Positions 1-64,000 of a stretch of 64,000 bases of DNA are shown here, in pieces (position 1 is the first letter of the stretch; each line of letters begins with the position of its first letter). A program made the translations under genes and the position numbers. The stretch covers positions 9,822,092 through 9,886,091 of the forward strand of contig JAJEKV010000038.1 of NCBI GenBank assembly GCA_021234155.1, given 5' to 3'. This stretch comes from Isoetes taiwanensis. Taxonomy: Eukaryota; Streptophyta; Lycopodiopsida; Isoetales; Isoetaceae. Under the pieces are notes generated by a model. It made no database searches and was not told where the DNA came from. It saw nothing but the letters and a program-made list of their open reading frames with translations.

Positions 1-337
1 AACTATTGCTTGGCGCACTTAAGAAGGGCCGTAATCGTGTTGCCATTGATATTGATAAGGAGGTCGGTTTCATCAAAATGAGGCTTTTACGCTTTACCAA
101 CTCTACCGGACGAGAATCAAGAGTTGGGGCAAAGTCTAATTCTGATTTTGCTAAGATGACATCTTCGAAATACTGACCTCCCTTCACAAGCTCCTTGGAT
201 GACGAAGCTACTTTTTGCGTAGTCGAAAAGAAGTAGCTCTTCTTTGCCTTTACCGAGAATCAACTATCGCATTAATCGGAAGCCTAAGTCACCAGAAAAA
301 GGTGAAAAGATAGCAACAGCCAAGCGAGAGACCAAGT
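1..337 (+). pseudogene. C-terminal fragment of N4/N6-type DNA methyltransferase (copy 1)
   Basis: Bases 3-176 read A-L-K-K-G-R-N-R-V-A-I-D-I-D followed by G-F-I-K-M-R. This aligns directly with the post-AdoMet-loop part of copy 3 (C-A-L-K-K-G-R-N-V-I-S-V-D-I-D and N-F-I-K-T-R). The T-I-A just upstream is in another frame, so one extra G near base 15 breaks the reading frame. A stop follows at 174-176. A lysine-rich stretch in the same frame class runs on to a stop near 337 and may be the old tail. The gene enters from left of the window. In family terms this segment holds the acidic residue after strand beta-2 that contacts AdoMet. It is a decayed remnant; the relationship to copy 3 is clear, any function is not. 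Confidence 0.72.
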
Positions 338-576
338 AAAAAAAATGAAGAAGACTACAATTTAGATCTTTGAGCCGGACCTTATGCTATGGTTAAGCCA
401 ATCGATATTTATTATTGATTACCATTTTTGATGTAACACAAAAATAGTAAAGAAATTATTATTGTTATTTTTTCTAAATTTGTGCTTTTTGTACATCCAC
501 CTACAAATAATTTTGTACTCAAGTCTCACTTTTGCTATTTCCACGTGCTTCACTCCAAAAAACCAAAGTCGTGTCC

Positions 577-720
577 ACAAAATACCCCAAAAATAGGCCC
601 AAAAAAACCTGATACTCTTCAAACTTTCAACCTCTCTTAAAAAAGGCCATTTTTTAAAATGACGTGCTTTTTTTAAAGGAATCTTTGAAACGGGAGTGCT
701 GCAACACTCCCGTTTAATTT
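577..720. repeat. Hairpin-type repeat terminus, right-end type
   Basis: AAGGAATCTT is followed by a perfect 11-bp hairpin (AAACGGGAGTG at 688-698, CACTCCCGTTT at 705-715). A related block, AAGGAATCTT plus a different 10-bp AAACG..CGTTT hairpin, lies at 53915-53953. An A/T-rich stretch with AAAAAAGGCC precedes the motif here, and AAAGGGCCC precedes it at the other site. It sits about 0.5 kb after methyltransferase copy 1. I read it as one end of a mobile element; this is inference. Confidence 0.45.
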
Positions 721-744
721 GCAACCTTGTTTATCATATTTTTG

Positions 745-1322
745 CAGCAATTGTTTGGATGGAAAATGGGACATGTGTGAGAACAAATTGTATGTAGATG
801 AATGGAACCTTGTAGTCATTGAACCATCCTCCAATGTTCATGCGGATGTGGAAGAGACCCGCAAGTGTACCAAGGCATTATACTCAACCTTGGCAAATGT
901 ACTTGCAGAAGCACTTAGAGAATGAGACAGCTTTGCAGTTGCTGCACCTAAAGGGAATGAGGAGGATTCTGTATTTTGGATGTTGCTATGCACCAAGCCA
1001 AAATTTGAAGTTGAAAATGACTTCAATCAGAACGGAAACTTGTTTATGAGAGGTGAAACCGTTGTGGAGGGCATTTACTATAGAAAGAAGCCTCGGTCAA
1101 AGGTGATGTATGAGTTGTTGACAAACGAGCCAAAGTCACTTGTATTCTCTACTCAAATTTGTGCTATTCGAAGTTCCCATGCAAAGCAGATCAAGAAAGG
1201 TGCTCGAATCGTTTTCTGTGCTAGACCAGGCAGATGAGGAAACGATTTTAGAAAACGTGCCCGAGGTTTTATCTGATGAAGATAGCATGTCTGATGAAGA
1301 ATCGTTGAACACATTCTTACAG
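745..1322 (+). pseudogene. Unidentified exon-like coding stretch with stop and frameshift
   Basis: The stretch begins after a good splice acceptor (TTTTTGCAG) and ends at TTACAG|GTTAGG, a plausible donor. Frame 2 is open over 719-1237 apart from one TGA at 923-925. After about 1190 the sensible reading moves to frame 3, which gives an acidic tail (D-Q-A-D-E-E-T-I-L-E-N-V-P-E-V). Composition is protein-like, with W-D-M-C-E-N and E-P-S-S-N-V-H near the start. I do not recognise the family. It lies just outside the hairpin terminus at 577-720, so it may be the host gene or a neighbouring transposon. It is broken in its present form. Confidence 0.45.
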
Positions 1323-1429
1323 GTTAGGAAACGATTCAGAAATTTTGAATATATGTTGTTGTGTCTTGCCTTGTTTGGGAATAATATAAGAAACTCAATT
1401 CCATGCTCAATTGTATTTTGATGTCCCTT

Positions 1430-2300
1430 GTTTCAATGTAATATGTTTGCTTCATTAGAGGATATATGAGATCAAATAAGGACCTTCTAAGAAATGCCAT
1501 GTCATCGATGCCGAACCTGTAGCCTTGGGCAAAATGCCATCCCGAACCTATAAAGACTTTTTTGTCCTATTAATAACCGCTTCTAACTTTATTAATAGCA
1601 AAATAGCAAGAATAATAACATGGGTCTATGGCGGGGAAAATTGGGGAAATTGGGACATGGCTCCAAATGAAAAATTGGGGAAATTTGTTGTTGCGGCGAT
1701 GGTCGCATTTGGAGATGGAGTTTGGGCGGTGGAGTTTTAGGCGATGGAGTCTTGGGCGGTGGTTTCGCCAGAAGATTTATGGCGTGCTAATAAACCGTGA
1801 TTTTTTGTTCAAGAGAGAAGACCCAACCAGATTTTAAAGGGTTGAGAGAAGAAAAGGTATAAACAGAGATCTCGGCTATGTTTTTCTTCTGCACAGTAAC
1901 ATTCTAGCAAACCGTTGGAAGTATTTTTTTTGTTGTAGTCGATTTGGTGGAGATGATAATGTCCTGGGTGCTTCCAGATTCTTGCATGCATGCCTTCAGT
2001 TGCAGGGCATATGATAAGGAGGAGAAGGCTGCGTGCACATATAGTTTAGCCGCTCTCAAATACTGGGGTCTCGCTATTACAATTAACTTCTTGGTAATTT
2101 TCATTTGCAGTTGCCAATAGCTTGAATTTTGAGCTTCGTTTTGGCAGCTATGGCGATTGACTAATATATTGATTGGTCTTTTTTATTTAATGAGCTCGAG
2201 GAGAAATGAAGGGCATGACATGGTAAGAATTTGTGGCCTCTCTTCAAAGCTTATATTTTTATTTTCTCTTACGCTCCTCGAATGCACTGTCTTTGTAAAA
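1430..2300. other. No gene seen; short G-rich repeats
   Basis: I find no convincing coding region here. Bases 1628-1770 hold short imperfect repeats of GGGGAAATTGG and of GGCGGTGGAGTTT type. Short ORFs cover these repeats and look incidental. Confidence 0.5.
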
Positions 2301-2322
2301 TGACGGTCTGATTTGGGTTCCT

Positions 2323-3130
2323 TTACGTGAAACAAAACCGAGGAATTACAAAGTGACTATAGCATAAATTTTTTTTTCCGTTTTGTTGCACTCGATAGAG
2401 GTTCAAAAAATGCGGACTTGATCTGAAGTGTGAAGGTGAAGTGGATCTCATCTTTCGGTCCCATATCATCGCCAAAATCTCTCCGATCCCTACATATTGC
2501 TCTATCTCCTGGTCTTGGATTAAATCCTTAACTTCTTGTTTTGCATCCAAAGGTTTTGCCTCCCGCCTGTCTCGTCGATCCATGAAAGAGAAGCCCGTGG
2601 TAAAGACGATTGCGAAAGTTGCCATGGATTGAATTCTAGATCTAGCCCTCGCATCACGGTGAACAATTTCATTATTTCTAATGATGATGATGCAAGGGCT
2701 TTTTGAATTTGGCCATTCTAAGAGCCAATTCCGATTGCCCCTTCTTGTGGGGATGCAGGGGCGGGTAAGTGCCTCCGCTATGGCGTTTAAAGCTGCAATT
2801 TTCCTGCAATCGGACCCAAATTTCTTGCCCTTTTTCCTTTTCTGATCCTTGGCTTCAATCGAACTCGAAAAAAAGTTTGGCGTCTTGTCGAATGCCATAA
2901 ATTCGAGACAGAAGCGAGGGGGTTTGAGGTGCTAAAATTGCTGCCATCTTTGCTAAGGATCTGCTTTTGGGCTTGGGATTATCTGCGTCGTCACGGTGCG
3001 AAATGCACGTCTCCTTTTTAGAAGGAAGACATTTGTTCGCACTGTGGCTACTATATTTTGAAAGTACACAATGAATTAATAGTCTTTGTTTGACATGTTT
3101 GGCAAACCAATAAAATAAAATAACAAACAA
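2323..3130 (-). CDS. Unidentified ORF pair (191 aa and 91 aa)
   Basis: A 191-codon ORF runs 2898-2323 and overlaps a second ORF (3130-2855) in another frame. The longer product has a lysine-rich start, an R-K-I-A-A-L-N-A-I-A-E-A-L-T-R stretch and a hydrophobic M-A-T-F-A-I-V-F-T-T-G segment followed by charged residues. The shorter contains M-A-A-I-L-A-P-Q-T-P-S-L-L-S. The pair could be exons or a frameshifted gene. I recognise no family. An open frame this long is uncommon in AT-rich non-coding DNA but not decisive. Confidence 0.25.
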
Positions 3131-3345
3131 TGCAATGAAATAACAAACAACTCAGCATACAAGCTAAACCAATCTACATCAAATTTGCATTCTTGAGAAT
3201 TTGCATGCACATTCTACATTAATTTACTAAGATAGTCGCCCCTTGCTTTCCTTAATGCATTATAAAAACAAATGACCACTTTAAATTATGTATCATCATT
3301 TAATTTTTGACCTATTATGAAGCAACTAAACAATACATAACTTTA

Positions 3346-3654
3346 CCCAACCTGAATGAGAGTGTCTGATTCGATTTGAGAATTTGACATATTATGGTGA
3401 CGGAATAGAAGTACTAATAGGAAGAGCTCATCGGCTTTATCCAAACGAATGGGGCTGTGCAATTGATCCCGCCACTCTTGGCAAAAATTTGCGATGTAAG
3501 TCTTGAATGAACTAGGCAGGAGTTGAGGGGGGAGCAAAAGGTCATTAATGTTTTTGTCGATATGACACCCACACCAAAGGCGTGCATTGCCGAACCTACG
3601 TATAGATGACACCTGGAAAGCACTTAAGAGCCTCGGTATAAAAATCCTGTACAC
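3346..3654 (-). CDS. Unidentified 103-aa ORF
   Basis: An open frame with a protein-like C-terminal half (W-R-D-Q-L-H-S-P-I-R-L-D-K-A-D-E-L-F-L-L-V-L-L), rich in Leu and charged residues. There is no domain I can name. It may be an exon of a repeated element protein. Confidence 0.2.
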
Positions 3655-3779
3655 GCTCGCTTTCCCATTGGCCGCGCATTATTTGACGTGGCATCGAGTA
3701 AGGGCCCTTAATTGACCTCAAAAAAACTCTAATGTTGATGTAATATGTAATTGTATTTTGATGTCCCTGATGTAACATG

Positions 3780-3840
3780 CGCCAGGTTCACCACATGTTT
3801 CACCACATGTGTTTCGCCACATATTTCACCACCTGTTTCA
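3780..3840. repeat. TTTCACCACATG short tandem repeat
   Basis: About five imperfect copies of a 12-16 bp unit built on TTTCACCACATG lie in a row. The same CACCACATG core recurs near 5990-6030, 7125-7210, 7830-7925 and 11560-11960. Confidence 0.7.
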
Positions 3841-4201
3841 CTTTCTGTCTCTTCCCCCGAGACAGATAGATCCTTCTGAACAGCTTTTCCACTGAAATGT
3901 TTTCCTTTTCCTTAAATTCTCTCGGTCCCATCAATTCCCCTCATCATCCTTTGGCTGACAGCCGTACCCGAAAATCATTATGGGATGGCGAAAATTAATG
4001 ATCTCGGGCAAGCCAAAAGGCCCGAGGTGCCATTCTTCTTGCTCCCGGCCGAGTTTGGTTTATTACAGCGGTTAGGGAGGCGGCTTACGGTTTACATCAG
4101 CGGTTTACTTGGGAAGCGGTTTACGGTTTACGGTTGGGTGGGAGCGGTTTACAGGTTACGACTTACGGTGCTTACTTCAGCGGAACATGGCAACTTCACC
4201 T

Positions 4202-4814
4202 CTTGGATCTTTGAAAAAGCGATGGAGTGCCAGAATGAGACAAGGTGTCCAGAGAAGAAGAGCCCATAATACCTAGGCGTGCTGTCCCGATTTTCACCCA
4301 TGCAGAATGGATGGACATCCTCAGGCAACAGAAATTTCTCTATTCACCGGATGAGAATGACCACAAAAATGCTGAAAGCTCTCACCAGGAGGATGAATTG
4401 TACACCGAACCTCCCAGACCTCTCAACTTTCTCTGCTGCCACTAGAATTTTTACACACCAGCATCTTTGGCCTGTTCCTCCAACTATTGACCAGGATCTG
4501 CAAAGGTTGAAACCTTTTCTGCTTAATGGCTACCAAGCCTTTACGCTAGACAGATTCTGCTTTTGTTATGGTAGGTTGTTTACAGAGGACCAATTCCTTC
4601 ACTTCAGGGATATGTTCTATCATCACAAGGGCTTGCATGATGCACATGGAGAAGCTGCTATTCTGTTTGGTAGCACTGCACCATTATGGTTTTGTTTTTC
4701 CTCGAATGGGATGAAATAGGTCGGCAAGTCAAACGGTACACCGATCCGGTGATCATAGAAGATGACGAGGAGGAGCTGGACCCAGATCTCTTTTTGATAG
4801 ACGCACAGGAATGA
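4202..4814 (+). pseudogene. Unidentified protein relic with acidic C-terminus
   Basis: Overlapping open frames in different phases read as one protein with frameshifts. The first part has P-I-I-P-R-R-A-V-P-I-F-T-H-A-E-W. The middle has T-E-D-Q-F-L-H-F-R-D-M-F-Y-H-H. The end, from about 4698, is F-L-E-W-D-E-I-G-R-Q-V-K-R-Y, then an acidic run and a TGA at 4812-4814. At least two frame changes are needed. I cannot name it. The acidic tail and repeat-rich neighbourhood fit a decayed transposon protein. Confidence 0.35.
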
Positions 4815-5950
4815 AAGCAAGTGTATATAAAAAATTTTGTTTCTCATGTAATCTGAAATGTTTAATAGAAATCCTCGCTTGTAATCTGAAATGTAACCTT
4901 ATGTAATCATTTTATATGTTTAATATAAATCTTCACTCTTCAATCTCTCACTGTTTAATTGACATGGTGAAAGTGACACACAGAAAAATTACATTAAGGA
5001 TGAACAAAATGGGATGAGAGAAACACATGATGAAACCCACCATTGGAAATGTCACATCAAATGCAAGGTCAATCATTCAAAAGTGGCTGGCGAGGGAAGC
5101 ATTGGGGAAACCCTAAATCTAGTTTTGCATGCGGACATTGGCTTATCCCAATCCGGCTATGGCGGGAAGAAAAACGAAGGAGAACACGAGCACAAACAAT
5201 TTCGCCAGTTCAAATCGCAAGTCGATCCGGTAGGACCTAATTGGAGCAAATAAACCCCGAACAGAGGCGGATATTAGAGGGCGGAGGACCCATGAATTCT
5301 CGAGGTATTCTAGGCTTAAAAGCGAGGTTAATTCGATAGGCTTAAAGAATTAGCCAAGCAAAGGCTAGGCGGTTGCCTTTCTTTGTAGTAGATTGTGATT
5401 TCTATATTACTAATGATGTTGTTTTTTAGATGCGATCGGGGAGACTTAACAGAGCTGGGTGCTACGGGGGATGGATGAGGGGGTGGCGTATGATTCCGAG
5501 GATGAGTTCGCGGCTCTCCCAGATTGAGGAAGAGGATATGTGCATCCAACTAAAGCAGGAAATGATCCATGCTTCAGCCATTAAAAAAAGTGCTAAAACA
5601 GGCGGATGCATGGAGATACAACAACCCACGAGACAATACTTTATGAATCGTATCATAAGTGGGAGCGTAAACGAAGTTCATGTTTTAGTGTTTGCTGGAT
5701 TTCACCAACTATTCAAAGCAGAAAAAGTTTGATCTCATCTTGAACATACTTGGAAGAAGAAGAGTTATAGATCTCACAATGCAGGATCTCGATTGAGGCC
5801 CAAGAATCAGTATGTCATCATTAACCTCTTCAAAACAGCTATTATTATATCTCTAATGCATTTTGATAATACTAGAAGCTCAGGGTTATAGTTTTCCCTG
5901 ATTTCATAAGAAGTATGAACTATTCTACCGGGTATGGTAGATTTCCATAT
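4815..5950. other. No supported gene
   Basis: Two short + strand ORFs (5014-5253 and 5430-5732) have no recognisable motif, and nothing else is visible. Two imperfect copies of a phrase built on ATGTAATCTGAAATGT lie near 4846-4905. Confidence 0.4.
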
Positions 5951-5968
5951 GTATTTTTATTATTTGAA

Positions 5969-6381
5969 ATATAAAAACAATGTTTGCATCACCACAGCTT
6001 CACCACAGTTTTCACCACATTTTTCACCATAATCAGACAGGGGCATTGACCATTTTTTGACCCGGTCAGAAAATGGAATGGCTCTCAGATTCCTGATAGT
6101 ATCTTGACTGATTTTGGTGACAGCAATATATGGATCCCAAATTAGGTCCCTGAATTGATATGAGGCCAAAATTCATTAAGCTCGCTTTGTGCAAAGATTC
6201 TTGCAAGGCCACTAACTTTTGCTTCAGTGGAATTCTCGTGTTTTTCTTTTAGGTTTCTTTTGAACTCTATTTCTTTTGAACCCGAGCCGCCTATCTCATA
6301 TTTTCCTATTTGCATTTGGTTACCATATTTTGTTAGTGTGCGGATCATAGATTCTGCACCTTCAAATTCCTTTGTTTGCAT
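5969..6381 (-). pseudogene. Unidentified ORF pair joined by a frameshift
   Basis: An upstream 79-codon frame (K-E-I-E-F-K-R-N-L-K-E-K-H-E-N) ends in A-Q-S-E-L-N-E-F. A second frame then continues with Y-Q-F-R-D-L-I-W-D-P-Y-I-A-V. The two overlap around 6150-6170 and look like one protein with a frameshift, followed by CACCACA-type repeats. I do not recognise the family. Confidence 0.25.
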
Positions 6382-6607
6382 TTTTTATAATTAATGACAA
6401 AAAGTTCAAATTAATCCCGACCAGTTTTAACTCGAAGAACAAAGTGGAAACTTCAGAGAACGAGTTAAAGCAAAACAAGTTCTATTGCAAAACAAGGACT
6501 ATTGCAAAACAAGTTCTGTCATTAATGAAAAGCCTTTACAAAGAATAGTCACAAGGACTATTGCCAAAAAAATTGAAACCAGGGATTACAATACAAATCT
6601 AAACTAA

Positions 6608-6910
6608 TCAGGCGGGGGCCATCTTGAGCTCTATATGGAGGTCGTCCTCCATGGCATACATCTTCATTTTGAGGAGTCGCTACTCGTCATCATAACCTGC
6701 ATGCACCCACTCGAGCACCCGCATTGAAGCGACTGCCTGTGCATCCATGATGAGCTTCTCCACCTCTGGTGGAGTGAACTTGGCCACCACCAGTGTCGAG
6801 GCCTCCGGGAGGAGGGAGAGGACACGGATTCCCCGTGCGCGGCCGGCCGAAAGGAGCGTGCACAATGGCGGGATAGTGTTCTGGAGCAGTGTAGTCTTGA
6901 ACTTGGCCAT
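6608..6910 (-). pseudogene. Small unidentified protein with one in-frame TAG
   Basis: From the ATG at 6910 the frame reads M-A-K-F-K-T-T-L-L-Q-N-T and later F-T-P-P-E-V-E-K-L-I-M-D-A. A TAG falls near 6680, then the same frame continues with R-L-L-K-M-K-M-Y-A-M-E-D-D and closes with TGA at 6608-6610. The local GC content is clearly higher than in the flanks. The start is uncertain because the frame is open upstream to about 7171. The family is unknown. Confidence 0.35.
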
Positions 6911-7119
6911 GGCGGAAGTGAAGGAGATGGACGGAATGGGGAAGAAGTGAAGGAGATGGCGGAATAGGCGATGGGGATGGAATGGGCCGAATGAAGGCTG
7001 CAGGCGAATTTTGGGAATAAAGGGATGCAAATCGTAGGGCATGCATCGATTTTGGAAATGAGGCGTAAGAGGAAAGGGACGTTTGCATGCATACGATTGC
7101 ACACCTCGGGAGCCGAGCC

Positions 7120-7930
7120 ACCCACCACATGTCACCACATGATTCACCATCTGTACCATTTGCATCACCATAGTATAACCATAGTATTCACCACATGATT
7201 CACCACATGCACCCTAGGCTCCAACATGCCAAGGTTGCTCAAACATGCCACCTAGGCTCCAACATGCCACGTAGGCTCCAACATGCCACCTAGGCTCCAA
7301 CATGCCACCCACGGCCCAACATGCCACGTGGGCTCCAACATGCCACGTAGCATGCCACCAGGGCTCCAACATGCCACCCGGGCTCAAAGCGCACACGTGA
7401 GCTCCAACATGCCAAGTTGGCTCCAACCTGCCACCTAGGCTCAAGCATGCCAAGGTGGCTCAAATATGCCACCTAGGCTCCAACATGCCACCAAGGCTTC
7501 AACATGCCACGTGGACTCCAACATGCCAACTAGGGCTCCAACATGCCTCGTGAGCTCTATCATGCCACCTAGGCTCCAACGTGCCACTTAGGCTCCAACA
7601 TGCCACGTGGGCTCCAACATGCCACCTAGCATGCCACGTAGGCTCCAACATGCCACCTAGGCTCGAGCGTACCACGTGAGCTCCAACATGCCAAGTTGGC
7701 TCCAACGTGCCACCTAGGCTCAAGCATGCCAAGGTGGCTCAAATATGCCACCTAGGCTCCAACATGCCAAGGTGGCTCAAACATGCCACCTAGGCTCCAA
7801 CATGCCATGTAGGCTCCAACATGCCACCTATGATTCACCACATGATTCACCACATGCACCACATGATTCACCACATGCACCATTTGCATCACCACATCTA
7901 TCACGACATGTATCACCACATTGTCATGAA
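7120..7930. repeat. Minisatellite, ~19-20 bp unit CTCCAACATGCCACCTAGG
   Basis: Roughly 30 imperfect copies of CTCCAACATGCCACCTAGG lie between about 7206 and 7835, with recurrent variants (CACGTGGG, CAAGGTGG, CACGTAGG). CACCACATGATT units border the array on both sides (7125-7210 and 7830-7925). Higher-order structure is visible: a block of several units around 7400-7500 recurs around 7680-7790. Long ORFs on the minus strand are by-products of the repeat. Confidence 0.93.
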
Positions 7931-8143
7931 TCTTTGAATACATCAATTTCTTCTGGAGATTTGAACTCCACCAGAGTGTTGCTCTGGTCAGCCAGAAAAG
8001 TCTATTGTATACAATAGTATACAACAATGTACATTAGAGTGTCAATAAAAGAATAGGTTACAAGAATAACCTCTTTGGTTACAATAATACAAACATGTGA
8101 TTACAAGTAAAGATCTATTGATCCGTCAACCTCGACTTCATTA

Positions 8144-8449
8144 CTAGAGCAACCGTGGCTTCACAACATCAATCATCATTCTGGCGTGTCCAACAAATTT
8201 CGCCACTAGAGATTGGTACACCCTGCAACAAACATATCGGGCCTCACATTGGATGAGTAATACCTTCAAATTTCTGAACTCACCTTGCATTGGGATAGTA
8301 TGTCCAAGTCTCGCATTCTTTGCAGCCCACATATATAGCAGGACCAATACCACCAAAGAATCGACCGAGTGGGGGAACTTGTAATTTTCTTGTTGTGGCG
8401 GCTTTATGGTGCTTGGGAATTTTGTGTTTGCATCCTCAACAAAACTCAT
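8144..8449 (-). CDS. Unidentified 101-aa ORF
   Basis: An open frame with hydrophobic Val/Leu-rich (V-D-S-L-V-V-L-V-L-L-Y-M-W) and basic segments. There is no family signature. The sequence near 8220 suggests an exon end, so it may be part of a larger broken gene. Confidence 0.15.
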   Translation of the reverse strand: MSFVEDANTKFPSTIKPPQQENYKFPHSVDSLVVLVLLYMWAAKNARLGHTIPMQGEFRNLKVLLIQCEARYVCCRVYQSLVAKFVGHARMMIDVVKPRLL

Positions 8450-9760
8450 GACGGGCTCGGAGCCCTTTGTACATTTCTAGGTTTGTCAAAATGGTACACA
8501 CCTAGCCGACATTTAACCGGGCTGACCTCCAAGACCTACAATGACATATACGTCGGTCTTTCGCGATAACATCTTTGTCGAGAATGGTACATTCAAATTG
8601 CAAGTTGAGGGTTCAACGGTTTGTCCTTTGAAGCAAGCTCGTTCGACGGATAATGTGTAAATGAGCGGATCCATGAAATGGAACCTCTCGTTTCCATGTC
8701 ATGCTTGATGCGTAATTGGTGCATACACGCCAAAGTCCAAGGTCCGGTAAAACAAGATGATTAAGAAACAACGTAAGACTTCAAATCGAGTTGTTTATAT
8801 TAAATTACTAACCTCATGAAGAAATGGACTATCCTGTCACTGAACCAATCCCTACTTTTCTCCAATATTCTGATTGAATCTTGATCAAGCACAAGAGGCT
8901 CCTGCTGTCCTCTAAACACTTCAAGTGGCAAGTGTTCTCGGTGGGATGTGCTCTTAACACTGCGATCCTCGTGGTTGGTGGTGTAAGTTTACATTCAAAG
9001 CAAATGGAAGATCATTGAAAACCTTGAGGAACATTGAAATAGCCAAGAAATGAACAATTGAAGTAAAACTTCGTTTATATTAAAAAGTCAAGAGAGGTTA
9101 CATCATATACACAATAATACTACTTCTAGGATTTAGTTCTATATTTTTCCATCATATTAATACAAATTTGACTCTTAGTGTCAAATATATTCAACATTTT
9201 GTTGCTTTTCGACATAACTTTGCACATTCCCCGCCTTTTAGCAACCCCCAAGCCGGACCTTTAGATCATTCATGAGGAAATTGCCATCTACTATGTCGGG
9301 CTCCAATTGTTTGGACAGATCATGGTGTTTGGCTCATTGAGGTACCCCTTTGTCTCCTTTGTCATCAATGAGAAGCATGTTCTCTTTTTGTGAAACACGG
9401 AAATTGTCAGACCTTTTTTGAGGTGCTTCAAAAAAAATTGGCTTTCCACTGATATAAATTTGTGTTGGTACACTGATCCTGATTCCATATGAACTTGAAT
9501 TTGTCCTTGTATTTCATCAATGCTCCCTTAACTATGATTCTCAAGTTTTGAGCCTACAGGCTGGACCAAAGTGCTATATGAAAATTCTGACTGCACCAAT
9601 CTATGAACTCGGCCCGGCCTGGTCTAGTTACTACCCACTTGGATCTGTTAAGTGTGATCAACTTAACACCAACTTCTTTGGTAGTGGGTAGTAACTGACT
9701 CTTGTCATAACTCCATTGTAGTAAAAACAAAGCGGGGATTAGGGGCGTAACCTTGTAGTC
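8450..9760. other. No gene seen
   Basis: AT-rich sequence with only short ORFs and no motif that I can assign. Confidence 0.4.
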
Positions 9761-9784
9761 TTCGCATGGGCCGAGTTGGTGCGT

Positions 9785-9930
9785 ATTTGGAAACTACGCT
9801 TCATCATTTCTTGGTGGGGCTGGAAACTTACGCCAAAGATCTCTTCGTGCGGGGCTGGAAACTTCTACTTGGCATCTCTTCGCTTGCGGGCTGGAAACTA
9901 CGCCAAAGATGTCTTGGAGGTGTCTTTTTG
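9785..9930. repeat. ~34-bp tandem repeat, four units
   Basis: The phrase GGGCTGGAAACTACGCCAA or a close variant starts at about 9789, 9822, 9857 and 9892, a spacing of 33-35 bp. The overlapping 104-aa frame on the + strand derives from this repeat. Confidence 0.75.
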
Positions 9931-10589
9931 CTTGGAATTCGCTCTTGCTTTTTCTCAGAGACACTTCCAGTTTGCAAAAATTTGTGATTCTCGTAACTAT
10001 ATGGGTCAAATTAAAAGAACATGGGCACAAAAGATTGGAAGTTACCTTGTGACTTACATTCACCTAACGATTTGTTCATATCATAACTGATGCATCTGGC
10101 GATTTGGCGTGATTGGTGTGGAGCATGACTTAATGCATCTGCACGATCCGGCGGTGTTGTCCGGTTAGACTTGACTTGATGCACCCTACTGATTTGTTGA
10201 CATCTATGATTTGTCAGAGTTCTGTAACTCCGATGCATCTACGATTTGCGAAGTTTCTATCCGTGTCTAATGCTATTGAAGAGGTGTGAGTGTCTTGTCC
10301 CCCACCGGCCACATTGTACCTCTATATCTACAAAGTAGGGATGAAGAAGTAAGCTATATACATATCCCAATTGCATCAAACAAGACTTGGTTACCTTTGA
10401 GGGTAGAAAATAATTCCCTTTTGGTGTGCTATATGGACTCACAAAGTCATTGCCACCGGTATGAACAGATTACACCGAATTAGTAAATGGCACCATGCTC
10501 GCAAACCACGGAATTGAATCACAATTGATTGTAACTATGCTTTGGTTTTAACTAAGCTCCGGGCTTTTTTACTCTCTTTCACGATGATG

Positions 10590-10670
10590 TTCCTGTTTAT
10601 ATATATCTAAAGTGCCCCCAAAATGGAAGTGATTTCATCCCGGGGGCACTTTAGATACAATAAACAGACA
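10590..10670. repeat. Inverted repeat, 16-bp perfect arms
   Basis: TATCTAAAGTGCCCCC at 10604-10619 is the exact reverse complement of 10642-10657. Imperfect extension outward (TGTTTAT against ATAAACA) lengthens the stem. The 22-nt spacer makes this a small foldback unit, MITE-like in form. Confidence 0.8.
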
Positions 10671-11142
10671 AGCAAAAGAGACTAAGCCACCAGGATGGAA
10701 GAGACTAAGCCGGGATGAAAGAGACCGAGTACAAGCATCGAGACTTCCCAAACTTTGCTTTGACCCCTCTTTGGACAATGGAACTTAGCATGTAAACTAA
10801 GCTACCTATAAGTGCTCACCTATAAGTGCCTCGGTAGCTTGAAGTTGCTTTTGATCCTCCCTACTCACACCTAAGGCTTGTACCTATCTTTGTAGAAAAT
10901 TCATGACGGCAATTCTCAATGCAATGATGATTTCAAATCCTCGCAAAGTGAATAAATTTGTCAATGAGAATACAATTATACTAAGCACTTCGTGAATTTT
11001 GTTATGAAGTACCTCAAGAATTTGAAAGGACATGGAAGATGGTATTGGTGGATCGCATTCAACAATCAAAGTTGGTAGTGGTTTTCCCATCCACCGGAGG
11101 ATCTTGCCCGAGAATGGGACAGCCACTACCATAATCTTCACC

Positions 11143-11551
11143 TTCTCAAGGTGCGGAAGTAGTGGATCCAAGACAAATAAAGGAAGACGGTCCTTGCAAG
11201 ACGAAACCCTCTAACCTTGGTTCCGGACTTTCAATCTTTGTTGTGTTGCCTTCCACGGCTGACAGCAGATTAAGCTCCTCGATTTTTGTACGCTCAAGCC
11301 TCGTAATAGTTCCTTCATTTCGACCTCGTATCTTGGCATAGGCAGAATCACCCCCCGCATCGCGACTTGGTTTATCCTTAATCATTCCTTCCCATTTTTT
11401 TAAATCTTTATTCATCTCAAGGTGCTGAACCTTCATTTGTAGCACCTGCAGGCTTTGATCACAAGTTTGCAACCTTGCCTTACACTGAATCAGTTCTGAT
11501 CTTGTAGAGTTGATCCATTCTCCCAGTCTCCTGTTGAATTCAACTGGAAAG
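11143..11551 (-). pseudogene. Coiled-coil exon of an unidentified protein
   Basis: The frame follows a plausible acceptor (CTTTCCAG at about 11552) and gives a heptad-like stretch: L-I-Q-C-K-A-R-L-Q-T-C-D-Q-S-L, then L-Q-M-K-V-Q-H-L-E-M. It continues K-I-R-G-R-N-E-G-T-I-T-R-L-E-R-T-K-I-E-E-L. This looks like a coiled coil of about 90 residues. Upstream minus-strand sequence is the CACCACATG repeat, so no first exon can be proposed. The family is unknown. Confidence 0.35.
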
Positions 11552-11559
11552 TAATACAA

Positions 11560-12000
11560 GGTTAGTACCATATGACACAACATGCACCACTTTACACACC
11601 ACAAATTCCATCCTAACAAACTTTGAACCAACTGGCGTCATATTCACCACATGTGGTGTGGCATGTGGCACCAAACCGGTGCCACATGCCACACCACATA
11701 TGGCACTACAATGCACCCAAAGCACCACATATGGCAATCCATTACTTCGCACCACAAATAGCGTCAAAGACACCACATGTGGTGCAAAATGTGGATCCAT
11801 AGTGGTGCCACATTAGACACCATGTCTGGCAGGCATCCACCACCCCATATGTGGCAGATAGCGTGGTGCAATATTTAGCGCAGCAGTTGGCACCACATAT
11901 GGCAGACAATCCACCATTCACAAGTATCACCATATCTAACATCACATATGACAATAAGTATAGAAACATATGGAAGCCAATTCACTATTCAGATAAGGTA
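11560..12000. repeat. CACCACATATGGCA-rich repeat with perfect 22-bp inverted repeat
   Basis: Many irregular copies of CACCACATATGGCA and CACCACATGTGGTG. Inside, 11651-11672 is the exact reverse complement of 11678-11699 with a 5-nt loop (AAACC at 11673-11677). The repeat units are themselves partly palindromic. Confidence 0.85.
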
Positions 12001-12879
12001 CCACGTTTGGTACTATATGTGACACTACATATGCTACAAACTACATTATTAACAAATAATTGGCACCATATGACCGTCTGTAACACATTTGAGCTACATA
12101 CCACCGTGGAACTGAAATTATCCACCACAACTTCGAAACTAGCGGCACAAATTTCCTACACATAACTTACAACACACCCAAATGAGAAGTAAGTGGTACA
12201 CGATAGTTCAAGCTTGCTAGACCTTGCTGGAAAATAACGGGTTCAATATTAAATTGCATCATATGGTGGTTCCGTAAAGAAGAAGGTTGAAAAGTACCTA
12301 TTTTTTCAATTGATTTTCCCCAGAGATTCTTCTTACTGACTTGAGGAGGCTTGAATTGTGGCCTAGTCATTTCGGAGAGGAAGCATCATCCGTGGCATTT
12401 TGCTCGCTTCCTCACTATTTGAAATGCTTGCAATGCTTCCTCTTACGTTGGGACGAGAGGCTTGAACCCTTTTCTCTTAACTGTTGCTTAAACTCAACCG
12501 GTTTATTTCTTTTCCTTTTTGTGTGAAGGTAATACATTAATAGCCATAGTCAGTGAGGCCATGCCTCCCTGCACACTTCCTTTGTGTGATTTTCTGTAAA
12601 GGGACATATATTCATTATACCTCTCCTTGCTCAGATTCTTCAACCTGCATGATGAAACAAAACAATATTTTAAACAACAGAGAATCATGGGCATCCCCGA
12701 ATCTAGAATACAACCCACCTGTAAGTGGATTTTCCTAATACTTTCGGTCCCCAAAGCATTTCGATTTCTTCTTGTGTGGCGTAATGCTTTTCTTTTTGTA
12801 CATTTCCTTTGTAGGTGTATCCCGTGGCATTCAAGTCGGTATGATCGAGCTATTTCGTGATCGATCTTCTTGCCAGAAA

Positions 12880-13013
12880 TCAGAAATGGTCTTGCCAGAT
12901 TAAGGAAGCGTGATCAGAGTTTTTGAGGGAAAATGAAAATTCAGAATCAGAAATGGTCTTGCCGGATTAAGGGAGTGTGATCAGAGTTTTTGAGGGAAAA
13001 TGATCGTGTAATT
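12880..13013. repeat. 67-bp tandem duplication
   Basis: Two copies start with TCAGAAATGGTCTTGCC at 12880 and 12947 and both run through TGATCAGAGTTTTTGAGGG. They differ at a few positions. Confidence 0.85.
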
Positions 13014-14890
13014 CAGAAAGGACAAAATTTTGAATAAGTAATCATGTGTATATTTGAAAAAATAACTGCCTCTCCCACTACAAATTCGGTAGTTCCCACC
13101 ACACTTAGCACCCAAAAATGTGGTGCTAAAATGCACGTTTTTGTTCCACTACAACATGCTTTCACCCGTCATATACATAAAACGTATTAAGGGAATGGAA
13201 TTCCTCACTTATAAATTTGCAACTATGATTTAGAACTATTAGGACAAAAAAAGAAAAATATAACATTTGAAATGATATTTAAATGACGCTAATATGGCAC
13301 TCTTGTTGCATAAAAACAAAGAAAAAATAAAAAATAAAAATAAATGCGATAACCATTACGATCTTTCCATCACGATCTTTGGATCAACGTGTATAAAGTG
13401 GCCTGGATTCAGCTGATATTGAGGATCAATTGACCATGCTCGGTTTGAGGTGAGTTTCATGAAAGCCTTTAGGATTTTCATTATCTATCCATGATGGTAG
13501 ACATGCCTGGACATATTTTTTTGCTAGAGTAAATAGGTAGTCTGATTGTTTTTTATGCTTTTGCAGAACCGAATAATAGAAGGCCAGTAATATATGGTGA
13601 TTTTTTGCAAGGCATGCTTGCAATGCTACTTGGTAGGTATAAACAGTTCTTCGGGCACAATTTAAAATGTAGATTATAGGTTACATTTGAGCTCCAGTAT
13701 TTTGGTGTCAGAGGGATATCTATGTATTCTGCATGCTTCCTTCAATGTTTTGTGCATTAGATTTTATTGTTTCTTATAGTGTGAAGCTGGAACTCTTTAC
13801 AAATGTATAAAAGCAGGGTTAGTGGAAAAGGTATTGGTTTTAATTTTACAAGTAGTTATCATGAGAAAATAGAGGCGTACACCTAAACTTAGGTAGACCA
13901 GATAGATCTTTTGCAAATGCCTAAACAATTGACATCTTTAATTCCTCTGATTAGATTTTAGGGACTATTATTCCACATTATGTCTATCTTTCTCCATTGG
14001 TGGCATCTTCCATAACTGCAACTTGCATCCACTATTAGAATCTGACACATGTTGTTCCTGCAGATTCTTAGATGTACTATTCTATCCTTGCGATACATAT
14101 TCCATCATTCTATTTGTTCCGTCTTAGCAAACTAATGACGCCAAAGAGTTCTGATTTGACTAGGGGGTTTTACTGAGGCAAAGACATGATTATTCAATTT
14201 TTTTCTACAACGATTTTTCTAAAGGCCTAATTGAGTGCACCATGCATGCCAATCACTGCATATTTAGATGCATAGTACCCAACCCCATTAGCACCTACTG
14301 TACTGAGAAGAATAATGACTTGCAAAACTTGCGAGAGTGAGAAATGTACACTGGTTGTGACAGCCCACTACATGTAAAAAATTTCCAAATAAAGTTAAAA
14401 ATCATCTCAAGGTCTCTGGAAAAAATAAAGTTACATATACCTTCTTCCACGACATTGTCGGCGGGTTCCCAAAGTAGAGAAGAAGTTTAAGACAACATGC
14501 CCAACAATGTTAAACCTGCAGCAACAGAGAGCTCATTGTAGAAGCATCTTTCCACTAGCAAAAGTTCATCTTTTTAGCAAAGAAAGGCTGAATTTAGAAC
14601 TGACAATAAGCTCTTCATTATTCAGGAAGTGGAGTAAAAAATTCATAACTGAGTCTTCATAACAAGCTCTTCCAGCTGTTTTACAAAGTTGAACTTAACC
14701 CTTTATATTAGCCTCTAAAATAGAATCATGTTCCATTCGTTTGATTGAGAGCATGCAACCCTCTTGTCCACAAATGGTAGAGTTCTTCCATCAATTACTT
14801 GAAATTAAAATCCTGCATTATACTACTTAAATTCCAGCTTTGATAACGTCACATTTTCAGACTAGCAATCATTTATGGATCCCTCTAACC
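13014..14890. other. No gene seen
   Basis: AT-rich sequence with no convincing ORF longer than 65 codons, no RNA gene and no clear repeat apart from short A/T runs. Confidence 0.45.
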
Positions 14891-14894
14891 TATA

Positions 14895-15070
14895 TGAATA
14901 TCTAGCATAATAACATGGGGTTTCATTTGTGTTTTGTACGCTTTTTACTAAGGTTTTTCTATGATTTGGTTGTCGTACTCATCCAAGTGTACTAAATAGT
15001 ATTTTTAGAGTGCACCCTTATCGTGGTCATTGATTCTTGACGGAGGCAAAATCTTGTGGTCCTGATTATA
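14895..15070. repeat. Dispersed repeat end (TAGCATAATAACA family)
   Basis: CTAGCATAATAACATGGGG opens a stretch that continues with a pyrimidine-rich run, TTTTTCTATGATTTGGTTG and TACTAAATAGTATTTTTAGAGTGCACCC. The same order of phrases occurs at about 20853 and 46219, and inverted at about 41965-42080. Confidence 0.7.
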
Positions 15071-15421
15071 TTTGCCGATATGCGAAGGCGTGACCATAGA
15101 ATTTTTTACAAGTATTTTATAAGGGGTTGAAAAATGGCCTACCCGTTTACTTAGGGTTTCGAAAAATTCTTTTGCAATTTCTTCTAGTTTGATTGTGGAG
15201 TTGCCGATCTTGTAATTTATTCATGCCAAATTCCAGTACTATAGTTTGGGGCGAGACTTGCTTCCAAGTTCTCTTCGATCTGGACTATCTTTTGTTGAAT
15301 GCAGTTTCGATTGGTGTTGGTCTCGGCCTCCCAGAAGGCCCATCATTATGCTGGTTTTCTCTGCTTTTGCCTTCTACTTATGTCTTGAGGAAGGCGTCCA
15401 GTCTGTAAGTTTAGCTTGATT

Positions 15422-15469
15422 GATTGCTCTGAGTTAGGGCATTAAGATTGCTCTGAGTTAGGGCATTAA
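15422..15469. repeat. 24-bp exact tandem duplication
   Basis: GATTGCTCTGAGTTAGGGCA plus TTAA occurs twice without spacing (15422-15445 and 15446-15469). Confidence 0.95.
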
Positions 15470-15833
15470 GCAGTGCCTTGTATAATGCGGTCTGTCTTTT
15501 GGAACTTGCTTTGAGCTAAAAATTTAGATCCCCAGTGGTGTTTGCTTGGAGCTTCAAGTGTGATAATAATGGCCACAAATTTCTGCCCTCCCAATTGCTG
15601 GTGTAGCGAGCCAAATCAACATTTCGATATGTTGCTTTCCTCGAAATCTCCAAGTATGCTGGCGGAATCATGTCGATTCAACACTTGAGGTATACTATTT
15701 CTCATCTTTGCCTATGTTACCATATCATTTACTTGTTAAACAATATATACCGGTAAGTTGTTGCTTTTATATGATTTTCTTAATTGTGTTTTCTTAAAAC
15801 TGTTTTTTGCAGTACTATGTGCACAAAGAAAAG

Positions 15834-16340
15834 GTGAATGAGGTTCACAATAAACGGGCACTCATACTTCAATCTAGTACTGATAACAAATGCTGGAGGG
15901 GCAGGAGATGTGCATGCAGTATCAGTAAAGGGATCAAATACTAGATGGCAAGCAATGTCCAGAAATTGGAGTCAGAATTGGTAGAGCATGGCTAGAGTTT
16001 GTCATTTCAGGTAACCATCAGCAATGGCAAAACTGTGAGATCATATGATGCAGCTCCTTCAAAACTGATTTTGATTGCATGTGAATGAGATTCACAGTAA
16101 CCGGGCATTCATACTTTAATCTAGTGCTCATAACAATGTTGGAGGGGCAGCGGATGTGCATGCAGTGTTAATAAAGGGATTAAACAGTGGATGGCAAGCA
16201 ATGTCCAGAAATTGGGGTCAAAATTGACAGAGTACCAGCCCGTAAGATGGCCAGAGTTTATCATTTTAGGTTACCACTAGTGATGGCAAAACTGTGACAT
16301 CATATGATACAGCTCCTTCAAAACAGGTTTTGATTGAATG
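15834..16340. repeat. ~250-bp tandem duplication
   Basis: The block starting GTGAATGAGGTTCACA at 15834 recurs at 16081 (GTGAATGAGATTCACA). Both contain GATGTGCATGCAGT, CAAGCAATGTCCAGAAATTG and GATCATATGA or CATCATATGA followed by AGCTCCTTCAAAAC. The copies differ by point changes and small indels. Confidence 0.9.
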
Positions 16341-16619
16341 TATCTACTTTGAATGTATCTATTTTTATTTGCCTCTAAAGAGTTTGCTAGATATTGAGGC
16401 ACTTGCTTCGTTATTTCGTTATTGAAGACTCATTGGCATATTACAATTCAGCTTTGAATTAAAGTTGCTCCATGTATGGCTCTATAATCCATTCATATGC
16501 CAACAATAGGAGCGCACTCTTTTAAGTGTGTTTCATGGTCAATGGTTGAAATCACTTGGTACAACATATGTTGTGATCGGCACAACTTTTTCATAACACA
16601 GCTGTGTAAGCAGGTTTTT

Positions 16620-16717
16620 GTTAATGAGAGAAATTTGGTCAACGAAATAGGTCGCAGTACCCTCCTTTCGTTAATGAGAGAAATTTGGTCAACGAAATAG
16701 GTCGTAGTACCCTCCTG
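16620..16717. repeat. 50-bp tandem duplication
   Basis: GTTAATGAGAGAAATTTGGT starts at 16620 and 16670. The copies differ mainly at one base (GTCGCAG against GTCGTAG). Confidence 0.95.
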
Positions 16718-16965
16718 GAAAGGGAAAATTTGTTATTGTCAAGCAAATTGCAATGGCAGTCAGCACATGTTTGGCTCGCCATTTTTTTATCCACGGGAAA
16801 AGCACTGTATGGGCATGCCTTCATTGTGTTGGAACATAAAACTTGGAACAGGCATAGCGTCACCAGTGCTCCTGGAAATTGCCATGGCGATGTTTTTGAC
16901 CAGGTGGGCAAGGCGTGGGTGCTGAATGCGAGCTTTATGGGAGCAGTTTAACATCATTCCCAGAG

Positions 16966-17021
16966 ATTACTGAACATGTCGAGAAGATCGCGATGGCGAT
17001 CTTCCCGACAAGTTCAGTAAT
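16966..17021. repeat. Long imperfect hairpin next to methyltransferase copy 2
   Basis: ATTACTGAACATGTCGAGAA plus GATCGC (16966-16991) pairs with 16996-17021 at 24 of 26 positions around a 4-nt loop GATG. It lies about 180 bp past the 3' end of copy 2. It could be a transcript-end structure, a mobile-element terminus or a chance foldback. Confidence 0.7.
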
Positions 17022-17653
17022 ACTATTCGGATAATAATGCACAACTTTCGGTTAATAATACACAAGTTCAGTAATTCTAATCGGTTAAAAAAAGTAACAA
17101 AATATACACAAGTTCAATAAAAGCACATAACTTTTATAATAGTTCAAAGTGATTACATGAGCTTTCACATCCAATAAAGCTAGATTACATCATTAAGTCC
17201 GTTCTATTGAGTCTCTTTTACAGAATCTGGATTAATGCCAAGTTCCTTGGCCATTCTATCTGCATGTTCCTTTCCTACCGCAAGGGTCTGTGAGAGATCC
17301 ATTTCGGAATATCCTGTAATTGAAGAGATCTCTACGTTCATTGCATTGGCGATATCCTGCACACGCCTTGAGCACTGTGTATCCATCAATTCCTCCTGTA
17401 GATCACTAGAGAATCCAGACGTGCCCAGTAATTTCCTTCTCTTGCTTCCTTCGATGTTTTCTGGGTCTTCAGACTGAGAGTCGGCTTCAGATGTACCCAC
17501 GAATGCAAATTGGGTAGATTGTTTGTTGAGCATACCAGTTATTAATGGCAATGCACTTTCAAATTTCTGGTTCAGTACCTCGAGCTTTTCGAATGTATGA
17601 TCAAGTGCAGCCGAGTCCTTTTCCGTCTTCTCTAGCAAAGCCCGAGTTTCCTG

Positions 17654-18145
17654 TCACCTCTGTTCAAAGCCTTTCTGATCTAACTGATCCAGAATCTCGT
17701 CCATTTTACTCAGATCGGTCTCCTGTGTTATTGTGAGGTCTGACACATCTGCACCATTAGGAACTTCTTTGTGAATTTCTTCTTCTTCTTCACACTTAGA
17801 CCTTGCCATTTTCTCTAAAGTCTCGAAGAAGGATCTCAAAAACCTGCACAACTTGTCGTCATACTCAAAGGAAACGCTACGTTTCCCGTACATCAGAGCC
17901 ACTCTAGAAGCTGTCCCCGCGGAGAAGAAGTCAAGAATAGCACCCTCTTCGGGAACCTCCTTGACCATGGCGTAAATATATGACGTTTTAGCCTGGCCTT
18001 TAAGAACGAAGTCCCCTTCCATAGCTGCCCATGAGAACTTGGGCTTACCTGTGAAGTATTCCTGATACTTTTTTTTTTGTTTTCCCGTCCATCTCCTCAT
18101 TACTTGTAATTGGATATTTTGGAAGAGGTGTGCCTCTGGGTGCAT
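17654..18145 (-). pseudogene. Copy 2, AdoMet-binding-loop region
   Basis: Residues 69-96 of this frame (about 17941-17858) read G-A-I-L-D-F-F-S-A-G-T-A-S-R-V-A-L. They continue M-Y-G-K-R-S-V-S-F-E-Y-D-D. This lines up with L-G-A-F-S-G-S-G-T-T-A-V-C-A-L-K-K-G-R-N-V-I-S-V-D-I-D of copy 3. Glycines of the F-x-G-x-G-T loop are altered (S-A-G-T in place of S-G-S-G-T-T). The acidic residue at the end of the next strand is kept. An acidic run (C-E-E-E-E-E-I-H) follows. The same frame continues past the TGA at 17654 into a 144-residue tail. Confidence 0.6.
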
Positions 18146-18206
18146 TGGTCCCCTAAGTTAGATGCAGCTCCAACCTGGGCTGCACATGCAAGATACGTGC
18201 CTCACT

Positions 18207-19205
18207 TCAATTGATCGTTACATGGCTGACGTAATACTGAAATTCCTTAACCATTTTCTTGCTAACGCAGCCATGTTCTTCATAAGCACCCGTGGAGACA
18301 TGTGAACTCCCCTGGATCTGACTTTGGCTGTACAAGCAGTTTGGCAAGTGGACAGATCTCATGACGATGTGATACACATTTGCAGTTGTCATGCTTGCAA
18401 TCCTGTTGAATAGTTCCGTGTACTTTTTAACTTCCCAGACAGTGTTGAAACTGCGGCCCCCCACAAGAATACCAGATTTTGTTACTGTTTGCACAATGTT
18501 TCTCTTTTCTTTCAGTTTCCTTGCTTCATCTGGTTTGAGTATAGCTAGAATAGCTTCTAAGAAAACACTTGGAAGATTTCCCTGGACGTGATCCTTGTTA
18601 TAGTTGGCCTTGATATAATCAAAATCCATACCTGCTATATCAAGTAGCCTCTATTCATTGAGCTCAGGGAAGAGTGCCACAAGCTCCTCCATGTTGTCGT
18701 ATTGTTTATCTAACAAGCAATTGGCATATGATAGCACCTCACGGTGCATCAAGGTCAGAGTTCTGAGGTCTAAGGCCCTCTGCTTGCAGTCATGCCTGCC
18801 GGTATATCCAGGTTGCACCTTCAAAAATGTCTTTCCCACCAGAATCTCGTCCATAAGTTGGGCTACCTCTGCATTATTCATTCCACGAAGGTAACTGAGA
18901 AATGTTTTATTGAAAAAATCTTTTGTTGGCTTGTCTGGCAGTTCCCCATGATCATCTGATAGCTTCCGTCCTACCCACTTATTTACAACCTCCGTGAACT
19001 TTGCCCATGGTTCGTCGTGCATAAACAGAAACTGCTTTTCGTCTTTAAGTTCTTTGACCTTCAATGCAGTGGTCGCCACTTCAACAAAATCCTGAAAAGA
19101 AATGCTGGTTAGGATCGCGGTCGCGATCTGTTTCAGTAAAAAGTGAATAGGCTTATCTTCCAAGCTGATGTTACTGCTGTGCCCGTTTGTCCTTGCGGAG
19201 GGCAA
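18207..19205 (-). pseudogene. Copy 2, middle region
   Basis: Two frames, 19205-18651 and 18629-18207, are in the same phase and separated only by one TAG (N-E-stop-R-L-L-D-I-A). The product is well folded in appearance: E-P-W-A-K-F-T-E-V-V-N-K-W-V-G-R-K-L, then K-K-Y-T-E-L-F-N-R-I-A-S-M. Just before F-V-E-V-A-T-T-A the DNA CATTTCTTTTCAG suggests an acceptor, so the preceding codons (around the GATCGCGGTCGCGATC motif) are probably intron. In copy 3 the corresponding place holds an Asn/Trp-rich exon (W-E-D-C-R-A-N-Y-P). Confidence 0.5.
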
Positions 19206-19543
19206 CCGAAAGCCTTGTGCTGATTACGCAGTTGTTGAAGCTTCTCCATTAGTGGCTCTCTATACACAGTGTCTGCAATTATGTCGTTGCATTGAAGAGG
19301 TAATTGGATGTACTCACTGTTGGACAGGTTTCCATTGAGCACCCGTGTTCTTCTTTTGGCATAAACTTTAGCAAACTCCAGGCGTTGTTCGACACTGCCC
19401 ATCACAGAGCAAAGGATCTGAGCAGCAAATATACTGTGGTTTCCAGAAATAATGTAGATTTTTTTGTTGTCAAGCTCCTCAGACCTCGGCAAGTAATTAT
19501 TTTCCTGCGAAAGAAAGTAATTTAGTATTTTAATATATAACAC
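19133..19543 (-). pseudogene. Copy 2, ParB-like core
   Basis: The exon begins after CTTTCGCAG and reads E-N-N-Y-L-P-R-S-E-E-L-D, then I-Y-I-I-S-G-N-H-S-I-F-A-A-Q. The preceding exon ends V-V-P-F-D-P-I-T. P-F-D-P plus I-x-G-N-H-x-x-x-A-A is the signature order of ParB/sulfiredoxin-fold proteins (typically I-D-G-x-H-R-x-x-A). Copy 3 has V-D-P-N-Q and V-L-G-G-T-H-N-Y-K-A at the same place. In bacteria this fold is often fused to N4/N6 methylases. The downstream part drifts out of frame near 19200. Confidence 0.6.
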
Positions 19544-19939
19544 TCATGTATGTATACAAAGTACTTACTTTGTGATGGGGTCAAAAGGCACAACATCTGC
19601 CAGAGTGAGAACCTCTGTAGGGCACTTCTTGAAGCTCCTTATTAGCGTTTGCACATGATCGTTAGATCGAAATCTGTGCGTCATTGTTGCTGGAGCTGTC
19701 TCACAGTCGAAGATACTTACTTTTGTGAACCAATTCACCCCCATTGGATAAAAATTTTTAAACTCTTCGAGCTTTTTTGCTGTCTGTTCTGCAAGCTTTT
19801 TTTTCCTCAGCAGGGTTGAACTTCAGTTCCTCAAGCATACGAGTAGCAAAAGGCCAAGTTATTGCAGTTGAAGTGGCTGTTGGGACACCTAATGAGATAG
19901 GAGTAGATGATGTAGAAGGCTAGCTCTTATCATCTGTAT

Positions 19940-20859
19940 TTAAATTCTGAAGTTTAATCTTGAAAGTACGTGTCTTCCTTTGTACTGGTTCTTCCTTTCA
20001 CTAGAATCTACTATAGGGGGAGGCATGAGCAATTTCGGAGCAGTAGGATCTACAACTGCTGAAGAAATTTGATTACTAGAGGAAGTCACTGCTGGATTTT
20101 TCGGTGCAGATGATTCACCAACTGCAGCCAGTGGAACAACAGTCCTTTTTTTAGCAACTGCACACAACCAATTTGTATCCATACACGAGGGTAGCTTGTT
20201 GTCTTTAGTAGCCTTTAAGGCACAAGAAGGAGGCTTCTTATCTACCGACAACCCCTTTCTGCACTTGCTGAAGCCCACAAGAAGGTCTCTGTTGCACTTG
20301 ATACCAGAGAGAGACAAAGAATCATATGATGGCAGAATCTAACCATACCCCTTTGCACTCGTTGGCACACCCTTTCCACTAGCCGGCTTGTTCTGTTTGC
20401 TTGCGACCATGATGCAAGGGTCGTAAGTTCTGCCATCGCAAGATGTACTCCACAAACTGCAGTTGCTGCGTGTCCTCCACGCTACATATAATAGCATCCT
20501 GCACGTTATTCTTCGTACCCTCCCACATGGCAACGATCGATGCCCAACTATTCAAAATCATCTGGCCCCTTTCCTGTCCTGAAGAAGAGGCAGAGGTCCT
20601 TCCTGTGGTCCCCTTTGATATGTGGTATTGCCTGGGCAATTTCCATGCACCACTTCCGACTTTTGTCGGGAGTTATTATACACGTGGGTTCAACGTTTGG
20701 CCCTCGGAAGAGGTCAAGTGCTGCATAAAGATCATTAAAAAGGTTAAGGACATCGCCATGGCTTTTATGTTTAGCTAAATTTAAGTTAACAAACATCTTA
20801 ATACAAAAGTGCTTCCAAGTAACGCGACCGCGATCCTTTAGACAACTAATATGTAGCAT
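19940..20859 (-). pseudogene. Copy 2, N-terminal region
   Basis: Three overlapping frames (20859-20548, 20639-20379, 20533-20339) read as one protein interrupted by two frame changes: R-K-W-C-M-E-I-A-Q-A-I-P-H-I-K-G, then A-I-I-C-S-V-E-D-T-Q-Q-L-Q-F-V-E-Y. A linker rich in S, P, A and V follows (20317-19940). The N-terminal part shows no clear match to the N-terminus of copy 3. The two genes may differ there, or one may be rearranged. Confidence 0.4.
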
Positions 20860-21775
20860 AATAACAGGGGGTTACTTTTAGATTTTTATACGCTTTTTCA
20901 TATGGTTTTTCTATGATTTCGTTGTTGTATTCGTTGAGGTGTACTAAATAGTATTTCTAGAGTGCACCCTTTATGGGCCATTGATTTTCGTTGGTTGGAA
21001 AAATCCGAGGGTTGTTGTCTTTCTCTGCATGTGTTTGTGCATGAACACTATGCAAGTGTGTGCATGTGCATGTGCACATGCATGTGCATGTGTGTGCATG
21101 TGCACATGCATGTGCATGTGTGTGCATGTGCATGTTCATATGCATGTGCAAGTGCAAGTGCATGTGCATGTGTGCATGTGTGTGCATGTGTACTTGCCCT
21201 CTTGGATTCTTATTGGGAGTGGATTTTACTACCCACGAGATGGATTTTTTGCTCACACTTACAAAGGTATTTGTTTTTTAATGTTTCTTGATTAGCATAA
21301 TGTTTTTTTTACAAGGTATTGGTTTCACGATTCTACAATGTAGTCTTTGCAAAACCCCTTTTTGTTTCCTTCCTATGATTTCTTGCTTGATTCAAGTTTA
21401 GGCCTTACATTTTGCTTTCAACTCTTGGATATTTCTCGCTTCCGGATTGTTCATAGCGGCCAGCCTTTTAGCTTCAATCAACAAACGGATTCTTATGCAC
21501 ACAACAAAGCGGATTATTCCACGCCCTTTTCCATGTCACGCCGATCAGGTCAAACGGTGGCCACAAGAATACATTTATATTGTAGGTTTGGAACTTTAAT
21601 CGAACCATAAGGTGAATCATGCATTACCTTTAAGCTAGAGATGGAGCATCCAAAATCATATGGATTGATAAACAATGGTGTCATTGTGAAAGAGAAATAG
21701 TTGTAGCGAAGTAACAATATGTAGCATAATAACAGGAGGGTTTTCTTTGTGTTGTAAACTTTATGACTTTGGAAT
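20850..21775. mobile_element. Composite dispersed element, copy 1
   Basis: From ATATGTAGCATAATAACAGG at about 20852 the sequence is closely similar to 46217 onward, through the TGCATG array, CTTGCCCTCTTGGATTCTTA, AGCTAGAGATGGAGCATC and a second ATATGTAGCATAATAACAGG at about 21717. Both copies then run into the same foldback unit. No transposase-like ORF is inside, so it is non-autonomous. It lies at the 5' side of methyltransferase copy 2. Confidence 0.75.
21040..21195. repeat. TGCATG/GTGCATGTGCAC microsatellite
   Basis: About 150 bp of nearly uninterrupted alternating purine and pyrimidine, mostly GTGCATGTGCATG and GTGCACATGCATG units. Its twin is at 46425-46572 in the second copy of the composite element. 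The Met/His/Cys-rich ORFs over it are artefacts. Confidence 0.93.
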
Positions 21776-21815
21776 AATGGGGCGTCCCTAAGGCCCGAGA
21801 AGGAACTAAAAAAAA

Positions 21816-22401
21816 ATTTTGCAACACAAACCATTAACATCCAACATATAAAAATTAAATCCCCAACACATAACAACCATTGACATTAACAACCAACACA
21901 TAACTACCATTGACATTAATTAACATAACCATTGGGTCAACACATTTAAATTAAAATCCCCTTAAACCCCCTTTGGTTTGGGTGCATATTCACACGGGGG
22001 TGGCGTAGGGCAGCGAGAGCCCTCATAATTGTATTTTGCACGTACGAAATCAACACCATATAGTATTCCGCTTGAAATCTTATAGTATTTTGCGAATCTT
22101 ATTATACAGTATAGCAAATTTTGTACTTGCATACCCCACAAACGAGGAACTTTACGTACGGTATAGATTAAGGAATAAGGGGTGAATATGCCTATCCAAT
22201 GACTCAAGTTGCCGGAGTCACCCGGTGTGAATATGCACCCAAACCAAAGGGGGTTTAAGGGGGATTTTTAAATGTGTTTTAAATATGGTTATGTTAATTA
22301 ATGTCAATGGTAGTTATGTGTGTTGGTTGTTAATGTCAATGGTTGTTATGTGTTGGGGGATTTAATTTTTATATGTTGGATGTTAATGGTTTGTGTTGCA
22401 A
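21816..22401. mobile_element. Foldback / MITE element, copy M1
   Basis: TTTTGCAACACAAACCATTA at 21813 is inverted at the other end (TAATGGTTTGTGTTGCAA at about 22386-22403). Inner arms CCCCCTTTGGTTTGGGTGCA (about 21966) and TGCACCCAAACCAAAGGGGG (about 22232-22251) are exact reverse complements. Each arm is about 150-190 bp, with a middle of about 220 bp containing ACGAGGAACTTTACGTACG. Related units are at 25342-25800, 39095-39500 and 47328-47945. Confidence 0.85.
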
Positions 22402-22529
22402 TAAACCCCTTAGCGAAATCGTGGCCGCGATTAGTGAGGGCACTTGAAACCTCAAACGTATACAAATATAGGTAAGCAAACATGTTAAAACAAAAGTGCT
22501 TCCAAGGAACACGACCGCGATCCTTGGAA

Positions 22530-24060
22530 GCAATTACATGTTATATTAACTCAAATCGCTAGTGGGATTTCGGGAGCACTATAAACCTTAAACTTATACA
22601 GATAGAGATCCACAAAGACGCGGCGGGCGATCCTCGGCCGAGCTCTTTTGATTGAAAATCTAAGATGCTAATGGTGTGAATTGACTACTGTTAAAAAAAA
22701 GCGCGGGAAATACCTTCTTTAAGGAGGGTTGATCGAGACATGTTGGCGCAGAAAGTTTTGCGAAGATGCTGAAATTTTTTCGAAGGCGCCGGATTTCTCG
22801 AAGGCGCAAGGAAATTGTAGTGGCAAAATGTGCGAAATGGACTTAAGTAGGCATCCGTGTCATAAATACGCCTACCATAAATGCCCGTCATAATGACGTG
22901 CGCATCTAATGCCAGCGGTGCCCGTCATAAATGCCCTGTCATAAATGCCCCCGTCATAAATGCCCCGCAGCATTAAGGAAGGAAGGAAGGAAGGAAAGAG
23001 ACGGGTGCAGAAAAATATTCCCCATCAGACAAAAAATTCCCCGTCATAAAGACGGGCTACGGCTGTCAGTATGTGCTCTGTACAAAATTTACGATGACTG
23101 CGACAAACCAAAAAGTCCCCGGGACGTGAGGTAGTTAGAGATGTCGACAGGGATAGTGCATGTAATTATGACACAAATAAGAGGACATAGATTTGAATTT
23201 TGAAAAGGAATTTGCCCGCCCATGCCACACTGTTTGGAGCAATTCATTCCAAACAAATTCACAGGGAATTTTTAGCTCACGCGCTCGGGAGAATTCTACA
23301 GAGGCGCAAGGGAGGCGGCTGCTGGCGCCCACCAGAATCTAGCAGCTAGACGACATATAAGTGGCGAATACAGGCAAGAACCGGTGTCTACCTTAGGATT
23401 TGCTATGCATGTTAAAATTTGTTGTTCAAATTCTATTCCTTGAATCGTTGTATGCCTTTATAGGGTCTGTGCATAACTATTCCATCCTACTGTTGCTTTC
23501 TTGCTGTTTTTGGGACAGTCGTATTCTTCTGCATGATTTGTTGCATGAATTTGATAGGTCAGTTCCCTTCGATTGCATTGTTCTATTCCATGAATTGTTA
23601 TATGCCTTTAATAGGCCTGTCTATAATAATTCCATTCTACTGATGCTTTCTTATAGTTTTTGGGACGTTCTGGTAATCTACTGCATGATTGTTGCATGAA
23701 TTTGATAGTTCTGTTGCTTTTGTATGAACTGTTTTGATGCATGCTTGAAATGCCCGTTGCTGCATACTCAAAGGAAATGCACGTTGCTTGATGCTGTTAG
23801 AGGACTTGCAGCATATTGGGACCTTTTTAAGAACTCCTAATTTTTGGTACAGAAGTTAGGAACTTGCAGCATATCGGGACCTTCCGTCTGCTCAACCAGA
23901 TCGCGGTCGCGATCTAGCGCAGCAGTCTTGGAGTACCTGGCTCTTACTGGACCGTGAGTACGTGCCTCTACTGCGGACCGTGAGTGCTGAACCGGATCGC
24001 GGTCGCGTAATTGTGTAGCATTTTCCATGTACGTTGACTTGCCCCACCTTTAGGTGGGCA
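22530..24060. other. No supported gene; short repeats
   Basis: I see no gene. Units of CCCGTCATAAATGCC repeat at about 22880-22975, and (GGAA)n occurs at about 22977-22997. TTGCATGAATTTGATAG occurs twice (about 23541 and 23692) within an imperfect duplication of 23420-23560 in 23580-23710. GATCGCGGTCGCGATC lies at 23899-23914 and a truncated copy at 23995-24007. Confidence 0.5.
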
Positions 24061-24123
24061 CATAGTGCTCCACAAAATCGCCACGACGATTTCTTACAGC
24101 ATTCCATTATGTTTTTATGTCAG

Positions 24124-25340
24124 GATGGACGAATTGAGGTCTATTTTATTCAATGGAACCAAGGTGGGGGAGGCTCGTCTACACAACTTCACAAAGCACC
24201 ATAACTTGCCCTTGCCCGAGGGTTTTGCTGTAGTGTCTGGAAGTCATTCTTGATGGGAGCATTCTGTTGCCTTATCCGGAACCCGAAATTTCAATACTAG
24301 CAGAGTCCAGAGGGAGTTTTATTTTGTGGCCCGAGAGAGATGTAACTGGGCTTCAAGATAACACTGCCGTCTCCACTCCGCCTGCACAGATAAAAAAGCT
24401 GAATTGGTTGTTGTTAGAGGATCCCACGAGTCCCTTTGGTTCACTACATCGTGATGGGGGGCATTTCTAGAGAAGAACTTCTCGAGAGAAATTGCACACT
24501 TTTGCATGACTACTGTGAATGCCTTATGGCTTGGGTGTGATCATCTTTACTGACCCTAACCAGGCAATTGCTGATACTAGATTAGGTGATGACTTCCTGG
24601 CTGCCACCTTGATGAAGCTATGCCCTATGCCAGAAAGACCGTCAATGAGATGCCAAGCTTGTGCTGAGATGCCACAGTTGCACGACTTGGTGAGGTGGTC
24701 GAATGCTTTGCTGTTAGTAGACAATGTTGCTATGTCGACACTCATAAAGACTGTGAAAGAGACAGTCCTTGAAGCAGAACCCTATGCCATGCAAATTGAA
24801 ATTGAAAAGGCACCCAAGAGGATGTACAGAATGGTGAACCGAACTCCACATTCACTTGCTATGGCCACTAAAGCTGAGAGAAAGATCACGGCAGCTTCCA
24901 TTTTAGACTTTACATCTTCGCTTTGTTGCATGCGAAGATGCTGCGCAAACTTCTCCACAGCCAAGATTAGGTGTATGCGTAGTTTCTATTGGAACTTGAG
25001 TGCTTCAGACAGGGCCACATTTGTTTTTAACATGTTAGACGTTTGTTCACAGAACGGACAGGTCCAGAAGCTCATGCTAAATAACAAGCAAGTATGCTTG
25101 AAAGCATGGCATATAGCCTATGGTATTCCAATGTCCACTTTCTATCAGTGGCGAAGACTTTTCCTCGCTGGTCACAGAGTTGCTGAACATGCACGGGCTC
25201 GAAAAAGCCGAGGCCTCACACTCTAGCAGGAAAGGCCCTGCTGTCTATGTACATAGATGAGAATGCTGAGACGATGCCCCACAGATCAAAAATCACTACT
25301 GAAGGGGTGAGTGCGAAGAGGCTCCCACTAAGGACCTTCG
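24124..25340 (+). pseudogene. Plant transposon-like protein relic
   Basis: Part 1 (24124-24460) ends with L-P-Y-P-E-P-E-I-S-I-L-A-E-S-R-G, then S-F-I-L-W-P-E. This resembles the P-x-P..E-I..L-x-E-x-x-G-x-x-I-x-W-P pattern common in proteins of plant CACTA-like elements. Part 2 is a 235-codon frame (24519-25226) with S-F-Y-W-N-L-S-A-S-D-R-A-T-F-V-F-N-M-L and C-L-K-A-W-H-I-A-Y-G-I-P-M-S-T-F-Y. The latter resembles helix-rich regions that precede integrase-type domains in some transposon-like proteins. A frameshift at about 25226 leads to M-Y-I-D-E-N-A-E-T-M-P-H, and the MITE at 25342 interrupts it. Family placement is by pattern only. Confidence 0.4.
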
Positions 25341-25341
25341 T

Positions 25342-25800
25342 GGTTTAGGTGCAAATTCACACTCATTAAAAGCTATTTAATATCTAGAGTAATAACTAAA
25401 TGTAGACCTATGTTTGCTTTTGTTAGAACCCAAAGGGCCCAATTTTTTTTTTTTAATATGACTAACATTGGCATTAACAAACATAAACCATTACATTCAA
25501 CATTTTTAAATTAAAATTCCCCTGAAACCCCCTTTGGTTTGGGTGCATATTCACACGGGAGGTGAAGTAGAGCAGCGAGAGCCCCTAAACTCGTATAACA
25601 CGTACAAAATTAACACCATTTAGTACATTGCCTCAAACCTTATAGTATTTTGCAAACCTCATTATACAGTATACTAAAACTTGTACAAGCATACCCCATA
25701 AACGAGGATCGTCACCTACGATCTAGATCGAGGAATAAAGGGCTTATATAAGTTATTACTCTAGATATTAAATAGCTTTTAATGAGTGTGAATATGCATC
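25342..25800. mobile_element. MITE with ~46-bp terminal inverted repeats, copy M2
   Basis: GGTGCAAATTCACACTCATT and the following AAAAGCTATTTAATATCTAG at the left are matched by the inverted right end (CTAGATATTAAATAGC, then AATGAGTGTGAATATGCA, finishing near 25798). The element is about 450 bp and holds a partial copy of the M1-type unit (CCCCCTTTGGTTTGGGTGCA at about 25530). It inserted into the transposon-like protein relic just upstream. Confidence 0.88.
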
Positions 25801-27320
25801 ATCGCAATGCTAGACGTAAAATGTCTTTGCAACAAAACAATCTGCGTTGAGCTGTGAAGGGATATGGGAGTATGCCTTGTATTTGAACATAAAAGAACCT
25901 ACATTTTGAAAGGCAGGTAAAATGAGGATATCACTGCTGTCACTTCTTCACAGTCCAGCAACATATTGGTAAAAAACTTGAAACCATTACGATTAATATG
26001 GAAAAGTTGTTGCGGGAAAGAAACTTCAACAAACAATAGCATTATATAATTAATGAATTACCGGTTATCATAGTTGCACAATCAGTGGGACAAGATAAGT
26101 CCTTTAGCTGAGACTTAACATTGTTGATGTAGATGCTAACCTGAGAATGTGAATTACATCATCAAAAACATATGATGCTATACGAAAGAGAACTAAAGTA
26201 ATTGCTCTATCTCCATCACTCCTCACCCTATTGCACGTCAATGTAATCTTAAAGCAGTATTAGTCAGAAGCTCACAGCATAAGGACTAGCTTTTAGATAC
26301 TGCACAACGTATGACTCACATGCATGCTGATGGAAGACTTGAGAGAACTTTCAATGATGGAGAAAGAGAAGATTTGAGGCACAAACTCGAATGATCATCC
26401 TTTTCCACAAATAACATGAAAATCTTCTAGTATCTACAAAGAGCCAGACTAGCATTGAGAGAATCAGTGACTATTATAAAAGTTTATCTGTAGGCTACTA
26501 AGGAATTATGATGCATGTGGTTTCTATAAACTGGTTTCTCGGCTTGGGTAAAGGGTTTGAGGCTTAGAATAATGGTAAAGAGAAGACATCTTTAAAGCAT
26601 AGATGGCACAATAGCTCAATACAAAACTCAGGATGGACCAATAAGTATATATCTGTTGTAAGACAATGTCATGCTACAAAGTGTTGTAGCCATTCCACAT
26701 AAGTAAAGCTAGAAGGCATTAGAATTCTAAAACAAGACAACTCCATAATGGAAGAATATACACTACAAACCCAACATTATTACCATTTTGCATGCCAGCT
26801 GAATGTAATGATTTGCAATGCATGCTTCAAATCAATATGTCGTAGACATGATTTAGATATTTATCAAGCCAGACGAAATGGAACATTTTCTAGGGAATCG
26901 AAGATTCAAAATCCAAATGTTTGGAAACACAAACCAGTACCATGGTTCTCAGGCTGCTAAAAACTTGATAATGCCGTCTCCCAAGATTCCAGGATTATTG
27001 CCGACTTCCATGATGCAATTCCTAATGTTTTGCACATTCATGCCATGCCAAATAAAGATCAAGAAAGACTAGTACCACAAGCGAGGAACCTGTGCAAGCA
27101 GGTAAATAAATAAAAGTAGAAACTCCCCAGGAGATACGCATGACATATTTAAAAAGTAATAAAACGTGGGTTAACCTAATATCTTTTAAAACCAGCCTTT
27201 GGCTCAGATATATTGCTCTGAACAGAAAATGCATGGTATTCTAAGTATGGATTTGAACAGAGATTCTGCAGACTGCATTTCTTGAAAGGTCTCGGATCCA
27301 TGGGTCAGAGAAATTCTGCT
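25801..27320. other. No gene seen
   Basis: AT-rich DNA with no convincing ORF, repeat or RNA gene. The first 200 bp may still belong to the interrupted transposon-like gene. Confidence 0.4.
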
Positions 27321-27324
27321 ATAG

Positions 27325-28958
27325 ATGTCAGGAAGTCAGAGGAGGCCTCTAAATACTTCAAAGAGATGCAAGCATGTAGATGCAAGCATTGATACTGCAT
27401 CGGATGTCTTGTCCTATAAATGGCAGCCTGGGCATAAAATGTTAGCCATGGAACCTCATGAAACATTAGCCATAGAACCTGAATCTGCATCTTCTGTATT
27501 TGGGAAGACTCGTGATATTGGTGTACCTGAAGTGGACTCCAACAATGGAGAGCAGAGATGGAGGGAAGGAAAATGAGCCGTTTCTTGGCGCCGTTCTTGG
27601 CGGCTAGGGCGGTCGCTTGAGGCAGGGGCCGCCCCCCTTCTCTCCACCGGAACTGCTGCCGATTTCAAGAGCTACTACCATATTTTCTGCTGCTAGAGGG
27701 GGAAATCGAGATTGTTCTGGATCTGTGATCTCTAAGGAATAGATTTTCGAAGCAGTCTCAGGGCGGTTTGTTGGATTTTCCAGGTTTGCTCTGGTAAATT
27801 TCTTGTCATCTTTGTCTTCTTTTAGGCAAGATACAGCAGGTCTATGTTGGAGCGATCAGGAAATACTAGCATTTGAGGCAATTTCGAATTTCTACAGTGC
27901 CACCGTTTTCTTTCCCGGATCTTTTTACAGCTGAGAATTTTTCCTTTCTTCCCACTCTTTCTTTCTAGCAGAAAGGTCTGGATGCTGCATTTAGATGGTA
28001 ATAAAGATTCTTTTTGGTTAGTGGATTTATGTGAATTTGATGGGATTCATTGGTCATTGGTAAGAAAAATGCAGTGATAGAAGCATGGCAGTGGCAGTTT
28101 GATGAGATGGTTCAGTTACTGCTCAGGTTCTGCTAAGCTTGAGTAGATTTGTCAAGTGCTGATGCTTGATTTATTTGGTACTGCTATGCCAAGAAGCTCC
28201 TGTCTATTAAGCACTCGGTTCTTGCTCAGGTACTGCTATGCCTGGGTGAATCTTTCAAGTACTGATGCTTGATTGATTATGGTACTACTATGCCAGAACC
28301 TCATGTCTTTTACAAGTACTGATACGCTTGGATCAGGCATGCTCTAACATTTTGTATGAGTAAGAGCTTATGCAGGCTGCTTTGGATCCATTCCATTTTG
28401 CCACTGCTATACAGATACACAGGTTTTTCTTGCCTTTTCTCAGTATTTCAGAGAATTTATATGTTTCTACTATTCGGCTTGAAACTTTAGGGAGCCTGAA
28501 TGGCTTATCTCAGATATCATCTTTACATCATCTGGTTACTAGGTGGGCAGAATATACATGGAGCATTCAAGATATATTTGTAGCTTGAGGAAAATCGATT
28601 TTTGTCTCCTGTAGTATTCTTCTAGCTAGGAAGATGTTGATTTTGATCCTGTAGTACTAGTTAGTTGGAAGAAGATGTTGAGGAAAATATATGAGTACTT
28701 AAGCTTCAAGTATTACATTAGATCCATAAGGGATCCTTTGTACTTCAAGGTTATCTGATCCTTATGGGATCTCTATGATGTAATTCTTCCTATCTGAATA
28801 AAATTTTTTTCTTACCTTCAAAAAAAAAAAAAAAACAATGGAGAGCACATAGCTGTATGTGCTGGTTCTACAGATCTGAATGATAAAAAGCAGGATGATG
28901 CTGGTGATGTTGCTCGAGAAATTGAGAAGCTGGAGAAAGGCTCCGCTTGCTGATTCTT
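27325..28958 (+). pseudogene. Unidentified ORF split by a retroposon
   Basis: The frame from ATG 27325 (P-E-S-A-S-S-V-F-G-K-T-R-D-I-G-V-P-E-V-D) runs to S-N-N-G-E at the insertion point. After the inserted 1279 bp plus the second target-site copy, the same frame continues H-I-A-V-C-A-G-S-T-D-L-N-D-K and E-I-E-K-L-E-K-G-S-A-C before TGA. The insertion therefore hit an open frame. A third stretch in a different frame (D-K-C-V-V-C-I-E-N-T-T-L-F, 28981-29138) may be a further exon. I do not recognise the protein. Confidence 0.45.
27555..28833 (+). mobile_element. Poly(A) retroposon with 14-bp target-site duplication
   Basis: AACAATGGAGAGCA occurs at 27541-27554 and again at 28834-28847, immediately after an A tract. 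An AATAAA signal is at 28797-28802, about 20 bp before the tail. The start is GC-rich (GGCGCCGTTCTTGGCGGC and neighbours); the rest is AT-rich with no long frame and no reverse transcriptase. This is the structure left by target-primed reverse transcription. It could be a long SINE, a truncated LINE or a retroposed non-coding transcript. A perfect duplication points to a fairly recent insertion. Confidence 0.85.
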
Positions 28959-28959
28959 C

Positions 28960-31900
28960 TTACTGATTCACAAGGAATAAAAATGCACAGAAAAGATAAA
29001 TGTGTTGTTTGCATTGAGAATACAACTCTTTTTACTGCTCAAACTCTTCTCAGCAAAGGTTTTGTGGGCGTGACTAACCAATCAGTCACAACTGACCACA
29101 TTCTACCATGGGCAAAGCAGTTTAAAAAGTGGAATTAATGTCCTATGCCCTATAACAGCAAATTGCACCAACTTTGGGAGTTGAGATATTGTATCAAATT
29201 TCTTCTCTTATCTTCTGTTTTGCCAAAACATAAACCTGTGCCCTTTCACTTGGTTTCACTCAACAGCTACTTACACAACAAAGCATGAACAGAGAATAAA
29301 GAATCATATATTTTGAAAGTAGATTCCTTTTGCATGGTTCTAGTGTTCATTGTCGACTTATACTGCAGGCCGAGAACATCTAGATACGAACAAATATTGA
29401 AACCCCATATATGAAAGAAGTTGAAGATTACCACAAGGTTTGCCTTGATCGACTGAATAGTTTGAAAGATCATAAAATATCAAACCGCATATGAAATAGC
29501 ATATCAAACCCTAGGGAGAAATAGAGGAATCAAATAGCTTTGAAAGATCATAAAATAGCAATAAGATGGATACCTTTGAAGATCTCGACTTTGCCAGCCG
29601 TATCAAAAATTCCACAATAAAGATGGATGTTTAAGATGGTCAGGTCTTCGTCCACAGACATGCAATAGCGTGGAAATGATGGAAACAACATAAATTCAGA
29701 TGCAAACAGAGAGTAGTGGAAAGCATTCTAGACTAATCATTCTCTCAAAGATGAGCACAAAAAGTACCCGCAAGAAACGGATGGGCTTTGATGGAGACTG
29801 TTGAATTTGCCTTAAGAGCTAAAAGAGAGGACTTTTTAAAATTGCTCGATGGAAAGAGGAAGTTATTTCGCGACCTTCTCCATCTCCGTGGCATTTTAGC
29901 TAATTTTCTAATTTCCTTGGCCATTGATTTGTAAAAGAGAGGATCTAAAGGTGCAGGACATGCCATCTCAGATTTTGGTGAGGTGGAGGTGCTACGTGGA
30001 TATGCTAGAATTGCAAGGAAGGTTGTAGCCTTGGTTAGGCTGGTGTGCTAAAAATAAAAATAAAAATATATATTATAAATTCGTATAATATGATCAATGG
30101 GTAGAAGAGTTGACCATTGTCTGATACAAAAATACATATATAGTATGCATTATATATACGTGTATAGGCAACCGGTATGTATAGAAGGGATTGGATTGCA
30201 AGATTTCTAAAGAGGAGCGTGAGAAGAAGCAGATTGCCGATTTGTTATTATTTGGTTCTAGTCTTATACCATGGGTCGCTTTTTGGACTGCTTTTAGTGG
30301 CTTGATGATTATAATTTGAGATGTGATAAGCATTCTTTTGAGCCACAAGAAATGGAATAATAAGGATTAGATTGCTTTAAACTTTCAGGCCCTTTTTAGG
30401 AAAGCAAGTTTCTTTGTTAGAAGTGTTCTTGCTGTAAAAATTCTTGTAAAAGCTGAGTAGCCACAATCTTATGAGGTAAAACCAGGAGATCAATTGGATG
30501 GATATTTGTTATTAAAAATGGTTCTACAAGGTCTAGAATAGGTCAAAATTGATCAGAGAAAGCAGATTCATAAAGATTTTTAACTGATAAAGTGAGAAAA
30601 CAGTGGATCCAGAATTGACGATAAGAATTGGAACTTCATCAGAATTGATTGGAAATGTCAGGAGGCTTACCCCGCCTGAATTGCTGCGGGGCCTGATCAT
30701 TCCGAGCGGTTATATGAACCAGAGTGGGCACTGCTTTCATTGATGGAGTTATGTGGATATGATATTTCTATGTTTTATGATTTGATGCATTTAATATGGC
30801 ATATGGCATTGAATATGGTGTACTAACATTGGGGTGCAGTTGCGCAGTGGGACGGTTGAGCAAGATATTCCTGAGTATAGCCAAGCAGCTGTGTAGCTGA
30901 GTAGCTGAGAAGCAGAGCTAGAAGTTAATTGGTTTTTGAACATGCATATTTAGTGTTCCAGTAGCATCGACTAAAGATATTTTCACTATTAATATTTCTA
31001 TAGTTGATGGATCCAAAAGAATGTTGTGGCTGAAAAGATAATAAATTAAGATCTCATGCGGGTCTTTTATTTCCTACTTTAGGGTTTATCCAACAGATAT
31101 GTGGGAGAATCAGGAAAAAACATTAATTTTTAACTAAAGTTTTTATGGGATAAAATTGGAGAGCACTTCCAAAAGCGACCTACTAAATGCATATGGTTAT
31201 TGACCTCTCCACCATTAATGGGCTACATGAAATATGTAAATTCACTGGCTGCATTTGAACTTGGCATAAGCTTTTGGACTTAGGTCACACTTCTGTAGCT
31301 TGTAACTGATAACAAAGAGGTAAGAGTGTTGTTAACTTGCTTTATCTGTAGAATACAACTGCACGGATCAAGATAAAGTTCTTACAACTGTCTTATTGGA
31401 AAGAACACATGGATAGCCACATTAGAAAGAATGCAAGATGGATACCTGTAGATATATTAAATTCTCTAGTTGCATGATGTGAAAGTAAGCAAGAAGTAAT
31501 GCCCTGTCACAGCCCTCTAGATCCCCGCAGACATACTAAATTCTATAGTTGCAGTATGTGAACGTAAACAAGATATAATGCCCTCTTTAATATTATCTTT
31601 AGGAGGAGCAAAGCACATATCTGAAAGGACAGTTAAGGCTAGAGGACAACTTACTGCTCTATGATGCTGATGTTACTGCCTTAGAGAGGCAATGGATAAC
31701 TCACAGCCTGCTAACGTTTGCTTTCAAACAAAAGTACCAGGGATTGATTTTAATGAAATGGAATGGGATATTGCAGCTGAGCAACTAAAGGGCTCAAATT
31801 CATAGCTAAAACTCTAGGAAAATATTATTCCCAAGGGCACATCAGAAGTTCAGTTTGCTTCAGGTCATGTATGCTTTCTCACATCCCCCATTTGAGTCTA

Positions 31901-32880
31901 CTCCTTATGTATTGTAGACTAGCATGCATATAAAAACCGTGCTTGCTTATAAGACAGATAATAGAAACAGAGTTATTAAAAAAACTTGAATGCCAATAGG
32001 AGTTTGGTTAAAGCCACATCCTTTCTAATAGTAACAGATGTCTTGCAAGTATACAGTATCTATTTGATACTCTCTATTCAATCTCCCATAATATCACTTG
32101 CCAAAACATGAGTACTTGCAAAATAATGACCACCTACTTGTTGTGTGACCTACATGGAGAGAGAAAAAAACGAATATCAGAAAGGCATATTATGTTGTAT
32201 GGTCCTGAGTTCACATGCCCTTCTAATTGGTTAGGAAGAGCATAGGTTGTTGCTTGGAAACATCATAGAGCACTTACAAATCTAATTCTGCACTCGGAAG
32301 GGATGCCATCATGCCATAGAACATTTTCTTGAACTCCCAGTATTTTATAAATTCCATGGTATTTCTTCTGCCTAAGCAAACTCGTGCAGCCTTTGGATTA
32401 ACGGGCAGCTATAAAGTGAATAGCAAATGGGTCCATTATTTGCCGATGCAATTGATCCTTCCTTCATTACTTGCTGCCATCATGTCTTCTATTCAAGCAG
32501 AAACTCATTGATGTTGCCGTTTGATAAAATTATCCCACATGATTATCCCGCAATCAGGGGACATGAGATGGGATTATCCCACAGCCATGGCTACTAAGAA
32601 AGGGAACACAAAACTTATATAAATCAGCCAAGCCCATAGAGTAACGCATACTAACCGCCAAGAGCTGGGATTTGCATGAATGCGAGTTCCCTCCAAAATA
32701 ATTGCGGGCTAACTGAGTCCCCTCCAAAATAAGAAAAGTCAGAATGATCTACCTGATAATATATACAGCTCTCTACGGATTTGCTTTCCGACCTGAACCT
32801 AGCTCTCGACTGAACCTAGCTCTCCTCCTGATTTCCAACTGAACCCATGCAAGGTGTCGAAGCTTGCCCTAAAATTATTA
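28960..32880. other. No supported gene; contains a dispersed repeat
   Basis: Mostly AT-rich with small ORFs only. A dispersed repeat lies at 30046-30360. TACCTGTAGATATATTAAATTCT near 31445 is partly repeated near 31537, with GTGAAAGTAAGCAAGA and GTGAACGTAAACAAGA after each. Confidence 0.4.
30046..30360. repeat. Dispersed repeat R3, copy 1
   Basis: The order ATAATATGATCAATGGGTAG, GGCAACCGGTATGTATAG, GAGAAGAAGCAGATTGCCGA and ACCATGGGTCGCTTTTTGGA recurs at 37120-37440, and a shorter part at about 33398-33460. The + strand reading K-E-E-R-E-K-K-Q-I-A-D is conserved between copies, so the repeat may derive from a gene. Confidence 0.8.
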
Positions 32881-32884
32881 ATGT

Positions 32885-33990
32885 AATACCCCTTCTTGTC
32901 TTGTGATAATTCGTTTTTCCAATTTACAATAATAATTGGGGACGTTTCGGACATATTTTCTCCACTGGATATCCGCCTAACTTGGCTAATGCATGGCTCT
33001 ATGGCTCTGTACATTGCAAAATTTTGGGTGGATGAATATTCTAAAACATTCCACAAATATCTCACTTATCTAATTTTGTTATGGCGAGTAACATGCATTA
33101 GTAATTTAATGATCGGCGATTTCATCTCTCGATGGGTAGAGGCATTTCTTCTAAGTGTAGGACGATCATGTTTTATATTCCAAAACTATGAAAGCGAGGG
33201 AGTACATCGAGACAAATTGGCATTCCTTCTGATCTTTCGTTTTGTGTTTTCAAGCACAACTAGTGCCACATCTTAACTTGGTTGCAGACTGTGAAAACGG
33301 GCATCTGGTCGGCATTAACCCAAGATGTGATAATAATGTTTGGTAGGCTTGCCTTCGATAACTCATGCGGATGTTTGCTGAAGAGAATAGGTGTACATGC
33401 AACCGGTATATATAGAAAAGACTGCTAAAGAGAAACGTGAGAAGAAGCAGATTGCCGATAATAATTGGGGGGACGTTTCGGACATATTTTCTCCACTGGA
33501 TACCTGCCTAACTTGGCTAATGCATGGCTCTATGGCTCTGTACATTGCAAAATTTTGGGTGGATGAATATTCTAAAACATTCCACAAATATCTCACTTAT
33601 CCAATTTTATTATGGCGAGTCCGATTTTGTTGTGTTGAGTTGGATGTTTTCGCTAGTGTACAGGTCTACTTTTACCCATCACAACATGCATTAGTAATTT
33701 AATGATCGGCGATTTCATATTTCTTCTAAGTGTAGGACGATCATGTTTTATATTCCAAAACTATGAAAGCGAGGGAGTACATCGGGACAAATTGGCATTC
33801 CTTCTGATCTTTCGTTTTGTGTTTTCAAGCACAACTAGTGCCACATCTTAACTTGGTTGCAGACTGTGAAAACGGGCATCTGGTCGGCATTAACCCAAGA
33901 TGTGATAATAATGTTTGGTAGGCTTGCCTTCGATAACTCATGCGGATGTTTGCTGAAGAGAATAGGTGTACACTACATCCTAGTACTATT
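32885..33990. repeat. Direct duplication of ~480 bp with unequal ends
   Basis: AATAATTGGGGACGTTTCGG near 32929 recurs near 33463 with two extra G. Both copies include ACATTGCAAAATTTTGGGTG, AGTGTAGGACGATCATGTTT and GACTGTGAAAACGGGCATCT. The first copy ends in TGCAACCGGTATATATAG (R3), where the second begins. The frame W-V-D-E-Y-S-K-T-F-H-K-Y-L-T-Y is kept in both. No family is recognised. Confidence 0.88.
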
Positions 33991-33999
33991 GATGAAGAT

Positions 34000-36900
34000 C
34001 CGAAATATGTGGGGTGGGTTTTGGGGATTTTTGGGCCTTCGCTTGGATTATGCGTTGTTCGTATAAAAATGGGCGTGATTAAATGCTTACACTATGGCAA
34101 TGGGGTCGCAGCACCTCAAAGCCTGCTGGAAGAAAAAGAGGACGGTGGCTGGCCAAATGGAATGTGCAGGAGCAAAGGTGCATAAAGTGCAAACAGAAGA
34201 GGATCGCCATAGCTTGAAACAATATCTTGATGCTTGCTTCCTCAACAAGCTTTGGAATGTCAGCGCCCTTGAACAAGTCAAGACAGCACATTACTAGCAC
34301 ACATAAACCCCACATTGAAACGGGGCATTAAAAAGTGCAAACTAATTGCATCAATTCGCGCAGGTGCGCACCGTTTCTGAATTAGATTTTTGAGAGTCAT
34401 GCAAAGACATGTCTGACAAGCCTGGCATCTTAACACTAGAGTCGTCACATGATGTACCAGAAAAGGTGCATTTGCACTGTTCGCGTTAAAATTCACATAA
34501 AATCAGGGGTTCAATAATCAGTCAAACCCTTCTTATATGTTAATATATGGCAGTCATGTTGCATGGGAAAAATACCTAAAAATCTATTGGTCCCCATTCA
34601 AGAGAGTTACACTTAGGTAAACCCAAGGGGGTCAAGTCTGTTTCGCTACATGTTTAGATAAAGTAAAACTGTCTCGGTAAGACAATTTTTATGATTTTTT
34701 TCATTATTTTTATATTTTTCTACACGAGTTAGAGAGTAAGACACAAAAATTGCACCTCAATCCGAGGTCCGAGAAGGGAGATAGGGTTGTTTGAACATGA
34801 CGGGGTCAAAATCGCTGCTTGTCTTTCGTGAACCAACATTGGTTTTTCAAAGTCGTTCCCAAATCAAATCTCTAACTTTTGTAGGAAAATGAATTTTGAC
34901 CCAAAATTTTGAATATAAGTATTAGACAACTTGCTTTATCTAAGAAAAATGTCAATTAGCCTTGATGATGAGGTTTTGATTTTCTTTTATTTTTTCAATT
35001 ACAAGTGAATGATAACTTATGTCTATATAGGAGTAAAATGATTCAAAGTCATCCATAAAAAAAATCACATTATGAAAGGTTACCACGATATGGAATCACC
35101 CCAAAAACAAACACGTAAAAAAAGCATAGCGTTTGTTTTCAAGAAATCAAGAAAGGTTCGTATTACCTGAGACCATTACCGGTCCACCTTCTTTTTAAAA
35201 TTAAGAACTCCCTCATGTTAATCAATTTCAGTTTCAATTGCGGGATATAATCACCTCATGAGCTACTCTATTCATTAAAAATAATCAATGCTCCTGATCT
35301 TGAGGTTTAGCATAAACTTTCTAGTGTTCATTTCAAGTTATCTGTTAGAGTACGCGTTCCATGGATTTCATAAACCTATGTATTGGATGGTGAACTCAAA
35401 ACTCGTATTTTTTATCTTCTCAAGTTGTGAAAGCAATGCAAAAGAATGAAAAACAAATATAAAAAGCTAGAACTATGAAAAATAAAGATAGACTGCTATG
35501 TCTGTTTCCCATAACCCGATTGGGTTCCGTGGACGTTAAAATTTCCTCCCTCCCTCCCTCCCTCCCTCCCTTCCTCCCTTCCTTCCTTCCTTCCTTCCTT
35601 CGCTGGTCCACATGGCTTATGATCATTCAAGAAGCCAGAACATCCTCATCTTAATTAGTTGGTTGCTAGAATTGCATTATTTAATGGTAAAGTTGAAGCA
35701 CAAGCAAACTGAACCTATATGAATCTCCACTCACCCTTCCAAAAATTATGTTAGAGAAGGTAGAAAATCGCCATATCATTGTATAAGTGACAAATGAACA
35801 ATAAATAAAATTTGTAATCATAATTAGAGAGATTTAATTCTATACCCAATTCGTTAATTGTGGACCATAATGGTTCATGCCCATTTATATTCAAATCTTA
35901 CATATAGTAGTATGTTATTTTTAACATCAAATTGGAGATCTATGTTGCCAATGAAGCTTGAACCCATAAAAATTATAGTCTATCATGAAAGACAAACTAA
36001 AGTTACTATTATTATACCTAAAGTAGGAACTCTTAAGCAGCAAACACGTGTATTAAGTTTATGATAGTAAAAAATAAGAAGATTTCATCGTGTGTTTTGC
36101 ACTAAGACGATACAAATTATATTTTAAACTTCTATCACATGTTTCGTCAATCATGAGTTGAAAAAGAATGCTATCTTGCTTTAAAATATGGCAAGCCTAA
36201 GTACAAACCAGAAATGGTCCATGTCTATTTTAAATCAAATCTTGTACATAATATGTTACTTTAACATGAAATTCAAGATCTATGTTGCCAAGGAAGGGTG
36301 ACATTCATAAAAAATATTGCCTACCATAAAAGATGAGTTTTTTGTATTATTACCTTAGCTAAACTCTAATTTTGTGTAGTGGCAACCACTTCTAAATGTA
36401 AAGAATACATGGTTATTCACCATATTTAAGTTCATAAAATTCTTTATTATGAATGTATAAGTGGAATGAATGGAGTGCACCATTTATTGCCCGTAGAAAG
36501 CTTATATATGAGTTTAGTTAAACCACATTAGTTCTATTTTTGTCCTGGATTCTGTATCGAATTTTCTTTAGTGAAAATTGAGATGAACATGACTTATAAA
36601 CATTTCAAAAAATTATTGGACTATAGCTCTTAGAGTTGACAACTTATGGCTGCAAGTCTTACGTCAAAACTTGTTATAGTAAAGGAGAAACAATTCACAA
36701 CCTCAAACAGCTTTTTTGAGCTAAAAATGGTTTGACGACTTCATATAATGCCATCTAATAGCAACGAAACATGAAAAACATGCAAATCAACATGTTTTAT
36801 CATAAAACGTCAATTACTTTCAATTTTAGAAACGTTTGGACCCTTTTATGCTAGAAAGTTTGAAGAATGCAGTTCTGGCCTGGCGTAAAAACTGCTGAAT

Positions 36901-37110
36901 TCAATGAGGTTTGGGCAATCACCACAACATATCAGTAAATCTATTGGTCATGAAATTCTCCATGGCCATAAAGAATCGAGTGAAGATTCTAAAAGTGGTG
37001 GTATCTTGTGAAATGGAAATTTCTCTTGTTAGATACCTGGGTTTAAGTGGCAGAGGGTATGCTGGACCAATTCTGGTGGATGAACCCAGAATAGTTCTAG
37101 TAACAACTCT
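34000..37110. other. No supported gene; one pure microsatellite
   Basis: An AT-rich stretch in which I see no gene or RNA. TCCC and TTCC runs occupy about 35545-35601. Short ORFs at 34094-34297 and 35858-36064 have no recognisable content. Confidence 0.4.
35545..35601. repeat. (TCCC)n/(TTCC)n microsatellite
   Basis: About six CCCT units grade into TTCC units, a homopurine-homopyrimidine tract of nearly 60 bp. Confidence 0.95.
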
Positions 37111-37119
37111 AGTGTTAAA

Positions 37120-37440
37120 GGTAATAAAAATACAAATATGTATTATAGACTCATATAATATGATCAGTGGGTAGAAGAGTTTACCATTGTGTGATACAAA
37201 ATACATACATAGTATATGTATTATGTATAAGTGTACAGGCAACCGGTATATATAGAAAAGACTGCTAAAGAGGAACGTGAGAAGAAGCAGATTGCCGATT
37301 TGTGGAGCTTGCGTAGCAGAAGATAGCTATTGCAAGGCGATACGCAGGTGGGTGGTTTTAGTCTTACACCATGGGTCGCTTTTTGGATTGCTTTGCTGGC
37401 TTGATGAGATGTGATAAGCATTCTTTTGATCTAAGGAATG
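37120..37440. repeat. Dispersed repeat R3, copy 2
   Basis: This copy is close to 30046-30360, with an extra segment around 37300-37350 (GGAGCTTGCGTAGCAGAAGA). GCAACCGGTATATATAGAAA is shared exactly with the partial copy near 33400. Confidence 0.8.
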
Positions 37441-37986
37441 GAGCTAGCAGTAGGGCAGACTTGGGTAAAAGCATGTTAGGGTGTCCCTTAAAAAGTATTA
37501 TTTAGTGACCAAAAAGGTACCTAAAAAGGTAGCCAGGACTGGGTACTGGGTACCTGTATAATATCTCAATATAAGGTATGTTTTAGAACTTTTTATATAT
37601 ATATTGATCTTCGATAGCATTATCTTTATCCTAACTTTGAATATTACCATGTCCTTGACTTTTATTTTGGATTTTTGTATTAGTTTTAATGCAAAAAAAA
37701 ATGAGAAAGTACCCAGTTCTGAAGTACCTAGTGTATGTACTTTTGCAGGTTCCAAAAGTGGTACACCCTAACATGCTTTTACCCACTTAGGGCAAAGGTT
37801 TAGGTTGGATTGAAATGGAAGAGAAGGTGAAGAAAGATGAAAAGTAGATAAACAAAGAAGTAGTTATGTGTCAATTTATTATTGTCCCTCGAATGGTAGA
37901 ATTCAATCCTTTAAGGGCAGAGGATGAAGTCTCCATTGCCGATAGTTGGGGTTGAATTGTAGCTTATCAACACTAAATTTATAATA
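37441..37986. other. No gene seen
   Basis: AT-rich sequence holding only a short minus-strand ORF. Confidence 0.4.
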
Positions 37987-39094
37987 TCCTATTGGACCTT
38001 ATCCAAGCACATCCTTTATATAGAACATTCTTTATATAGAAAAGCTCGGCCAAGCAACAAAAATGTCAGAATGGTGTAACAAGAACTACAAAAGCCAATG
38101 GAGCACAACCATGACCGCAAACGCTACTAGGATGAAACAAGATAGTGGAACACTATTACAGCAAAGACTAAGAGGTTCACGATACAAACAAAATGACACC
38201 CACAATTTGGTTCCATTTAATTCCACAATTTGTTGTTTCACTCTCCACAATTCTGTCACCTTATGGGTTACCTTGGTTCAGTTCTCTAGATTGCTTCATT
38301 AATCTCAGGGTCTCTGATTAAGTCGTCTTTTTTCTGTGGGTTATGTTGTTGCTACGTTGATAGTTCGGTTGCATGTATAATATATGTTAGGTTAGTCGTA
38401 ATGTTCGTCGTTATGATATTTGTTGTAGTTGGTTGTTGTACTGTCAGTTTTGTTCTCATGTCCACTTTGTTGTAGTCGTTGTTTGTATTCGCTTTTCGTA
38501 TCTTTTTTGCATTAGACATTCCATTTCTCCCATGGTTTTGGTCTTTCTTATTTGTTAATGGTAGTTGATTCACATCTTCTTCATGAAGTTTGGGATCATC
38601 ATGTCTCCATCTGCCCCTCCCACCATTCTCTATCAGGTTTTGAATTCGACGACCAGTTTTTTTCACCTTTTGTCTTGCCTCGGCTCCCTTTGAGTTTTAC
38701 CAATCTCATGCGGCAATTGTTTCGTCTTTGGCATGCCCAGGGTATCCTTTGCTCCTCGAATGTCGATGACGTCCTTTGGTGGTGCCATGCATTCTAATAT
38801 GTCATCTTTTCAGGATGTGCTCCTCTTTCGTCTTGCCTTCTACGTCTTGACGTGGATCGCACTCTAGCCGGCATTGTTGCATCGTCCTCCCATGTTCTCA
38901 ATCGCCTTCTCTCTACATTGTCTTTTTATAAAGGTGCGACACCACATTACACGGACCTCCCACCCAGTTTCATGGCTCCGAATATCACTTATCTCCCTCA
39001 ATCTCATGCTGCTTCCACTCTTCTTGCCTATTCATCTACTTGGCATCGGTTTTGGCCTTAACATGTATCACAGGTTTGCCAAATCAATACTTAA
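37987..39094. repeat. Large repeat, copy A, left part
   Basis: From TCCTATTGGACCTTATCCAA the sequence matches 60754-61880 closely, with a few substitutions and a small indel near 38660 (16 bp of copy B are missing). Short frames (M-D-R-T-L-A-G-I-V-A-S-S) are conserved between copies. The match stops at CAATACTTAA, where a 3-kb insertion begins. Confidence 0.93.
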
Positions 39095-39500
39095 ACCCCC
39101 TTTGGTTTGGGTGCATATTCACACGGGGGGTTACTCCGGGCAACGAGAGCTGTCGGATGGGCATATTTTCCCTTTATTCCAAGATCTGGACCGTACATAG
39201 CGATCCTCGTTTGTGGGGTATGCATGTACAAGTTTTTGTATACTGTATATTAAGGTTTGCAAAATACTATAAGGTTTGAGAGAATGTACTTAATGGTGTT
39301 AATTTTGTACATGTATTGTAAATTTTTTGAGGCTCTCGCTGCCCTACGTAACCCCCCGTGTGAATATGCACCCAAACCAAAGGGGGTTTAAGGGGGATTT
39401 TAATTTAAATGTGTCAAATGCAATGGTTGTGTTAATAATGTTAGTTTTGTGTTAATGGTTTCTGTTAACTAAATTTTTTTTTGGCCCCTTCGGGGCCTCA
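39095..39500. mobile_element. Foldback / MITE element, copy M3
   Basis: The arms CCCCCTTTGGTTTGGGTGCA (39096-39115) and TGCACCCAAACCAAAGGGGG (about 39367) are reverse complements. The outer right arm continues to GGCCCCTTCGGGGCC near 39483. The outer left arm is missing, so the unit starts at its inner arm, exactly at the insertion junction. Confidence 0.85.
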
Positions 39501-40172
39501 AGGATGGTAGAGGTGCTCAAATTATGGAAACGAAAACATTGCATAGAATTAGATATATAATATTCATACCAATGTATAATATTATACAATACAAGAATTT
39601 AGCGCAACCCACAATATACAACCCACAATATCATCTTCAACCCACAATATACAAGTTTAGAGTCATAACTAGCATTGCATTTGTGTAGATCAAAAATATT
39701 CATAGGATCAAAGAGGAAAATACGATTTAAAATCATAATGGCACCTCTTCTTAAGGTGCCAAGATTGCAATTTTTTCATCTAAAGAATCATGTTATGGCA
39801 GTCTTGCATGAGTCTTACACTAAGCCTGGATAACCCGTGATGCTACTGTAAACAACGGAATAAGAGATGGAGTGAAGAGAATACAAACCAGGTTCGTATA
39901 TGTGTTGCATTTGTTCCCAGCTCTGCCATCGTGGACGAATTTTCAAACCGTTGCTCTGCTATAAGATCAGATAAGAAAGAAACTGGATCCGATGCTGTTA
40001 CAACAAGTCTTGTACCATGGCAAGCGTTCGTAACCATATGGCGCATATGTAGAACATGTTTAATCTCATAAAGAGGAAATACAAATAGAAAAGTAATGGC
40101 AACAATAATCCAGATGATAACTAGCATTTGCATCTGCGCAGACCAAAAATGTTCATAGGATGAAAATGTTCA

Positions 40173-40343
<171 letters not shown>

Positions 40344-40512
40344 TCAAATGACTCCCTTTAAAAAAAGAATGCATAAAGTTCTCCACAAAAAAATAAGTAC
40401 TGTTAGGTGCTTGAAGCTAAAATGCTCTTACTTTCTTTGCCCGGAATCGTACCGCTCTTGCTCCACAATGTAGTCATACCTATCGTGCAGGATGTTTGAT
40501 GCAGCATTACCC

Positions 40513-40675
40513 TTTGGGAACAAATCCATTGAGAAAATACAGTAACTTCAGATGTCTTAGGTCTGTAAACACCCAGGATATCTTACCATTAAGCATGTTG
40601 GCACTCAACCTAATTTCCACAAGGCTGCTTAAGTTTCCAAACTCAGCAGGAACATAGCCAGACATAGATTTTTGC
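40513..40675 (-). pseudogene. LRR fragment of a plant receptor-kinase-like gene
   Basis: The minus frame reads S-M-S-G-Y-V-P-A-E-F-G-N-L-S-S-L, then V-E-I-R-L-S-A-N-M-L-N-G-K-I. This is the L-x-G-x-I-P-x-x-x-G-N-L-x-x-L-x-x-L-x-L-x-x-N spacing of plant leucine-rich repeats, one and a half repeats long. No kinase domain, signal peptide or further repeats follow. It is a captured or leftover exon piece. Confidence 0.6.
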
Positions 40676-40849
40676 TCGAATATCAACACTTTGATTGCTT
40701 TGGAGACGCAAAATCTGCATGCGTCCTTGTAGAGAACTGCATCGTCCTTGTTTTTGCAAATAATGAGATAAACCGAGAAAACCAGATCGAGAAAAGTACC
40801 GAAGTAGAAGGAAAGTCTAGCAACCCGCCGCAGCAATCAATCGTTTCAG

Positions 40850-41118
40850 GTTTCGGTTTCAAAAGCATCCTTTTCTTCTTTCTGAGGGACATAAGTGATA
40901 GCAACAGTGGCACCTTCTTGAGAAAACATGTGAGCAACGGCCCTGCCAATGCCAGAATCTCCACCTGTGATCAGAGCCACACGATCCTGAAAAAAAACCA
41001 AGCAGATCTTGAGTTTATCAGAGGGCCTGTATGCAGGGCGCCGAGAACGAGGATGAGGATCCATAGGGTGCTCTTCGCCGGGCTGGCGGTCTTGCTTTTG
41101 CGCAGGAAAACTTGCCAT
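40850..41118 (-). pseudogene. Glucose/ribitol-dehydrogenase-like SDR, 5' fragment
   Basis: From the ATG at 41118 the frame reads M-A-S-F-P-A-Q-K-Q-D-R-Q-P-G and Y-R-P-S-D-K-L-K. After a 21-nt pyrimidine-rich insert ending in CAG it continues D-R-V-A-L-I-T-G-G-D-S-G-I-G, then R-A-V-A-H-M-F-S-Q-E-G-A-T-V. T-G-G-D-S-G-I-G-R is the NAD(P)-binding glycine motif of short-chain dehydrogenases. The Q-K-Q-D-x-Q-P-G lead is typical of plant glucose-and-ribitol-dehydrogenase homologues, normally about 290 aa. Only about 75 codons remain, without the Y-x-x-x-K catalytic pair. The pyrimidine insert looks like the end of an intron whose donor side is gone. It lies inside the insertion at 39095-42080. Confidence 0.75.
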
Positions 41119-42083
41119 AGCTCTGTAACAAAGTCGTTGATTTTTGCTATAGATAAATCTTCTGCCACAATGGGCTGCTCTTAGCAATGCTCTTAGCTCA
41201 GACAACGGCCTGTGGAGCTCATGTAGGTCATAAATAGCTAAAAAAATACCTACGAAAGTCTTTTTTACGCCATGGCTCACCATAGACACGTTTTTGCCGA
41301 TTACCCAATTTACTTAATAATCAACACACCCAAGATCGTCTTTTAAGCTCTAAACCAAGGAAGCTGGTCTTCAACTGCTTGAAAGTGCGAAGAACCCTTG
41401 CTGCCAGAGACCTAAAACCCAAAAATTTCAAGCTCTGAAAGTACCGAAAAGCAAGCTCGTTGCATTTAATTACTTGCTAAACAACACATGAAATCAAAAT
41501 CCCAAAAGCTCATGTTTCCTTCGGACCCACGGTCGGACACCGGCTATCCGGTATCTTGCGGCGGGGAACATAGCGAGGCAGGCGGGCTTCTACTACGGTG
41601 CCGGTTAAACGTTGCATAATGGCCCCAATCCTTTCGGTCCACCTCCTAAACAAAGAAGGCAATCAGAAGCAAACCAAGTCCGGCCCTGCAAATTCGTGGA
41701 CTTGTGTGCATGCCGTAATAAATTCAACCCTGCAAAATCCCTGGGGTTTATTCTGGAAGCCACCACACAAAAATCATGGAAGCCAATCCTAAACAGAGAT
41801 CACAGAAGCGTCCTTAAAAAAATTTTTAAGGTCGAGAGAAAAGAGAGGTGGTTCAAAACCCTAATACAAAAATGCTCGAGCTTTGCATGCCTGAGGGAAC
41901 GAAATAGGAAAATGAAGGGGGTAGACCATTACAACATGGATTTTTTGATAACAAAATACAATGCGCACTCTAGAAGTACTAATTAGTACAGCTCATTCAA
42001 TACGATCGCCAAATCATATGAAAACCATGTTAAAAAGTGTATAAAAATACAAAAATAACCCTCTGTTATTTTGCTACATATTC

Positions 42084-42895
42084 ACAGGTTCTGTTGAGGG
42101 AACTATAATCCGCAGCCATTTAAGAAAAGCAATGACCAAGTGGCTGCTAAACTGGCTGCTCAAAGTAATGTGACGAAGGCGAACATAGGGAATATCCTTG
42201 CCTCCCTTGCGGGTGATGCAAGCAACAATAAAATAGATTCACAAGTTAACAAGGATCTAATTGATAAGGCAACCGAGAGTGAAGGGGCCATTGGCAACCG
42301 AAGTGACTCTAGTGATTCACAGGTTTGCCAAATCAATACTAAAATAATGTCAGTTGTGAAGGACGTAGAGGAACTAATAGAAAATAACAATTCTAACAGT
42401 CAGAAGAGCACGGAGATTAAGGGTGGCGAAGGGGAGAATGACGCCGACGACGGCAGCAAAACTGAAGATGATAGGTATGGTTTTGCAGATGAAATCGCGC
42501 CACGCGTGATTTAATTTATCTTAGCTTTGAATTAAATCGCGCCAAGCGTGCTTTGATTATATTTCATTGTCATATTAAATCATGCCAAGCGCGATTTGGT
42601 TAAGACTAACTCAAATCATGCCTGGCGCGTTTGTATTGTTTGTGTGATCATATCTTGCTGACCAGATACATGTTTGATGTTTCAGCTTGCCTTGCGTTTC
42701 TAAGAAGGTTGTGGTATTCGACTTAAACGGAGTCCTTTGTAAGACTTTTCCGAAACATAAAATGACTAGAGATCAGTTTCATTAGACACCAGTAGAATCA
42801 AACACCAAGTGGATCTATCCGCGGCCGCACTTGAAGGAGATGCTAGATGAGGCATTTAGGTCATTTCGAGTCGGTATTTGATCTTTTAAAAGTGC
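42084..42895 (+). pseudogene. FCP1/NIF-type HAD phosphatase gene fragment
   Basis: The 125-codon frame at 42140-42514 (acidic, Asn/Ser-rich) has a good donor at G-A-T-A-G|GTATGG (about 42475). An acceptor at GATGTTTCAG (about 42686) joins it in phase to L-P-C-V-S-K-K-V-V-V-F-D-L-N-G-V-L. K-W-I-Y-P-R-P-H-L-K-E-M-L follows, ending F-R-V-G-I near 42876. F-D-L-N-G-V-L with a later W-x-Y-x-R-P-x-L-x-E-x-L is the FCP1-homology (NLI-interacting-factor) phosphatase pattern. The second Asp of the usual D-x-D is Asn, as in some plant members. One in-frame TAG occurs after K-M-T-R-D-Q-F-H. The frame is cut at the hairpin motif at 42881. Confidence 0.62.
42490..42640. repeat. Degenerate ~45-bp repeat, AAATCGCGCCAAGCGTG
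   Basis: Four spaced copies: AAATCGCGCCACGCGTGATT, AAATCGCGCCAAGCGTGCTT, AAATCATGCCAAGCGCGATT and AAATCATGCCTGGCGCG. They lie within the presumed intron of the FCP1-like fragment and are conserved in copy B at 62295-62440. Confidence 0.85.
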
Positions 42896-42960
42896 ATTTA
42901 AAAGATTCCTTAAAAATAATTGAATGAAGTTAGAAAAAGGCCTCCTTTTTCAAGACTTTT
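42881..42960. repeat. Hairpin-type repeat terminus, left-end type
   Basis: ATCTTTTAAA (42881-42890) and TTTAAAAGAT (42897-42906) form a 10-bp stem, directly followed by TCCTTAAAAA and AAAAAGGCC. The stem plus AAGATTCCTT mirrors the termini at 577-720 and 53860-53965. It abuts the point where the FCP1-like frame is lost. Confidence 0.4.
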
Positions 42961-43668
42961 AATTGTTAATGCATGGCAGTATAAGTTTGAGCACTTTTTA
43001 GCCTATTTTAATCATTGCACTAAATTATTGATAAATAGAAGCTTAAAATTATGCACTTTTAGTATGTCTTTTCTATCTACATGATCACTCCAAAAAAGAA
43101 CATCTTACGACATAGAAACTTTTAGAAGATTTTCGATAATGCATGAAGTTGCTAAAGAAAAATAGCATTGACAAAGGATCTTAAAGCGCATTCATCTGTA
43201 TTAAAACTTAATTTGTAGAGTTACAAGCATGCAATCGAATCATTCATCTTTAAGATTACTTAATTTGTTCACTTATAACCAAATAATCGAAGTGCTAGTC
43301 TCTTTCCAATAGTTTATTAGGACTAAATGGTTGTTCTTCTCCCTTTTCTTTTGAAAGAGTAGGATTCAAACAATAACGAATAAAAATTATCAATTTCAAG
43401 CTTCTACTAGTTGAAAGATGAATGACAAAAAACATACGGTTTAAGAATTATTCAATTAAAAGCACAACACAATTTTTAAAACAAAAAGATCACAAGCATA
43501 TTACTAAAGGAAAAAAACAATCACCAAATAAATGACAAATTAATTCACAATGATAGTTCTTAAACTTCATATCTCAAGCAAATGACAAAATAGTAAAACG
43601 ACTACCAAAGAAATAGAAATTTAAAAGGAGTTCTTAAACTTCGTGTCTCAAGCAAATGTTAAACTACT

Positions 43669-44323
43669 TCAGTAATCAATGGGTTCTTCTTCATCAGTTC
43701 CATTCTTCTCTTTCTCCTTTTCAAGGCCAATGTTTACTAAAGGAATTGTTGATGAAGCCTTAGGAGTTTCTTCAGGAATTACAGTAGCAGGATCAAGCTC
43801 TGCAAAATCAACCTCGTCATCAGGCCTACCACTAGGTGGTGGCTGAATTTCAGAGAAAGTTTCTGTTAGAGTTCCACTAAAGCTTTTGTCGCCTAACTCC
43901 TGATTTTCATCAGGCAAGGACTCACAAGAACTTATTCTTGTTTTTATAAAATTAACATTATCTGGATCAATATCAACAGAGATAACGTTTCGTCCTTTCT
44001 TAAGAGCACAAACTGCAGTTGTCCCTGATCCAGAAAATGCACCTAGCACCCAGTCACCTGGTCTTAAAAACCAACTAATAAGCTTAGAAATTAACTTCTG
44101 GGGCTTTTGATAATGTGACAATATTTGTCCCTGTCTCTGAGGATCTTTCAACTTTTGAAGCACAGCTGGATAACAAACGTTGCTTGGTGGTTGAGTTTCA
44201 TCTGTTGTGTTGTAATGCTGCATACTCCTTTTACCATCAACACTATAATATCCAATGTGGAGATGCTCAAACTTACTAACTAGACGAGCTCCACCACCGT
44301 TGCCTTTAACATTTGTTTTTATC
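43669..44323 (-). pseudogene. Copy 3, last exon: AdoMet-binding region
   Basis: The exon opens after TTCTTGCAG. In the 185-codon frame from 44223, residues 56-86 read G-D-W-V-L-G-A-F-S-G-S-G-T-T-A-V-C-A, then L-K-K-G-R-N-V-I-S-V-D-I-D (about 44058-43966). F-S-G-S-G-T-T is the AdoMet-binding loop (motif I) and the D-I-D aspartates close strand 2. Upstream V-C-Y-P-A-V-L-Q-K-L and K-P-Q-K-L-I resemble the K-P-x-x-L region (motif X) of methylases. The tail is acidic and Pro-rich. This exon is open and has no stop. Confidence 0.8.
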
Positions 44324-44388
44324 CTGCAAGAACTGAAAATCAGAAAAGTGAATTGTACATTTCAAAATGAAGATAAGATTAAACTTAC

Positions 44389-44825
44389 CACACGCAACCC
44401 TCAAAACCAGCATTGCATATTGTAGACATTGGCTTTATCACAGACATTGTTTGAACATCCGAATGAAATAAAATAATTACTCTCCAATAGGAGGAGGTGG
44501 TGACCTCTTTAAATCCTTACAGAAATGCCTCCACCTCCTTCTAAGCAAAAGCCTTGTTATCAAAGCGACTATCCTTTATATTGAAGCCATAAGGTATGTC
44601 AGCTATGCATAATGTGGTTACGTGGTTGAATTGTTTCAGTAACCTGCAGTCTCCAACTACGACTTTATATAATGCATCTTGATTGAAAAGATAGAAACTC
44701 TCAAGATCATTAGCTGATGCGGCTAGAGCGGCTTGACCTTCTGCTTGTGCTTTAAGCTTTTGCCTTTCTTCTTTACACCTTTTTACAAGGCTTAAAAATC
44801 CAGCAGGCAATCCATTGGACTTTTT
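44389..44825 (-). pseudogene. Copy 3, catalytic-motif exon with two stops
   Basis: The exon starts after GTTTCTGTAG and ends T-G-C-G-T-G-T-G|GTAAGT, joining W in phase with the next exon. A K/E/A-rich helix precedes Y-K-V-V-V-G-D-C-R-L-L, then L-C-I-A-D-I-P-Y-G-F-N (about 44600-44586). D-I-P-Y replaces the canonical D-P-P-Y of motif IV. After N-K-A-F-A come TAG and, eleven codons later, TAA in the same frame. The frame then continues V-T-T-S-Y-W-R-V-I-I-L-F-H-S-D-V-Q and I-C-N-A-G-F-E-G-C-V-W. Two nonsense changes in otherwise conserved coding DNA. Confidence 0.7.
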
Positions 44826-44938
44826 CTACAGAAACAAGTTATTCTTTAATATGAAATTGGTATATTATGAAGTTCAAATAAAACACCTTGAGAAAATAAC
44901 GCATTTGAGAACTTATCTATGAAATTTGAAGTACTAAC

Positions 44939-45361
44939 CCATTTGCTGAAGTTAGGGGCATATTCTTTTATCAAAGCATCTGTGGTTGTCAGCGGATAAT
45001 TTGCTCTGCAGTCTTCCCAAGCATCCAGGTTAAGTGCTTTCAGTAGCTCTAACTGGCAAGTTACAATATCTTTTTGTCTGTACGTAACAATAAAATATTT
45101 TTAGAACATCTCTACTGATTAATCACAAAAACAAACACCTTACTGCTTTGCTTCATTTGCCACGACTTTCTGTAGAAGATGGACTAGTAGCTCTTTGTCC
45201 TTAATTCCTTGAAGAGAAATCCAAGGAACAATAGTCATCTCCTTCACCTTAGCAGGTTCAGATAATTTCTTGCTTGCCTTAGGCGCTTTTTCCACTACAG
45301 ATTTTGTCTTTAGTTGGTTATCTTGAAACATGGAAAAACTTTTCTCTTGAAGTTCCCAAAT
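44939..45361 (-). pseudogene. Copy 3, two middle exons
   Basis: Exon 45361-45144 (after GCTTTTTTCAG) reads I-W-E-L-Q-E-K-S-F-S-M-F and H-L-L-Q-K-V-V-A-N-E-A-K. Exon 45077-44939 (after TACGTACAG) reads K-D-I-V-T-C-Q-L-E-L-L-K-A-L and A-L-I-K-E-Y-A-P-N-F-S-K-W, ending at GTTAGT. Phases agree across both introns. These are linker helices between the ParB-like and methylase parts. Confidence 0.6.
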
Positions 45362-45545
45362 CTGAAAAAAGCAAACTATTAGTGCCAGAAGTTGCCTAAA
45401 TTTCAATGCGATTCTTCAACTATCATAAGAAAAAAATGGACTGCAACGACCACAAATCTATGCACTTGTTTCGAAAAAGCAATCCGTCCTTAAGTAATCC
45501 AAATGCAGATAGTAAGCACGTGTTGATCGTAAGAATTTCAATTTC

Positions 45546-45770
45546 TAAGATTTTTTGACAAGTAAGTAATGTAACTAAGTGCACGCAGTATGAATTCATA
45601 CATTAGCTTTTTAACACAAGCAATAAACATGCCAACTTGAGTTTAAATGGGGACCTTTTGTAAGATTTTTTGACAAGTAAGTACTGTAAATGAGTGCACG
45701 CAGTATGAATTCATACAGTAGCTTTTTAACACAAGCAATAAACATGCCAACTTGAGTTTAGATGCAGACC
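45546..45770. repeat. 115-bp tandem duplication in a copy 3 intron
   Basis: TAAGATTTTTTGACAAGTAA starts at 45546 and 45661; both units end with CAACTTGAGTTTA and GGGGACCTTT or GCAGACCTTT. The second unit ends at the donor of exon 46016-45770, so the duplication reproduces the donor side of the intron. Confidence 0.92.
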
Positions 45771-46016
45771 TTTCCACTTCTGAAGGCTAGTTGAAAATAG
45801 TTGTCAAACTTTTTGAAGCACTGGGTGGGTGACAGATCACTATCATACCGGAGGCAACATTCTGTTACACAAGTTTTCCTGAGCTTTTGAAGAAGTGTGC
45901 CATTCTTTATGAAGTCTTCACCGTAGGTCTGTTCAAAGTTTATAAATTCTCGATGCATAAAACGTATCTGATCAATGAAGCTCATTTGGAGGCGGTACTA
46001 TCAACATTATGAGAAA
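45770..46016 (-). pseudogene. Copy 3, ParB-part exon downstream of the Helitron
   Basis: The frame M-S-F-I-D-Q-I-R-F-M-H-R-E-F, then N-F-E-Q-T-Y-G-E-D-F-I-K-N-G runs to R-S-G-K|gtctgc. The 31 bases between the Helitron end (46016) and the ATG encode I-S-H-N-V-D-S-T-A-S-K when joined to 49338, but are one base out of phase with M-S-F. A single-base loss in the AAATGAGC run explains it. Confidence 0.65.
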
Positions 46017-46424
46017 CTAGTATGGGTGCCCAGCGTTGCTGGGCATAAGTTGGGAGTCTCTAAATGTTTTGGTCATGCATGTTGTTGAATGGTTTTTTGT
46101 TGTTAACGAAGAAGTCCATATAAAGTATACTTTGGCACGTGGCCTTCTCTCTTCATATGCAAATGCCAGAACTATAATCATCAATTATTAAGTGATTCTA
46201 CAGGTAATTCCAATGCGGATATGTAGCATAATAACAGGGGGTTTCTTTTAGATTTTTATACGTTTTTTCACATGGTTTTTCTATGATTTCGTTGTTGTAT
46301 TCGTTGAGGTGTACTAAATAGTATTTCTAGAGTGAACCCTTTATGGGCCGTTGATTTTCGTTGGTTGGAACAATCCGAGGGTTGTTGTCTTTCTCTGCAT
46401 GTGTTTGTGCATGAACACTGCGCA

Positions 46425-46572
46425 TGTGTATGCATGTGCATGTGTGTGCATGTGCATGTTCATGTGCATGTATATGCATGTGCATGTGTATTGTGCATGT
46501 GCATGTGCAAGTGCAAGTGCAAGTGCATGTGCATGTGTGCATGTGTGTGCATGTGTGCATATGCATGTGTAC
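46425..46572. repeat. TGCATG/GTGCATG microsatellite, second copy
   Basis: An alternating purine-pyrimidine array like that at 21040-21195, with a few added GTGCAA units and a TATATGCATG variant. Confidence 0.93.
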
Positions 46573-47304
46573 TTGCCCTCTTGGATTCTTATTGCGAGTG
46601 GATTTTACTACCCACGAGATGGATTTTTGCTCACACTTACAAAGGTATTTGTTTTTAATGTTTCTTGAGTTAGCATAATGTTTTTTTTTTTTTTTACAAG
46701 GTATTGGTTTCTGATTCTACAATGTAGTGCTGCAAAACCTCCTTTTGTTTCCTTCCTAAGATTTCTTGCATGATTCAAGTTTAGGCCCTCTGTTTGCTTC
46801 CAACTCTTGGATATTCTTGGCTTAGGATTCTTTATAGCAGCCCGACCTTTAATCAACAAACGGATTCTTATGCACTGTAGCAGGATTATTCCCGCCTTTT
46901 TCCATGTCATGCTTGAATCAGTCAAAGCAGTGACCACAAGAATGCATTTATATTGTAGGAATGGAACTTTAATCGAACCATAAGGTGAATCATGCATTAC
47001 CTTTAAGCTAGAGATGGAGCATCAAAATCATATGGATTGATAAACAATGGTGTCATTGTGAAAAGAGAAATAGTTGTAAGCGGAAGTAACAATATGTAGC
47101 ATAATAACGAGGGGGTTTTCTTTGTGTTGCAAACTTTATGACTTTCAGAATAATGGATCAATCTGCTCTATCTTTATGGTAACTTTTACTTATGTTCTAT
47201 TTGTTTTATTGTGATCAAATTCAAAAGCTACAGGTGATGAAAGCCTCAAATGAATTCTAGTTTTTCTGGTTTGAATTCTAAAATTTTTTGTCACACAGGG
47301 GTGG

Positions 47305-47945
47305 CGTCCTAAGGCCCCGAAGGGGCCAATTTTTTTTGCAACACAAACCATTAACATCCAACATATAAAAATTAAATCTCCCAACACATAACAACCAACA
47401 CATAACAACCATTGACATTAACAACCAACACATAATTACCATTGACATTAATTAACACAACCATTGGGTCCAACACATTTAAATTAAAATCCCCCTTAAA
47501 CCCCTTTGGTTTGGGTGCATATTCACCACGGGGGTGGCGTAGAGGCGGCAGAGCCCTCATAATTGTATTTTGCACGTATGAAATCAACATCATATAGTAT
47601 TCTGCTTGAAATCTTATAGTATTTTGTGAATATTAGTATACAGTATAGCAAATTTTGTACTTGCATACCCCACAAACGAGGAACTTTACGTACGATATAG
47701 ATTAAGGAATAAGGAGTGAATATGCCTATCCAACAGCTCTCGTTGCCCGGAGTCACCCCCCGTGTGAATATGCACCCAAACCAAAGGGGGTTTAAGGGGG
47801 ATTTTAATTTAAATGTGTTGGACCCAATGGTTGTGTTAATTAATGTCAATGGTAATTATGTGTTGGTTGTTAATGTCAATGGTTGTTATGTGTTGGTTGT
47901 TATGTGTTGGTTGTGTTAATTAATGTCAATGGTAATTATGTGTAG
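47305..47945. mobile_element. Foldback / MITE element, copy M4
   Basis: The unit starts with AAGGCCCCGAAGGGGCC (47310) and has arms TTTGGTTTGGGTGCATATTC (about 47505) and GAATATGCACCCAAACCAAA (about 47766-47785), with ACGAGGAACTTTACGTACG in the middle. GTTGGTTGTTATGTGT repeats lengthen its right arm. Confidence 0.85.
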
Positions 47946-48654
47946 TTAGTTTCTAGGTCTCCTTTTTTAATAGGCAAAGTACATGTACATCAAAGCGGAT
48001 GAGCATTCCAAGCAGCTAAGGAAATTTAATGTTAATCTATGTTAATGATTGGTGCGCGTCTTAAGTCCCAAGAAATTCAGTTTCCTTAGAAGATAGTTTG
48101 TCTCACAACTATTTAATATTATGACAACCTTTCTAAATTAAAATTGAAATCAAAAGTTCATATATGCATGGATATAAGACATTGGAAATTTATGCCCATC
48201 TGATCCTTCAACTTTGGAAAAAAATGCAAAAGATGCGATTTCTATCAATTCTTAAAGAATATCTTAAAATCCCTGTTGATTACAATAACATTTACATTTA
48301 TTTATGCCCTTCTAGAATTTGATGTAGTCTTGTTTTGTTCAACGTGCATTGTACATAACAATTTGTTTGCAGCCATTTTCTGACATTTGTTTGAGCAAGC
48401 TTAGAAAGGAATATCCTTCTCCAATATTGACATTTGTATTGCGAGAATTATTATAATTACTCCCCTGCACTATAACCTTATTCAATGTCATGCCAAACTT
48501 GTTTACATATGTTGCACATGCTCCTGGCAGCTCTCCTATGTTTCCAGCTTTCTCGGGCATTTTAAAAGAAATAACATTGCAAAGAAAAACTATGCCGCAC
48601 CGCTTCACATTAATAACTTTGTTTCTACATGAACAATGCTCTCCTTTGGACAAG

Positions 48655-48731
48655 CTGCTATTGCATGCAATTACTGGCCTTCCTGCTGCCATTCCTTCAA
48701 GTGGAACAATGCCAAAGTGCTCATCTTGCCA
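48655..48731 (-). pseudogene. ALG2-like glycosyltransferase exon fragment in Helitron-1
   Basis: The minus frame reads D-E-H-F-G-I-V-P-L-E-G-M-A-A-G and R-P-V-I-A-C-N-S. E-H-F-G-I-V-P-L-E-x-M-A-A plus P-V-I-A-C-N-S is the conserved nucleotide-sugar-binding segment of ALG2, the alpha-1,3/1,6-mannosyltransferase of the dolichol pathway (GT4). It normally continues G-G-P, but here the frame runs on into unrelated sequence (S-L-S-K-G-E-H). About 25 codons remain. Gene-fragment capture is typical of plant Helitrons. Confidence 0.7.
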
Positions 48732-48929
48732 ACAACAATGTAAATCTTGTTCATAATAACTGGATTTCAAGAATATGAGTGAGTCCCAAGACCATTCATC
48801 ATTTTTTTATAACTGCAAGACAATATGCAAGAAGGTTATTTCTTTGAGAGATTGAACATGAATAAATGAACATAACATGCTCATCTATTCCACTTTCAGA
48901 AGCTAGCATTGTAACATAGCAACCCCCCC

Positions 48930-49200
48930 ACATCAAAATCTGGCTCCCTTGGCTCAGAATCCGACTGCCTTGGCTTAGAATCCGGCTGCCTCCGCTAATA
49001 CAGCTGCTCCTGTGCAAAATCCGGCTACCCCAGTTTTGGGCAGCCCCTTGGCTCAATCCGGCTGCCCCTGTTTTGGCTGCTCCCTGCTCTATGGCTTTTC
49101 GCCCTGGGCTGCCAAATCTCATAGCCATGCCGCCCTGCTCAAACCCAGCCGGATCTACCTCAGCCAGATTAGCTCCCGCCTCCTGCCCTGCCGTGAAGAA
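48930..49200. repeat. Degenerate AATCCGGCTGCC repeat
   Basis: Short GC-rich units (AGAATCCGGCTGCCT, CAAAATCCGGCTACCCC, CTCAATCCGGCTGCCCC) repeat about every 21-30 bp within Helitron-1. One + strand frame gives a Pro/Ala-rich peptide, without evidence of expression. Confidence 0.75.
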
Positions 49201-49337
49201 AAACCCTAAAGAAAGGTAAGTTCGAAGAAGAGGGTTTTTTTTTAGTTAAATCATGGCCGTCGAACTTCTAGACCAAATCTGGACCGCCCAATTTAGGGCA
49301 CGATGCACTACTTACACCAAAACATTATAATATAAGA

Positions 49338-50083
49338 TGGCTAGAACTTTTGCTTCTTCATCAGTTAGACCAACATAAACCTTAGCTTCCTTTCCAAGCA
49401 GGATTTTTGCTGTCTTCTTTCATTAGTTCCTTTCTTGCTTTGTAATTGTGTGTTCCACCCAACACATAATACCGATAGTACTCAAAGTCAGCCTTATTGT
49501 ACTCTTTTAGAGATGTACATTGATTTGGGTCAACCATAACAATCATAGGAGTGACTACTGCTTCTTGGTTAGCCCTCATTCTATCTTTTAGAATGTCAAC
49601 GCGTGAAGCATATAACTTCCTAACTTGCAGAGACCTTTGTCCAGAAGCATCTTTGGGAGGTCTTTTGATTGTGGCTGTAGAGAGCCTCATCGTGTCAACA
49701 ACACGCTTGGTAGCATTGACATGATTCAACAGCTTTGTGCTCCTATCAACTTCCTTGCTTTTAATCACACATCCAGGAGCTCTTTTCTTCTCCTTGCGCA
49801 CTTCTGATCCCTCAATGCATTGTACCTTCCTTTTTCTTTGCACAACAATTTCTTTGACATAATTTCTTTTGTTTTTAAGCAAGTCCATATCCAGTGCTCT
49901 ATCTAATTCTCCACCATCATCTCCCTCCTCTTCCTCTTGACTGCTTGCTTCTTCGTCTTCTTCCCCACTCAATTGTTCTTCTCCACTTTTCACTCCCTCT
50001 GATTCATCATCGGGATAGACTTTACCTACCTTTAGTACTGCTGAAGTATAAGCCAGAACACTTTGGAGGATATCAATAATATC
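49338..50083 (-). pseudogene. Copy 3, linker and ParB-like exon
   Basis: After TTGTGCAACAG the exon reads D-I-I-D-I-L-Q-S-V-L-A, an acidic tract (about 50000-49890) and a basic tract (Q-R-K-R-K-V-Q, R-K-E-K-K-R-A-P-G; about 49850-49770) that looks like a nuclear localisation signal. The ParB-like core follows: V-T-P-M-I-V-M-V-D-P-N-Q-C and Y-Y-V-L-G-G-T-H-N-Y-K-A-R-K-E-L. Near 49395 an indel in an A run shifts the frame. The good reading then is L-L-G-K-E-A-K-V-Y-V-G-L-T-D-E-E-A-K, then V-L-A before the Helitron. G-L-x-D-x-E-A and the later H-N fit ParB-family proteins. Confidence 0.68.
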
Positions 50084-50147
50084 CTGTTGCACAAAGTTAT
50101 TAGTTTCTTGAATATTAAAGTAAACAAACTTAACTGGCAATACTTAC

Positions 50148-50528
50148 AAAAGTTTTAACACCGGCACGGATGTACTCTTTCAAATCAGCAGGAAAACACA
50201 ATACCTTCATGAAAACACTGCTTACAACAATTATGCTCTCTTTACCAGCGCTAACTATCCGAAATACCACTTGGTTTGCAAAATCATTCCCTCTTGCACT
50301 GAGAATTCTTCCAGGGACATAAAAGTCATCCTTCTTTAAAGTTTCTCTGCCAGAGATGGCTGCTGTCCAAAGAAATAAGTTGTGCGGATGCTTGTCTTGG
50401 AATCCTCTAGAAAGAAACCATTGGTGATTTAACATTTTGTATCCTTCGTCAACTTCTCCAGAAGGATTTTTAAACTTCATTTTAGAACAAAGTTTAAAAT
50501 GAAACGCACTAATTTGCTCAAAACGCAC
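50148..50528 (-). pseudogene. Copy 3, first recognised exon (N-terminal domain)
   Basis: The frame contains K-M-L-N-H-Q-W-F-L-S-R-G-F, D-D-F-Y-V-P-G-R-I-L-S-A and V-V-F-R-I-V-S-A-G-K-E-S-I-I-V-V-S-S. It ends F-P-A-D-L-K-E-Y-I-R-A-G-V-K-T-F|gtaagt. It looks like a folded alpha/beta domain of about 120 residues that I cannot name. The ATG at 50528 overlaps the repeat terminus at 50484-50560. K-M-K-F-K-N-P (about 50480) is an alternative start, so the true 5' end may lie farther up. Confidence 0.5.
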
Positions 50529-50560
50529 TTCAAAAGGAATCTTTGAAAGATTCCCTAAAA
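50484..50560. repeat. Repeat terminus with short palindrome at the 5' edge of copy 3
   Basis: TTTAAAATGAAACGCACT at about 50490 is inverted near 53942-53963. GGAATCTTTGAAAGATTCC (50536-50554) is a palindrome with a single central base and shares AAAGGAATCTTTGAAA with 675-690. This can be the right end of an element containing copy 3 (42881-50560) or the left end of a 3.5-kb element (50484-53965); I cannot decide. Confidence 0.45.
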
Positions 50561-51040
50561 TCCCCCCAAAAATGTCCCTTTTTGTGGTATATTTGTGACA
50601 AGTGTGACAATTTGAAAATTTTAGGCATCATTTTGGAGGGGGGTGTGAACTTAGCTTCCATTCAAAATTGTTTGACATCCCTTTTTGGCCCCCCTAGTTT
50701 GGTTTGCGAAATAGTAATATTTTCAAAAACTAAACAAAATAGACATTGAAAAAAAAACATTAACTAAAGTGCCAAAAAGGTATTTTATTCAAAGTTTTTC
50801 AAATCATTACAAAACTATGAACAAACCGTAAAAAAATGCAACACATTTTGACATTGCCTCATTGAAGCAAACATTTTCACATGAAAGTATGCCTCATTGA
50901 ACAAACTTACACTTTAGGCATAAGTTGGGTCGAAGGCGCTGGCTCTTAAGTCTTTATACTTGCTCTTATTTGCTCATCCGTCTTGCTATAGACTTATGTA
51001 TACCACGATGACAAATGCGTGGACATAACGTCTTCAAAAT
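50561..51040. other. No gene seen
   Basis: AT-rich sequence with only a shadow-like 68-codon frame. Confidence 0.4.
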
Positions 51041-51445
51041 AAATTACGGGTGGTATAGATTTATACCACAATAGGTAGTCTTTGTCGCGGATATGACATG
51101 CCGGAGAGTTAGCATGGGTATAAATTTATACCAAAGAGGACTTCGGCGGTATAAATTTATACCGAGAGCTCTCTCGATTCTGCGAGAGCTCTCACGGTAT
51201 AAATTTATACCGTGAGAGCTCCCTCGTTATACCACGAGAGTTCTCTCGGTATAAATTTATACCGCGACAACTCTCTCGGTATAAATTTATACCGCAGAAA
51301 ACCTTCAGACAACCAATTTATACACATATATGTGTATATATATATATATAATATATACACATAATTACATATATATATCCGACAAGAAAAGAGAACTCTT
51401 GCGGTATAAATCTATACGGAGAAACGGTATAAATTTATACCGAAT
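51040..51445. repeat. Array of CGGTATAAATTTATACCG palindromes
   Basis: Exact or near copies of the 18-bp palindrome lie near 51050, 51116, 51149, 51196, 51248, 51277, 51403 and 51425. Between them CGAGAGCTCTCTCG-type inverted repeats occur. Related single copies appear at about 54945, 54990 and 55070. No gene lies across it. Confidence 0.9.
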
Positions 51446-51514
51446 TGCATATATATATAAGACTTTTATCTACTCTATATATGTTCTTATGTTTGTCGCG
51501 CTTATCCGACCGTC

Positions 51515-51775
51515 CGTTCGAGATCCGACGGCTCACGTGGCTTTGGGACGTATCCTATGGCCCAGATGGCTTGGGAGTTTATATATAATCCGTATAGACG
51601 CGATCCTACGGTCCAAAGTTGATCGATCCTAATCACGGTTCGAGATCCTACGGCTCACGTTGCTTGGGGACATATCCTACGGTGCACATGGCTTTGGGAA
51701 TTATATGTAATCGATCCTACGGTCCAGATTGATCATAATCCTTGGTCCAAGATCCTACGGTTCACATTGGATGCT
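51515..51775. repeat. ~107-122 bp tandem repeat, 2-3 units
   Basis: TTCGAGATCCGACGGCTCACG (51518), TTCGAGATCCTACGGCTCACG (51640) and CCAAGATCCTACGGTTCACA (51748) start successive units. GGACGTATCCTATGG, GGACATATCCTACGG and GATCCTACGGTCCA recur inside. Confidence 0.82.
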
Positions 51776-51835
51776 CGGGCTTTGGTATTTTCAACAAATG
51801 TTAAAGAAAGGCTTTTAAAAGTTTCTATGTTATGG

Positions 51836-51903
51836 GGAAGATTCGAACCCTGGTCATTAACCCCCAACCCCCCCATTCTAACCACTAGACCAAGCATTAA
51901 TTC
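51836..51903 (-). mobile_element. tRNA-derived SINE head
   Basis: On the minus strand GCTTGGTCTAGTGGTTAGAA is a good RNA polymerase III box A context, and GGGTTCGAATC about 45 bp on is a box B. A run of G replaces the anticodon arm, so it is not a functional tRNA. The body probably continues toward 51770. Confidence 0.65.
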
Positions 51904-51959
51904 TATGGATAATTTATGTTTCAAATATACTTAAGGGTAATATTCTAATTAAGATAAAA

Positions 51960-52690
51960 TAGAATATAACATTTTAGATAGTTCAAGAAAGTTCTAGAAT
52001 GTTCTGGAGGCTTTAGAAAGTTCTAAAATCTTTAAGAGAATCTAGGAAGAATCTAAAAGAATCCTTCTAGAAAGTCCCAAATTGTTCTAATAAGTTCTAG
52101 AATAGGGGAATCTTCGGGAATGTAAGGAAATAGGGAAATACTTCCAGAAAGTTCTAGGATGTATTGAAAGTTTCAGAATGTTCCAGAAAGTTCTAGAATG
52201 TTCTAGAAATTTCTAGAATGTAAGGGAATCCAGAAGAATTAAAGGGAATCTAAGGAAATCTCATAAATTGTAAGGGAATCTAGGAAGATATTTACAACTC
52301 TAAGGGAATCTCTTAAAATCTAGTTGAATCTAAGGGAATCATCATAATATCTAAGGGAATCTAAGAAAATCTTGATGAACTTAGAGTTTTTTTAAGATTT
52401 TGCGAAGAGCCACAATAGAATGTTCTAAAATGTTTCACAATAAAGGTGTACAATATAAATCTTGAAAAAAAAAATGTTCTAGATGCTCAGGGTAAGCGCC
52501 TTAGTCTAAAAATAGAAAGTGTTTTAGAAATGTTGCATAGATCCAAAATAGATTATTTTGGAAGGTTCTAAATGCTCATGGGTAAGCACCTCAATCAAAA
52601 TTGAAAATTCTAAGAGAATCTAGGGGAATCTTCATGAATGCTAAATATAGTACATAGAATGTTGAAGAATATAGAGGAATCACAAGAGAA
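51960..52690. repeat. GTTCTAGAA / GGAATCTAAG satellite with HSE-like arrays
   Basis: About 700 bp of loosely repeated GTTCTAGAATG and GGGAATCTAAG units. At 52181-52220 four successive 10-bp units TTCnnGAAnn are perfect; 51982-52004 gives TTCAAGAAAGTTCTAGAATG followed by TTC. Alternating nTTCn/nGAAn blocks are the heat-shock-factor binding pattern. No gene is adjacent. Confidence 0.8.
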
Positions 52691-52699
52691 TCTCAGTAG

Positions 52700-53860
52700 G
52701 ATCATCGATTACCTAGAGCACGACAGGGCCTTGCACCGTAAGAACATGCTAAAATTGGAACATGCACCGTAGGACGTGTTAAATTTCTTGTATATATATG
52801 TATATATATATATGCAGTCCAGATATAAAGTATATATCGTGTAAAATCTTTTGGGGTCTTTCTTGCTCGCCAAAGGGTTTGGCAACTGAAAACTACTAAA
52901 GTAACACACATAAGGGATAATTTTACACACTGTTCTTAGTTTTTTAGTCTAAAAAGTTCTAAAACGGTTCTAAATTTTCTGAGCTTATAATGCAATGTTA
53001 GAGCATAAAGTAGTCGAATCATGTTGTTATTTCTACTTTTTTTCTCTACATACATGCGAACTTCACTCCAGGCAGTTAAAAAATTGCTACTAAAGGCAAA
53101 TAACTCCAAAATATTATGGTGACACAGGTGTTTGACTAGAAGGAAACCACATGGTTTATCCAGAGGAGAGCGAGGAGTAGCAACCCCTCAGAAGTTTACC
53201 CATTTATTTACAAAAAAAATATAGGAAAGGGTAAGGCGACGAATACTTCACCGCGGAGAGAAATGTGCATGGTGCCCATTGCTCTGAGATGATGTAATTG
53301 TGATGAATATGCTCAACATTGCTAAGGAGGTTGACTATCTTTTGAGCATCACCATGTTGTAGATTGGTACATGTTCGGAAATACATCTCGAGAATAAAAA
53401 GGAGGGCATGTAATCACATGGCTTCATTACTTCAACTTTTGTATCCTCGATTATAAATTTATCTTTGCATCTTCAACTAAAACTTCAAATTTTAACTACA
53501 AGACATCGTGGATGTATTGGTATTTGTAATACTATGTAATGCAAAAACAATGGTTTGTCATTCAAGAAGTTTGTTCAACTGCCTCCCAATGTGTTTTAGG
53601 GTCCATTAGGATGTTCAGCCAAAATGGTTGTGAAATAACAAATTTCCTGCCTTCTAAAACAGCTAATATAAAAACTTTCAGAGACAAGGTACAAAAGCAT
53701 CTAATTTCTTCATACGAATTTGCCCCATAGTCAATCTTTGAATTTCATTGTAGTTCTTTCCCCCTCTACAATGGGATTTTTTTTTGTGTGTGTTTTTCCT
53801 TAATATTAAGTCTTCTTAAAATGTCTGTTTTCACGAGCAGTTTTATAAATCTTTGGACTA
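52700..53860. other. No supported gene
   Basis: AT-rich with a (TA)n tract near 52795-52815. Short ORFs at 53204-53386 and 53539-53730 show no motif. Confidence 0.4.
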
Positions 53861-53965
53861 AAGGTAATAAAAGGGCCCTTTTTAGAGGGATTTTAGAATT
53901 TTATAAATTTTCAGAAGGAATCTTCCAAACGCACTTCTTAAATAAGTGCGTTTCATTTTAAACCT
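53860..53965. repeat. Hairpin-type repeat terminus, right-end type
   Basis: AAGGAATCTT is followed by a 10-bp hairpin (AAACGCACTT at 53927-53936, AAGTGCGTTT at 53944-53953). It has the same layout as 675-715 but a different stem sequence. The outer TTTCATTTTAAAC is the inverse of GTTTAAAATGAAA at 50489. Confidence 0.55.
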
Positions 53966-54000
53966 TGTTTTAGGCGTTTTACTGCACAACAAAGCTTTTA

Positions 54001-55090
54001 TTATGCAACCAATTTGCAGAAAATATTTTATTATGCAACGAATTTGCAGAAAATATTTGATTCAACAAAAACCAACCAAGTGTTAGAATTAATCATCAGA
54101 AGTCCTTTTGTCAGAACAAATGCAGAACAGCTACTAAAATCTGCAGCAAAACTGGCCGATTCTTGGAGCTTCTAGTTACTTTGCTCTAAGAAACTAATTT
54201 TCATTAATGTTTTCATCACTTTTCTGTCAATTTCCTTGTGTGTACACCAAAATATCTACTCTTATTAAGTACAAAGATGTGTCAAAATAACAGTGATTCG
54301 GCTTATTCTACTACCAATTTTGCTATTTCTACAGCAGATTTTTCTGATTCTACAGCCAATTTTTCAACTTCTCAGCCGATTTTTCAATTGTTCATGTCTG
54401 GTTGCTGAGTCCACTGAAACTATTGCTGATTTTTCTATTCTACAGCCAATCTTTCCACTGTTCAGGTCTGGTTTCAAAAGAGCGGCAGATTCTGATCTAT
54501 TTGATTATGCTCTTGGAGAACGATTTTTCTTTCTGCAAAACCGATTTCCCTTATGCTCTTGATTCATTCCTGGCATAGAACAAATTCACTTTCTTCAAGA
54601 TCGATTTTCCTTTCTGCAAAATCGTTTTCTCTTTCTGCTTCCAAGTTTTGGATGATCATCAGGTCGATTTTGGCCGTTTCTGTTCTTATCGCTTTTGAGG
54701 ACGTTCAGAACATTTGAGGACGTTCAGATCATTCGCTTTTGATAACGATTTTGTCGATTCTGCTCTTGTTTGAGGTCGGTTTTGCACTTATTTGAGGTCG
54801 ATTCTGGCCGATTCTGCTCCGTTAGCTTTTGTTGGCCAACAACGTCCAAAATGCTAGCAAAGATAAAAAGCTGCAATTTTTTAGTGACAAAAAGCCATTG
54901 AAATATTTATTGAAGGATAGAATTTTGAGAAAGAAAAGTAACCCGTATAAATTTACACCGCACAACTTTTTTCCTTCTAACTTAAGACGGTATGAATTTA
55001 TACCATCATCTACTTCTTAAGGGTGTCAATGACTTAAAGTTGTGCTAGTAAACATTCAACAAGACATGATGGTATAAATTAATACCACCG
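54001..55090. other. No supported gene; short repeats
   Basis: ATTATGCAACCAATTTGCAG and ATTATGCAACGAATTTGCAG form a 30-bp tandem pair (54001 and 54031). 54300-54830 is a degenerate run of GATTTTTCTGATTCTACAG-like units. Single GGTATAAATTTATACC-like palindromes lie near 54945, 54990 and 55070. ORF 54293-54562 is repeat-derived. Confidence 0.5.
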
Positions 55091-58000
55091 CTAGTAACGG
55101 TGCCCAGCGTTGCTGGGCTTAATTTGAAAACCTGTAAATGTTAGGAATTTGTGCATTTGTTAGGCTTAATTTGAAAACCTGTAAACATTAGAAATTTGTG
55201 CATTTGCATACAGGCCATTGGAATTGTGCATTTGCATGCATTAACTTCTAAGCCATAGGAGTTTGCATCTTGCTTGCAAGGATTAATTTAATATTCATTA
55301 TTTCTGTTCCATGGCTTTTAACATATTGAAAGTTTATGTTTGGTATGTAATAGTTTTCCATCTTCATGTAGAGTACTTGCAAGGCTTAATATTCACACTA
55401 TTTTGATTTTTTTTACTACGATTTTGGGTCTCATCTCTATCAAACAACAACTATGAATTCATTTTGTTTCATTATTTAGATGATCTTACAACAAAGGTAA
55501 TTTTCATTTTCATTTCTACTTCCGGCACCGTGTTCATGAGGTTGAGAGATACCCATGCATTTTGTTAGAAAACCTTTATTTACAAATGAAGATTTAGTTA
55601 TGTTGGTTTTTGACAAAAAGGACTACCTGCAATAGCTGGACAATCTTTTAAGAGGTCGAGTTGGAGAACAAAATGAAAATGCAATTGGTTTGATCAATAT
55701 TCTATATTGGAAGATGGAATGCAACCTGATCATCACACATTGTTGGCCTATCATAATCTGGATGAACAAAAACTGCATGATAAGGAAACATTTTGCATAA
55801 TATAACCTGCAATATATGACCCAGACAAAGTTGAATAATACAAAGTCTCATTTTCCAAGCAATGACGGATTTGGGCTATGCCTAGCAAATGAAAGAGATT
55901 TTTGCAAACAATGTGCTTAGTCCCACTACTCAAACAACATTAATTCTACCATATTGGAATTACAATACTTATATGTCTAGGCATTAAATAGACATATCTG
56001 AGCAAAACCAGATAAACAAAGAAAACCTTTTGCCTGCTCGTCTGCATAAAAAACATCGTCATTCCTTGCTTGGCAAATGGCATTCCGATGACCTGCATGA
56101 ACAGGCAATGTTACAGTATAAGGGTACAAAATTTCCGCTATGCCAAAAAAGACACATTGAGCAAGGTTTTGCAAGCAAGTTCTAGATTTATTTTTAAATC
56201 ATCATGAGCTGCAAACTTAGCTTCTCAAAAGCCATATACTGACATTTTCTGTTGCAGCAACGAAAATGCTAACATAATGCTTGAACCTTCATAGAAGGGA
56301 ATATGCATGATCAATGCCTCCAAAATATTTCTCAAGAAGCCGCTCAGTAAGCATGCCAACATATACAAATGCCAACAAAACCATTTGCACCTCTGTAGCC
56401 AGCGGCTGAATGAAGACCTGCAGATCCAACCTCTTAATGCTTTGTATCAAAACTTAATCACGACTTTTGTAATTACTACAGATCACTACATCAAACACAA
56501 AAATATCATTATTCTTGCCCTTCTTCTACAATTTTTAGACACAAACTTCTATTACTTCGGCCCTTAGGCAGATCTTTTAAGGTAATATTTTTCATAACCA
56601 ACAGAGTATGACAATGGCTCAGATGCAAGAGGGAAAAAAACACTTGCTCCAATACACAACGAACATACTGTTGGCATTTCCTTTCAACAACAGCAAGCAA
56701 TTGTAGAAAAAAGAATACAAACCTGAAGATACACAATTGTATCATAGTGGCCTCCAGTCCCTTGCATACATTGTGTTTGCAATCATTTTTGTAGCGACCA
56801 AGGAGAGTGCACAAACGAAAAGCCACATAGGGCTTCTACTTGAGAAAGGTCGTCCGTGGAAAAAGACAGAGATACAATTCCAAACTTTGTACAGATCTTA
56901 CTATATAAAATGTTTAACATCTTCTCTCACCCTTTGTGCTTAAACACCGCAGCCGCAAGAACATGGCAGTTGCCTGTAAATGACTGCAGGGAATTAAACC
57001 CTGCTCTAAGTACCAGCTACCACTTCAATAAGAATGCAGGAGGGTTAAAGAGTCCAGCTTTCTCTGGTATAAGTTACAGACCTGCAAATGATATCTAAAA
57101 ACGACATGAGCCTTTAAGGCTGTTCTCCTCAGGCATAAACGAAAGCGTGTAACTGTTGAATCTGCTTTGATTTACAGTCTGGTGCTCTGTACCAAGGGAC
57201 AAACCAAAACAATTGTTGAGATTATTTATTCTACATGTAGAAAAGTTTGAAAGTATGCTTATAGGAACAACGGCTTCTTTACCTGCTATAATCTGTAGAG
57301 GCATAAGAAACAGAGGTCGAGGCATGAGAAGCAGAGACCAAGTCTATCTAGGACCGTTCCTATGCGTTCCGTTTGACTCAACTTGGGTCGAAGCTCCTAT
57401 TCCGGAATATTCAAGAGCAAACCTCAAAGTGCAGAAAGATTGGATCGCATAAAACCCTGCATATTTTCTTCTGAAATTGCGAGCAGATATTTTCAGCTTT
57501 CTGCCAGGAATTTCGATACACACTTGCAACTGCTAAGAAGAAAAAAATCCGTAAAGGGTTTGGGATACTTTATGCATGATAGGCAAGAAAGAGAACGTAG
57601 CCGGCCTCCTTAAAATATTGGTCTACAATCTGCAAAGAAATAGATGCCCAGAAAAACAGAAGTAAAAACATTAGAATTGTAGGTTTACAGGCCGCCGAAG
57701 AACAGAAACCCAATGCATCTACCTCCGCCCAAAGCAAAGAGTGAAAGCAAGAAGTCGTTACAAACTTAAATGCAAATCCGCACAAAAAAGCTCCCAGAAA
57801 ATAATAGACCTAGCCGGAATGAGCTGACATTGCCGAAGCTGCTTGGAAGATTTGGAATGAGCCGACGTAAAATAATAGGCCTAGCCGGAATGAGCTGACA
57901 TTGCCGAAGCTGCTTGGAAGATTTGGAATGAGCCGACGTTGCGAAGGGCCATAGGAAGAAGAAAAACAGAGACAAAATTGGTCCGTTGGATCTAACCCTG

Positions 58001-58117
58001 AAGAATCTTGGCCCTCTGATCTAGGTCCGTTGGATCTAACCCTGAAGAATCTCGGCCCTCCGATCTAGGGCTCGATGCACTACGCACTTACGGTATAACA
58101 TTATTATAATATAAAGA
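55091..58117 (-). mobile_element. Non-autonomous Helitron (Helitron-2)
   Basis: The minus strand starts TCTTTATATTATAATAATG (from 58117) and ends with hairpin GCCCAGCAACGCTGGGC (55118-55102), ACCGTTA and CTAG (55094-55091). The hairpin is identical to that of Helitron-1. Both 5' ends continue with GTAGTGCATCG followed by (A/T)GCCCTA. The base before is A as expected; the base after is C rather than T. No Rep/helicase is present. Short minus-strand frames with possible splice sites (for example near 56700-56830) may be captured exons, but I recognise none. Confidence 0.78.
57801..58067. repeat. Two tandem duplications in the 5' part of Helitron-2
   Basis: A 71-bp unit (ATAATAGACCTAGCCGGAAT) starts at 57801 and 57872. 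A 44-bp unit (GGTCCGTTGGATCTAACCCT) starts at 57980 and 58024. Confidence 0.93.
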
Positions 58118-58199
58118 TGAGTTAAAAGTTGTGGGACGGCCAGCTATACCGTTATCATCAGCGGAGTTGCTAAAGGAAGAGGTCGAAGCTTTCTTCCTT

Positions 58200-60290
58200 T
58201 TCATCTCACCTGAGTTATCTGGACTCTGCATCAAGCTTATTTTTCTTCCCAAGTAGAGCAAATGGATGCTCTAGCATCTCCACGTCATCTGTTGTACCTA
58301 TTTCATTATCTGCCCAGTTGGAGTTGCCTTTTTGATTCCCCAGAGCCGGTTCAAGAAGCCTTGCTCCTCGAGTATTCTTGGTTATCAAACTGCGAGAGCC
58401 CCCTTCTCGAAGAAGAAATCTCAAATATATTTAGACAGAGTGACATTGGTTGAGGGAGGACGCACATTTTGAGTTCACCATGTCATGAGAGCCTCGGTTT
58501 CCGGGCCAAATTTCTAGCTCTTATACCATGTTTGGAGGCCACCACTTGCTATTGAGTCTCCCCACCCGTGGTGTCTACTTTAGAACATGGCACACTTTCG
58601 GGTCGCGTTTCTGCACACCTGCCGGGATGAAGAAGGGGTAGCAAAAGCCGGTGCGGGAGCCGGGTAAATGGGGAGTGACCCTTAACGTGGGGGAACATGT
58701 GTCCCTTGAGGGGCTTCCTCCTGTGTGTCGATCCCCCTCACATGCACATGTTCTCTGTCATTGCCCCCGGAGGCATTTTGATCATTGACGTTTAATGCGG
58801 CTTGGTTTGATCACTTCTTCTAGTTCCACATTTGGGAACATCTTCCTTATTTCCCATCCATTTAATAGCTTGAGTAAAAACTTAAAGCAACACATACCAC
58901 TTTTCACGATCCTCCTTTGGGGATCTGCGTGTTGGCCGTGATGGCAACACAAATTCTAGGCCCTTTGGCGATAGAGTGAGATACATATGAGCCTAAGCGT
59001 GTTGGCAATAGACTTTAGGAACTCAGGGACTAGTAGGTACGGTGGAAGATACTCTATTTCAAACCAGCAAGGATTTTGATAGCGGAGAGCTTGTCAGGGG
59101 AGAAAGCTCGGTGTGTAGAACTGCATGAATGAAGCTTCTGCAAATGGGTTCTGCCGGGCAACTAATCTATCCTAACCGCCTCCTTTGTCAAACAAGATGA
59201 GAAAAAAGTTGTTACCCGGTGCCTTTAGCGATTGGTATTGGGGCAAACCTAACCTCCAGTGGAGCCGATAGCCATGAGTTTAACTGCGTAAGTCGGGGGA
59301 AGCCCCGGAAGAAGAAGCCCACCTCGGCGAGATCAAACTTTCCAGGATACCTTTTGTGCATCTCGTGATCAATTGGCCCACCGGAAATTACCTTCTATCT
59401 CCACATTCTTGCCATTGACCAATCCGGGGCTCGGTGTTTGTAGTTACTACCCAAGGTTAAATGCGAGACCTTTCGCCAATGCTTGGAGAGCCTCGCGACT
59501 CTTGTGCTTACATTAGTAGCATGAGTTTGCTTTTGAATCCACTCCGAGAATCTCGGCTTGTTCACTATTCTCACTGAATCCTGTCCTTTCCAAGCTGAAC
59601 CCTTTGAATGATTCACCCTGTTTTGTGTAAAATTCCCTTGGCAAGCATCACTCCCATCCTTATGATGCTCTGATCCAATATTCTTTCCCCTATTTGCGAA
59701 AATCTCTGCGTTATGTTTTCCTTCCTGTAAGGCTTCTGCCAATATTGCTTGATCTACATTACGCTAGTTTACTATTTGCTTCCATTGCTATCTCGCCTGC
59801 TTCGGTTACTACATCTTCCATGGTTGAGTCCGATGTATTTGACTGAACGGATCCTTTCTGCCCATTCTCACTCATTCTTGTTGCTACATCTCTCATGGTT
59901 GCGTCTGACATTTCTACTTGAGTGGATTGTTTCTGCCCAATCACACTAACTCCACCGCCTCTGCTCCTAACATTGAGTTTTTAGGTTTATTGATGGCCCC
60001 AAGAGCACTCACACATGCAATGGGGCCCTGATCTTCCCCTTCCTTTTAAGCGCCTCGCTCCATTTTTCGTTTGCCCTTTTGGGGGTGGTCTATGCTATGC
60101 AAGCGGAGACATTTGTAACTAGGCTAGAACTCTTATCGACAAAATATTGGATTGATTTACCTCTTCTTGGAGGCGAAGCCCGGTTTTTGGATGTGATTTC
60201 TTTGGAAGCCCCATGTTGAGGATGGTTTCTGAGAGAGCCCCAATGGGGGCGACTAGCGGTTGGTGCCGCCACGGACTGTGGTAAAAGGAG
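58200..60290 (-). pseudogene. Possible retroelement ORF1/gag-like relic
   Basis: Minus-strand frames read in order: G-A-S-K-E-I-T-S-K-N-R-A-S-P-P-R-R-G (near 60200), a Ser/Thr/Glu linker (59944-59759) and a 115-codon frame (59742-59395) with K-P-R-F-S-E-W-I-Q-K-Q. With frame changes E-M-H-K-R-Y-P-G-K-F-D-L-A-E-V-G-F follows near 59340. Y-L-V-P-E-F-L-K-S-I-A-N-T-L-R-L occurs near 59010. The sequence of F-D-L-x-E-V-x-F and a later x-P-x-F-L-x-x-I-A is loosely like the DUF4283 part of plant LINE ORF1 proteins. No reverse transcriptase or zinc knuckle was seen. Low confidence. Confidence 0.3.
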
Positions 60291-60299
60291 AATCGGGGG

Positions 60300-60753
60300 C
60301 CTCTTGCCCCGTTGGAATCACACGGGTCTAGTCCGGGCCGATTTCTGATGCCGGTGGTGGCCGCTTCAGCTGCTCAAAATCTTGGCAATCAATCTGTCTC
60401 CCGGCTACTATTGCTTCAATTTTTTGCGCTGCAGAATGTCGCTGAGCTATGCCGACTTGTTGTGTAGGGCACCATTCTTCCCTATTCTTCCTCCACTATT
60501 GTTTCTCTCTGTATCATTTACCCTTGTGCGGATCTCCTTCGCGCCATCGATTTAAGCCCAATCTCTCTCCGGAAGAAGGGGCTTTTGCCTTATTTGCAAG
60601 CTTTATTGTGTTTAACAGAGCTGGGCGATTTGTGGAGGGGTCATCTGGGCCCCTACGATCAGGGTCTTCATCTGCGGCGACTTTGTGAAGCGCGGCGGCG
60701 GCGCTTCGTTCAGCGCTAGGCCTTTAATAGCCACGTCAGCATCCATCTTCTCC
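60300..60753. other. GC-richer stretch, no supported gene
   Basis: A higher GC block with a GCGGCGGCG run near 60692-60705 and a 79-codon + strand frame (60449-60688) of no recognisable family. It ends at the border of repeat copy B. Confidence 0.4.
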
Positions 60754-62528
60754 TCCTATTGGACCTTATCCAAGCACATCCTTTATATAGAACATTCTTT
60801 ATATAGAAAAGCTTGGCCAAGCAACAAAAATGTCAGAATGATGTAACAAGAACTACAAAAGCCAATGGAGCACAACCATGACCGCAAAAGCTACTAGGAT
60901 GAAACAAGATAGTGGAACACTATTACAGCAAAGACTAAGAGGTTCACGATACAAACAAAATGACACCCACAATTTGGTTCCATTTAATTCCACAATTTGT
61001 TGTTTCACTCTCCACAATTCTGTCACCTTATGGGTTACCTTGGTTCAGTTCTCTAGATTGCTTCATTAATCTCAGGGTCTCTGATTAAGTCGTCTTTTTC
61101 CTGTGGGTTATGTTGTTGCTACGCTTGATAGTTCGGTTGCATGTATAATATATAATATATGTTAGGTTAGTCGTAATGTTTGTCGTTATGATATTTGTTG
61201 TAGTTGGTTGTTGTACTGTCAGTTTTGTTCTCATGTCCACTTTGTTGTAGTCGTCGTTTGTATTCGCTTTTCGTATCTTTTTTGCATTAGACATTCCATT
61301 TCTCCCATGGTTTTGGTCTTTCTTATTTGTTAATGGTAGTTGATTCACATCTTCTTCATGAAGTTTGGGATCATCATGTCTCCATCTGCCCCTCCCACCA
61401 TTCTCTATCAGTTTTTGCATTCGACGACCAGTTTTTTTCACCTTCAATATTTTCATCTTTTGTCTTGCCTCGGCTCCCTTTGAGTTTTACCAATCTCATG
61501 CGGCAATTGTTTCGTCTTTGGCATGCCCAGGGTATCCTTTGCTCCTCGAATGTCGATGACGTCCTTTGGTGATGCCATGCATTCCTAATATGTCATCTTT
61601 TCAGGATGTGCTCCTCTTTCGTCTTGCCTTCTACGTCTTGACGTGGATCGCACTCTAGCCGGCATTGTTGCATCGTCCTCCCATGTTCTCAATCGCCTTC
61701 TCTCTACATTGTCTTTTTATAAAGGTGCGACACCACATTACACGGACCTCCCACCCAGTTTCATGGCTCCGAATATCACTTATCTCCCTCAATCTCATGC
61801 TGCTTCCACTCTTCTTGCCTATTCATCTGCTTGGCATCGGTTTTGGCCTTAACATGTATCACAGGTTTGCCAAATCAATACTTAATTACAGGTTCTGTTG
61901 AGGGAACTATAATCCGCAGCCATTTAAGAAAAGCAATGACCAAGTGGCTGCTAAACTGACTGCTCAAAGTAATGTGACGAAGGCGAACATAGGGAATATC
62001 CTTGCCTCTCTTGCGGGTGATGCAAGCAACAATAAAATAGATTCACAAGTTAACAAGGATCTAATTGATAAGGCAACCGAGAGTGAAGGGGCCATTGGCA
62101 ACCAAAGTGACTCTAGTGATTCACAGGTTTGCCAAATCAATACTAAAATAATGTCAGTTGTGAAGGACGTAGAGGAACTAATAGAAAATAACAATTCTAA
62201 CAGTCAGAAGAGCACGGAGATTAAGGGTGGCGAAGGGGAGAATGACGCCGACGACGGCAGCGAAACTGAAGATGATAGGTATGGCCTTGCAGATGAAATC
62301 GCGCCACGCGTGATTTAATTTATCTTAGCTTTGAATTAAATCGCGCCAAGCGTGCTTTGATTATATTTCATTGTCACATTAAATCATGCCAAGCGCGATT
62401 TGGTTAAGACTAACTCAAATCATGCCTGGCGCGTTTGTATTGTTTGTGTGATCATATCTTGCTGACCAGATACATGTTTGATGTTTCAGCTTGCCTTGCG
62501 TTTCTAAGAAAGTTGTGGTATTCGACTT
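60754..62528. repeat. Large repeat, copy B (uninterrupted)
   Basis: 1775 bp closely matching 37987-39094 joined to 42084-42724. Copy B gives the empty-site sequence CAATACTTAATTACAGGTTC for the 3-kb insertion in copy A. Its left junction follows TTCTCC at 60753. Its right edge is in the FCP1-like exon after G-T-G-G-T-A-T-T-C-G-A-C-T-T. Confidence 0.95.
61944..62528 (+). pseudogene. FCP1-like gene fragment, copy B (truncated)
   Basis: The 125-codon frame at 61944-62318 is nearly identical to that at 42140-42514, with changes such as N-R-S to N-Q-S, S-K-T to S-E-T and G-F-A to G-L-A. The same donor (GATAG|GTATGG) and acceptor (GTTTCAG) are kept. After V-V-V-F-D the sequence leaves the family at 62528, so the catalytic motif is cut. 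Confidence 0.6.
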
Positions 62529-62644
62529 CTAAGAAAATCATTTCAAAGACTCGTTGTTTTGTGTTATCTTTGAATAACATAAGTAATTTTATTCACTACA
62601 TGAATTACATGAAGCAAATCTAGAGTAGCTTCTTGTCCTAGTAA

Positions 62645-62718
62645 ATTACTTATGGCCAATCTTAAATCTGTGACCTCAAGGTGGCGTGTTTAATGTCTGA
62701 CCACTAGACCATGCACCA
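62645..62718 (-). mobile_element. Second tRNA-derived SINE head or tRNA relic
   Basis: The minus strand has GCATGGTCTAGTGGTCAGAC (box A region) and TTGAGGTCACAGATTTAAG, a degraded box B region. The TGGTCTAGTGGT core matches the SINE at 51836-51903. Confidence 0.5.
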
Positions 62719-62719
62719 A

Positions 62720-63350
62720 AGTGTGAAAGTATAAGCTAGCAAGTTATGACATTTAGTATAACCTATTTTTAAATATATGCAAGTAGAAAATAGTTTTATA
62801 GATAGGCTAGGCTTTTGAACGAGCCAATAAAAAAAGACAAAGAGATTTTCGCTTAGGTATCAATAGAAGATCCTTTGATTTTGCTTTGAGTATAAGACAA
62901 GAATGCTTAGCTTAGATAATAACAAGAAGAGCGTTGACTTTGGCTTGAGTATTACTATTACATATAAGACGAGTAATGGAGTGCATAAAATATGTTTTTC
63001 AAATTGCCATTAAGGCGCATTATTACCATAATCGATGCCTATACATGCATATATCAAGACATATATAAGTATACATCAACGTGACATTGGAGCACGTGTC
63101 GAATCCAGCAACGCTGTAACGCTTGGGTTCCGGCATCGTGAAAGGCTCGTGAGCTATACGAATCTGATCAACTTTGTCTGGGGCCGCCGGAGTAAATCTA
63201 ACCAGTATGAATAGATAGAACACAGCAAAATGTGCCTAAATTGAGAGCCATGGCGTCATAGATCCACCCTCCCTGCCTTTTCTCATTGCAGTAGGTTTGA
63301 AACAGACAAAAATACCCGGCCCATCAAGCCCATCTCCATCGCCATAGCTA
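62720..63350. other. No gene seen
   Basis: AT-rich sequence with one direct repeat of AGCTTAGATAATAACAAGA / GCTTAGGTATCAATAGAAGA character (about 62850-62930). Confidence 0.35.
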
Positions 63351-63352
63351 AA

Positions 63353-63932
63353 TCAGAGAAGGGGCTTCTTAACCAGGAAACCAGGTGTTTCTGGAGGTCC
63401 GATAGGTCTGATAGCGTCTTCTTTAGTGCTTGAGCGCATTTGGGTTCCGGTCAGGCAGCTTCTCGCAACAATCCAAGGTCGTATTTGATTTGGGTGCGTT
63501 AGCTGTAGAACGAGTACGAAATATCGAAATTTCTGTTTCAATCCGATTAGCAAGCCAAGCCAAAAGCTTCAAAACAAATCCACTATATGCTAGGTGCGTT
63601 GCCAATTGAACCCAGAATGTGAATTGAAACCCAGAAAAATAGACATCCAAACCGGCCAAAAACAATAAAACAAGGATAATCCGGCTATGAGAAGTCTGGA
63701 CGAGATAGGGAAGAGGCGAATTTTTAACAGGCAAAGTAAAGGCTCGGATGCAAAGGGGGCGAGAGGGAAACTTCTGAGAATGGGTTAAATTTACAAGGGC
63801 CTTTTGAAAAAATCTACGTGCTAAGCGGCGAGTTATGGCGAAGGAGAAGGGATAGAGCGAACAGAAGACAAGGAAATACCCAGCCGGCTCATCCTCAACT
63901 GGAATGGAGCAAGCGTTGAAGTCCAAGTGCAA
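63353..63932 (-). CDS. Unidentified 169-aa hydrophobic ORF
   Basis: The frame 63932-63423 is open for 169 codons and has two hydrophobic stretches (I-I-L-V-L-L-F-L-A-G-L-D-V-Y-F-S-G-F and L-A-Y-S-G-F-V-L-K-L-L-A-W-L). An overlapping frame ends at 63353. It may be a membrane protein exon or chance. No family is recognised. Confidence 0.22.
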
Positions 63933-64000
63933 GTTGTGTTTTTGGATTTCGCATGCAAGCTCTTAGCTTGGATACCACATAATAAAAACCATGTATCACA

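Follow-up and report, generated by a model that had tools for sequence, protein, structure and literature searches.

Bacterial ParB binds 16-bp parS palindromes, and in canonical ParB the GxxRR motif is the CTP-binding motif. Among eukaryotes, ParB-methyltransferase genes residing in transposons have already been published for Ectocarpus, with green and red algae also cited; the Ectocarpus element is a 21.5-kb DNA transposon classed as Sola-1, whose opposite-strand accessory gene encodes a 1104-aa protein with ParB-like and N4C/N6A methyltransferase parts, suggested to bind the transposon that encodes it and to modify it (PMC12477816). Binding-site arrays are not described for this element in the text searched (PMC12477816). 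The VANC proteins of VANDAL transposons are likewise element-encoded and are paired with arrays of short, subfamily-specific motifs that lie in introns and noncoding parts and change in concert with the protein, though they cause methylation loss, are not described as methyltransferases, and act through motifs not described as palindromes (PMC5735166). Fungal TET/JBP DNA transposons carry an enzyme that modifies DNA and is thought to serve in evading silencing, albeit a dioxygenase acting on 5mC rather than an amino-methyltransferase, and without ParB (PMC12730594). Lastly, the N4CMT of bdelloid rotifers (permuted, with a chromodomain) and the 4mC methyltransferase of Marchantia (no extra domain) are N6_N4_MTase-type enzymes encoded by eukaryotic host genes (PMC8885841).

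Here, we describe a similar gene in the vascular plant Isoetes taiwanensis, where a 64,000-nucleotide stretch of DNA (the window) contains a damaged copy. It is the accessory (second) gene of a cut-and-paste-type, two-gene TIR DNA transposon, and thus a transposon gene, unlike those of rotifers and Marchantia. As in Ectocarpus, the methyltransferase is joined to a ParB-like part and encoded on the opposite strand from the other gene, but the Isoetes element is 8.5-9.5 kb long, has a DUF7869 partner, and comes in three subfamilies (M, A, and C). With VANC it shares an element-encoded protein and matching noncoding arrays, a parallel by layout for which no homology is claimed. With bacterial ParB/parS it appears to share the ParB-N fold and clustered palindromes of about 16 bp, whereas the PF02195 profile fails, GxxRR and ParA are missing, and a methyltransferase is fused on.

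A sequence-only reading of the window had proposed a bacterial-type ParB-methyltransferase gene with introns. The strings on which it relied are real, all of them minus-strand and ordered as described, with VDPNQ...GGTHN in the open reading frame at 49382-50143, DIPYGF in that at 44541-44825, and FSGSGTT...DID in that at 43669-44361. Moreover, the last exon matches the methyltransferase profile PF01555 (E 7e-13, 49.5 bits, cut-off 26.7), as foreseen, though the ParB profile PF02195 found no match in the first half of the gene and none genome-wide at E≤1. The introns are partly as described: because intact copies splice into an open frame of 934 residues (six exons) with GT-AG introns, real introns exist, while the largest supposed intron is a Helitron-like insertion within exon 2 (Table 1). 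Overall, the domain call, and that of an ultimately prokaryotic-type enzyme with introns in a eukaryotic genome, is essentially right, the methyltransferase half resting on PF01555 and the ParB-like half on structure comparison rather than on PF02195.

For the ParB-like half, a structure model of the exon from an intact A copy is of good quality in the core alone (mean pLDDT 53, with 97 residues at 70-90). Foldseek alone gave no significant match for this model, but when VIA-align was run on the ranked Foldseek list, the top 13 rows were all ParB, Noc, KorB, or PadC (Z 6.9-9.4 over 90-140 residues), with sulfiredoxin next. There is also a weak match to phage ParB profiles (E 0.07). With alignment A1 as the profile, a search of solved structures yielded best matches at chance level, sulfiredoxin among them at E 2.5, and the helices that follow the ParB fold showed no convincing match to a helix-turn-helix. 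In place of the canonical GxxRR, the corresponding stretch reads GGTHSYKAR or GGNHSFKAR. The ParB identity is thus supported by modelled structure and by the weak phage profiles. The N-terminal domain encoded by exon 1 is without a Pfam match.

In the methyltransferase half, an intact copy matches PF01555 more strongly than the window copy (1.4e-15, 58.3 bits, same cut-off) and the phage methyltransferase profile phrog_67 at 3.7e-23. Motif IV precedes motif I, as in permuted amino-methyltransferases, and both FSGSGTT and D(I/L)PYGF are kept in intact copies of all three subfamilies, although the second position of motif IV is I or L instead of the P of (D/N/S)PPY. Since this motif is of the DxPY form, adenine N6 is suggested as a likelier target than N4 cytosine. 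In a sample of copies that favours open frames, pooled pN/pS is 0.14 for the ParB exon in the M subfamily, and for the last exon it is 0.146 in M and 0.097 in C, showing that purifying selection acts on the enzyme gene.

Table 1. Features of the damaged gene copy and its transposon, in window positions
Feature	Position	Strand	Remarks
'A' subfamily two-gene transposon remnant	42884..55089	-	both ends truncated, two interruptions
ParB-methyltransferase gene, window copy	43669-50480	-	
Exon 6 through stop codon: AdoMet-binding half with motif I FSGSGTT	43669..44323	-	PF01555 match, alignment
Exon 5, catalytic motif IV DIPYGF	44389..44825	-	3' edge approximate
Exon 4	44939..45078	-	5' edge approximate
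Exon 3	45144..45361	-	
A-type palindrome GTATGAATTCATAC in intron 2	45588..45601		
Second A-type palindrome GTATGAATTCATAC in intron 2	45703..45716		
Exon 2, second part: ParB-like domain end, then helices	45770..46016	-	ORF 45758-45997
Helitron-like insertion within exon 2	46017..49336	-	relatives contiguous at insertion point
Exon 2, first part: acidic linker plus ParB-like fold (VDPNQ, GGTHN)	49337..50083	-	
Exon 1, N-terminal domain	50148..50480	-	ATG at 50480, frame, GTAAGT donor at 50147
Nested non-autonomous element related to the main (M) family	50486..53969	+	3484 bp, directly upstream of ATG
Eight M-type palindromes (GGTATAAATTTATACC) as an array inside the nested element	51053..51440		
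Palindrome array remnants, intergenic promoter region of the A element	54945..55085		sites at 54945, 54990, 55072

The window copy belongs to an A element, of which the 3' end is at 42884 and the transposase side (5') is missing past 55089. Its main blocks are 91-95% identical (blastn) to two intact A copies, C1034A (9466 bp, TSD CTAC) and C1037A (9548 bp, TSD CAAT), which have a homologous exon 1; the first part of exon 2 is 92% identical to an intact A copy (alignment A1). In intact copies the two parts of exon 2 are contiguous, so the block separating them is an insertion and not an intron. This block has a GCCCAGC..GCTGGGC hairpin and a CTAG 3' end and sits between A and T, and from these ends it is probably a Helitron. 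Likewise, the sequence above 50486 is no intron or 5' part of the gene but a second inserted element, with inverted repeats, the TSD TTAG (CTAA on the gene strand), and ends 84% and 98% identical to those of the M element C1036M. Exon 5 has two in-frame stops shortly past motif IV (TAG where relatives have TGG, and TAA later), and motif I has Gly in place of Asp (VLGAFSGSG, not VLDAFSGSG). On account of the two insertions, these nonsense codons and the loss of the motif I Asp, the window copy is non-functional, a pseudogene in a dead transposon remnant.

Far from being a lone gene, this is one copy of a very large repeat family, with very high copy number in the genome. Intact copies have terminal inverted repeats of about 30 bp, and such repeats together with a perfect 4-bp TSD, the features of a TIR (class II) element, were present in all eight copies examined: four full ones (AAGT, CCTT, CTAC, and CAAT) and four non-autonomous ones (AGAA, TTGG, TCTT, and TTAG). 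Genome-wide, M-type ends with at most one mismatch numbered 925+938, against 0 for the reversed control. An intact element has two divergent genes, one for the six-exon enzyme and the other for a DUF7869 protein (E 5e-54), and enzyme and DUF7869 matches pair within 12 kb 22 times where 0.33 are expected, 20 of these pairs being divergent and mostly spaced 4.9-6.2 kb apart. The DUF7869 protein is presumably the transposase, its structure model (pLDDT 34) being too poor for testing a DDE fold. A 4-bp TSD is that of the Sola superfamily, but it is weak evidence for Sola because other superfamilies have the same TSD length.

Each subfamily has arrays of its own 14-16-bp palindrome in the common frame GTAT-N6-ATAC. 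This frame occurs 278 times in M loci (2.8 expected; core AAATTT in 268), 46 times in A loci (1.9 expected; core GAATTC in 34), and 31 times in C loci (1.0 expected; core TCCGGA in 16 and TCCAGA in 9). The sites are located in the promoter region common to the two divergent genes, within introns of the enzyme gene, and directly past its stop codon, and none of 68 near matches overlaps coding sequence, though 60-68% of the element is coding. As exact copies in the genome, the M 16-mer is found 7218 times (reversed control 0) and the A 14-mer 64 times (control 11), many of the latter at known A copies. C clades near synonymous saturation (pS about 0.7-0.78) have their palindrome in common, and non-autonomous elements share only the ends and the array with M. 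Such subfamily-specific palindrome arrays appear new. Because only three subfamilies were sampled, the co-variation of palindrome and protein represents very few independent events, and the arrays could stem from homogenisation by repeat turnover rather than from selection.

What we consider the probable account is that of a transposon accessory enzyme that binds the palindromes of its own element and methylates it for self-marking or promoter tuning. By analogy with bacterial ParB at parS, the ParB-like part and following helices would bind the candidate palindromes, which we propose as parS-like addresses by which the enzyme marks its own element. Once bound, it would methylate adenine within or near the arrays, and the mark may label the element as self, countering host silencing, or tune the shared promoter, an effect that might resemble that of VANC proteins acting via motif arrays in VANDAL transposons. 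More tentatively, and with somewhat less than an even chance of being right, the marking would be sequence-addressed: the ParB-like protein of a subfamily would read its parS-like palindrome and write N6A or N4C on the element that encodes it, through at least three diverged address codes (AAATTT, GAATTC, and TCCGGA) in the constant GTAT...ATAC frame, and non-autonomous elements would borrow the mark via the array. An unlikely, though not negligible, alternative is that the arrays serve the DUF7869 transposase as an internal binding or enhancer site while the methyltransferase has its targets elsewhere or in DNA of any kind. Retention of both ends plus the array by non-autonomous elements is what a cis requirement for mobility predicts, but the palindromes are internal, are absent from the ends and the transposase gene, and flank the methyltransferase exons; moreover, 14-16 bp is the size of palindrome that a ParB-type dimer would read. 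Rather improbable is that the palindrome is the recognition site of the methyltransferase itself, used for autorepression or, as in restriction-modification, for nuclease protection, with the ParB-like part aiding dimerisation only. The GAATTC and TCCGGA cores do resemble type II sites, and PF01555 places the enzyme within a restriction-modification methyltransferase group, yet the conserved unit of 14-18 bp or longer goes well beyond what such enzymes read, and the element showed no gene for a nuclease.

The remaining explanations concern the gene as a whole. That it is a functionless passenger of the transposon has very little probability: the copy in the window is damaged, as are several more, but the pN/pS of 0.10-0.15 in M and C, and catalytic motifs conserved across subfamilies saturated at synonymous sites, speak against it. 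The sequence-only reading had inferred that the gene was acquired long ago and is now adapted to the nucleus, and its bacterial-type domains and introns would suit a single bacterial gene taken up by the plant and given a nuclear function; this is scarcely tenable for a gene carried by a large transposon family with inverted repeats, 4-bp TSDs, and a divergent partner, and we reject a single captured plant gene for the window copy on copy number, ends, and partner gene, the copy itself being dead. Assembly artefact or bacterial contamination has practically no chance of being correct: nothing was found in its favour, and it is refuted by nested insertions with target duplications. Copies are found on many contigs tens of Mb long, with spliceosomal introns and nesting among other repeats, and a scan of 84,980 prokaryote genomes with the patterns used turned up no relative. 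The ParB exon has no relative in viral contigs, the methyltransferase has one relative at 28%, and the best phage records are at about 33-40%, covering only part of the methyltransferase half; with no close viral or prokaryotic source found, no donor can be named.

ParB-methyltransferase genes recur in the transposons of very distant algae, for which binding and marking of the own element is only suggested. The Isoetes arrays supply what that suggestion lacked: specific candidates for the bound sites, with three naturally occurring specificities to set side by side and non-autonomous elements that amount to deletion experiments made by nature. If the proposed account is true, plant transposons would write a non-5mC mark via a bacterial-style protein/palindrome pair as a counter-silencing route, of which we found no description in the literature searched. 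As a caution, methyltransferases annotated in plants as 'horizontally acquired' may be transposon genes.

The enzyme gene of the window, a six-exon ParB-methyltransferase gene, is almost certainly a transposon gene. Four long copies were excised with their flanks: two belong to subfamily A and are closely related to the window copy, and two come from the main subfamily (M). In these the homology breaks off abruptly at inverted repeats of the form AACAA(A/G/C)GTT...CGCACT.., or at a variant of this form, with a perfect 4-bp target duplication in all four (AAGT, CCTT, CTAC, and CAAT). The elements measure 8495-9548 bp, and their two divergent genes share an intergenic region. Across the assembly (1,658,258,908 bases, 1110 contigs), M-type ends occur 925 and 938 times at one mismatch or fewer, as against none for the reversed control. 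Each end contains an internal inverted pair (AAACGCACTT...AAGTGCGTTT), which might allow the terminal repeat to fold into a hairpin. Three subfamilies (A, M, and C) were read, and searches of the assembly scored at least 150 matches each for PF01555 (best 150 of 1444 candidates) and the ParB-like exon (best 150 of 2561), these being lower bounds with rough candidate numbers.

Every string on which the sequence-only reading had based its bacterial-type gene was recovered in the window. Its claim of separation by GT-AG introns held in part, as the introns are real in the intact M copy C1036 (mostly GTAAG...TTACAG), whereas one supposed intron in the window is a Helitron-like element that splits exon 2. 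The window copy also has two stops in exon 5 and has lost the Asp of motif I and, as judged from its sequence, does not make the full enzyme. Helitron-like ends (hairpin GCCCAGCGTTGCTGGGC, then CTAG, other strand) occur twice in the window, the second marking the truncation of the A element on its 5' side.

Features in the window and at two related loci
Feature	Position	Strand	Remark
Strings of the sequence-only reading	43669-50480	minus	
A element remnant	55089 to 42884	minus	window copy
Non-autonomous M-type relative	50486-53969		3484 bp; TSD (target duplication) TTAG; directly ahead of start codon
Internal inverted pairs of element ends (examples)	50486-50545, 53915-53969		
Helitron-like element	46017-49336		3.3 kb; interrupts exon 2
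Second Helitron-like end	about 55091		
Inverted pair within Helitron-like insertion	47370-47921		~165 bp, 96% identical; probably a further small nested repeat
Partial open frame downstream of C-type enzyme gene	L059:8230-8988	minus	similar to the C-terminal region of the DUF7869 protein
C-terminal part of DUF7869 protein	L055:8343-9998		beta-rich looking segment

When spliced, the six exons of C1036 give 934 open residues. An unmatched N-terminal domain comes first and is joined by an acidic linker to a ParB-like fold; helices follow, then motif IV (D(I/L)PYGF), and lastly motif I (FSGSGTT). The DxPY of motif IV suggests adenine more than cytosine as the target base. The proposed N4/N6 methyltransferase identity was borne out, with PF01555 matched by the last exon of the window copy (E 7e-13) and the phage methyltransferase profile phrog_67 by the enzyme (E 3.7e-23). 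PF02195, proposed for the first half, found no match in profile searches of that half and the genome, and two phage ParB profiles matched weakly at the GGTH region (E 0.07). An AlphaFold model of exon 2, built from 14 aligned copies and confident in the core only, gave 13 leading VIA-align rows that are all ParB, Noc, KorB, or PadC (Z up to 9.4; 2.9 Å over 101 residues), with sulfiredoxin next, and because of these we accept a ParB/sulfiredoxin fold for the modelled part. Membership in the canonical ParB family was rejected, given the failure of PF02195 and the absence from the ParB-like part of GxxRR, a canonical ParB motif.

The leftward protein of the element matches DUF7869 (E 5e-54), a family without described function, and is likely the transposase because of its position and conserved acidic strings (IDGMD, QLDN, and GHTHDQ). 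Among the best 150 matches per domain, an enzyme match and a DUF7869 match are no more than 12 kb apart in 22 cases, against 0.33 expected, and in 20 of these the two are divergent. The partial frame at locus L059 is possibly part of a neighbouring element. Beta-rich looking segments without a Pfam match, one towards the C-terminus of the DUF7869 protein at locus L055 and another in enzyme exon 1 (FWLAKVLDV...LKVHW; DDFYVPGRI), resemble chromatin-reader barrels by eye.

Going by its coding differences, the enzyme gene is under purifying selection. In a sample biased towards open frames, pooled pN/pS was 0.14 for the ParB exon in M, and the last exon gave 0.146 in M and 0.097 in C; the higher A values (0.36-0.43) are as expected when the copies are few, young, and in part dead.

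Recurring 'RYKFIP/GINLYR' strings in six-frame translations correspond to a 16-bp palindrome, GGTATAAATTTATACC. Near copies (at most two mismatches over 14 bp) number 23-27 per M element and nine per A element, and among the 68 in the four elements none overlaps an exon or falls within the DUF7869 gene. The M sites are the shared promoter region, enzyme introns 1, 2, and 5, and just beyond the enzyme stop, and the A sites are the promoter region and intron 2. Searching for the frame only (GTAT-N6-ATAC, any core) gave 278 occurrences in M loci (2.8 expected; core AAATTT), 46 in A loci (1.9; GAATTC), and 31 in C loci (1.0; TCCGGA). Conservation drops within a few bases beyond the palindrome in M and reaches further in C, to AAAGTGTATTCCGGAATACACTTT. 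Genome-wide counts track the size of each family: the exact M 16-mer occurs 7218 times (control 0), the A 14-mer 64 times (control 11), and the forward C 19-mer 2075 times (control 0). The same palindrome is common to two C clades near synonymous saturation (pS about 0.7-0.78). Three short non-autonomous elements of about 2.2 kb (TSDs AGAA, TTGG, and TCTT) resemble the autonomous M element in their ends and array only, an argument for a role of the array in cis. Separately, many palindromes in the non-autonomous elements L060, L061, and L062 recur at intervals of ~30-32 bp. This is close to three turns of the helix and suggests that a protein binds along a single DNA face. Variants of the C-type palindrome (L003-L008, L059; G000 pattern) are mostly TCCAGA/TCTGGA/TTCGGA, the expected CpG deamination products of the TCCGGA core, suggesting host 5mC at its CpG.

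That an enzyme within a transposon might act on that transposon is already known as an idea, since the work on the Ectocarpus Sola1-1 element, which is the nearest relative by type, puts forward binding and modification of the home transposon by proteins of this sort (PMC12477816). The closest working analogue of the system proposed here is VANC/VANDAL (PMC5735166). In the literature searched we found no description of such a gene in land plants, of a DUF7869 partner, or of the palindrome arrays. The evidence best supports an accessory system for self-marking or anti-silencing, in which the ParB-like part and following helices would recognise the palindromes of their own subfamily. Such binding seems probable because the palindrome varies together with the protein subfamily, and in view of the palindrome positions and the ParB analogy. 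The methyltransferase may then modify DNA at the palindromes, with the result that the element is silenced differently or its promoter controlled differently; that amino-methylation occurs locally and counters silencing or regulates the element is a more tentative proposal, somewhat short of even odds.
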